From Candidatus Anadelfobacter sociabilis (lineage in GTDB: Bacteria > Pseudomonadota > Alphaproteobacteria > Rickettsiales > Midichloriaceae), in the NCBI RefSeq assembly GCF_021811825.1, contig NZ_JAJBJC010000003.1, positions 1-37,393 on the forward strand: a stretch of 37,393 nucleotides of DNA. The letters run 5' to 3'. Below are positions 1 through 37,393 of this stretch, piece after piece; position 1 is the first letter of the stretch, and every line of letters starts with the position of its first letter. A program made the translations under genes and the position numbers. Below the pieces are notes generated by a model. That model was not told the origin of the DNA. It searched no databases and was given only the letters and a program-made list of their open reading frames with translations.

Positions 1-1
1 G

Positions 2-572
2 GGAATTAGATATGCTAAAAAACGTTTGGGGATTAGCTATAAAAAAACTCTAAATCACCCCAAAGCGGCTCCCGTCAAAAGATCTATGTTTTGCCAAAAA
101 ATTGATGAGATAAAAAGTGAAGAAAAGTCGATAGTTTACATTGATGAAAGCGGCTTTGCGCATTACATGCCAAGAACACACGGTTATTCATTACAAGGTC
201 AGAAGATGCTACGGCACACATAATTGGGGCGTAAAAGGAAGAACCAATGCGATAGGAGCATTGATAGGCAGCACTTTAATTGCCGTTGGTTTAGTTACGG
301 GCTCTGTTAATACAGCAGTTTTTACAGCTTGGGTAGAGCAAATTTTATTGCCCAATTTATCTGAAAAAAGCGTGATTGTTATGGATAATGCCGCCTTTCA
401 TAAAGGTAAACATATGCAAAAATTGTTACAAGATTCCGGGCACACGCTACTTTATCTACCACCCTACTCTCCTGATCTCAACCACATTGAGAAAAAATGG
501 GCTCACGCAAAACGCATTCGTCGTACCAAAAATTGTTCTATAGATGAAATATTTAATACTTATTTAATATAA
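2..572 (+). pseudogene. IS630-family transposase, 5'-truncated by window edge and frameshifted
   Basis: DDE transposase of the IS630/Tc1 type. The reading frame is open from base 2 and enters from outside the window, so the N-terminal helix-turn-helix part is not visible. The first frame (2-223) carries the first catalytic Asp in VYIDESGF. The second frame (open from 141, stop at 572) carries the second Asp in VIVMDNAAFHK and the last acidic residue in PPYSPDLNHIEKKWA. Family-like sequence runs out of the first frame near GYSLQGQ and resumes in the second at RCYGTHNWGVKGRTN, so a single-base shift lies around 198-206. It could be decay or a programmed frameshift; IS630 elements with two overlapping ORFs exist, but the break here falls inside the catalytic domain, which favours decay. 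The stop is 36 bases from the 3' end of atpF. No terminal inverted repeat could be fixed. Confidence 0.85.
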
Positions 573-607
573 CTCTTTTATACTGTTTTAGATATATTTG
601 TCCATAA

Positions 608-1099
608 TTAAAACTGAGCATCGTGCAATGCATTGCTTAAGTGTGGAATACATCTATTAATAATATTACTTCTATCTTCTTCTGTAAGTTCTTGTGTTAT
701 TGTATCTTCTACTAATTTTATTAATGTACTCAAAGCTTTTTTCTTAAAATTATCCGTTATTTCTTTCTCCCATTGTATATCACTAGTTTTAATTAACTGC
801 TCATAAGTTCCTACTATGGATAAAACTTTTTTCTGCGCAACAGCCATCATGGCTTCTGCTTCAACGCTCGCTTCTTCAAGTAATTTTTGAGTTATAGAAA
901 TCATTCTATCACGTTCAACATGTAGAGCATCTAATGCAATTTTAGCCTCTACTCTTGCATGTAAAGCACCTAATACAGTACTTTCTACAGCGAATATCCT
1001 CTCATCCAACTCAGACTTCACTGTATTTTTTGCAGATTTATAACCTACTAACACCAAGATTGTGAAAGACAGTCCTAACCAAAATAATTCCGAAAACAT
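608..1099 (-). CDS. atpF: ATP synthase F0 subunit b
   Basis: Peripheral-stalk subunit b of the F1F0 ATP synthase, anchored in the inner membrane and linking the F0 channel to the F1 head. The 163-residue protein has one N-terminal membrane segment (about residues 3-20, FSELFWLGLSFTILVLVGY) with the family's FW pattern, then a long charged alpha-helical stalk rich in Glu, Lys and Ala. Length is normal for the family. The ATG is preceded by a purine-rich Shine-Dalgarno stretch (AGAGGAAGAAG), one of the clearer ones in this window. It follows the b' gene on the same strand after a 169-bp gap holding a perfect 10-bp inverted repeat. The IS630 remnant ends only 36 bp beyond the stop codon; the C-terminus looks complete. 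Confidence 0.9.
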   Translation of the reverse strand: MFSELFWLGLSFTILVLVGYKSAKNTVKSELDERIFAVESTVLGALHARVEAKIALDALHVERDRMISITQKLLEEASVEAEAMMAVAQKKVLSIVGTYEQLIKTSDIQWEKEITDNFKKKALSTLIKLVEDTITQELTEEDRSNIINRCIPHLSNALHDAQF

Positions 1100-1165
1100 T
1101 ACTTCTTCCTCTTACTCATTTTACTCACATCAACACACCAACATTAACTATACTTAATTGATCAA

Positions 1166-1195
1166 GGATTATTAACATTCTTATATTAATAATCC
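1166..1195 (-). repeat. Perfect 10-bp inverted repeat between atpF' and atpF
   Basis: GGATTATTAA (1166-1175) and TTAATAATCC (1186-1195) are exact reverse complements around a 10-base loop. In the minus-strand transcript the hairpin lies 67 bases before the atpF start. No T-run follows it, so it is not a classical terminator. A processing or stability hairpin between the two stalk genes is a guess; an AT-rich chance palindrome is also possible. Confidence 0.5.
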
Positions 1196-1268
1196 ACCAC
1201 ATTAACAAAGGGTGAACCTTTATATTAGAAGATGGATAAATATCCCCCTGAAAATTATTCCAAATCTT

Positions 1269-1739
1269 CTACATTTTTTTCCGTGTATTACGATCATCGC
1301 ATTTTGTTGAATATATCAGAGCATTAATCACATCACTTTTTATCTCTTCTACTACTTCCAGCAAGTGTGTTTCAATTCGATAGATTTCCTTTTGTTTATT
1401 CTGCTCTGCCTTTACAAGATAATCTCTGAACATCTTATGGCTGAGTTCTAGCTGTTTTTCAACTATACCTTGTGCCTTTTTAGCTGCCTCCATTCTTATA
1501 TTATGAGAATCGTGATTAGCTCTAACAAGCATATCTTCTATATCTTGTTTTACTTTTTTACTTTCACCTAACAATGTTTCCGCCATTTTCAAATTATGAC
1601 TAATCACAGCGCTCCTAGCGCGTTGTTTACTACGCAAAAACGGAAGGAATATAGTAACGTTAAAAACATAAAGAGCAGTAAAAAAAAGAACTAACCAAAA
1701 AATCTGAGTAGCATAATACTGTGTGTCTAACTGTGGCAT
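1269..1739 (-). CDS. atpF': ATP synthase F0 subunit b'
   Basis: Second, diverged b-type stalk subunit (b', also called atpX or atpG), found in alphaproteobacteria and cyanobacteria as a heterodimer partner of b. Reading from the ATG at 1739 the protein begins MPQLDTQYYATQIFWLVLFF, the typical b' opening: a short polar lead, one membrane helix, then a long charged helix. The frame is open further upstream to a TTG (1760) and another ATG (1745); MPQL was preferred because family members start there, although no clear ribosome site marks any of the three. It sits between atpE and atpF, in the usual alphaproteobacterial order c, b', b. The C-terminus is Lys/Arg-rich. Confidence 0.88.
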   Translation of the reverse strand: MPQLDTQYYATQIFWLVLFFTALYVFNVTIFLPFLRSKQRARSAVISHNLKMAETLLGESKKVKQDIEDMLVRANHDSHNIRMEAAKKAQGIVEKQLELSHKMFRDYLVKAEQNKQKEIYRIETHLLEVVEEIKSDVINALIYSTKCDDRNTRKKM

Positions 1740-1837
1740 TATCATATAAGTATGCAACAAAAAAGATATACTCTACAAAAAATACCAATAAAGCATTACA
1801 CGAAATTTTTTAACAAATTTTAACAATGTGATACTTT

Positions 1838-2065
1838 TTAAACAACAAACAACAACAAAATTGCTAACAAAAATGCAAACAACCCCATAGCTTCTGCTAA
1901 ACCAGCTCCTATAAATGCACCTTTAAATAGCTGCTGCTCAATAGATGGATTTCTTGCTATAGCATTGATTAATGCAGAAAAGATATTGCCTACAGCAAGT
2001 GCTGCACCCAACATACCGAATACAGTAAGACCAACTCCTATATACTTCATTGCTTCAGCTTCCAT
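1838..2065 (-). CDS. atpE: ATP synthase F0 subunit c (proteolipid)
   Basis: Proton-carrying c-ring subunit of the F1F0 ATP synthase. The 75-residue protein is two membrane helices joined by the conserved polar loop RNP (38-40). The ion-binding carboxylate is Glu58 in [11 protein letters not shown], which suits proton coupling; the second-helix sequence closely resembles Rickettsia AtpE. Start: ATG at 2063-2065, with GAGAGA about nine bases upstream. This is the first visible gene of the F0 cluster. In Rickettsia and relatives atpB (subunit a) normally precedes it, but here a divergent A2M gene lies upstream, so atpB must be elsewhere or absent. Confidence 0.95.
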
Positions 2066-2190
2066 AATAAATCTCTCTCAACTAAAAGTATGTTGACACC
2101 AATTAAATACAAGTGCAATAAATAAAATTTACACAGAGCGATGTTGTAAAGATAAAATCAACACAAAAACGCAGTAATAAGTTGCACTAT

Positions 2191-2203
2191 AACACGTAGT
2201 GTT
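2191..2203. repeat. Short inverted repeat in the atpE / A2M divergent intergenic region
   Basis: AACAC-GTA-GTGTT, five base pairs around three bases, lies roughly midway between the divergent starts of atpE (2065) and the A2M gene (2339). It could be an operator or a small hairpin; no known binding-site consensus is recognised. Confidence 0.25.
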
Positions 2204-2275
2204 GAATTTTGTACAGTAAAGCGTAAGTGTCAAGAAAATTTTTTATAAATCACAAAATTTGGTGACTTTTACATA

Positions 2276-2301
2276 CAGTGTGTCTATTGTTAAAGACACT
2301 G
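2276..2301 (+). promoter_or_regulatory. Imperfect palindrome upstream of the A2M gene
   Basis: CAGTGTGTCT and AGACACTG pair over eight bases with a two-base bulge, around an eight-base loop. It ends 37 bases before the A2M ATG, a place that suits either an operator or a 5'-leader hairpin. Nothing in the sequence identifies a regulator. Confidence 0.35.
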
Positions 2302-2338
2302 ATAATAATCAAAATATTCTCAAATATTCGATATCAAG

Positions 2339-5300
2339 ATGTATAAATGTGGAGTAAGTATTTTTTTAAGTATCATAATATTGGTATTTTCTTGCAGCAT
2401 TTTTAGTTATGAAGTGAATGCCAAAGTTGATATAATCGACACTGCAGCAGTTATCAATAAAGCTAATATAGCCTATACAAAGATATTATTTTTTACACCA
2501 AATAATAGCCAAGATAACAACGATGTATCACAAATAACTTTGCAGTTTGATAAAAATTTATCAACTTTGATAGATGATACATCAAAAATACCTATAACAA
2601 TTTTCCCAAAATTAGATTGTAGTTGGTTTTGGGCAAATGACAATACCCTTGCTTGTAATACTATATCTAGCAGTTTAAAAGATGCTACACGATATACCTT
2701 AAAAATTAAAGGAGGGAAAAAAATTGAAGGCACAGATATAATTATAGATCGCGACTACACACATACATTTGTATACCATCCACTAAAAATATTAAATATA
2801 AATTTATTTGAGTGGGAAAAACCCAATCTACCAGTACTTTTGCTGACATTTAATCAGCCTGTAGAAAAACAATCTCTCATTGAGAATACGTTTTTTATCA
2901 AAAATAACAAAAGTAAAAAGATCATAGATAAAGTTAAAGCTATACTGTCTGTATATGAGTTAGTAGCTGAAGGAAATAAAAAAAATACAGTATGGAAAGT
3001 CAGACCTCAGTCACCATTAGAATATGATCAAGAATATAAACTGATCATAGAACCCAAAGTCACACCAATTACTGGTGATACAACGTTATTACCTCAAAAA
3101 TTTATAAGAGACAATGTTATCAAAACATATCCTAAGGTACCAAAAATTGTATCTATATCATGTATGAATCAAGAGTTTAAAAGAATGTACATCAAAGTTG
3201 GTGAAAAAATTGATACAAACAGTAGATGCGATACACAAAGTGGTGTAGAAGTCAATTTCAATACACCAATTAACTTAGATTTAGCAAAGTGTTTTTTGAA
3301 TATCTCTCCAACAATTAATAAAAAATTAACAACCGAATATTGCAAATTAATAACAAAAGATAGTGACATTGATTTTTCTACCAATACCGCTATCCGCAGT
3401 AGCGATAATAACAACAAAAACACTAAATATAGTACAAAATTTTTTATAACAGATCTAAAGCCTAATACGAGTTATACAATTTCCGCGCAGAGTATACAAT
3501 CACCTACTTTCATAGATAAAATTAGATCATTTTTTTGGCAAAAAGATATACAAAATTCCCAAATTAAAGACATATTTGATCGCAATATTAGTGCCAACGA
3601 ATCAGTACAATTTTTAACTTCACACCTTAGTCCAGAATGCGATGTAAAAAAATACACAATTCTAGAAAAGAACATTGATACAGATATGCAAGTTAATATG
3701 ATTAATATAGAGAAGCTTTCGTTATCTTATAATAAATTTTATTACAACGGCGCAGAACACAATCTATTAAATGAATATAATTTCAATAAAAAAGAAGATG
3801 AATTGCTAGCATTACCTTTAAAAATCAGAGATATACTAGGAGGAAAGAGTGGGCTTATTAGTGGATATTTACATACATTTCCAAAATCTGGGGGGGAAAA
3901 GGAATTTTCTGCACAAGTTACTCCGTTCAATATAGTTGCGAAAATTGGACATTTTAATTCATTAATTTGGATAACCGATTTAGGAACTGGAAGACCTGTT
4001 TCTGATGCGAATATTGAATTGACATGTGGCTCAATAAAGTACGATCCACTACAAAAAATACTTGCTGCATCTAAAACAGACCAAGATGGAGTCGCAATAT
4101 TCAAGCAAACAAAAAATTTGTATTGCGATAATAACTCATTAGAGTTTTGTTGTGATTTTTATAACCCGCAAGAAAAAAATAAACAATTCATGGTAATTGC
4201 AAAAAAAGATAAAGATATTGGAATACTGCCTTTATCAAGTAGCTTTAAATTTGGAGTAGGTCAATCATCTTCACATCAATTCTTAGCTAAAAACTCAGAG
4301 AGTGATGTTCTGTTTTTTGTAATCACCACACAAGAACTATATAAAGCCGGAGATTTGGTACAATACAAAATATATGCACGAAATTTAGATAAGAATGGTA
4401 TTACGAAATACCATTCTGCTATGAAGTACAAAATGATTGTTAGTGATACAGAACAAAAAGTCATACATACTGTGGATAATATTGCATTTTCAGAATTTGG
4501 CACATATGCAAATGAATTTATGTTAGAATCAAACGCAAAATCTGGTTTATATCACATCGAAATACAAGCATTTAAAGATAATGAAGTAGTATTTTCACAG
4601 AATATTGGCAACATATATGTTTCAGATTTTATACCATCTTCATTTAAAATTAATACAACTATACAAAAAGAATCATATAGCCTAGGAGATACTATAGAAA
4701 TCAAGACTGAAGCCAAATTTTATTCAGGAACACCATATATCGAAAAAGATGGAAAACTATTTGTAACACTTTCTCAAGCTGATCTATCAGCAATAATCAG
4801 AAATCCTACATTAAAAGATTTTCACTTTAATGATATTAAAGCGAATGATGGAGAACAATATACAAAAGAAAAATCTGAAATTTTATCTCAAGTCTACATA
4901 AAAACTGATCAAAACGGAATAGCGAAAAACAAAATAGAAATTCTACCAAATGAATTATATTATGGAAAAATAAGTGCAAAAAGCATAATATATGACGAAC
5001 GTGGAAGATCACATTCAAGCTCTGCTTCTAAACCGTATTTTGGAGTAGATAGATTTGTAGGATTACGCAAAAAACAGTGGGTATATAACATCAATCAAGC
5101 CATAGAAATTGAGGAAATTGTAATAGATACAACCGGTAATTTACTAGAAGGAGTAGATATTACATCAATACTAGAAAAAAAAGTATTAAAATTAAAAACT
5201 AAACACAATTCTCATAATATTGATGATACTCAATATACGATTGAATGGCATAAAATTGCTGATTTTCATAACAAATCGAGCATTGAACAAATTGAAAAAT

Positions 5301-8300
5301 GTGTTTTTGTAGCAAAGGAAGCTGGAGAATATCGTATTGTTGCCACTATAGAAGATTTAAAGGGACATGCACACAATAGTATTATTGATATTTTTATTAT
5401 TGGTAATGAAGAATATACACCCACAATACAAAAAGAGGAAAGTATTATTGAAATTATACAAAATAAACAACAGTATAACGTAGGAGAAATAGCACACTAC
5501 TTAGTGAAGGGGTTACACAAAAACACTACTGCATTGATAACTGTTGAAAGAAATGGAGTATTAGATAGTTTTGTACAAAAACTTACTCCCGATAAACCAA
5601 CAGTAGATATTTTAATAAAAGAGAATTATCTACCAAAATTCAATTTATCTATTACGACTTTTTCTCAGCGTACGGATAATACAGAAATACAAGATACTAT
5701 TGGAGCTGTATCTCAACGAAAGCTAGACGATGCCGCTAGACCAATTATTAAAATGGGATATGCACAATCTGAGATTGTTAATCCGGAAAAACATATAAAA
5801 CTTATCATTACTCCAGATAAAATAACATATAGACCACGTGAAAAATGTAAAATAATGATACAGAGTAGTAAAAAAGATATACAAGAACTCGCAGTAATAA
5901 TTTTTGATAGCAGTATTTATGAAATACTAAAAAGAGATTATAGTTCCTTCAATATAGATAAAATTATACAAAAAAATTATAACAATGTTTCAATAAGTAA
6001 TTTTAATTTGATAAATAACCTAAGAGGTAAGGAAAAGATTATTAAGTTTTCTGATACAATAAATACTGTAAATTCATCTAATAATGGAATTTACAATAAA
6101 ATTCAAAACCAATCTCAAGATACAATAGAATCTGGAATAAGAAATATAGATAGTAAATATGCTGCATATTGGGCTCCACAACTACTCACTGATAAAACTG
6201 GTAAAGCGCAGGTAGAATTTCTCATTCCTGATAACTTAACTGAATGGAAAGTAATTGTCATTGCAAATTCTCAAGAAAATGAGTTTGGTTCAAACATTGA
6301 AAAACTAAGTGTTGCAAGAGAATTAGAGTTACGCCCTATTGGGCCATCACATGCCTATAATGGTGATAAATTTTTAGCAGGATTTAGTATATTAAATAAT
6401 ACAGATGCTAAACATGACTTGGATTTTTCTATGTCAATTACTGGTGGAGTTGAAAAGGAAATAAATTATACAAAAAAATTTAAAGATGTTTTACCAAAAG
6501 CTAATATACTTTCTCTCACTAATATAAGCACTATACATAATAATCAAATACAGAACATATTAGAGAATCACGAGATCAACATCAATGGAAAAATTTCTAC
6601 CACAGATGGTAAGGAGAGTGATGCGCTAAAACATGTTATAAAAATTTATCCACTATATGATTTAGAAACTACTACAAAATTTGGTGTGATAAGAAATTCA
6701 AGCATCATAGGTGATATCAGTATTCCAAAAGAAGTGATTCCACAAATAAGTTCGATCACAATATCAGCTTCTCCAACGATAGTAGGAGATATTACTCCAA
6801 TAATAAGAAATACAATAGATTATCCTTATTCTTCGTGGGAGCAGAAAATCTCTAAGGCATTGATAGCATCTTATTATAAAAAGATTCTTGAAAAAGATTA
6901 TAAAGATATTTTGATGTGGTCAGAAGCAGAAGATTTAATCAAAAACACATTAGCTGAGATGATTAATTATCAAGCAGCAGATGGAGGTATGCACTATTAT
7001 AAAAATAGTAATATTACAGATAAATATCTTAGTGCATATACTATGATAGCTTTAATCTGCATTAAAGCTTTGGGATATAACGTTCCTGAAACTAGTATAA
7101 ATTCTCTTATAAAATATTTGCATAACATCGTACTTGATACAAAAGATATTTATAAAAACTCTCAATATCTCGACGATGCTATACCAATTGCACTATATGG
7201 ATTATCCACAAATAATGCATTAGATCGAAACGAATTACAATTCTATATTGACCATATACAAAATGCTAATCTTGCCAGTAAAGCTTATTATCTCAATGCT
7301 GCATATAAAATAGGAGATACTGAATCTATAAAAAAAATCATAAAATCAATATTGAGTCATAGTAATCAGACAACAACTGGTATATGGTTTACTGATACAA
7401 GCAATGTTGCAGCACAGTATACATTAAACTCAGAACTGCAAACAAATTGCCTGATTTTAGATATATTCACAAGAATTGGAGGAAGTGAAAACCTAGGATA
7501 TAAGGATTCGAGACTTTTGGTAAATAATATACCATCTAGATTAATGCACTCAATAAGAGATGAGTTGAATTCACAAAAATATGGTGGATATGGAAATACT
7601 CATGAAAATGCGATTTGTATATCTGCGATAGCTAATTATGTAAAAACATATGAAGCTGATGTTGCAAATGTCAGTATGGATATCAATATTTCCTCTGAAA
7701 AATATAAAATGAATTTCACCAAGAAGATTAGTGAAGTGAAGGTTGTTACATATAAAATAAGAGATAAAGACATCTCTGATAAAGTAAAAATAAAATTACG
7801 ACCAAGCAATAATGCTACTGCAGATAGTATATCACAAGTAAAAAGTAAAGAATTCGATTTGATTGAACAACAATTGTATTATACTATAAGATTGGATTAT
7901 ATAAGACAAAATCTAGCAAAAAAGTATAATAATTCTGGATTCGAAATACATAAAGAGTATAGTCTTTGGAAAGACGGTGGTTGGTTACTTCTCAATAATG
8001 CTAATGATGAACAGGAAGTTTTTCTGCATTTAAAAAAAGGCGATGTAGTAAGAGTGGATATTTATTTAATCACTCCCGCTCTTAGGCATTTTGTTGTAAT
8101 TGATGATAGCATCGCTGGTGCTTTTGAAATATTGGATACAAATTTAGATAGTATATACCACACTTATAAAGAAATTATTGACAGCTCTCCTCCAAAGAGT
8201 AATTTGCTTGTGCAATATAAAGATAATTGGCAAAACTGCAGTATGAAATCTTTAAGCTCCAATAATTGCGCTGTCCAAGATAGAGGATTTTCGTCTGTAC

Positions 8301-8494
8301 AAATTACAGATAGTGCAATTAGATTTTATTCACAAAAACTTAATAAAGGAAAGTATCATCTAAGTTATTTAACAGAAGTTGTATCAGAAGGAAGTTTCGT
8401 GGCATCACCAATAAAAGCAATTGAGATATATAATAAGAATGTGAGTGGATCTGGTGTATATAATAATATCGAAGTAAAGAAAGAAAACAGATAA
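2339..8494 (+). CDS. Large bacterial alpha-2-macroglobulin, thioester cysteine replaced
   Basis: Bacterial A2M proteins act in the periplasm or on the envelope as protease traps thought to protect the cell. This 2051-residue protein is longer than the usual 1600-1900. It starts with a signal peptide: hydrophobic residues 7-23, probable signal-peptidase I site after VNA (28); VFSC at 16-19 is a poor lipobox. A beta-rich macroglobulin-repeat body follows. The A2M domain begins at YWAPQLLTDKTG (from 1277), followed by PDNLTEWKVIVIANSQ. The thioester site, normally YGCLEQ or similar, reads YPYSSWEQ (1495-1502): Glu-Gln are kept but Cys is Ser1499, so no thioester bond can form. A helical toroid region and a C-terminal MG domain follow. 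E. coli pairs one A2M with pbpC; here PBP1a is about 19 kb away. A G7 tract lies at 3890-3896. Confidence 0.92.
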   Translation: MYKCGVSIFLSIIILVFSCSIFSYEVNAKVDIIDTAAVINKANIAYTKILFFTPNNSQDNNDVSQITLQFDKNLSTLIDDTSKIPITIFPKLDCSWFWANDNTLACNTISSSLKDATRYTLKIKGGKKIEGTDIIIDRDYTHTFVYHPLKILNINLFEWEKPNLPVLLLTFNQPVEKQSLIENTFFIKNNKSKKIIDKVKAILSVYELVAEGNKKNTVWKVRPQSPLEYDQEYKLIIEPKVTPITGDTTLLPQKFIRDNVIKTYPKVPKIVSISCMNQEFKRMYIKVGEKIDTNSRCDTQSGVEVNFNTPINLDLAKCFLNISPTINKKLTTEYCKLITKDSDIDFSTNTAIRSSDNNNKNTKYSTKFFITDLKPNTSYTISAQSIQSPTFIDKIRSFFWQKDIQNSQIKDIFDRNISANESVQFLTSHLSPECDVKKYTILEKNIDTDMQVNMINIEKLSLSYNKFYYNGAEHNLLNEYNFNKKEDELLALPLKIRDILGGKSGLISGYLHTFPKSGGEKEFSAQVTPFNIVAKIGHFNSLIWITDLGTGRPVSDANIELTCGSIKYDPLQKILAASKTDQDGVAIFKQTKNLYCDNNSLEFCCDFYNPQEKNKQFMVIAKKDKDIGILPLSSSFKFGVGQSSSHQFLAKNSESDVLFFVITTQELYKAGDLVQYKIYARNLDKNGITKYHSAMKYKMIVSDTEQKVIHTVDNIAFSEFGTYANEFMLESNAKSGLYHIEIQAFKDNEVVFSQNIGNIYVSDFIPSSFKINTTIQKESYSLGDTIEIKTEAKFYSGTPYIEKDGKLFVTLSQADLSAIIRNPTLKDFHFNDIKANDGEQYTKEKSEILSQVYIKTDQNGIAKNKIEILPNELYYGKISAKSIIYDERGRSHSSSASKPYFGVDRFVGLRKKQWVYNINQAIEIEEIVIDTTGNLLEGVDITSILEKKVLKLKTKHNSHNIDDTQYTIEWHKIADFHNKSSIEQIEKCVFVAKEAGEYRIVATIEDLKGHAHNSIIDIFIIGNEEYTPTIQKEESIIEIIQNKQQYNVGEIAHYLVKGLHKNTTALITVERNGVLDSFVQKLTPDKPTVDILIKENYLPKFNLSITTFSQRTDNTEIQDTIGAVSQRKLDDAARPIIKMGYAQSEIVNPEKHIKLIITPDKITYRPREKCKIMIQSSKKDIQELAVIIFDSSIYEILKRDYSSFNIDKIIQKNYNNVSISNFNLINNLRGKEKIIKFSDTINTVNSSNNGIYNKIQNQSQDTIESGIRNIDSKYAAYWAPQLLTDKTGKAQVEFLIPDNLTEWKVIVIANSQENEFGSNIEKLSVARELELRPIGPSHAYNGDKFLAGFSILNNTDAKHDLDFSMSITGGVEKEINYTKKFKDVLPKANILSLTNISTIHNNQIQNILENHEININGKISTTDGKESDALKHVIKIYPLYDLETTTKFGVIRNSSIIGDISIPKEVIPQISSITISASPTIVGDITPIIRNTIDYPYSSWEQKISKALIASYYKKILEKDYKDILMWSEAEDLIKNTLAEMINYQAADGGMHYYKNSNITDKYLSAYTMIALICIKALGYNVPETSINSLIKYLHNIVLDTKDIYKNSQYLDDAIPIALYGLSTNNALDRNELQFYIDHIQNANLASKAYYLNAAYKIGDTESIKKIIKSILSHSNQTTTGIWFTDTSNVAAQYTLNSELQTNCLILDIFTRIGGSENLGYKDSRLLVNNIPSRLMHSIRDELNSQKYGGYGNTHENAICISAIANYVKTYEADVANVSMDINISSEKYKMNFTKKISEVKVVTYKIRDKDISDKVKIKLRPSNNATADSISQVKSKEFDLIEQQLYYTIRLDYIRQNLAKKYNNSGFEIHKEYSLWKDGGWLLLNNANDEQEVFLHLKKGDVVRVDIYLITPALRHFVVIDDSIAGAFEILDTNLDSIYHTYKEIIDSSPPKSNLLVQYKDNWQNCSMKSLSSNNCAVQDRGFSSVQITDSAIRFYSQKLNKGKYHLSYLTEVVSEGSFVASPIKAIEIYNKNVSGSGVYNNIEVKKENR

Positions 8495-8515
8495 AGTTAA
8501 AATTTATATTTCTAT

Positions 8516-8534
8516 ATCATTTTATTGAAATGAT
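8516..8534. terminator. Possible bidirectional terminator hairpin between convergent A2M and pdhA
   Basis: ATCATTT-TATTG-AAATGAT forms a seven-base stem with a five-base loop, 22 bases after the A2M stop and about 90 bases beyond the pdhA stop. T-rich sequence follows on the plus strand (GTATTTTATT). The stem is weak, with one G-C pair, so this rests mainly on position between convergent genes. Confidence 0.3.
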
Positions 8535-8624
8535 GTATTTTATTACAAATTACTTAGAATTAATAGCATGGTAATAATTACAAAATATTTTCTAATTGTT
8601 ACATAGATCTAAAAAATTATCTTT

Positions 8625-9593
8625 TTACAAAATTACATTGCACTCAAGATCGCTTATTTCAGGATCTTTACTCATTTTTGAATATTCTACTGCAGCTTGC
8701 ACTGTGCTCTTTACCGCTGCTTCAATTACACTTATTTCTTCGTTAGTAATCATACCATTTTCTGTCATATAATTTTTTACTAAACTTATAGAATCTCTAT
8801 CTTTAAATTTTTCAACTTCCTCTTTAGTTCTGTAATGAGCAGGATCCGACATAGAATGTCCTTTATACCTATATGTTATAGCTTCCAATATAAAAGGAGT
8901 TTGCTTTTCTCTTACGTAATTTATTGCATTCTGTGCAGCATCATACATTTCAAAAAAATTCATTCCATTCACTTGTTGTCCATCTATTTCTAAACCAAGA
9001 CCTCTTTTATATAGTTTTATAGCTTTTGTCGAACGCTCTAATGATGTTCCAAGAGCATACATATTATTCTCTATTACGTATAAAACTGGTAAATCCCATA
9101 ATTTAGCTATATTACAAGACTCATAAAATTGTCCTTGATTGGCCGCACCATCTCCTAATACTGTAATACAAATATTTTTGGTTTGACGATATTTTTCAGC
9201 AAAGGCTATGCCAGTACCTATCGGTATTTGTGCTCCCACTATGCCATGTCCACCATAAAAATTATTTTGCGGATCAAACATATGCATGGAACCGCCATAA
9301 CCTCTTGAGCAACCAGTCCTTTTTCCACATAATTCTGCCATAACTATATTAGGATCGGTACCGCCAGCTAACATAAAACCATGACACCTATATCCTGTAA
9401 TAAAAGAATCGTCTTGAGATGATACCATCTTTAGTGCTGTAGCAATCGCTTCTTGCCCTATGTACAAATGACAAAATCCCGCTATCATTTTCATAGTATA
9501 GAGCTGAGCAGCTTTTTCTTCAAACTTGCGTATTAGGAGCATTGAATTGAATGCTTTTTTGAGGAGTTGAGTGGTATATTTATTGTTAGACAT
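8625..9593 (-). CDS. pdhA: Pyruvate dehydrogenase E1 component, alpha subunit
   Basis: Thiamine-diphosphate-dependent E1 alpha chain of the pyruvate dehydrogenase complex: decarboxylates pyruvate and passes the acetyl group to E2. The 322-residue protein shows the ThDP/Mg motif from GDGAANQGQFYES (147) to IENN (177), the conserved YRCHG (68-72) and GGSMHMF (100-106), and the loop YRYKGHSMSDPAHYR near residue 250. Length is normal for the alpha2beta2 type. The beta subunit (pdhB), which often follows pdhA, is not next to it: downstream is the convergent A2M gene and upstream a 482-bp gap. The ATG has no clear Shine-Dalgarno sequence. Confidence 0.95.
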   Translation of the reverse strand: MSNNKYTTQLLKKAFNSMLLIRKFEEKAAQLYTMKMIAGFCHLYIGQEAIATALKMVSSQDDSFITGYRCHGFMLAGGTDPNIVMAELCGKRTGCSRGYGGSMHMFDPQNNFYGGHGIVGAQIPIGTGIAFAEKYRQTKNICITVLGDGAANQGQFYESCNIAKLWDLPVLYVIENNMYALGTSLERSTKAIKLYKRGLGLEIDGQQVNGMNFFEMYDAAQNAINYVREKQTPFILEAITYRYKGHSMSDPAHYRTKEEVEKFKDRDSISLVKNYMTENGMITNEEISVIEAAVKSTVQAAVEYSKMSKDPEISDLECNVIL

Positions 9594-10075
9594 TTATTAT
9601 TTTATGAATAGTTTTCAATATTTCAGTTATTATACTTGAAAAGTATTATATAGAAAGAATATTGATTTATTGTAAAGCCGTTAAATAAAATGATTATATA
9701 CTACTAACTTAGTATAATCATAATGAAATCGAATGAGTATTTACTATCACTCTAACTGCAATTTCTACAGAAAATAGGCACAGCACACTACTTAGTTTCT
9801 CCTTCTCCTTCTCTTTTATTCTTTTAACTTTATCAACTATTGTGAGTTATATCAGGTATTTTATTGTATACTGGATATTTTATCCTTGGCAATATGTGAT
9901 GCTTACAATATCCTACTTTCATCACTCATACACAAGCAGTAAGCTTAGTCTAAGAGGTTATCTATAAATATATTTAACCACCGTATATTAAATAAGCTCA
10001 ATCCTGGCCTAATATATTTATCACGTTCACAGTATACTAATTACTAATTAGATAATACAATTTTTAACCATAACA
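9594..10075. other. Non-coding gap between pdhA and engB
   Basis: 482 bp without a recognisable gene. It holds an imperfect inverted repeat at 9691-9720 (TGATTATATACT ... AGTATAATCA, two extra bases on the left arm) and a pyrimidine tract of short CTTCTC repeats at about 9798-9826. A start-less open stretch on the minus strand runs through the purine side of that tract; it has no homology I recognise and was not called. The pdhA promoter must lie in the left part. Confidence 0.5.
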
Positions 10076-10702
10076 TTATTTTCTTAGCATTTGAATTATT
10101 ACACCCCTAAAAGATTCAATACCTATTTTTTTTTTGCTACTTACTGTAGTGATAATATTGTACATACTCCTATAGCGTTTGCGCATTTCTAAGATTTTTT
10201 CAGTTAATTCTTTTACTTGATCTTTGCTAATCTTATCTATCTTCGAGATAACAACATAAAATTTTAAATTGTTCAAATTCATTGCATAAATAAATTCCTC
10301 ATCTGTAACCATTATACCTCTTCTTGCATCTATTAATAAAAATGTTTGACGCAAATTCTCTCTATTATTAAGATAGTACCATATAAGATTTTGCCATTCA
10401 GCAATAAATTGTTTAGAAGCATCAGCATAGCCATATCCAGGCAAATCAACTATTCTAAACATTTCATTATTTATAGAGAAGAAATTAATTTGTTGTGTAC
10501 AACCAGGATTTTTTGATGTACGCGCAATACTTTGAGAGTTAAAAAGAGTATTAATCAATGTAGATTTTCCTACATTAGAGCGTCCCACAAAAGCAAATTC
10601 TAGTGTGTTATTATTTGGAAAATCTTCTTTCTTTTTTGCTCCAATTAAAAATTGGCATGCACTATGTTGATATATTACGTTTAAATTTTGTATCTGTTTC
10701 AC
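10076..10702 (-). CDS. engB: Ribosome-biogenesis GTP-binding protein EngB/YihA/YsxC
   Basis: Small GTPase needed for late assembly of the large ribosomal subunit. The 208-residue protein carries G1 GRSNVGKS (40-47), G2 around GCTQQINFF (Thr69), G3 DLPGYGYA (86-93), a G4 that reads SKID instead of the usual TKxD/NKxD, and a G5 VSSKKKIG near the C-terminus. The DLPGYGYA signature is diagnostic for this family. The start codon is GTG (10700-10702), giving the usual family N-terminus. No Shine-Dalgarno sequence is visible. It stands alone on the minus strand between two long gaps. Confidence 0.94.
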   Translation of the reverse strand: MKQIQNLNVIYQHSACQFLIGAKKKEDFPNNNTLEFAFVGRSNVGKSTLINTLFNSQSIARTSKNPGCTQQINFFSINNEMFRIVDLPGYGYADASKQFIAEWQNLIWYYLNNRENLRQTFLLIDARRGIMVTDEEFIYAMNLNNLKFYVVISKIDKISKDQVKELTEKILEMRKRYRSMYNIITTVSSKKKIGIESFRGVIIQMLRK

Positions 10703-11389
10703 AACAATAATTCTAATAATAGAAGATCAATTTTTCAGTATGTATTATTAAATCAACTCGTAATTCATAATAAAAAGAAAAATCTATACACAATACGACT
10801 TAAATTCATATGCACAATAAAGACATGTACAACATGTAATATGCAATATACTTTCAATTTACTTAATAATATATAATATATTTTATTTAATATTATAGTG
10901 AATGGAATATCTTGATAAGATGATATTTAAAAATAATTCATGAATAAAATAACAAATATAAATAATTACTAATAGCTCTTAGGAAAAATAGAAAGGAAGG
11001 TACACAACATTTTTATTTATTAAAAATATTTTAATATCATTTAATCTATGTAATGTATTATTATAGCTATTATATATAATTTGTACAGCATATATAGCTG
11101 CTGTGCGCTTCTTAAAAATACAAGTTCAAAATTATATATGATTCTTTCATATCATTGAGTGTTAGGCTATACTATTCGGCCTATATGCTCTAAACTACCT
11201 ATCTTTGAAGTTTACACTTAACTACATTTTATCATATATCGTTTATATCATTACTACCTTAGAATAAAAAATCCCCAAACAATAACGCTAATTTTATTTA
11301 ACAAGATATATAAGATTAAAAAACAAGATATATAAGATTAAAATGACCTTACCAAATTATATATGTATAGGTGTTGGTGTTTGATTTTT
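10703..11389. other. Non-coding gap between engB and the DUF3576 gene
   Basis: 687 bp, very AT-rich, without a supported gene. A short open stretch on the plus strand at 10688-10876 overlaps the engB start and looks random. I checked by eye for SRP RNA, tmRNA and RNase P RNA core motifs and saw none. The only clear structure is the 22-bp tandem duplication near 11300-11342, listed separately. Confidence 0.5.
11300..11342. repeat. Tandem duplication, two copies of a 22-bp unit
   Basis: The stretch AACAAGATATATAAGATTAA occurs at 11300 and again, identically, at 11322, a period of 22 bp. It lies about 50 bp past the stop of the DUF3576 gene. Probably replication slippage in AT-rich DNA. Confidence 0.8.
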
Positions 11390-12022
11390 TTATGACTGTC
11401 TATCAGCACTAAAATACTGCAACTTCTTTGCGCCATTTACGATTTTATTATAAATATGCTCAGCAAATTGTGATTTATCATTATTCGATTCATCGATGAC
11501 CCAACTACCAGTTTTGCTATCTTTCACTTCAGTAAAGACTTTTACTTCAACAGCAGAAGATTGCAGTTTTGTTCCATTGAATATTATATTGATTTTACGA
11601 CGCATACCATCAGTTATTTTATGCCAATCAGTTACAATCAAACCAGCATTTTTATCAGCAATTAAAATTGGCATAGAAGAAAGGTTACTAAGGGCTGATT
11701 GCCACAAATACTGATTAACATTTATAGCATTTATGTTTTGATCTGTATTAAGTTGAGTATGATTAATAGGATTTTTATCATCAGAAACTTTTTGTGTAGA
11801 TTGCTTTATTCGTTCATCATCAACTATAATCTTGCGTGGATTAATAAGTCCACCCCCATCACTACTCCATAATACAATATCACTTTTTTGTATTTTTCCC
11901 ATATCATCTTCCTTTTGTTCAGAAGGGCTTTTTGGATATTTTTGATGTGGATCTCCTTGAGCGCAAGATATAAGGTAAACAACTGCAATAGCTAAAAATA
12001 CAAATGATATAACTCTCTTCAT
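11390..12022 (-). CDS. DUF3576 lipoprotein
   Basis: Predicted lipoprotein of unknown function. From the ATG at 12022 the 210-residue protein has a lipoprotein signal peptide: MKR, a hydrophobic stretch, and lipobox LISC with acylated Cys20. A polar, probably disordered linker follows. The C-terminal half (NVNQYLWQSALSNLSSMPIL, GLIVTDW, then beta-strands with VEVKVFTEVKD and SWV) matches the alphaproteobacterial DUF3576 pattern as I know it. The frame is open upstream to a TTG at 12055, but only the ATG gives a proper signal peptide. It lies 182 bp downstream of lon on the same strand. Envelope localisation is inference from the lipobox; no enzymatic role can be proposed. Confidence 0.8.
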   Translation of the reverse strand: MKRVISFVFLAIAVVYLISCAQGDPHQKYPKSPSEQKEDDMGKIQKSDIVLWSSDGGGLINPRKIIVDDERIKQSTQKVSDDKNPINHTQLNTDQNINAINVNQYLWQSALSNLSSMPILIADKNAGLIVTDWHKITDGMRRKINIIFNGTKLQSSAVEVKVFTEVKDSKTGSWVIDESNNDKSQFAEHIYNKIVNGAKKLQYFSADRQS

Positions 12023-12204
12023 TTTTTTGATACTTACACAAAATAGGTTAGGCAAAGATCATTCTTTCGCTTAAATAAATACACAACTTAAATAGTGATT
12101 AAACACTTTTAGCCATTAATGCAAAATACTAATCTGGCTATGTAATATACAAAAAATCCTAATGAATCAAAACTTTTTGCGTATAAATTACTAGAAAATA
12201 CTAC

Positions 12205-14583
12205 TCAACATTCAGAAATTTCTTCAAGATACGCGCTACCTTCTTTCTTTTTGTTACTATTAACCCATTTGACAGGCTTAAATGGCGCAACTAAAGCCGC
12301 ACTAAATACTTCATCTATATTATTAACAGGTAATATATGTAAGTTCTCTATAACATTTTTTGGTATTTCTAGCAAATCCTTTTCATTTTCTTTTGGAATT
12401 ATCACAGTTTTTACACCACCACGTAATGCAGCAAGCAATTTTTCTTTTAATCCCCCTATTGCTAAAACTCTTCCACGTAGCGTAATTTCACCAGTCATAG
12501 CAACATCACACTTCACAGGAATGCCAGCCATACTCGATACAATAGCAGTACATATAGAAATACCTGCAGACGGTCCATCTTTTGGTACTGCGCCTTCTGG
12601 TACATGCACATGTATATCCTTATTTTTTATAGTATCTTCTGCTATTCCAAATTCTTCAGCTCTTGATTTTATATAGCTTGCCGCTGCTTGCGCAGACTCT
12701 TTCATGACCTCACCTAATTTACCAGTAATCTTCATTTCTCCTTTAGCTGGCACTAAAAGCGTCTCTATAGATAGTAGCTCTCCTCCAAATTCTGTATATG
12801 CTAATCCATTAACAGTGCCAATTGGATTTTTTTGATCAACAGCTAGGTAGTCATATTTGCGTACCTTCAAAAATTCTTGAAGATTTCCATCATCAACGGT
12901 CACAGAAGTAATTTGATTCATCAAAATTCTTTTTACTATTTTACGCATAATCTTTGCTATTTCACGCTCAAGATTTCTTACGCCAGCTTCGCGAGTATAA
13001 TATCTGATTATATTCTTTATAGCGATATCCTTAATGGTAACTTCATCTTTTTTAATTCCATGAAGTTCCATTTGTTTAGGAATGAGATAATTATGTGCAA
13101 TTTCAATTTTTTCACTTTCTGTATATCCAAAAAGACGTATAATTTCCATACGATCTAATAAAGGTTTATCTAAATTAGTGGTGTTTGCAGTTGTCACAAA
13201 CATTACATTTGATAAGTCAAATTCAACTTCAAGAAAATGATCGCAAAACATATTATTCTGCTCTGGATCCAATACCTCAAGTAATGCTGCGCTAGGATCA
13301 CCTCTAAAATCACGCCCTAATTTATCTATTTCATCTAATAAAATTACAGGATCCGCTACATCGCTTTTTTTTATTGCTTGTATGATTTTCCCTGGTAATG
13401 CACCAATATAAGTTCTTCTATGTCCTTTTATTTCAGCTTCATCACGCAGTCCACCTAAAGAAATCTTTGCAAACTTCCTACCAGTAGCTGTTGCTATAGA
13501 TCGAGCAAGCGATGTTTTACCAACCCCTGGTGGTCCAACAAGACAGATAATAGGACCTGTAAGCTTATTTGTTCTCATAGTTACTGCAAGATACTCTGTA
13601 ATACGCTCTTTAGCTTCAGGAAGACCATAATGACCAGTATCTAGAATTTTTTGTGCCTCATAAATATCTGTTTTCGCATTAGAATACTTTCCCCAAGGTA
13701 AACTTAATAAAAAATCAAGATAATTCCTTATAACGCCCGCTTCAGATGAAAGCGGATTTACAGCTTTGAGTTTCTTCAATTCACTTGTTGCTTTTATTCT
13801 AGCTTCATCAGATAATTTTAGCTGTTTTATCTTTTTGCTAAATACATCAAATTCGCTTTCATCTTCTCCCAATTCTTTATGAATTGCCTTAAGCTGTTCA
13901 TTTAGGTAGTAATCTTTTTGATTTTTCTCTATCTGTGTACGTACTCTATTTTTGATACGATCCTCTGCTTTCAAAAATTCTAATTCACTACTAATAATCA
14001 GCAATAGTTCTTCCAACTTTTTATGCGCATCATTTATCTCAAGTAATTTCTGTTTTTTTTCTACAGAAAGAAACAAATGCGCACTTACTGAATCACAAAA
14101 TGAAAGCACATCTGAGATCTGAACGATATGAGATACTAATTCAGCATTGAGGCGCTTATTCATAGAAACATATTCTTCAAATTGCTCTTTAACAGCCCTT
14201 TGTAAAATATCAAGCTCGCTCCTATCTTTACCAATTACCTCTCTTATTACCGAAATATGAGCTTGCAAAAATCCATTCTCATTCATTACAATTTTAGAAA
14301 GCTTTGCTTTATTAATGCCCTCAACAAGTATTTTTATATTAGTATTTTGGAGTCGCAAAATTTGTAAGACATTTGTAACTACACCAATTTTATATATATC
14401 ACAAGATCTTGGATTATCTTTATTGGGGTCTTTTTGCGCGACCAAGATCACCTTATTACCGGACTTACAAGCATGTTCTAAAGCTTTGATAGAGGACTCG
14501 CGACCTACAAATAGTGGAGCTATCATCTTGGGGAACATTACAAAATCACGTAATGCTAAAACTGGTAACATTTCTGTACTCAT
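12205..14583 (-). CDS. lon: ATP-dependent Lon protease
   Basis: Cytoplasmic AAA+ serine protease that degrades misfolded and regulatory proteins. The 792 residues contain, in order, the N-terminal substrate domain ([24 protein letters not shown]), a coiled-coil linker (about 180-250), the AAA+ module with Walker A GPPGVGKT (350-357) and Walker B VILLDEID (413-420), and the peptidase domain with Ser672 in PKDGPSAGI and Lys715 in [10 protein letters not shown], the Ser-Lys dyad. Domain content and length are those of LonA. Start ATG at 14583. It is divergent from the small membrane-protein gene at 14725, with 141 bp between. No heat-shock promoter could be recognised. Confidence 0.97.
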
Positions 14584-14724
14584 TATTTTTCACAAAAAGC
14601 TTGATAATATCAATTGCAGTTAATAATATAGGCGCATGTTTTAGTATAAACAAGAGTTATAAAAAATAAATAAGCCTTGTATATAGCAAATTGAAGTAAA
14701 TGCGATATATTGAAAATTCACGTG

Positions 14725-15273
14725 ATGCATACATACAGACATTATGGTCAATATACTGTAGAACGAGTACCGTACTCGTTGTTATTTTGGCTGTTATTAA
14801 ATTCCGTCGCTCTTTTGCCATGTTCGAATTTAGAAATAGTAGATTTCGTCAATTGTATTAATCCATTAATAGCATTTCTGATATTTTCCAGTCGAAAACT
14901 CACAATCAAATATATCATAACGACCATTTTTATAATAGACCTACTTTCTAATTACAAAGTTGGTTTGATGACATTAGAGTATTATTTAACACTCGTTACA
15001 CTACGAAACTTTTACAATTTTGCACATAAAAAGCAATTTTATCATAGTGTTGTTGCCTATGCGACATTTATAATGATACTTTACATTATTAAATATTCTT
15101 TGTTTTATATCATCGGATATCGACCATTTGAGGTATTGTGGATCAATGAGACAATACCATCATTAATATACTTTACTTTGGTACAAATATTTCAAAAATA
15201 TTTTATAAGAGATAATTTATATGAGATAAGGGAATTTTCAATTAGCGCTCAATATAAATATATAGTAATATAA
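14725..15273 (+). CDS. Small polytopic membrane protein, MreD-like (tentative)
   Basis: About 182 residues from the ATG at 14725 (the frame is open to a TTG at 14710). Four or five hydrophobic segments are visible, roughly LLFWLLLNSVALL, INPLIAFLIF, YIITTIFIIDLL, YATFIMILYIIKYSLFYII and PSLIYFTLVQIF. Size, topology and the pattern of a membrane helix ending in IIDLLSN followed by VGLMTLEYYL resemble MreD, the rod-shape membrane subunit working with MreBC and PBP2. The match is weak and mreB/mreC are not adjacent, so the name is only a suggestion; it could be another small membrane protein. It is followed after 104 bp by rnhA on the same strand. No Shine-Dalgarno sequence. Confidence 0.6.
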   Translation: MHTYRHYGQYTVERVPYSLLFWLLLNSVALLPCSNLEIVDFVNCINPLIAFLIFSSRKLTIKYIITTIFIIDLLSNYKVGLMTLEYYLTLVTLRNFYNFAHKKQFYHSVVAYATFIMILYIIKYSLFYIIGYRPFEVLWINETIPSLIYFTLVQIFQKYFIRDNLYEIREFSISAQYKYIVI

Positions 15274-15377
15274 CCAAATAATTTATATTATTTCCAGTAA
15301 TTAGTTACGATAACATTAACACTTCTATATATTATAGAATAAAAGATTAAGATTGAGACTAAAAATTATTTTATTGT

Positions 15378-15836
15378 ATGATACAAACAACAGTCGATAT
15401 ATATTGTGATGGTGCGTGTTCACATAATCCAGGTGTTGGGGGGTGGGGAGTGGTTTTTGTGTGGCAAAATACCACTACAGAATTATATGGATATGAAGCA
15501 GATAGTACAAACAATAGGATGGAATTGTTAGCGGCTATAAATGCTCTGGTAGCTATAAAAAATGATACACAAATAAATATGTATACTGATAGTATGTATG
15601 TACAAAAAGGAATTACTGAATGGATTAATAACTGGAAAAGAACAAATTGGAAAAATGGTAAGATAAAAAATATAGATCTTTGGCAAACATTGGACTCTCT
15701 CGCATCTAAAAAACAAATCAAGTGGTATTGGATTAAAGGTCATGCAGGATATAAATATAATGAAATTGCTGATAGATTAGCAACAAATGCAATAAAAGAA
15801 TATATGTTACACTTTATTGATAAAAAAAATTTTTAA
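15378..15836 (+). CDS. rnhA: Ribonuclease HI
   Basis: Cleaves the RNA strand of RNA-DNA hybrids, removing primers and R-loops. All catalytic positions of the 152-residue protein are present: Asp11 in YCDGACSHNPG, Glu49 in NNRMELLAA, Asp71 in MYTDSMYV, His122 in KGHAGYKYNE and Asp132 in IADRLA. Length is normal for bacterial type 1 RNase H. The end of the gene is 25 bp from the chosen gltX2 start, so the two are probably co-transcribed. A G6 run and a G4 run (15437-15448) in the GGWG-coding stretch stand out in this AT-rich DNA. Confidence 0.95.
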   Translation: MIQTTVDIYCDGACSHNPGVGGWGVVFVWQNTTTELYGYEADSTNNRMELLAAINALVAIKNDTQINMYTDSMYVQKGITEWINNWKRTNWKNGKIKNIDLWQTLDSLASKKQIKWYWIKGHAGYKYNEIADRLATNAIKEYMLHFIDKKNF

Positions 15837-15861
15837 GTTATTCCCTATATTTCATACATAT

Positions 15862-17208
15862 ATGTCAAAGAAAGTAGTTACCAGATTTGCCCCAAGTCCT
15901 ACAGGCTTTTTACATGTTGGCAATATAAGGATCGCGCTTATTAATTGGCTATATACAAGATCAAGAAAGGGCAAGTTCATATTGCGCATAGACGATACGG
16001 ATATAAAAAGATCAAAAACAATGTATGAAGAGCAAATTAAAAGTGATTTAGAGTGGCTTGGTTTATATTGGGATGAATATTTTAGACAGAGTGAACGCTT
16101 AAATAGATACGAAGAGTTAAAACAAAAATTAATTCAAGAAAAAAGACTATATCCTTGTTACGAAAGCGTTGAGGAACTTGCTATGCAAAAGAAATCCTTA
16201 CTTAGTCGTAATCTACCGCCAGTGTATGGACGAGGTGCATTAAAATTAACAGAAAAGCAAAAAAAACAATATGAAGAGCAAGGAATTAAACCACATTGGC
16301 GATTTTTGCTAGATAAAAATGTAACGACTATAAATGATAAAGTAAAAGGCAAAATATGTTTTAAGATGGATAGTATAAGCGATCCAGTACTAGTTAGAGC
16401 GGATGGTACCATGACATACACGTTATGTTCGGTAGTAGATGATATTGATTATCAAATAACACATATAATAAGAGGTGAAGATCATTTAACAAATAGTGCA
16501 ATACATACACAGATATTTAAAGCATTAGGAGTTAAGAAATTACCAAAATTTGCTCATCTATGTCTTCTTGAAGCAAAAGATGGTGAAATGTCAAAACGTA
16601 CTGGTGGATTTGATATTTTATCTATGAAAGAGAAAATGATTGAACCTATGACAATCAATAGTTTTTTCGCAAAAATAGGTACTTCTGAGCCAGTTGTACA
16701 ATGTATGGATCTTAAAAAATTATACAGAGATTTCGCATTTCGCAAATTTGGGAAAGCACGTTTAATTTATAATGAAAATGATATAGCAAAACTCAATTCT
16801 AAGATCGTTCGTATCACTCCATACAAATCTATAAAAGATCGGTTATTAGAAATAGGATTAACACAAATTGATGAAGCTTTTTGGAATGCAGTCAGACCTA
16901 ATCTTAACAATATTTGTGAAATAAAGGATTGGTGGATTATATGCAAGACCGCGATTAAACCAATAATATTAGATATAGAATTTACTAAAAATGCAAGCAA
17001 ATTACTACCGAAATCTAATTGGCAAGATGATATTTGGGATAAATGGATAAATTTAGTACAAAAAGAGAGTGGGCGCAAGGGGAAGAGTTTATATCAACCA
17101 ATCAGAGCGGCACTTACTGGAACAGATTCAGGTCCTGAATTAAAAGTGTTATTGCCAATGATAGGGTATAATGTAGCATATGCTAGACTCAATGGATATA
17201 TAAGATAA
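15862..17208 (+). CDS. gltX2: Glutamyl-tRNA synthetase, GltX2 type
   Basis: Class I aminoacyl-tRNA synthetase. From the ATG at 15862 it begins MSKKVVTRFAPSPTGFLHVGN, with HIGH-type motif HVGN (18-21); the KMSKS-type loop is MSKR (243-246) in DGEMSKRTGGF, followed by IEPMTINSFFAKIGTSEPV, the signature of the second GluRS of alphaproteobacteria. The C-terminal anticodon-binding part ends with QPIRAALTGTDSGPEL. The frame is open to a TTG at 15817 inside rnhA, but the ATG matches family starts. Together with the GltX1 gene at 20554-21963 it fits the GatCAB route, in which one GluRS charges tRNA-Gln with Glu; which of the two does so here is inference. No Shine-Dalgarno sequence is seen. Confidence 0.93.
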   Translation: MSKKVVTRFAPSPTGFLHVGNIRIALINWLYTRSRKGKFILRIDDTDIKRSKTMYEEQIKSDLEWLGLYWDEYFRQSERLNRYEELKQKLIQEKRLYPCYESVEELAMQKKSLLSRNLPPVYGRGALKLTEKQKKQYEEQGIKPHWRFLLDKNVTTINDKVKGKICFKMDSISDPVLVRADGTMTYTLCSVVDDIDYQITHIIRGEDHLTNSAIHTQIFKALGVKKLPKFAHLCLLEAKDGEMSKRTGGFDILSMKEKMIEPMTINSFFAKIGTSEPVVQCMDLKKLYRDFAFRKFGKARLIYNENDIAKLNSKIVRITPYKSIKDRLLEIGLTQIDEAFWNAVRPNLNNICEIKDWWIICKTAIKPIILDIEFTKNASKLLPKSNWQDDIWDKWINLVQKESGRKGKSLYQPIRAALTGTDSGPELKVLLPMIGYNVAYARLNGYIR

Positions 17209-17510
17209 AAAACTTTTTATAGCAGTTTTTATATATTCTAAATTCTAAGCTCTTTTCTATATAATTTAGAGCAATTATAACAAAAATATGTTAAATTCTC
17301 CTTGCATCTAGCTAGCATTGTCTATATACAATTATTTTTTTATAAAGTACCAATAGTTTGGTATATTACCATAGTTGATGTTACAAATGCATTATCATCG
17401 GTGCGGGCTATATTCGTATTCAGATGTATTTTGAAGCCCTTATGATTAATTGTTGTATTTTATACTTCTCTACTATTTGGAAATGATTCAAATCTATACA
17501 GAATAATTAA
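17209..17510. other. Gap after gltX2, with a weak hairpin
   Basis: About 300 bp without a supported gene. CTAAATT (17238-17244) and AATTTAG (17263-17269) can pair, 30 bases past the gltX2 stop, and might end its transcript, although no T-run follows. The right part runs into the IS5-family remnant and may be its decayed 5' portion. Confidence 0.35.
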
Positions 17511-17760
17511 AATCCTCGAGCCATTAGTAGCAAAGATTGTTGCAATAAAGAAAAAAATCACACACTGAGCTATAAAGAAACTGCAAAGTTAATAGATGTA
17601 ACAGAGCAAGTAATAGAAAGACCAAATAAAAAACAGAAGAAATATTTCTCTGGAAAGAAAGAAGCCATATAATCTAAAATTCAACATTATAGATGGAATT
17701 ATAAACTTTAAAGATGGATTTATTAATGCACAGCTAACATCTTAGGCAAAATTAAGTCTG
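17511..17760 (+). pseudogene. Decayed IS5-family transposase fragment
   Basis: Translating 17511-17676 gives a stretch ending LIDVTEQVIERPNKKQKKYFSGKK, close to the IS5/IS1031-type pattern IDATE..IERP..KQK..YSGKKKRHT, where the Asp is the first of the DDE triad. The frame then hits a stop. A second frame resumes with FNIIDGIINFKDGFINAQL, matching the usual SQIIVD...KI continuation, and again stops. At least one frameshift plus several stops separate the pieces, and the rest of the catalytic core is missing. Dead copy; boundaries are approximate. Confidence 0.7.
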
Positions 17761-17769
17761 GGAATTACA

Positions 17770-18116
17770 TGCTATATCATTTTCTATCTTCCCAATCTCT
17801 CAATATTTACTTATGCAGCATGTCTACTCTCTTGACAGCTTTTTTCTCAATCTATCTGAATGATATATCTGCATGGAACAACAGCAATTCTCATGAGTTT
17901 TTCAGCATACAATTTGGCAACACACTGTTTTCTAATCAAGTATTAAATACCATTTACCATAACAAGCTTAACATATCTCATCAATCTTTTTGGATTATAG
18001 GTCACTTCCATACTCAGCTAACAATACTCTCTACTTGTATATCATTTTCAAATATCTCACATTATACATCCATTAAGCACTATAACATTAGCAAAAATCT
18101 CAAATCACCTCAATAA
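17770..18116 (-). pseudogene. Possible second transposase remnant (IS1182-like?), minus strand
   Basis: The plus strand is open here for 115 codons, but the translation is Ser/His/Ile-rich and looks random. The minus strand shows protein-like pieces broken by stops and frameshifts: EVTYNPKRLMRYVKLVMVNG and, one frame over, ISFR.IEKKAVKRVD. The first resembles the YDPKMLLK-type opening seen in IS1182-type transposases, and FRxIE could correspond to their DFRTI. The match is loose; the assignment rests partly on the neighbouring IS5 remnant. Confidence 0.25.
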
Positions 18117-18365
18117 ATCTGAAGAAACATACTCCTTTCTCCATATATCACAAAAATTCTAAACTATAATATCTACTAAACAGAGTGTTATCTTTAATAT
18201 TTTTTTACTAAATTGAAATTTGAAGTTCAGTGCTAAATGATTGATATATACAAAACTTCTACTATTGAGCACTTTCTTTTTGTATATTTTATATAACGTA
18301 GAAGATATATATTTTATAATACTTGCATATCAAATACATATCAAATCGCATAAAAATAGAAAAAT

Positions 18366-19244
18366 CTATATTTCATATACTATGTTATTTTGAAGATAAG
18401 CAGCTCTAAGTGTATTGTTTAATAAACATGCTACTGTCATAGGCCCCACTCCTCCAGGAACCGGAGTAATATATTTTGCTACTTTAATTGCTTCCTCAAA
18501 TTCCACATCCCCCACAATTTTACCATCTGTTCTTGTTATTCCAACATCTATAACGCACGCATCTGGTTTTATTAACTCTTTTTTAATCAAATGCGGTATC
18601 CCGACTGCGCTTACCAATATGTCTGCATGCTTTGTTTCCTGCCATATTTTCTGAGAATGGGAGTGTAATATAGTTACACTGCAATTTTCTTGCAATAAAG
18701 AAAGTGCAGTAGGTTTTCCAACTATAATAGATCGGCCCAACACTACTGCTTTTTTGCCTCTTATATTATTGTTAAATATTGCCTTTAATAATAACATTAT
18801 CCCCTGCGCGGTACATGGCACGAATCTTGCTCTATTACTGTATTGTAATCCTATATTTTCCACAGTGAATCCATCTACATCTTTAATTGGATTTATTGTA
18901 TCGATTGTTGAATAAATATCAATGTGACTTGGTAGAGGTAATTGTAGCATAATCCCGTGTATTGTGGGATCAGCATTGCACTCCACTATTAAGTTTTCCA
19001 ATATTTTTTGTGAAGTACTTTCAGGTAATTCATGAGTTACTGTAAGTATACCAATCTCACGAGCTTTTTTTGTTTTTAAATTAACATAAACTTTGCTCGC
19101 CTCATTATCACCGACCCTTATTGTTACAAGTGTTGGAATAATCCCATTTGTTTGATTTTTAAATGCATCCAACCTTTCTTTTACTTTCTGTAGTAAAACT
19201 TTTGCATGTGCATTACCATCTATTATCTTCTCAATGTTCATCAT
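18366..19244 (-). CDS. folD: Bifunctional methylene-THF dehydrogenase / methenyl-THF cyclohydrolase
   Basis: FolD interconverts 5,10-methylene-, methenyl- and 10-formyl-tetrahydrofolate, feeding purines, thymidylate and formyl-Met-tRNA. From the ATG at 19244 the protein has about 292 residues. Recognisable motifs are SKVYVNLKTKKAREIG (with the catalytic Tyr and Lys), LQLPLPSHID, PIKDVDGFTVENIG, PCTAQGI, the NADP-binding GRSIIVGKPTALSLL and the C-terminal PVPGGVGPMTVACLL. The frame is open to 19289 but begins there with a non-family leader; MMNIEKIIDG fits family starts, and TAGAAGAA about ten bases upstream is a weak ribosome site. It ends a minus-strand run pgsA, gltX1, dioxygenase-like gene, folD, with gaps of 110-415 bp. 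Confidence 0.95.
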   Translation of the reverse strand: MMNIEKIIDGNAHAKVLLQKVKERLDAFKNQTNGIIPTLVTIRVGDNEASKVYVNLKTKKAREIGILTVTHELPESTSQKILENLIVECNADPTIHGIMLQLPLPSHIDIYSTIDTINPIKDVDGFTVENIGLQYSNRARFVPCTAQGIMLLLKAIFNNNIRGKKAVVLGRSIIVGKPTALSLLQENCSVTILHSHSQKIWQETKHADILVSAVGIPHLIKKELIKPDACVIDVGITRTDGKIVGDVEFEEAIKVAKYITPVPGGVGPMTVACLLNNTLRAAYLQNNIVYEI

Positions 19245-19659
19245 ATACAGAATTCTTCTAATAATATACACACAAAAACTATAGCTCACTACTATTAATG
19301 AAGTTTATAGCATAAATTTATAATATACTATTGTACTATTACTATATACCAATAAGTATATTATATTAAAAGCAAGAATAAAACATATTATAGTATTTGG
19401 TATCCCATGATTTTGTCTAATATAAAATAACTACTTAAAATACCAATAATGTAAATGATAAACTTATAGAATTATAGCTATAATATTATATATGGCTTAA
19501 AAAAAGAGAAAAAGAACAGAGATGTAAATTATATCAAGTTTAAACAATGAATACATTATGGAGCCTTACAATGATCTTTATACATCAGATATAAAAAACT
19601 AAAATACTAAAATTGCAATATTTGAGGCAAACAATTTGATAGATTAATCTTTAACATGA
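19245..19659. other. Non-coding gap between folD and the dioxygenase-like gene
   Basis: 415 bp, AT-rich, no gene, RNA motif or convincing terminator seen. It should contain the folD promoter. Confidence 0.45.
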
Positions 19660-20409
19660 TTAATATTTAACATATTTATTTACATTTTTTAAAACTATAT
19701 CAAATTTATATATCACTACATCACGTTCTGGCAAAATTTTCTTATCTACTGTATATTTTTTTGCAATTAACAACTTTCTAACATCGATATTTTTAAAATA
19801 TTTCATCATAAATTTATCTTTTTCCAATATACTATCTTCTGGAAAATACATTTGAGTAATAAATTCATTAAAATCTTGATGTCTTATAGCAAAATTAATG
19901 TGGGGTAATCTATATTGCGAATCTGTTCCTGGAACAATTGTGTATATCTTATATTGTCCTAAATTATTTGTTATTGCAGTACCAGAGCCAACAAAATTTT
20001 TATCAGCATTTTTCATAGATTCCATGCTTAGTGTGAGATTTGATTCTGGTATATCATCATAATAATTACTATCATAGCCATTTGCATCAAGCTGCCATAT
20101 CTCTACCACTGCATTTGGAACTGGGACACAATTTTTGTCTAATATTCGACCTTCAATTATTATGTAAGTACCATTGGCGAAATCAGCACTTCCAACATAA
20201 CGCCACAAATTATTACCCATATATATATTTGGTTGTCTCTTTTTATCCCAAACCATGGGAGTCTCTCTACAATCAACACTAATGGATATTCTGTTTTCAG
20301 AATATCCATAACATGGAGAATGATCTGATATAAAAAAACAAGTTATGGTAATTAATAAAATTATACAAAATTTTATACAAAATTTGAGATTGTAATTTAT
20401 ATCGAACAT
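19660..20409 (-). CDS. Exported intradiol-dioxygenase-like protein (PcaH-like), iron ligand changed
   Basis: Resembles the beta subunit of protocatechuate 3,4-dioxygenase, a family with small single-gene homologues in Rickettsiales. From the ATG at 20409 (249 residues) a hydrophobic segment (about 13-27, FCIKFCIILLITITCFF) points to export or membrane anchoring. The core is present: GRILDKNCVPVPNAVVEIWQ (87-106), DANGYDSNYYDD (108-119), GSGTAITNNLGQYKIYTIVPG, then YRLPHINFAI. Classical enzymes bind Fe(III) with two Tyr and the His pair of HIHF. Here the pair is His170 and Asn172 (HINF), so the site lacks one ligand. Aromatic-ring cleavage is therefore doubtful; a structural or altered role is possible. 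The partner PcaG is not nearby. The frame is open to a TTG at 20448, but the ATG is preferred. Confidence 0.8.
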   Translation of the reverse strand: MFDINYNLKFCIKFCIILLITITCFFISDHSPCYGYSENRISISVDCRETPMVWDKKRQPNIYMGNNLWRYVGSADFANGTYIIIEGRILDKNCVPVPNAVVEIWQLDANGYDSNYYDDIPESNLTLSMESMKNADKNFVGSGTAITNNLGQYKIYTIVPGTDSQYRLPHINFAIRHQDFNEFITQMYFPEDSILEKDKFMMKYFKNIDVRKLLIAKKYTVDKKILPERDVVIYKFDIVLKNVNKYVKY

Positions 20410-20553
20410 ATAAAAAAATAAAATGTATGCATATACTTGTTTAATCAATCTTACTACATCAATAACGCGCGTTACTAGACTAAATAGTAATGGTAAATGA
20501 AAAATTATATTGTTGCAATATTAAGAAATTGAAAGTGACAGAATTAATTATAT

Positions 20554-21963
20554 TTAGGAGGTAGTGTGTATACTTTCCATTATTCTCTTAATCGTCTCCT
20601 CTTTGCCTATCACTTCAATAAAATTATAAATACCAGCAGAACGTGTACTTCCCACAACTATAATACGCAAAGCATTCATAAAAATAGAATGCTCAATATT
20701 AAATAATTGAATAGTTTCATTACCAATAAATCTTATTTTCTCAACATTCCATTCATCTATTTCTAGTGTAGATAATTTTTGACTAAAATGATTTATAGAA
20801 GATATAATTTTATCATTTTCTAGTATCTCTTCCACTAGTTTTTGATCAACTAGGTTTTGCTTTGTTATGTAAGGCTGGACCATATCGACCATCTCGATTA
20901 AAGTTTTAGCACGTGTTTTTATTTGTGGTATAGCATTTTTTACACATTTTATAATGTTATCAAATGATTTCTTATTGAAACTTTTACAATCTATAGATTG
21001 TGATAAAAGTTTTAATAATTCACAGCTATCGTAGTTTTGCATATATCGCGCATTGACGTTTTTGAATTTACGTTCATCAAATCTAGCTGGTGCTTTATTG
21101 ACATTAGCTATATCAAAAATTTGCGCAGCTTCATTTAGAGTCCAACTTTCTCTATCCTTATGTCCCCACCCTAATAAAAGTAAGTAATTGCATAAAGCTT
21201 CAGGTAAATATCCATCATTTTTATATTCTATAACACTTTTTGCACCCAATCTTTTGGAAAGTTTTGTCCCATCGCAATTATTAATTAGTGGTAAATGAGC
21301 ATAATTAGGAGAAGACCAATTTAATGCTTTATATAGTTGATCCTGTCTAAATGTATTAGTAAAGTGATCATCTCCACGTATCACATAATTTACATTCATA
21401 TCATGATCGTCAACAACAACCGCTAACATGTAAGTAGGCGTTCCATCTGAACGCAATAAGATCATATCATCTAATTGCTTGTTTTCAACTTCTACTACAC
21501 CATATATAGCATCTTTTATTATTGTTGTACCTGAAATTTCTGCTTTTAATCTTACTACAGGTTTTATATTACTAGGACACACCGCAGCCTTGCTTACATT
21601 TCTCCAAGGACTAAAGATCTTGGTGTAACTATTTTGCGCTTGAGCAATTTCTTCTTGTGACATATAGCAGTAATACGCATTACCAGATTCTAGTAATTGT
21701 TTTGCAACTTCTATATGGCGTTTTTGTCTTTGTGATTGATATATAATTTCTCCATCCCATTGGAGCCCCATCCATATTAGACTATCTATGATAATTTTAA
21801 CAGCTGACTCTGTAGATCTTGCACGATCAGTATCTTCGATGCGTAGCAAAAATTTACCACCCATATGTTTAGCATATAGCCAGTTGAAAAGTGCGGTACG
21901 AGCATTGCCTAAGTGCATATAGCCAGTAGGAGAAGGAGCAAATCTAGTTACTATATTCGTCAC
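20554..21963 (-). CDS. gltX1: Glutamyl-tRNA synthetase, GltX1 type
   Basis: Class I synthetase that attaches glutamate to tRNA-Glu. The 469 residues start MTNIVTRFAPSPTGYMHLGN, with HIGH-type HLGN (17-20); KLSKR (234-238) in CDGTKLSKRLGA is the KMSKS loop. RIEDTDRARS (41-50), IRGDDHFTNTFRQ (195-207) and the alpha-helical anticodon-binding half follow the standard GluRS plan. It differs clearly from the gltX2 product at 15862-17208, so this is an ancient paralogue pair rather than a recent duplication. It lies 110 bp downstream of pgsA and 144 bp upstream of the dioxygenase-like gene on the same strand. The ATG lacks an obvious Shine-Dalgarno sequence. Confidence 0.95.
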   Translation of the reverse strand: MTNIVTRFAPSPTGYMHLGNARTALFNWLYAKHMGGKFLLRIEDTDRARSTESAVKIIIDSLIWMGLQWDGEIIYQSQRQKRHIEVAKQLLESGNAYYCYMSQEEIAQAQNSYTKIFSPWRNVSKAAVCPSNIKPVVRLKAEISGTTIIKDAIYGVVEVENKQLDDMILLRSDGTPTYMLAVVVDDHDMNVNYVIRGDDHFTNTFRQDQLYKALNWSSPNYAHLPLINNCDGTKLSKRLGAKSVIEYKNDGYLPEALCNYLLLLGWGHKDRESWTLNEAAQIFDIANVNKAPARFDERKFKNVNARYMQNYDSCELLKLLSQSIDCKSFNKKSFDNIIKCVKNAIPQIKTRAKTLIEMVDMVQPYITKQNLVDQKLVEEILENDKIISSINHFSQKLSTLEIDEWNVEKIRFIGNETIQLFNIEHSIFMNALRIIVVGSTRSAGIYNFIEVIGKEETIKRIMESIHTTS

Positions 21964-22073
21964 TTATATAATTCTCAAATTTAATCTTTATTTTATTAAA
22001 TCTCGTAATCCAAATTGTTTAATAAATACAATCAATATTCATCAAGTATTGTCTTATTTTGATAAACTATAAC

Positions 22074-22625
22074 TTAGGTATGTACGTGCTTAAATCCCTC
22101 TCTAAGATATACATATCCTGAAATAATTGTGAGAATAGCTGCCACCCAAAGCACTATTTTACCTATATACTGAGCATAAATTATATTTGTTCCTTCACTA
22201 CCCAGAAGAAGTAGTATTATTGCTATTATTTGTAATGTTGTTTTAATTTTCCCTAGGAAATTCACTTTTATCGTTATGCTTTTAGTAGCTAGATATTCAC
22301 GCATTCCAGAAACAAATATCTCCCTACATATTATAGCTAGAATTGGTAATATAGGAGCAATTTTCTGATCAACCAACATAACCAGTGTTGTTATTATAAC
22401 CATCTTATCAGCTATGGGATCTAACATGCGACCAAAACTTGTTTGGGCATTAAGAGTACGTGCCAACTTACCGTCTATATAATCAGTGATACTTGCAAAC
22501 ACGAATATACAAGTTGCAACGTATTTTGTCCATATACCTCCAAGATAAAATGATCCAACCAAAATAGGAATCAAAAATATACGGGTAAGAGTAAAAAAAT
22601 TAGGAATATTATTTCTTGTTATCAT
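22074..22625 (-). CDS. pgsA: CDP-diacylglycerol--glycerol-3-phosphate 3-phosphatidyltransferase
   Basis: Inner-membrane enzyme making phosphatidylglycerophosphate, the first committed step to phosphatidylglycerol and cardiolipin. The CDP-alcohol phosphotransferase signature DG-x2-AR-x8-G-x3-D-x3-D is complete: DGKLARTLNAQTSFGRMLD followed by PIAD. The N-terminus MITRNNIPNFFTLTRIFLIP is the usual PgsA opening, so the ATG at 22625 was chosen over an upstream TTG at 22649. Five or six membrane helices are visible. About 183 residues, normal for the family. It heads the pgsA-gltX1 pair and is divergent from tgt across about 380 bp. Confidence 0.93.
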   Translation of the reverse strand: MITRNNIPNFFTLTRIFLIPILVGSFYLGGIWTKYVATCIFVFASITDYIDGKLARTLNAQTSFGRMLDPIADKMVIITTLVMLVDQKIAPILPILAIICREIFVSGMREYLATKSITIKVNFLGKIKTTLQIIAIILLLLGSEGTNIIYAQYIGKIVLWVAAILTIISGYVYLREGFKHVHT

Positions 22626-22739
22626 TGTTAGTAGCCATATCTTAAACAATAGTAGATTTTATATATTCACCAATAATAATGCAAATAATAAATTTTTATT
22701 TTTTTCATACTTGTAAATAAGAATATTAGGTCATTTAAA

Positions 22740-22823
22740 ATGGTGTACATTTTTGAAAAAACCGAGCGAATATTTATTGATAGATCAAAAAAATCTAAAA
22801 CATTAGCAAAAACTATTGGTTAA
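22740..22823 (+). CDS. Possible 27-residue small protein or leader peptide
   Basis: ATG-started frame giving MVYIFEKTERIFIDRSKKSK and seven more residues (TLAKTIG), then TAA. It is charged and basic, without a membrane segment. ATTAGG lies about nine bases upstream and could be a weak ribosome site. Its stop codon sits inside an eight-base-pair hairpin (22815-22834) that is followed, twelve bases on, by a run of T. The arrangement of short ORF, hairpin and T-tract about 150 bp before tgt could be a small gene with its own terminator, a leader peptide, or the start of a dead gene. No homology is recognised. Confidence 0.25.
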   Translation: MVYIFEKTERIFIDRSKKSKTLAKTIG

Positions 22824-22854
22824 TAATAACCAATATAAATTGAATATTTTTTTA
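22815..22854 (+). terminator. Hairpin with downstream T-tract upstream of tgt
   Basis: ATTGGTTA (22815-22822) and TAACCAAT (22827-22834) are exact reverse complements around a four-base loop. A run of T follows at about 22847-22854. The spacing to the T-run is too long for a textbook intrinsic terminator, so an operator or attenuator role in front of tgt is equally possible. Confidence 0.4.
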
Positions 22855-22990
22855 CTTTGTTGTATTCATGTGGTATTAGTTACTGTTGTTTTGATGAAGA
22901 ATATGTTGCTTTTTTATTTGTACCACAAATGAAAGACTATATCAAAATTAATAATCCAGTAAATTGGATTTTAATATTACTATCATATAA

Positions 22991-24088
<1,098 letters not shown>

Positions 24089-24328
24089 TAACACACAAAG
24101 CCTACATTAACATTACTAAGATTGATGTATTTTATAATGTTTAAAGTATATTTTAACAATCAATTGAGTAGCCTAGTATATGATTTTAGGTATGCGGAGT
24201 TAGTTATCAACTAATATATTACATATGTATTACATATGTTTGAAATAATATCAATTAGTGAGGGGGTGGAAGAAAACAGTTCTTTAATTATAAAAATAGC
24301 AATTACAGATGCTAAGAAAAAAGAGCGG
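24089..24328. other. Gap after tgt, with a short tandem repeat
   Basis: 240 bp with no gene. TATTACATATG is repeated twice in tandem at 24217-24227 and 24228-24238. A GTGAGGGGG motif near 24258 precedes the IS5-family remnant and recurs at about 33648 in another gap; it may be the old left end of an element, but this is a guess. Confidence 0.35.
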
Positions 24329-24665
24329 ATGTACTATACGAATATAACGGATAAAGAATGGCTAATTTTGTAATGGGTAATTCTAGCATTTTTTATTGTT
24401 CAAGGTAAAATGGATTCGTCCTAAGAAGGATAACACCAGTCATATAATTAATGCAATTTGTTGTATTATGAGAAATGATTGTCAATGATAAATTACAGAA
24501 GGATTTTTTTGTATGAAAAACAATCTATGATTATTATTTATGTTTGTGTAGGAGCAGCTGGTGTATAGGAGATTCATGATACGTTGGTAAACCAAATAAG
24601 GGGAAAAGTTGGTAAAAACCAACACCAATTGTGGGTATAATTTTAGGCGAATGAGTGAGGATCAT
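24329..24665 (+). pseudogene. Decayed IS5-family (IS427/ISL2-like) transposase
   Basis: Begins MYYTNITDKEWLIL then stops, matching the YPSDLTDEEWxLI opening of this group. In another frame it continues RPKKDNTSHIINAICCIMRN DCQ (compare GRPR.....LNAIFYLLRTGCQWR), then KTIYDYY (WKTVYYYF), then EIHDTLVNQIRGKVGKNQ (KIHDALRE.VR...GR.P) and PIVGIILGE (PSAGIIDSQ, with the catalytic Asp lost). At least three stops and two or three frameshifts break the ORF, and the C-terminal half is gone. It is a different subgroup from the IS5-type fragment at 17511-17760. Confidence 0.75.
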
Positions 24666-25330
24666 GACAATCCTAAAATCTCTCAACATATTTCTATATC
24701 AAACATCATGCTGAAGATCGGTTGAGCATTAAGCATTTTCAAGACGGGCTCTAAGAAATAATTTTCTTTTTTAATACATAAAGTAAAAAAATCATTCATC
24801 TTAATAGATGTAACTATACATCACAACGCATGGTACGCTCTATCACTAAATATTATTATATAATATATCACTTATGCTGGGATGATACTGTGGTAACAAA
24901 AAAATTATCCAGTTGTATACATTACTTCATATATCTGCGATAAGCAATTTTACTGTTTTTGCATATATTTTTTTGTCATATATCTTCATTCATAAAGTAG
25001 TGTGTAGTAATGCGATCAATAATTAGTTAACTATAAAAAAAGAAAAGAACTCCCTACTACTCAAAGTAAATGATGTGTATTACTAAGAGTAATAGAATGA
25101 AAAAATTAGCACTCATAACGGTCTCTTATAAGAGCTGTCATAGATAAATTTAATATTTTTATATTTAAAATTATTATTGCCCACCTATTAAAAACAAAAT
25201 CTAAACCTTCCTTATTATATCATATAAAACATCAACATCTTAAAGGCTGTAACACAGAAAGCACTCATCAAAAATTCACACACTCCTTCTCTTTTTATGC
25301 ATTTCAAACGCTCATTTACTAACACAACAT
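24666..25330. other. Non-coding gap between the IS remnant and tdh
   Basis: About 665 bp without a recognisable gene. It includes a perfect 12-bp palindrome CTCTTATAAGAG at 25123-25134. The left part may be the eroded 3' half of the IS5-family element, but no transposase motif was recognised there. Confidence 0.4.
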
Positions 25331-26362
25331 TTAAAGCCAATTCAAAACTACTTTACCGCTCTTTCCAGAACGCATAACATCAAATCCTTGAAGGAAATCA
25401 TCAACATGATAATGATGTGTAATAATCGATTTGATATTTAGACCACTCTGCAACATAGCAACCATTTTATACCATGTTTCAAACATTTCTCTACCGTATA
25501 TACCTTTAATAAACAGACCTTTCATTATGATTTTGTTCCAATCAATGGTTGTGGTGGTTGGTAGGAAACCTAATAAAGCAATTTTTCCAGCATGCCCCAT
25601 ATTATTGAGCATCATATTGAATGCTTGAGGATTACCAGACATCTCAAATCCAACACTAAAACCCTCATTTATCTTTAGTTCTTCCATTTTTTTCTCTAAC
25701 GGTAGTTGATTTACGTCAATTACATGCTTAAAACCCATCTTTTTTGCGAGATTTATTCTATATTCATTTACATCTGTTATCACTATATGCCGCGCACCAG
25801 CGTGCCGCGCAATTAATGCTGACATGATTCCAATATTACCAGCGCCTGTAATCAATACATCTTCACCCACTAGATCAAAAGACAAAGCAACATGAGTAGC
25901 ATTGCCAAAGGGATCAAAAATCGACGCCAAATCATCGCTAATTTCATCTGGAATGTGATACGCATTTACTGAGGGAAGTGAGAGATATTCTGCAAAACAA
26001 CCTTGACGTGTTACACCAATTCCTACATTACGTATACATAAATGCCTACGACCAGCTTTACAATTTCGACAAAAATCACATGCTAAATGCCCCTCTCCGG
26101 AAACTCTATCACCAATCTTAAACCCACTAACATTATCACCTATTGCTGCAATTTTTCCTACAAATTCATGTCCAATAATCATTGGAACCTTAATGGTCTG
26201 TTGTGCCCACTCATCCCAATTATATATATGAACATCCGTACCACAAATTGCGGTCTTAGTAATTTTTATTAATACATCATTGGAGCCTATTTTTGGAATT
26301 GGACTTTCTTCCATCCATAACCCCACTTCTCTTTTTAATTTCACTAACGATTTCATTTTCAT
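25331..26362 (-). CDS. tdh: L-threonine 3-dehydrogenase
   Basis: Zinc- and NAD-dependent dehydrogenase oxidising L-threonine to 2-amino-3-ketobutyrate. The 343 residues follow E. coli Tdh almost segment by segment: [71 protein letters not shown]. Catalytic zinc ligands Cys40, His65 and Glu66 are present, as are structural zinc cysteines 95, 98, 101 and 109, and the NAD-binding GAGNIGIM. The start could be the ATG at 26362 or at 26356; the latter aligns with E. coli. It lies 34 bp downstream of kbl, so the two form an operon. Similarity to gammaproteobacterial Tdh is striking, and horizontal acquisition is possible. Confidence 0.97.
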
Positions 26363-26396
26363 AATAACTTACCAATAACAAATTTGATAAACTAAA

Positions 26397-27587
26397 TTAA
26401 ATAACATTTAGCTTTTTCCCAATTTTTGCAAACGCTTCTAATGCTCTGTTGAGTTGTTTTGTTGTGTGCTCTGCTGAAATTTGTACTCTAATTCTTGCTT
26501 TATCCTTTGGAACAACTGGATACGAAAAGCTTATAACATATATTCCTTCATCTAGTAACATATCCGCCATATTTTTAGCTAATAAAGCTTCACCTAACAT
26601 AACAGGAATTATAGGATGCTCGCCCAATATTAAATTAAACCCCAAATTTTTTAGGCCATCACGAAAGTGTTTTGTATTGGTCATCAATTTACCCCTCAAC
26701 TCATCACCATTTTCAATTATATCTAACACTGATAAAGACGTGTACGCGATGACTGGTGCTAATGTGTTAGAAAACAAATAAGGTCTAGACTTTTGTCTTA
26801 GCCACTCTATTATTTCTTTTTTTCCACTGGTATATCCACCAGAGGCACCACCTAATGCTTTGCCCAATGTTCCTGTAATTATATCTATTTTATCAATAAC
26901 ATTATGATATTCATGTGTTCCACGACCATTACTTCCCATAAACCCCACCGAATGAGAATCATCTAATACAACCATTGCATCATACTGCTCAGCTAGATTG
27001 CATATAGCTGGGAGATTTGCTATCACACCATCCATAGAAAAGACTCCATCTGTAACGATGATTCTATAACGACTATTTTTAGATTCTATTAGCTTTTGTT
27101 CTAAATCTCGCATATCATTATTATTATAGCGAAATCTCTGAGCTTTACATAATCGTATCCCATCGATAATACTCGCATGATTTAGGCTATCACTGATAAT
27201 GGCATCTTCTACCCCAAACAAAGCCTCAAATAAACCCCCATTAGCATCGAAGCATGAAGAGTAAAGGATGGTATCATCAGTTTTTAAGAATGTACTGATA
27301 CGCTTTTCTAATTCCTTGTGTATATCTTGTGTACCACAAATAAATCTCACAGAAGATAAGCCAAAACCGTATTTATCCAATCCAATTTTTGCAATATCAC
27401 TCAAATACTTACTACCAGATAGACCTAAATAATTATTTGCACACATATTAACAACCTCATCTCCCGCAGTATCAGTTGCAATTACCATTCCTTGTTTTGA
27501 AGTGATAACGCGTTCTGATTTGTATAATCCCAGTTCATGAAGTTTGGTTATTTCTTGTGAAAGGTATTTACAAAAACCCTGTGACAT
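26397..27587 (-). CDS. kbl: Glycine C-acetyltransferase (2-amino-3-ketobutyrate CoA ligase)
   Basis: PLP enzyme that splits 2-amino-3-ketobutyrate with CoA into glycine and acetyl-CoA, the step after Tdh. The 396 residues belong to the alpha-oxoamine synthase fold: MCANNYLGLSG (48-58), VRFICGTQDIHKELE (80-94), His137 in SLNHASI, DDSHSVGFMG (209-218) and the PLP Lys243 in GTLGKALGGASGGY. The last motif and the FICGTQ stretch separate Kbl from ALA synthase and BioF. GAGG six bases before the ATG is a good Shine-Dalgarno sequence, rare in this window. Order on the minus strand is mrcA, kbl, tdh, with gaps of 104 and 34 bp; kbl and tdh surely work together. Confidence 0.96.
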   Translation of the reverse strand: MSQGFCKYLSQEITKLHELGLYKSERVITSKQGMVIATDTAGDEVVNMCANNYLGLSGSKYLSDIAKIGLDKYGFGLSSVRFICGTQDIHKELEKRISTFLKTDDTILYSSCFDANGGLFEALFGVEDAIISDSLNHASIIDGIRLCKAQRFRYNNNDMRDLEQKLIESKNSRYRIIVTDGVFSMDGVIANLPAICNLAEQYDAMVVLDDSHSVGFMGSNGRGTHEYHNVIDKIDIITGTLGKALGGASGGYTSGKKEIIEWLRQKSRPYLFSNTLAPVIAYTSLSVLDIIENGDELRGKLMTNTKHFRDGLKNLGFNLILGEHPIIPVMLGEALLAKNMADMLLDEGIYVISFSYPVVPKDKARIRVQISAEHTTKQLNRALEAFAKIGKKLNVI

Positions 27588-27691
27588 GATACCTCAAATT
27601 TACTTTATACTTTTAAAGAATAGGCGGGAATTGTATCTTTATGTAGAAGTAAAGTCAATAATATAAAATAATTATATAAAGTGTTAACACT

Positions 27692-30181
27692 CTAATACTC
27701 TTCCTCATAAGAACTAATATCGTTTGCTATATTTGGCTCCACGTTATCGTTTGTATTAACATGATCTTTGTTGTTTGTATGTGGGATTTGCGTTTCTATA
27801 TTCTTTACATTCTTTATTCCATTTTCATCATTTTGTGTATCTGATTTATCATTCCTATCTCCATCATTGTTATGATTTTGACCTTCTTTATCTATTTCTT
27901 CTATGGAGGGGTTTGTTGAAATCATTAGCACTGAGCCATCATTTGCTTTTGCTATAGGACCATCATTTATATTTTTTAATACTTTAGTCATAAATTCCGT
28001 ATATATTGGCAAAGCCAAAGTTGCACCTACCTCGTTTTTTCCCAATGTTCTTGGAGTATCAAATCCTATATAGATCCCCACAGTCAAATCTCTGCTAAAA
28101 CCTATAAACCATGCATCGGTATTATTATTTGTAGTTCCAGTTTTGCCTCCCATAGTTTTTTTTACTGATCTAGCTCCTCTCCCCGTGCCTTCTAAAATAA
28201 CTTTCTTTAATGCATCTACTATCATTTCATTTGCATCATCTTGGATAATTTGTTCTCTAAGATAAGCTATGGTAGGTAATATACTTTCGTTTTTTTCTGT
28301 ATTTTTTGAAGAAATCCAAGTTTCACACCCATTACAAATAGCACTATCATCAGTATATATCAGATTTCCCTTTCTGTCATATATACTATCTATCATCAAT
28401 GGAATAGTTCTATAACCTCCGCTAGCAATAATATTATATGCATTCGTTATATTCATAAGTGTTGTCTCAAATGCACCTAGTGCAAATGAAAAGGCGGTTT
28501 TAGGTATTTTCTTATCATATATATTTAACTCTACGCTACGCTTAATCACTTTATCTATACCAACATTAAACATTAGTTTTATTGTAGGTATATTTAGAGA
28601 TTCGGCTAACGAAGTACTTAAATCAACCTCTCCCTTAAAATCCTCTTCAAAATTTTTTGGTGACCATAGTGGTAAATGCTCTCCTTGAAAAATTTTGATT
28701 GGAGCATCTAATACTCTACTTTGTGGTGTAAACCCATTTTCAAAAGCAGTTAGATAAACAAAAGTTTTAAACGCCGATCCTGGTTGTCTTTTAGCTTGTG
28801 TTGCTCTATTGAAGAAATTTTTAAAATTATAACCTCCAACCATTCCCAGGACTTTACCGGTTCTGGGTTGCAATATGATCATAGCACCATTAACATTTGG
28901 TATTTGTTCCAAAGCATAATATTTACTACCTTTCAAAGATGATACCAATATTACATCTCCATTGTTTAATATTTGTGATGGATCTTTAATTACAGACCCT
29001 ATGCGCTGATTGGAAAGGCACTTACGTGCCCATTTTAATTGCTCTAACGTAATATAACCTATGTGTTTGTTTTTAAACCCTATTTCAATCCACCGCTTCT
29101 CTACATTTAATACTACTGCAATATTATATTTTTCCCCACCATTTGGTATGGCAATAGATTCTAGTCTCTTATCCCACTTTCCATCGTTAATTTGTATATT
29201 TGTTAAGGCTCCGCGCCATCCATGTCTTTTATCGTAACTTAATATCCCATTGCGGAATGTGTCATCTGCTACTTTTTGTATGTTTTCATCCAAATTCACA
29301 TTTACTAAAAGCCCATGTTCATAGAGTGCATTTTCACCATACATAAGGATTATTTGTTGTTTCACCGCCTCCGAGTAAAACGTTTCACCATATCTTGTGG
29401 TATCGTCTTTCCTAATCAAAGCTATGGGTTGATTGCTATATATTATAAATTCTTTTTGAGAGATAAAATTTTCTTCTTGCATACGCTTTAAAACCCAATT
29501 TCTCCTATCTTTAGCTTTTTGATAATTTTTAAATGGATTAAGTGTAGATGGTGCTTTAAGAAGAGCTGCTAATAATGCAGCATCAGCAACCGTTAACTCG
29601 TTAACCTCCTTATCAAAATAATTCTGCGATGCGACATAAATGCCATATGAATTATTACCGAAAAATATTTCATTTAGGTATAATTCCAATATACGCTCTT
29701 TTGAATAAATTTTGCTAATACGATATGCTAAAACAGCTTCTTTTATCTTTCTTGACACCGTACGCTCATTACCTAGTAAAAATGATTTTACTACTTGCTG
29801 CGTAATAGTAGAGCCACCTATAACACGCTTTCCATCTAATATATTTGCTATATTTTGTAAAAATGCCCTTGCCAGCCCCCAAAAATCTATACCTTGATGT
29901 TCAAAAAAATGCTGATCTTCTGCAGCTAAAAATGCCTTAATTACAATATCTGGAATTTCGTGATATTTGATTAATACTCGTTTTTCATTTGCATATTCAG
30001 AAATAACCTCACCATTATTTGCATAAAATCTAGTTATTGTTGGTGGATCATAGTTTTTTAGTTGCTCGTAACTTGGCAAATCTGAAGTAATGTTTATGAA
30101 TATTAAAACTCCACCTATTATAAAGATAGTACTTAATGTGATAAAAGTTGACAGAATAGAAGTAAATTTTTTTAATTTCAT
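27692..30181 (-). CDS. mrcA: Class A penicillin-binding protein 1a
   Basis: Bifunctional inner-membrane enzyme that polymerises glycan strands and cross-links peptides. The 829 residues have one N-terminal membrane anchor (about 9-31), a GT51 domain with catalytic Glu88 in AAEDQHFFEHQG and GGSTITQQ near 122, and a transpeptidase domain with Ser469-x-x-Lys472 (GSAFK), SLN (528-530) and KTG (680-682). All catalytic motifs are intact. The C-terminal tail (about 760-829) is low-complexity, rich in Asn, Asp and Glu, and presumably periplasmic and disordered. Presence of PBP1a implies that the organism can make peptidoglycan. It is upstream of kbl-tdh on the same strand, but a functional link is not evident. 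Confidence 0.96.
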   Translation of the reverse strand: MKLKKFTSILSTFITLSTIFIIGGVLIFINITSDLPSYEQLKNYDPPTITRFYANNGEVISEYANEKRVLIKYHEIPDIVIKAFLAAEDQHFFEHQGIDFWGLARAFLQNIANILDGKRVIGGSTITQQVVKSFLLGNERTVSRKIKEAVLAYRISKIYSKERILELYLNEIFFGNNSYGIYVASQNYFDKEVNELTVADAALLAALLKAPSTLNPFKNYQKAKDRRNWVLKRMQEENFISQKEFIIYSNQPIALIRKDDTTRYGETFYSEAVKQQIILMYGENALYEHGLLVNVNLDENIQKVADDTFRNGILSYDKRHGWRGALTNIQINDGKWDKRLESIAIPNGGEKYNIAVVLNVEKRWIEIGFKNKHIGYITLEQLKWARKCLSNQRIGSVIKDPSQILNNGDVILVSSLKGSKYYALEQIPNVNGAMIILQPRTGKVLGMVGGYNFKNFFNRATQAKRQPGSAFKTFVYLTAFENGFTPQSRVLDAPIKIFQGEHLPLWSPKNFEEDFKGEVDLSTSLAESLNIPTIKLMFNVGIDKVIKRSVELNIYDKKIPKTAFSFALGAFETTLMNITNAYNIIASGGYRTIPLMIDSIYDRKGNLIYTDDSAICNGCETWISSKNTEKNESILPTIAYLREQIIQDDANEMIVDALKKVILEGTGRGARSVKKTMGGKTGTTNNNTDAWFIGFSRDLTVGIYIGFDTPRTLGKNEVGATLALPIYTEFMTKVLKNINDGPIAKANDGSVLMISTNPSIEEIDKEGQNHNNDGDRNDKSDTQNDENGIKNVKNIETQIPHTNNKDHVNTNDNVEPNIANDISSYEEEY

Positions 30182-30950
30182 GATATATCAGTAAATGCGT
30201 TCCGTATGATAACTAAGTTTTATATATTTTTTGATGATTGTTGAATATGGTTTTTTATATGATTTTGCATTAATCGCAATAAATAACTTATATTATGTAT
30301 ATATTATGTATAATTAGAAAAATTACTAACAAAAGATAGTTTGATATTTTTTATTATAATGAGTATGAAAAAGCAATCAATATACATAACCTAGGGATAG
30401 GGATATAAGTAATACTTAACTAAACACATGTACCAATTTGTATGGTGATTCAATAAATGAAAGAGTTGTGAACATACGTGATAAAGATATAAATTATATA
30501 AGAAATCTTGAAATTCAATCTCTAGAATCTATCACTCACTGATACTCGAATTAATTTCTTTAAACAAAAAAATTTTACCACTAGCAAGAAAAAAATAACC
30601 TCATAGATTATGTAAATGAAACATAAAAATTACAATTACCTCAAACTACTAAACAATGGTATAGATCTAAAAACCTAATTCTTAAAATAACTTTTTTTAG
30701 ATTTATTAAATAAATTATCAATTTTAAGAAGTTATATCAAATCTACACATTTTCAAAGGCTAATAGTGTATTAGAATATTTTATATTCTTCAATATTATA
30801 TTGTATTATATCTGTTTCCTAAAATAATTTATTAGTGTGGTTTATTGTATCTTGATTTAGTGAAATTAACAACTATAAAGTTATGTAGTTAAAAAACTAC
30901 TTGCAAATATAACTTATCAACATTATATATTTATGGGGAATTGTTATTAT
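30182..30950. other. Long AT-rich gap upstream of tRNA-Gln
   Basis: 769 bp without a supported gene. It holds an 11-bp tandem duplication of TATATTATGTA (30289-30310), a start-less open stretch at 30420-30540 with protein-like composition (see separate entry), a perfect hairpin GTAGTT-AAAA-AACTAC near 30884-30900 and a DnaA-box-like TTATCAACA (30914-30922). It must contain the mrcA and tRNA promoters. Confidence 0.5.
30420..30540 (+). pseudogene. Possible gene fragment of unknown origin
   Basis: A 40-codon open stretch, bounded by stops, that includes GDSINERVVNIRDKDINYIR and then NLEIQSLESITH. The composition, with alternating charged and hydrophobic residues and no homopolymer bias, looks coding rather than random, but there is no start codon and no recognised family. 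Further short protein-like pieces follow in other frames. Could be the stump of a dead gene. Confidence 0.2.
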
Positions 30951-31025
30951 TGGGGTATAGCCAAGTGGTAAGGCACTGGTTTTTGGTATCAGCATTCGGT
31001 GGTTCGAATCCATCTACCCCAGCCA
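30951..31025 (+). tRNA. trnQ-UUG: tRNA-Gln (anticodon UUG), CCA encoded
   Basis: A complete cloverleaf. Acceptor stem TGGGGTA (30951-30957) pairs with TACCCCA (31015-31021); discriminator G, then encoded CCA (31023-31025). The D arm is AGCC...GGCA, and the anticodon stem CTGGT/ATCAG (one G-U pair) holds loop TTTTGGT with anticodon TTG. The T arm GGTGG/CCATC holds TTCGAAT. The sequence is very close to E. coli tRNA-Gln in the acceptor. In organisms lacking GlnRS this tRNA is first charged with Glu by a GluRS and then amidated by GatCAB; the two gltX genes in this window fit that. A possible hairpin (31031-31054, GTGCAT/ATGCAC) follows. Confidence 0.97.
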
Positions 31026-31425
31026 TCCTAAGCGTGCATCATTTATTGCATGCACATCTTGTGTTCGAACACCACCATCATAATACACAGCGATTATTTG
31101 TACTGTGGTTTTGTATTTATCATCATATTAGCGAGATATATTGTTATATGTCTTTGTCTATTAACAATATATTTATATCAGTAATATATTATACTTTATT
31201 ATATATAGTATGTTGTTTATCAACATATGGTGATGAGCGGGCGTTATAAATAGATATATTGGTATTGTCGTATGTTTACAATATTAAAATTTCCCCAAAA
31301 AGACTTAATTTTAGATAAATGTACTGTATAGTATAGCTATTATACGTTATATAGATAGTTTTGTAACATCTATATAGATATATAGAAAGTCAATGTTTCA
31401 CGTGAAACACACGATGTGTAAATCT
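31026..31425. other. Gap between tRNA-Gln and mnmG, containing parS
   Basis: 400 bp. It starts with an imperfect hairpin at 31031-31054 that may end or process the tRNA transcript. A 33-codon ATG frame at 31148-31249 (hydrophobic middle, plus strand) has no ribosome site or homology and is not called. A DnaA-box-like TTATCAACA lies at 31217-31225. The parS palindrome is at 31394-31409. rsmG (gidB), parA and parB, which often follow mnmG, are absent. Confidence 0.55.
31394..31409. promoter_or_regulatory. parS: parS centromere site (ParB-binding palindrome)
   Basis: TGTTTCACGTGAAACA is a perfect 16-bp palindrome identical to the well-known chromosomal parS consensus bound by ParB/Spo0J in Bacillus and Caulobacter. 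It lies 16 bp past the mnmG stop codon, outside any gene. No T-run follows on either strand, so it is not a terminator. ParB loaded here would spread and recruit SMC and ParA for chromosome segregation. parS sites normally sit near the replication origin, so this window is probably origin-proximal. Confidence 0.85.
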
Positions 31426-33294
31426 TTAATTTTGTTTTGCATCATTTTTTATTTTACGAAGAAATAGTTTTATTGCTATTATTGTTGTGGGTGTGAGACC
31501 TTGTATATTTCTTAAATCACCAATGGTTTTTGGTTTTATTTTTTTTAATTTTTCCTTCATTTCATTAGAAAGTGCTAAAATTTTTTCAAAATCTATATTT
31601 TCTGGAATGATATCTTTTGCATCAGATAATAATTCTTTTATATCTTGTCCATGTCTTTTTATATAATTATTATATATTGACTCTATACGTAATTTTTCTA
31701 GAATTTTATCGTCAAAATGGTTAATTTGAGAAATAATTGTCTTCAATTTTACAATATCAATTTTTGTTACAGCTAATAATTCATATAGAGATTTCACTCG
31801 ATTGTTATTTTGTAGTTGATTTGGTACAATTTCTTTTGCTATTTTATGTGAGATTTTTATTTTATGTGCAATTTCACGCAGTTCTTCTAATGCTTTTTTG
31901 TTTCTTGTAAATATATCAATTCTTTCATTGTCAATTAGCCCAATTTCTATTGCTTTTTTTGTTAATCTCAAATCAACATTATCTGGACGTAAGAAAATTC
32001 TATGTTCCGCTCTGGAAGTCATCATTCTATATGGTTCAGATGTCCCGTATTTTGTTAGATCGTCTATCATTACACCTATATATGACTCTGCTCTATTTAG
32101 TATAAATTGTTTGTTTTCTTGTGAAAATACTGCGTTTATTCCAGCTATCATACCAAGTCCAGCAGCTTCTTCATAGCCAGTAGTTCCAATTATTTGACCA
32201 GCAACAAAAAGACCAGCTATTTTTTTTAGTTCTAAAGTTGGTTTTAGTCCTTTTGGATCGATAAAATCATACTCTACAAGATACCCATTTCTTACAAGAA
32301 CAACATTTTCTAGCCCTCGTATTGTTTTTAAAAAAGAAAGTTGTACTTCTTTTGGCATAGATGTTGATATTCCGTTTGGATATATCAGGTCTGAATTGAG
32401 ACCCTCTGGTTCAAGAAATATTTGATGAGAATCTTTATTACTAAATTTTTTAATTTTGTCTTCTATTGATGGACAATATCTAGGTCCAGACGACATAACT
32501 TCTCCAGAAAGCAATGGAGACAGGTGGGCGTTGTTAACTATTATATCATGACTTTCTCTCGTAGTATTAGTTATAAAACAGCTGACTTGTTTTTGTTGTA
32601 TTTTCTTTGTAAGTTGAGAAAAGAAATATGAAACCTCATCACTTTTTTGTTCTTCTAAAATGCTCCAATTTATGCTAGATGCTAGTAATCTTGGAGGGGT
32701 ACCAGTTTTTAATCTTCCTAATTGTATATCTAATTTTTTTATAGCTTGCGCTAAATCTGTGCTAGATTTTTCACCAAATCTCCCACCTATTTTTTGAGAC
32801 TTACCTATTCGCATTATAGAATTTAAAAAAGTTCCGGTAGTGAGAATAATTGATCTAGCACATATATCACCTTTTGATGATTTTACTCCTATTATTTTAT
32901 TAAAATTGCTATCTAGTAAAATATCATATACTTCAGCAATAATGATAGAGATATTGTTATCAGATTCTATATATTGTCTAACAAAGCTTTTATATAATGC
33001 TCTGTCTATTTGTGCTCGCAATCCCCATACAGCTGGTCCTTTGCTGTGATTTAAGATTTTAAAATGGATTCCAGAATAATCTGCTGCAACGCCCATCATT
33101 CCTCCCATCGCATCTACTTCTTGTACTATATTTCCTTTTGCTATTCCTCCGATAGATGGATTACATGACATTTCTCCTAAATTCTCTAAGTCAAATGTTA
33201 TAAGACATACATTTGCACCTAATCTAGAAGCTGCAGTAGCTGCTTCACATCCAGCGTGTCCTCCACCTACAACTATTACATCAAATTTCTTCAT
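31426..33294 (-). CDS. mnmG: tRNA uridine-5-carboxymethylaminomethyl modification enzyme MnmG (GidA)
   Basis: FAD protein that with MnmE installs the cmnm5 group on U34 of several tRNAs, including tRNA-Gln(UUG), which is encoded 400 bp away. The 622 residues contain the FAD dinucleotide motif GGGHAGCEAA (10-19), MSCNPSIGGIAKGNIVQEVDAMGG, the conserved PEGLNSDLIYPNGIS, GTTGYEEAAGLGMIAGINA and TSRAEHRIFLRPDNVDLRLT, and the C-terminal helical domain that binds MnmE. Length is standard. ATG start without a Shine-Dalgarno sequence. Many bacteria have rsmG, parA and parB directly downstream; here only a parS site is found there. Confidence 0.96.
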   Translation of the reverse strand: MKKFDVIVVGGGHAGCEAATAASRLGANVCLITFDLENLGEMSCNPSIGGIAKGNIVQEVDAMGGMMGVAADYSGIHFKILNHSKGPAVWGLRAQIDRALYKSFVRQYIESDNNISIIIAEVYDILLDSNFNKIIGVKSSKGDICARSIILTTGTFLNSIMRIGKSQKIGGRFGEKSSTDLAQAIKKLDIQLGRLKTGTPPRLLASSINWSILEEQKSDEVSYFFSQLTKKIQQKQVSCFITNTTRESHDIIVNNAHLSPLLSGEVMSSGPRYCPSIEDKIKKFSNKDSHQIFLEPEGLNSDLIYPNGISTSMPKEVQLSFLKTIRGLENVVLVRNGYLVEYDFIDPKGLKPTLELKKIAGLFVAGQIIGTTGYEEAAGLGMIAGINAVFSQENKQFILNRAESYIGVMIDDLTKYGTSEPYRMMTSRAEHRIFLRPDNVDLRLTKKAIEIGLIDNERIDIFTRNKKALEELREIAHKIKISHKIAKEIVPNQLQNNNRVKSLYELLAVTKIDIVKLKTIISQINHFDDKILEKLRIESIYNNYIKRHGQDIKELLSDAKDIIPENIDFEKILALSNEMKEKLKKIKPKTIGDLRNIQGLTPTTIIAIKLFLRKIKNDAKQN

Positions 33295-33864
33295 GATTGT
33301 CGTATTTTTTATTATTTGTTGTGTAATGATTGAATTACGAATTTAAATTATGATTTATGTATTGTTTTATAATACGAACAGAAGGATATGACAATCTCAG
33401 TAATAATATTTTATTTTTTTGCTTATCACTTTAGATAAAAGGGTTGAGGATATGGATAGCTTTGTTGAGTGTGGATTGATACACATATTACCTAATGACT
33501 CAAAAGAATGAGTAACATATGCTGGTTTGTAGAGATATCAAATTGAATTACTTATTACTATGAGATTGAAAATTCTAAATAGTAATCATCTAGATTGTGA
33601 GTGGTTATGATAATAATATAGTTTGATGTAAATATTCTCTCTTACAAGTGAGGGGGTATTTTTTGAATTTTCTGCATAGTGTATTATTTATAAAGATGTC
33701 TTAAGATAATGGCGTTGATAATAGCATTAAATACAATCTTCTAATGGGATGATATTAATTAGAAGAGAAATTGAGGATATCATTTATGAAAAACCGAAAA
33801 AGTCAGGTGTAGTGCTATTTTTATCTACAACTACTACACCATTCTAGCATAACAAGATTCAATC
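33295..33864. other. Non-coding gap between adk and mnmG
   Basis: 570 bp with no supported gene. The motif GTGAGGGGG near 33648 is shared with the left edge of the IS5-family remnant near 24258 and may mark an old IS end. The left edge holds the putative adk terminator. No conserved RNA seen. Confidence 0.4.
33795..33840 (-). terminator. Putative intrinsic terminator of the adenylate kinase gene
   Basis: GGTGTAGT (33806-33813) pairs exactly with ACTACACC (33833-33840). Read on the minus strand, the hairpin starts 25 bases after the adk stop and is followed by TGACTTTTTCGGTTTTT. Stem quality and the T-rich tail make this the best terminator candidate in the window; the loop (19 bases) is long. 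Confidence 0.5.
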
Positions 33865-34779
33865 TTAGTTTACCGCCTTCTGAGATTTTTTATCTCTAAT
33901 TTTTTCTATAGATTCCAATACAATACTATGAATTTTTTCAATACCAAGAGTGGATGTATTAACAAAAATTATATTATCGTGTGTATTGTTTCGATAAAAT
34001 TTAATGACGGGTTTAGTCTGTTTTTTGTAGATTTTAATACGTTTGTGTAATGTCTCAACAGAATCGTCGGCTCTGACTTCTTCTTTGCCAGTGCAGCCTT
34101 TAATGCTAATCTCGTTATCATTCAATTTTATTTTACCTAAATTATGATTAGCACAATCTATGCGATTTTTTAATCTATCTAATATTACCTTTTCTTTTGC
34201 ATTTAAAACAATAATTATAGGTTTTGCATTAGCATTTTCTTTTGACAATATATTCTCCAATGCTTGCGCTTGTCCTATAGTTCTTGGGTATCCGTCTAAA
34301 ATAAACCCATAACGACAGTCCTCTTCTTTAATACGATGTTCAACTAATTGATTTACTATTTCTTCATTAACAAGCTTTCCACTTTTTACTGTCATAGATA
34401 ATTTCTTCTCTACTGAATTTTCTTTAGAATCGGTAGTTGCTTTTTTTAAGCTATCTCTTATAAGTTGCCCCGTAGATATTTGTGGTATCCCGTATTCTTT
34501 CTCTATAAACCTAGCTACTGTACCTTTACCAGAAGCGGGAGGACCCATTAATACCAGTATTAGTTTTTCATTATCTTTTATAGGTTTTTGTTTAAGTAGA
34601 TGAGAATTTTCTGTCTTATTATTGTTTATAGTAGAATATGGATCTTGTGCATGTGCAATACCATGACTTAACATATAATGTGCTATCAAAATCACTCCAG
34701 CAGAAATATATACCCCGTAGGAATATATCTTGTTTTGTACAATACTTCCAATTTTTACTCGATTTAGAGATGTAAACAT
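33865..34779 (-). CDS. Adenylate kinase with an N-terminal signal peptide (probably exported)
   Basis: Adenylate kinase (ATP + AMP to 2 ADP). Start: the ATG at 34779 has AAGGA seven bases upstream, better than the ATG at 34794 or a TTG at 34812. The 304-residue protein has about 70 residues before the kinase core. They form a signal peptide: Lys/Arg-containing N-region, hydrophobic stretch (about 22-40, YGVYISAGVILIAHYMLSHG), then AHA followed by Gln-Asp, a good signal-peptidase I site after residue 44. A polar linker follows. The core is intact: P-loop GPPASGKGT (79-87), QISTGQLIRDSL (Asp of STGD is Gln), ILDGYPRTIGQAQAL, and RADD, HKR and QT in the LID/core. The LID keeps two Cys about 20 residues apart, not a zinc-finger set. 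Cytoplasmic Adk normally starts at the P-loop, so this may be a second, periplasmic paralogue. Confidence 0.9.
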   Translation of the reverse strand: MFTSLNRVKIGSIVQNKIYSYGVYISAGVILIAHYMLSHGIAHAQDPYSTINNNKTENSHLLKQKPIKDNEKLILVLMGPPASGKGTVARFIEKEYGIPQISTGQLIRDSLKKATTDSKENSVEKKLSMTVKSGKLVNEEIVNQLVEHRIKEEDCRYGFILDGYPRTIGQAQALENILSKENANAKPIIIVLNAKEKVILDRLKNRIDCANHNLGKIKLNDNEISIKGCTGKEEVRADDSVETLHKRIKIYKKQTKPVIKFYRNNTHDNIIFVNTSTLGIEKIHSIVLESIEKIRDKKSQKAVN

Positions 34780-34787
34780 ATGGCTAT
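34768..34787 (-). promoter_or_regulatory. Shine-Dalgarno site that fixes the adenylate kinase start
   Basis: On the minus strand AAGGA lies seven bases before the ATG at 34779. Neither of the two upstream possible starts has such a site. The choice shortens the N-terminal region so that it reads as a normal signal peptide. Confidence 0.55.
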
Positions 34788-35239
34788 CCTTCATATTTAT
34801 ATATAAAAACAAAACACACGCACATTATAAAGTACAATATAAATAATATCTATACAAAAATTATATTTAATTAATATTAAATGCGGTGTATTTTTATTTG
34901 AGATGGGATGCTATATAAATGATAATAATCAACGCAAATATTAGTTATGATATGTGATGACATTTCAATATAGGGAATAATCGACAAGACTGGATATATC
35001 AAATATTTATTTGGAATAGGCGTTTCTTAGATAAGACTATGAATTTTCAATAAAACATAAATAAGTAGGTAATTTACCTAATTTTTATGTGATCTGATTA
35101 TCTGTACTTCTATTCATTTTGTATTTTTTACTATCACTTATAAAAATACATAGTTATACAAAGAGAGAATATTTAGTAACAATCATTAATCCCGCTTCTA
35201 GCACATTACATTATTATATAAATACGTGTGTGGTTGTAA
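34780..35239. other. Gap between nupC and the adenylate kinase gene
   Basis: 460 bp without a supported gene. It holds the TAGGTAA/TTACCTA hairpin at 35066-35080 and probably the adk promoter. Short protein-like pieces near 34960-35040 are broken by stops and were not called. Confidence 0.4.
35066..35086. terminator. Palindromic hairpin, possible nupC terminator
   Basis: TAGGTAA-T-TTACCTA, in practice a six-base stem with a three-base loop, followed on the plus strand by ATTTTT and on the minus strand by T-rich but interrupted sequence. It is about 160 bases beyond the nupC stop. Terminator or operator is undecided. Confidence 0.3.
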
Positions 35240-36559
35240 TTATGTTAATGCTCCTATCAGGCTAGCACACATGCAATTCGAAAATGTTCCAGCTAATACT
35301 GCCTTTGATCCAAGAACAATTACTTCACTACGTCTTTCTGGAATTACAACGCTATATATTCCTATTATTATCCCTATACTACCAAGATTCGCAAATCCAC
35401 ATAAAGCGTATAACACTATTAATCTTGAGTGTTCTGATAGTTGTGAGCCCATTTCGGCGAATTTAGTAAATGCTACTAACTCATTGGTGATTATCTTTGT
35501 TCCAATTAATCCACCAGCTAATTGAGCTTCTTCCCAAGGAATGCCTAACAAAAACATCAAAGGTGATATCAGAATTCCAAGTACCCTTTGTAAACTAATT
35601 GTTTCACCGTTATTAAATGGAATCAAATTTAAAATATTTTTTGGTATACAGCCCAAAATTTGGTCTACTATATCTATAAGCGCTATAAATCCTATAATCA
35701 TTATTATTATCATGATTACTACTTTTGCGCCATCAACTATACCACTAGAGATAGCGTCTAATGCGCTTTGTGTATGAGATAGTTCCATGTCGTTTGCTTC
35801 TGTTAGGTGCGCTCCAGATTTTGGTGGAATGATTATCATCGAAAGGGCTAAAGCAAGTGGAATATTAATTATTGCAGCGGTTATGATGTGACCTATAACG
35901 TTTGGTAATAATGATCCTACTATTATACTGTATATTACAAGCACAGAGCCTGCTGTACCTGCTGTACCACAAACCATAAGACTAAAAAGTTCGCTGCGAG
36001 AGAATTTACTGAGATACGGTTTTACAACTAATGGAGTTTCGCTCAGACCAGTAAATAGATTAGCAGAGACAGCAATACCTAGAGTACCGCCTATACGTAA
36101 GGCTTTATGAAAGAAAAATGAGAAAATATTGATAATAAACGGCAAGATTTTTAAGTAAGTAAGAAGATAGCTTATAGCTGAAATAACTATAATCATCGGA
36201 AGTCCTTGTGTGGCTAGTATAAAACCCAAGCCAGAATTTTGTGGTGGATTTGCAAGGCCACCAAAACATACAGCAACCGCTTTCGTAGTAGCTGTCCCCA
36301 CCGATTGCAAAGCACTATTAATACTACTAAATGCATCAACCACAGAAGGTATCTTTAATAAGCATATTGCTAGCACTATCTGCAATATAATGCACCTTAT
36401 AATATTTGAGTACTTTATATCAGATCTTTTTTCGCTTAAAATCCAAGCAACAAAAAAAAACACTAATCCTGATACAAACGGATATAAGAATCGAAATAAA
36501 TGTATGTTACTCATTGACAAATACAACATATAGATGTGAAGAACGCAAATCTCGTTCAT
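35240..36559 (-). CDS. nupC: NupC/CNT-family nucleoside transporter
   Basis: Concentrative nucleoside transporter that imports nucleosides with H+ or Na+. The 439 residues are strongly hydrophobic, with about ten membrane segments. CNT marks are AVCFGGLANPPQNSGLGFILATQGLPMIIVISA, the helix-hairpin region NLFTGLSETPLVVKPYLSKFSRSELFSLMVCGTAGTAGSVL (with the substrate-binding G-x-x-E-x-P), and the second repeat with LLGIPWEEAQLAGGLIGTKIITNELVAF and YALCGFANLGSIGI. The ATG at 36559 is open, but family alignment suggests the ATG at 36514 (MSNIHLF); neither has a ribosome site. It lies upstream of the exported adenylate kinase on the same strand, 460 bp apart, which suggests, but does not prove, a shared role in nucleotide scavenging. 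Confidence 0.92.
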   Translation of the reverse strand: MNEICVLHIYMLYLSMSNIHLFRFLYPFVSGLVFFFVAWILSEKRSDIKYSNIIRCIILQIVLAICLLKIPSVVDAFSSINSALQSVGTATTKAVAVCFGGLANPPQNSGLGFILATQGLPMIIVISAISYLLTYLKILPFIINIFSFFFHKALRIGGTLGIAVSANLFTGLSETPLVVKPYLSKFSRSELFSLMVCGTAGTAGSVLVIYSIIVGSLLPNVIGHIITAAIINIPLALALSMIIIPPKSGAHLTEANDMELSHTQSALDAISSGIVDGAKVVIMIIIMIIGFIALIDIVDQILGCIPKNILNLIPFNNGETISLQRVLGILISPLMFLLGIPWEEAQLAGGLIGTKIITNELVAFTKFAEMGSQLSEHSRLIVLYALCGFANLGSIGIIIGIYSVVIPERRSEVIVLGSKAVLAGTFSNCMCASLIGALT

Positions 36560-36684
36560 GATAGGGATAAAATTTCTTAGGTCAAGAACTGTTTTATAAA
36601 CATTTTGATATACTATTTTATGTGATTATCGAGAGTTATTTTATAATTTTAGTTATTTTATGTAAGTTGATTTATGTAAGTACA

Positions 36685-37380
36685 TTAGTTGTGATTGATA
36701 AGGTTATGAGCTTTGAAAGAGAAGTGAGAGTTATGAGAGACGATGAGGTGGTCGTGGAGTGTGATGTTTAGAGCTGAGAGAGCTGCATGTATTTTTTTTG
36801 TTATATCGATATCGTCTTTTGAAGGAGTGACGTCTCCGCTTGGGTGGTTATGTATAATGATTACTGAGGATGCTGAGTGTAGTATTGCGTGTTTTGCTAT
36901 TTCTCTTGGATAGATTGTGACTTTATCGATAGTTCCTGTATTGAGTATTTCATCTGCTACGAGTGTATTTTTTTTATTTAAGAAGAGAGCGTGAAAGTGC
37001 TCAGTTTTTTTTGTACCGATTCTGAATTGACAGTAATTTATGACAGAGAGTAAATTGCTCATGACATGCACTGTACTTTCTTTGTATGGGAGCATAAATC
37101 TTGTGAATATGTCTTGTATTAGTTTGAACTGCAAGATTGTTGCATCTCCTATACCACTGATCATTTTTAGTTCTATTGGATCTGCAGTAATTACCCCTTT
37201 TAAAGATGAAAATTTCTCCAATAATTTTTTGCTTATGGCTTTTGTATCTTGCTGTTTGAATACATCAAAAAGCAATATCTCAAGTATTTCGTAGTCCGGA
37301 AGAGTCCTTAGTGGAGATTTTGAAAATCTTTCGCGCAACCTACGGCGATGCCCAGATCGCAACTGATCATCTTTGACCAT
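36685..37380 (-). CDS. radC: RadC-family JAB1/MPN metalloprotein
   Basis: The RadC family, once linked to DNA repair, has no established biochemical role. The 231 residues have an N-terminal helix-hairpin-helix region (GHRRRLRERF, SGIGDA) and a C-terminal MPN domain with the full JAMM-type zinc motif: His177-x-His179-Pro-Ser-Gly then Asp190 (HNHPSGDVTPSKDD). Upstream of it, DEILNTGTIDKVTIYPREI matches the family. Size is normal. The ATG is 13 bases from the window's right edge, so its promoter and any upstream partner gene are not visible. Two copies of TTATGTAAGT lie just past the stop codon. Confidence 0.93.
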   Translation of the reverse strand: MVKDDQLRSGHRRRLRERFSKSPLRTLPDYEILEILLFDVFKQQDTKAISKKLLEKFSSLKGVITADPIELKMISGIGDATILQFKLIQDIFTRFMLPYKESTVHVMSNLLSVINYCQFRIGTKKTEHFHALFLNKKNTLVADEILNTGTIDKVTIYPREIAKHAILHSASSVIIIHNHPSGDVTPSKDDIDITKKIHAALSALNITLHDHLIVSHNSHFSFKAHNLINHN

Positions 37381-37393
37381 ACTTTAATTCCCA

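Follow-up and report, generated by a model that had tools for sequence, protein, structure and literature searches.

Adenylate kinase (Adk) is ordinarily a cytoplasmic and essential enzyme, and this locus raises the question of why a host-dependent bacterium would encode one that begins with an apparent export signal. The gene lies in a 37,393-nucleotide stretch of the Candidatus Anadelfobacter sociabilis genome (contig NZ_JAJBJC010000003.1; hereafter the window). The original prediction, made from sequence alone, described an intact adenylate kinase core preceded by about 70 extra residues resembling a signal peptide and linker, with a start fixed by a Shine-Dalgarno sequence, and suggested an enzyme acting at the envelope, for instance beside ATP/ADP translocases, or on host nucleotides. 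We find that the described gene is as stated. We first examined the gene itself, then the rest of the genome and 263 genomes of the order Rickettsiales. The features of the locus are as follows.

33865-34779, minus strand: second adenylate kinase gene with an N-terminal export signal (predicted), 304 aa
34786-34791, minus strand: Shine-Dalgarno sequence AAGGAT, 6 bases before ATG 34779
34648-34779, minus strand: signal-peptide-like segment, residues 1-44, predicted cleavage AHA/QD
34567-34647, minus strand: polar linker, residues 45-71
33868-34566, minus strand: adenylate kinase core, all catalytic residues kept, LID short with two Cys
34519-34545, minus strand: P-loop GPPASGKGT
35240-36559, minus strand: NupC-type concentrative nucleoside transporter gene directly upstream, same strand, 460-base gap

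An adenylate kinase with an N-terminal extension

From residue 72 on, the protein is an adenylate kinase. Profile scores are 147.2 bits for PF00406 (cut-off 26.8) and 175.6 bits for TIGR01351 (cut-off 168), starting at residue 75 of the 304-aa form, and E. coli Adk (1ake) is among the best PDB sequence hits (E 1.6e-32). K13, R36, D84, R88, Q92, R123, R156, D158, D159, and R167 (E. coli numbering) are all present. The LID is short, contains two cysteines, and gives no match to the standard LID profile (PF05191, ADK_lid), which is not required for the family since short-LID enzymes exist. A structure predicted from this sequence alone had a pLDDT of only 31, but a model built from three sequences has a confident core outside the LID (pLDDT mostly 75-89). 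A Foldseek search with this model matched Adk structures at E 1.8e-15, with 32% identity in the fold match to 1ake. Enzyme activity was not assayed.

Residues 1-44 read MFTSLNRVKIGSIVQNKIYSYGVYISAGVILIAHYMLSHGIAHA, so that the predicted cleavage site falls within IAHA/QDPYS. The charge is +3 before the hydrophobic core and -1 after it, and the most hydrophobic 13-mer starts at residue 21 (mean Kyte-Doolittle 1.93). This n-, h-, and c-region anatomy with an AXA site is that of a Sec-exported protein, although it rests on our own hydropathy and charge scoring rather than on SignalP, and export was not measured. The hydrophobic region is also the weakest of the six exported copies described below, thus cleavage rather than retention as an uncleaved anchor is not certain. 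There is no lipobox within the first 25 residues. In the model, residues 1-67 are of low confidence, with a separate helix at residues 11-38 and no secondary structure in the linker.

The only in-frame starts between ATG 34779 and the P-loop are GTG29, TTG31, and ATG36, none with a well-placed Shine-Dalgarno sequence, and ATG78, which lies at the end of strand beta-1. A cytoplasmic form starting just before the core is therefore not available from a standard start. The chance of 71 codons remaining open at this base composition is about 0.003. Of 47 canonical copies looked at, none carries such a segment as part of its own coding sequence; one has a hydrophobic in-frame stretch, but upstream of its own start Met. 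We found no close relative in which the extension could be aligned. Searching genome contigs with this protein returned only an ordinary adk beside secY in an Aminicenantes bin, and a scan of viral contigs found one ordinary Adk. A promoter scan found fewer sites than shuffled sequences and is uninformative.

A canonical copy in the same genome

The absence of any other adk, together with homologues starting at the P-loop and no conservation of the extension, had been put forward as grounds for rejecting the export reading, and this is not what we observe. The genome (G000; 1.89 Mb in 817 contigs, 85.5% complete) has a second adk with a normal four-Cys LID and no extension on contig C70. It lies between murC and rpe, and not near secY as the original prediction expected; secY (contig C43) is followed by secF. 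The window contig is native to this organism: MnmG, encoded next door, is closest to members of the same family (54% to genome G005), one insertion sequence is 90.8% identical on contigs C131 and C70, and G+C contents are 30.6 and 30.9%. An intergenic stretch of the window (33431-33585) is 72% identical to one on C70 (10096-10257), a possible dispersed repeat.

Copies with export-type N-termini recur in three families

Of 263 genomes of the order, 250 have an ADK match and a dozen have two. After reading the loci, we recognize six genomes with a canonical adk plus a second copy with an export-type N-terminus: the window genome, G005 (MIKRISAIICITLLLVAC; lipobox LVAC, within LLLVAC), G018 (MKKFLVAVLLSVVTLLSSC; LSSC, within LLSSC), G145 (MTKYFTLFLLFVSLVSC; LVSC, within SLVSC), G172 (MKIIFIIFTLFFADFALA, ending FALA and followed by GD), and G238 (MILLDIAKFKLIAFTCLCAMFCTISEA, ending ISEA and followed by KN). 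Thus, three copies have lipoboxes and three have Sec-type signals. The charge is positive before the hydrophobic core and zero or negative after it in all but G145, which is +1 on both sides. G018, G145, and G238 are near-closed assemblies of 1-2 contigs. The six fall in three families, f1, f15, and f11, which we infer to be Midichloriaceae, Deianiraeaceae, and Rickettsiaceae, respectively, from Tlc copy numbers that match those in PMC10847448 (five in classical Rickettsiaceae, two in the Jidaibacter lineage, and one acquisition in Deianiraeaceae).

Other candidates were excluded. Long open frames before adk in G086, G153, G130, and G023 are upstream read-through without a signal, and the double matches in G019, G122, G131, and G150 look like one gene split or cut at contig ends. 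In genus g67 of f15 (G091 and G162; loci L070, L074, L080, and L081), the canonical-type adk itself has an N-terminal membrane segment. A second, LID-less NMP kinase there has one too, with Q92 changed to N, the residue of UMP/CMP kinases. G162 has no start codon just before the core of its canonical-type copy. The topology of these copies is doubtful and they were not counted as exported. The canonical adk of G005 (locus L034, 2030-2869) has a long insertion of about 50 residues before the LID.

In the maximum-likelihood tree the exported copy of G018 joins its own canonical gene (100/100), with which it shares a LID insertion, indicating a local duplicate. The exported copies of G145 and G172 form one clade (100/99) apart from their canonical genes, and as both genes directly follow rpoC they are taken as orthologous. 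A single origin of all six is rejected (p-AU 0.0137), although the branches are long and the group was not named before the tree was seen. We conclude that there was more than one origin, without an exact number being resolved.

Mutual identity among the six is only 23-36%, yet Lys13, Arg36, Asp84, Arg88, Gln92, Arg119, Arg123, Arg156, Asp159, and Arg167 are present in all. Position 10 (G to A), position 15 (T to Y), and positions 31 and 158 vary in some. This pattern fits enzymes kept active. Gln92 contacts the adenine of AMP in E. coli Adk, which argues for AMP as substrate.

Genomic context

All six genomes carry a Tlc ATP/ADP translocase, compared to 97 of 263 in the order (hypergeometric p 0.002), and five of the six have exactly one copy (p 0.009). 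Tlc presence follows phylogeny, so these values, which ignore shared ancestry, overstate the evidence. By our count 91 of the 97 Tlc-bearing genomes have no exported copy, so the enzyme is not needed for Tlc use, and the exported adk is not beside tlc in any locus read. Castelli and colleagues report that tlc was gained up to ten times in Rickettsiales and tracks the loss of nucleotide synthesis (PMC10847448); that paper does not mention adenylate kinase.

The gene upstream of the window copy encodes a NupC-type nucleoside transporter (PF07662 and PF01773; the TIGR00804 hit is below its cut-off). NupC occurs intact in 10 family members, including all three with exported Adk, but not in the f15 or f11 genomes searched, and is absent from G145, G172, and G238. 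A 485-aa metallophosphatase/5'-nucleotidase with a signal-like N-terminus is encoded on contig C36 (locus L097, 1330-2787, minus strand). It is rare in the family and was found in only three of 53 genomes (G000, G002, and G012), and only in the window genome among the six. We therefore dropped the idea that these two genes are a general part of the system.

A possible partner of the Tlc translocase

We propose that the Sec machinery moves this second adenylate kinase across the inner membrane, so that it works in the periplasm, free or anchored, interconverting 2 ADP and ATP + AMP next to Tlc. In this view, ADP expelled by Tlc in exchange for host ATP would be turned partly back into importable ATP plus AMP, which would remove a competing substrate and draw on the second high-energy phosphate of host ATP. 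Our data establish the signal-like segment, the intact catalytic residues, a separate canonical adk, recurrence in six genomes, and a tlc gene in all six, while actual export, activity in the periplasm, coupling to Tlc, and the direction of flux are inferred. We consider export likely and the role beside Tlc tentative; the explanation as a whole is about as likely as not. The original interpretation of an exported enzyme at the envelope is thus supported, including the presence of a translocase, whereas action on host nucleotides beyond the envelope is less favored because three of the six copies have lipoboxes.

The proposed arrangement resembles that of mitochondrial AK2. AK2 resides in the intermembrane space, where adenine nucleotide dynamics matter for oxidative phosphorylation (PMC3934953). 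It works there beside the ADP/ATP carrier. Both enzymes catalyze the same reaction, the predicted location between outer and inner membrane is comparable, and human AK2 (9fl7_D) is among the fold matches. However, AK2 has no Sec signal, and Tlc imports ATP while mitochondria export it, so the net flux would be reversed. We claim a functional analogy only, and orthology to AK2 was not examined. If correct, which we regard as possible but far from assured, energy-parasitic Rickettsiales have several times evolved a bacterial counterpart of AK2 that lets them use both high-energy phosphates of host ATP. Energy parasitism would then include enzymes on the outer side of the transporter, and whether external adenylate kinase raises the ATP yield of Tlc becomes a concrete, testable question.

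Compared to ordinary bacterial Adk, with which it shares the fold, P-loop, catalytic arginines, DD motif, and AMP-binding Gln, the window protein differs in its signal-like N-terminus and linker, its shortened two-Cys LID, and its status as a second copy. UshA-type periplasmic 5'-nucleotidases are also exported enzymes acting on nucleotides, but are hydrolases of unrelated fold. Adk activity is reported outside Pseudomonas and Vibrio cells, reportedly from the ordinary enzyme without a signal peptide rather than a dedicated second gene. Literature searches for secreted, periplasmic, or exported adenylate kinase, and for adenylate kinase in Rickettsiales, found no report of such an enzyme or of this extracellular Adk, in a collection that left out most subscription journals. 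The enzyme is familiar, whereas a recurrent, dedicated copy with an export signal appears to be new.

Alternative explanations

The best surviving alternative, although unlikely, is a salvage enzyme. Periplasmic Adk, 5'-nucleotidase, and NupC could form a chain that breaks host ADP down to AMP and then adenosine, which is imported as a purine source, with Tlc incidental. The adjacent NupC-type gene, the signal-bearing nucleotidase, and intact NupC in all three family members with exported Adk favor this. The restricted distribution of both genes argues against it, and Adk is not needed to make AMP where a nucleotidase can act on ADP. Such a branch may operate alongside Tlc in this genome, with AMP dephosphorylated and the adenosine taken up by the neighboring carrier, but it would be local and not general.

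Less likely is an uncleaved N-terminal anchor holding the kinase at the membrane with its catalytic domain in the cytoplasm. In G091 and G162 the N-terminal segments are followed by many Lys, suggesting a cytoplasmic domain, but in the window copy the charge distribution is that of an exported domain and an AHA/QD site follows. A released effector that alters host or vacuolar ATP/ADP/AMP, for example in signaling or energy sensing, is similarly doubtful. Three of the six copies, including this one, have Sec-type signals without a lipobox, and extracellular Adk release is reported for some pathogens. However, the lipoboxes of the other three imply membrane attachment, and no outer-membrane export motif was seen. 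A wrongly called start or assembly artefact, despite the lack of an alignable close relative, is very unlikely given the Shine-Dalgarno sequence, the absence of an in-frame start just before strand beta-1, the improbable open stretch, and the same anatomy in five other genomes.

Two further window genes have signal-like N-termini. One, at 19660-20448 (minus strand), encodes an intradiol-dioxygenase-domain protein (PF00775) whose N-terminus is hydrophobic, and is thus another usually cytoplasmic enzyme that may be exported. The other, at 2339-8494 (plus strand), encodes a 2051-residue bacterial alpha-2-macroglobulin.

Follow-up and report, generated by a model that had tools for sequence, protein, structure and literature searches.

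A second adenylate kinase with a predicted export signal and its possible role beside the Tlc nucleotide translocase in intracellular alphaproteobacteria

Energy parasitism of the Rickettsiales type is usually described as an exchange of ATP and ADP across the inner membrane alone. The translocase Tlc, which swaps host ATP for bacterial ADP, is the means of this parasitism (review, PMC9352585), and its gene was gained several times independently in the Rickettsiales (PMC10847448). In mitochondria, the adenylate kinase AK2 resides in the intermembrane space and adjusts the adenylates ahead of the translocator exchange (reviews, PMC4309032 and PMC2680645). Secreted adenylate kinases, in turn, are virulence factors of some pathogenic bacteria (review, PMC2680645).

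The DNA analysed here, a stretch of 37,393 nucleotides referred to as the window, contains an adenylate kinase gene, adk2, whose product has the fold, the P-loop, the NMP and LID domains and the catalytic arginines in common with the bacterial adenylate kinases (PF00406; TIGR01351; E. coli Adk, PDB 1ake), but differs from them in being a second copy and in the 71 residues at its N-terminus, which contain a predicted export signal. Its LID holds a partial zinc site (C209, H212, C229, K232), whereas zinc-binding adenylate kinases have four ligands. The sequence similarity to AK2 is at the level of the general family, and by analogy with AK2 the proposed place and task of the enzyme would lie between an inner membrane bearing an adenylate translocator and an outer membrane that adenylates can cross (PMC4309032, PMC2680645). 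The two localisations have no evident shared origin. The adk2 product uses a predicted Sec signal, its translocator would be Tlc and not a mitochondrial carrier, and energy would on balance flow inward. Like the secreted enzymes of pathogens (PMC2680645), it is predicted to act outside the cytoplasm, but here a dedicated second gene encodes its own signal, which is of the lipoprotein type in three relatives. The enzyme family is known; in the literature searched, which included few subscription journals, neither a signal-bearing nor a periplasmic adenylate kinase was described for these bacteria.

The initial annotation had given the coordinates of the gene correctly, to which we add that it lies on the minus strand (Table 1). 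Its description of an intact adenylate kinase core was confirmed by profile searches and by the active-site residues. The Pfam ADK profile PF00406 matched residues 77-265 (4.9e-43; 147.3 bits against a cut-off of 26.8), the NCBIfam profile TIGR01351 was exceeded as well (175.8 bits against a cut-off of 168), and the alignment with E. coli Adk reached 1.6e-32. The P-loop and all six catalytic arginines (108, 166, 202, 206, 236 and 247) are kept in two alignments; in the LID, C209, H212 and C229 are kept and K232 replaces the fourth zinc ligand. The AlphaFold2 (AF2) model, for which alone adenylate kinase genes of viral contigs served as input, shows a confident adenylate kinase fold from about residue 72 (core blocks mostly 84-97, LID 68-70), and the top Foldseek matches of this model are adenylate kinase structures. 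With its core and catalytic residues intact, the product is apparently a competent adenylate kinase, as far as can be read from its sequence. A search of PHROGs with the product returned weak P-loop matches and nothing more, and promoter matches at the locus were no commoner than in shuffled sequences.

Table 1. Coordinates of adk2, its parts and its upstream neighbour in the window
Feature	Position	Strand	Basis or remark
adk2 CDS, predicted exported adenylate kinase, 304 aa	33865..34779 (incl. stop codon)	minus	ORF, PF00406, TIGR01351
Shine-Dalgarno sequence AAGGA	34787..34791	minus	7-nt spacing before ATG at 34779
Predicted Sec signal peptide, residues 1-44	34648..34779	minus	sequence reading, hydropathy against window controls, AF2 helix 15-38
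Polar linker, residues 45-71	34567..34647	minus	mostly low pLDDT, regular structure absent (AF2)
Adenylate kinase core, residues 72-304	33868..34566	minus	PF00406, alignments, AF2, Foldseek, E. coli Adk alignment
P-loop GPPASGKGT, residues 79-87			
Concentrative (CNT) nucleoside transporter	35240..36559	minus	PF07662, PF01773, PF07670

The N-terminus of the product reads MFTSLNRVKIGSIVQNKIYSYGVYISAGVILIAHYMLSHGIAHA, followed by QD after a predicted cleavage site between A44 and Q45. A basic n-region (residues 1-21), with a net charge of +3 ahead of the hydrophobic stretch, precedes that stretch (residues 22-33) and a c-region ending in AHA. The parts of the classical signal peptide previously described for this protein, namely a basic n-region, a hydrophobic core and the AHA-QD site, are all present, but the predicted signal is weaker than was claimed: about 12 hydrophobic residues were found instead of about 19, and the best 19-residue Kyte-Doolittle mean is just 1.48. 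The best 12-residue mean is 2.20, compared with 0.59-2.07 in the cytoplasmic proteins of the window (12 of 12) and with 2.48-3.23 in eleven further N-termini of exported or anchored proteins, so that it is the weakest of that set. In the AF2 model a helix at residues 15-38 is predicted with low confidence, and residues 39-72 are devoid of regular structure. No close relative was found in which the conservation of this N-terminus could be followed.

The weakness of the hydrophobic segment would fit a N-terminus that results from neutral drift or from a mis-called start, the protein being cytoplasmic. We hold this to be improbable, since the Shine-Dalgarno sequence fits the ATG at 34779, as the initial annotation had stated, and since second adk copies elsewhere repeatedly bear signals. 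A second in-frame ATG 15 nt upstream would leave the signal the same. Between the hydrophobic segment and the P-loop, reading of the sequence revealed no in-frame start with a well-placed Shine-Dalgarno sequence, and an unextended product from adk2 is therefore unlikely. The long n-region and weak h-region are unlike those of a textbook cleaved signal, and might instead anchor the protein in the membrane uncleaved, with its kinase domain on the cytoplasmic side, which would place ADP recycling at the inner membrane. The main adk of one genus (f19 genus g50) also has an N-terminal membrane segment, and those genomes need cytoplasmic activity. Since positive charges precede the hydrophobic segment, however, the kinase is predicted to lie outside, and in relatives the signals of G005, G018 and G121 (lipoprotein type) and of G118 (ALA-GD) indicate export, which makes a cytoplasm-facing anchor a poor candidate. 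Export of the adk2 product, predicted to proceed via Sec, is on these sequence grounds quite likely.

A second, unextended adk had been expected near secY. It is present in the same assembly, on contig C70 (7331-7921), but beside rpe instead; this gene and adk2 on the window contig C131 are the two that match PF00406 above the cut-off. The C70 gene starts a few residues before the P-loop, as is usual, and its product clusters with the plain (cytoplasmic) copies of the family in one tree (98/85), the grouping being unsupported in another sampling. It would be the essential cytoplasmic enzyme in the division of labour proposed below. As the assembly, in 817 contigs, is 85.5% complete, a third copy may exist in the organism. 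The fragmentation of the assembly and its 3.2% contamination also raise the possibility that C131 and C70 stem from different organisms brought together in one bin, the extended enzyme then being the sole adenylate kinase of its owner and the extension a decoration; tetranucleotide profiles do not discriminate as to a shared origin. The two contigs nevertheless have nearly the same GC content (0.306 against 0.309) and have an insertion sequence in common (91% identical across 615 bp), which argues for a single organism, short of proof. Furthermore, the single-contig genome G018 carries a plain and a lipoprotein adk about 2 kb apart, which shows that genomes of the family do contain the two copies side by side, and a mixed bin is very improbable.

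A survey of 344 genomes of the order (probably Rickettsiales) was made first with the adk2 product and afterwards with a profile built from these adenylate kinases, and the genomes with multiple matches were inspected. Clear export signals were seen on the second adk of four genomes, namely of the lipoprotein type in G005 (lipobox LVAC), G018 (LSSC) and G121 (LVSC) and of the signal peptidase I type in G118 (ALA-GD). A fifth genome, G213, has a possible signal (SEA-KN) with an Asp in its n-region, the second copies of G125 and G127 have membrane-anchor N-termini, and that of G270 is without a signal. Beyond the order, two adk matches were obtained in ten genomes of a class-wide sample of 385. 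Among these, the second copy of G551 has a signal-like N-terminus; in that of G581 a signal-like stretch follows a poly-T tract and the likely start is in another frame, whereas no export signals were seen on the remaining second copies that were read. The exact extension of adk2 is thus not conserved among homologues, but the same functional type recurs on second copies. The main adk copies that were fetched start about 6-18 residues before the P-loop, except in f19 genus g50.

A Sec signal by itself delivers a protein no further than the periplasm, and in three relatives the lipoprotein signals would keep the enzyme attached to the envelope. A secretion of the adk2 product beyond the envelope, where it would act on host nucleotides in signalling or on the host energy charge in the manner of the secreted virulence factors mentioned above, is accordingly hard to credit.

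Given the supported branches, the exported state must have changed at least three times in two tree samplings; these trees do not separate gains from losses, and several of their rows are long branches. The firmest of these cases are G018 and the pair of G118 and G121, followed by G005. The plain and lipoprotein copies of G018 are sisters in all three trees (100/99), which indicates a duplication, and the exported copies of G118 and G121 pair with 98/96 or better, both genes lying downstream of rpoC. The exported copy of G005 falls, in one sampling, among other copies of the family in a supported group. That of G213 is the sister of the plain copy from the same genome in one tree (95/90) and stands beside that of G581 in another sampling. 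The adk2 product itself forms an unplaced long branch in all trees; a pairing with the exported copy of G005 was not rejected (AU test, p 0.43). A single origin of the three exported copies of the family was set aside on a borderline AU test (p 0.042). A horizontal origin of adk2 from another class was also considered, as the best match within the phylum comes from a genome that is not of this class (43% identity), but is not claimed, given the long unplaced branch.

The assembly of the window organism encodes a Tlc nucleotide translocase (G000:C288), in line with the earlier suggestion that the enzyme acts alongside ATP/ADP translocases. Each of the ten genomes that have an adk candidate of the exported, anchored or frameshifted kind also encodes Tlc. 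This co-occurrence carries little weight within the family, where Tlc is nearly universal (21 of 23 genomes, compared with none of the 14 named control genomes), and G551 and G581, from outside the order, add some weight to it. Most relatives with Tlc are without an exported adenylate kinase, which would therefore be dispensable, an accessory to the translocase. A periplasmic or secreted adenylate kinase, as initially annotated, is supported by the plain second adk, by Tlc and by the recurring signals on second copies, while the export itself is predicted.

The best explanation, although one on which we remain evenly balanced, is that an exported adenylate kinase equilibrates ATP, ADP and AMP in the periplasm beside Tlc; provided that the enzyme is exported, such a coupling to Tlc becomes likely. 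The adk2 product would reach the periplasm via Sec, while the C70 copy would cover the essential cytoplasmic work. Host adenylates would enter the periplasm through outer-membrane pores, and the enzyme would hold the reaction 2 ADP <-> ATP + AMP at equilibrium next to Tlc. ADP expelled by Tlc could in this way be turned into importable ATP, and AMP together with ATP into exchangeable ADP.

The next gene upstream of adk2, on the same strand, encodes a CNT nucleoside transporter, possibly of relevance to purine uptake. It would suit an exported enzyme that serves nucleotide scavenging independently of Tlc, in which adenylates are interconverted, dephosphorylated and taken up as nucleosides. Yet the two genes are 460 bp apart, and the exported adk copies elsewhere have different neighbours (fmt and a peptide-type transporter in G018, polA nearby in G005, rpoC in G118 and G121), so that we consider scavenging unlikely. 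Equilibration beside Tlc, if true, would add an enzyme step outside the inner membrane, would alter the range of host adenylates, AMP among them, that can be used, and would offer a testable parallel to the mitochondrial management of adenylates. The wider proposal, that exported adenylate kinases arose repeatedly and independently in intracellular alphaproteobacteria as a convergent counterpart of AK2 and serve energy parasitism through Tlc by keeping host adenylates at equilibrium in the periplasm, is put forward tentatively and is somewhat less probable than the role of the single enzyme.

Several further features were observed in these genomes. The main adk of f19 genus g50 bears its N-terminal membrane segment at seven loci (L106, L107, L108, L110, L115, L116 and L119), and several of these genes have an internal Met just before the P-loop, which could yield a second, soluble form. 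At locus L173 (G581:C128) the signal-like N-terminus is interrupted at the poly-T tract by a change of frame, which may reflect a sequencing error, phase variation or decay. The plain adk of G005 (L036; G005:C16, ~5035-5811) carries a large in-frame insertion that separates the DGFPRT region from the LID. In the window itself, positions 12-600 are an insertion-sequence transposase region that recurs on C70 at 91% DNA identity. Positions 2339-8494 (plus strand) encode a bacterial alpha-2-macroglobulin of 2051 residues with a signal-like N-terminus, and positions 19660-20448 (minus strand) an intradiol dioxygenase-like protein (PF00775) with an N-terminal hydrophobic segment, which is possibly exported.
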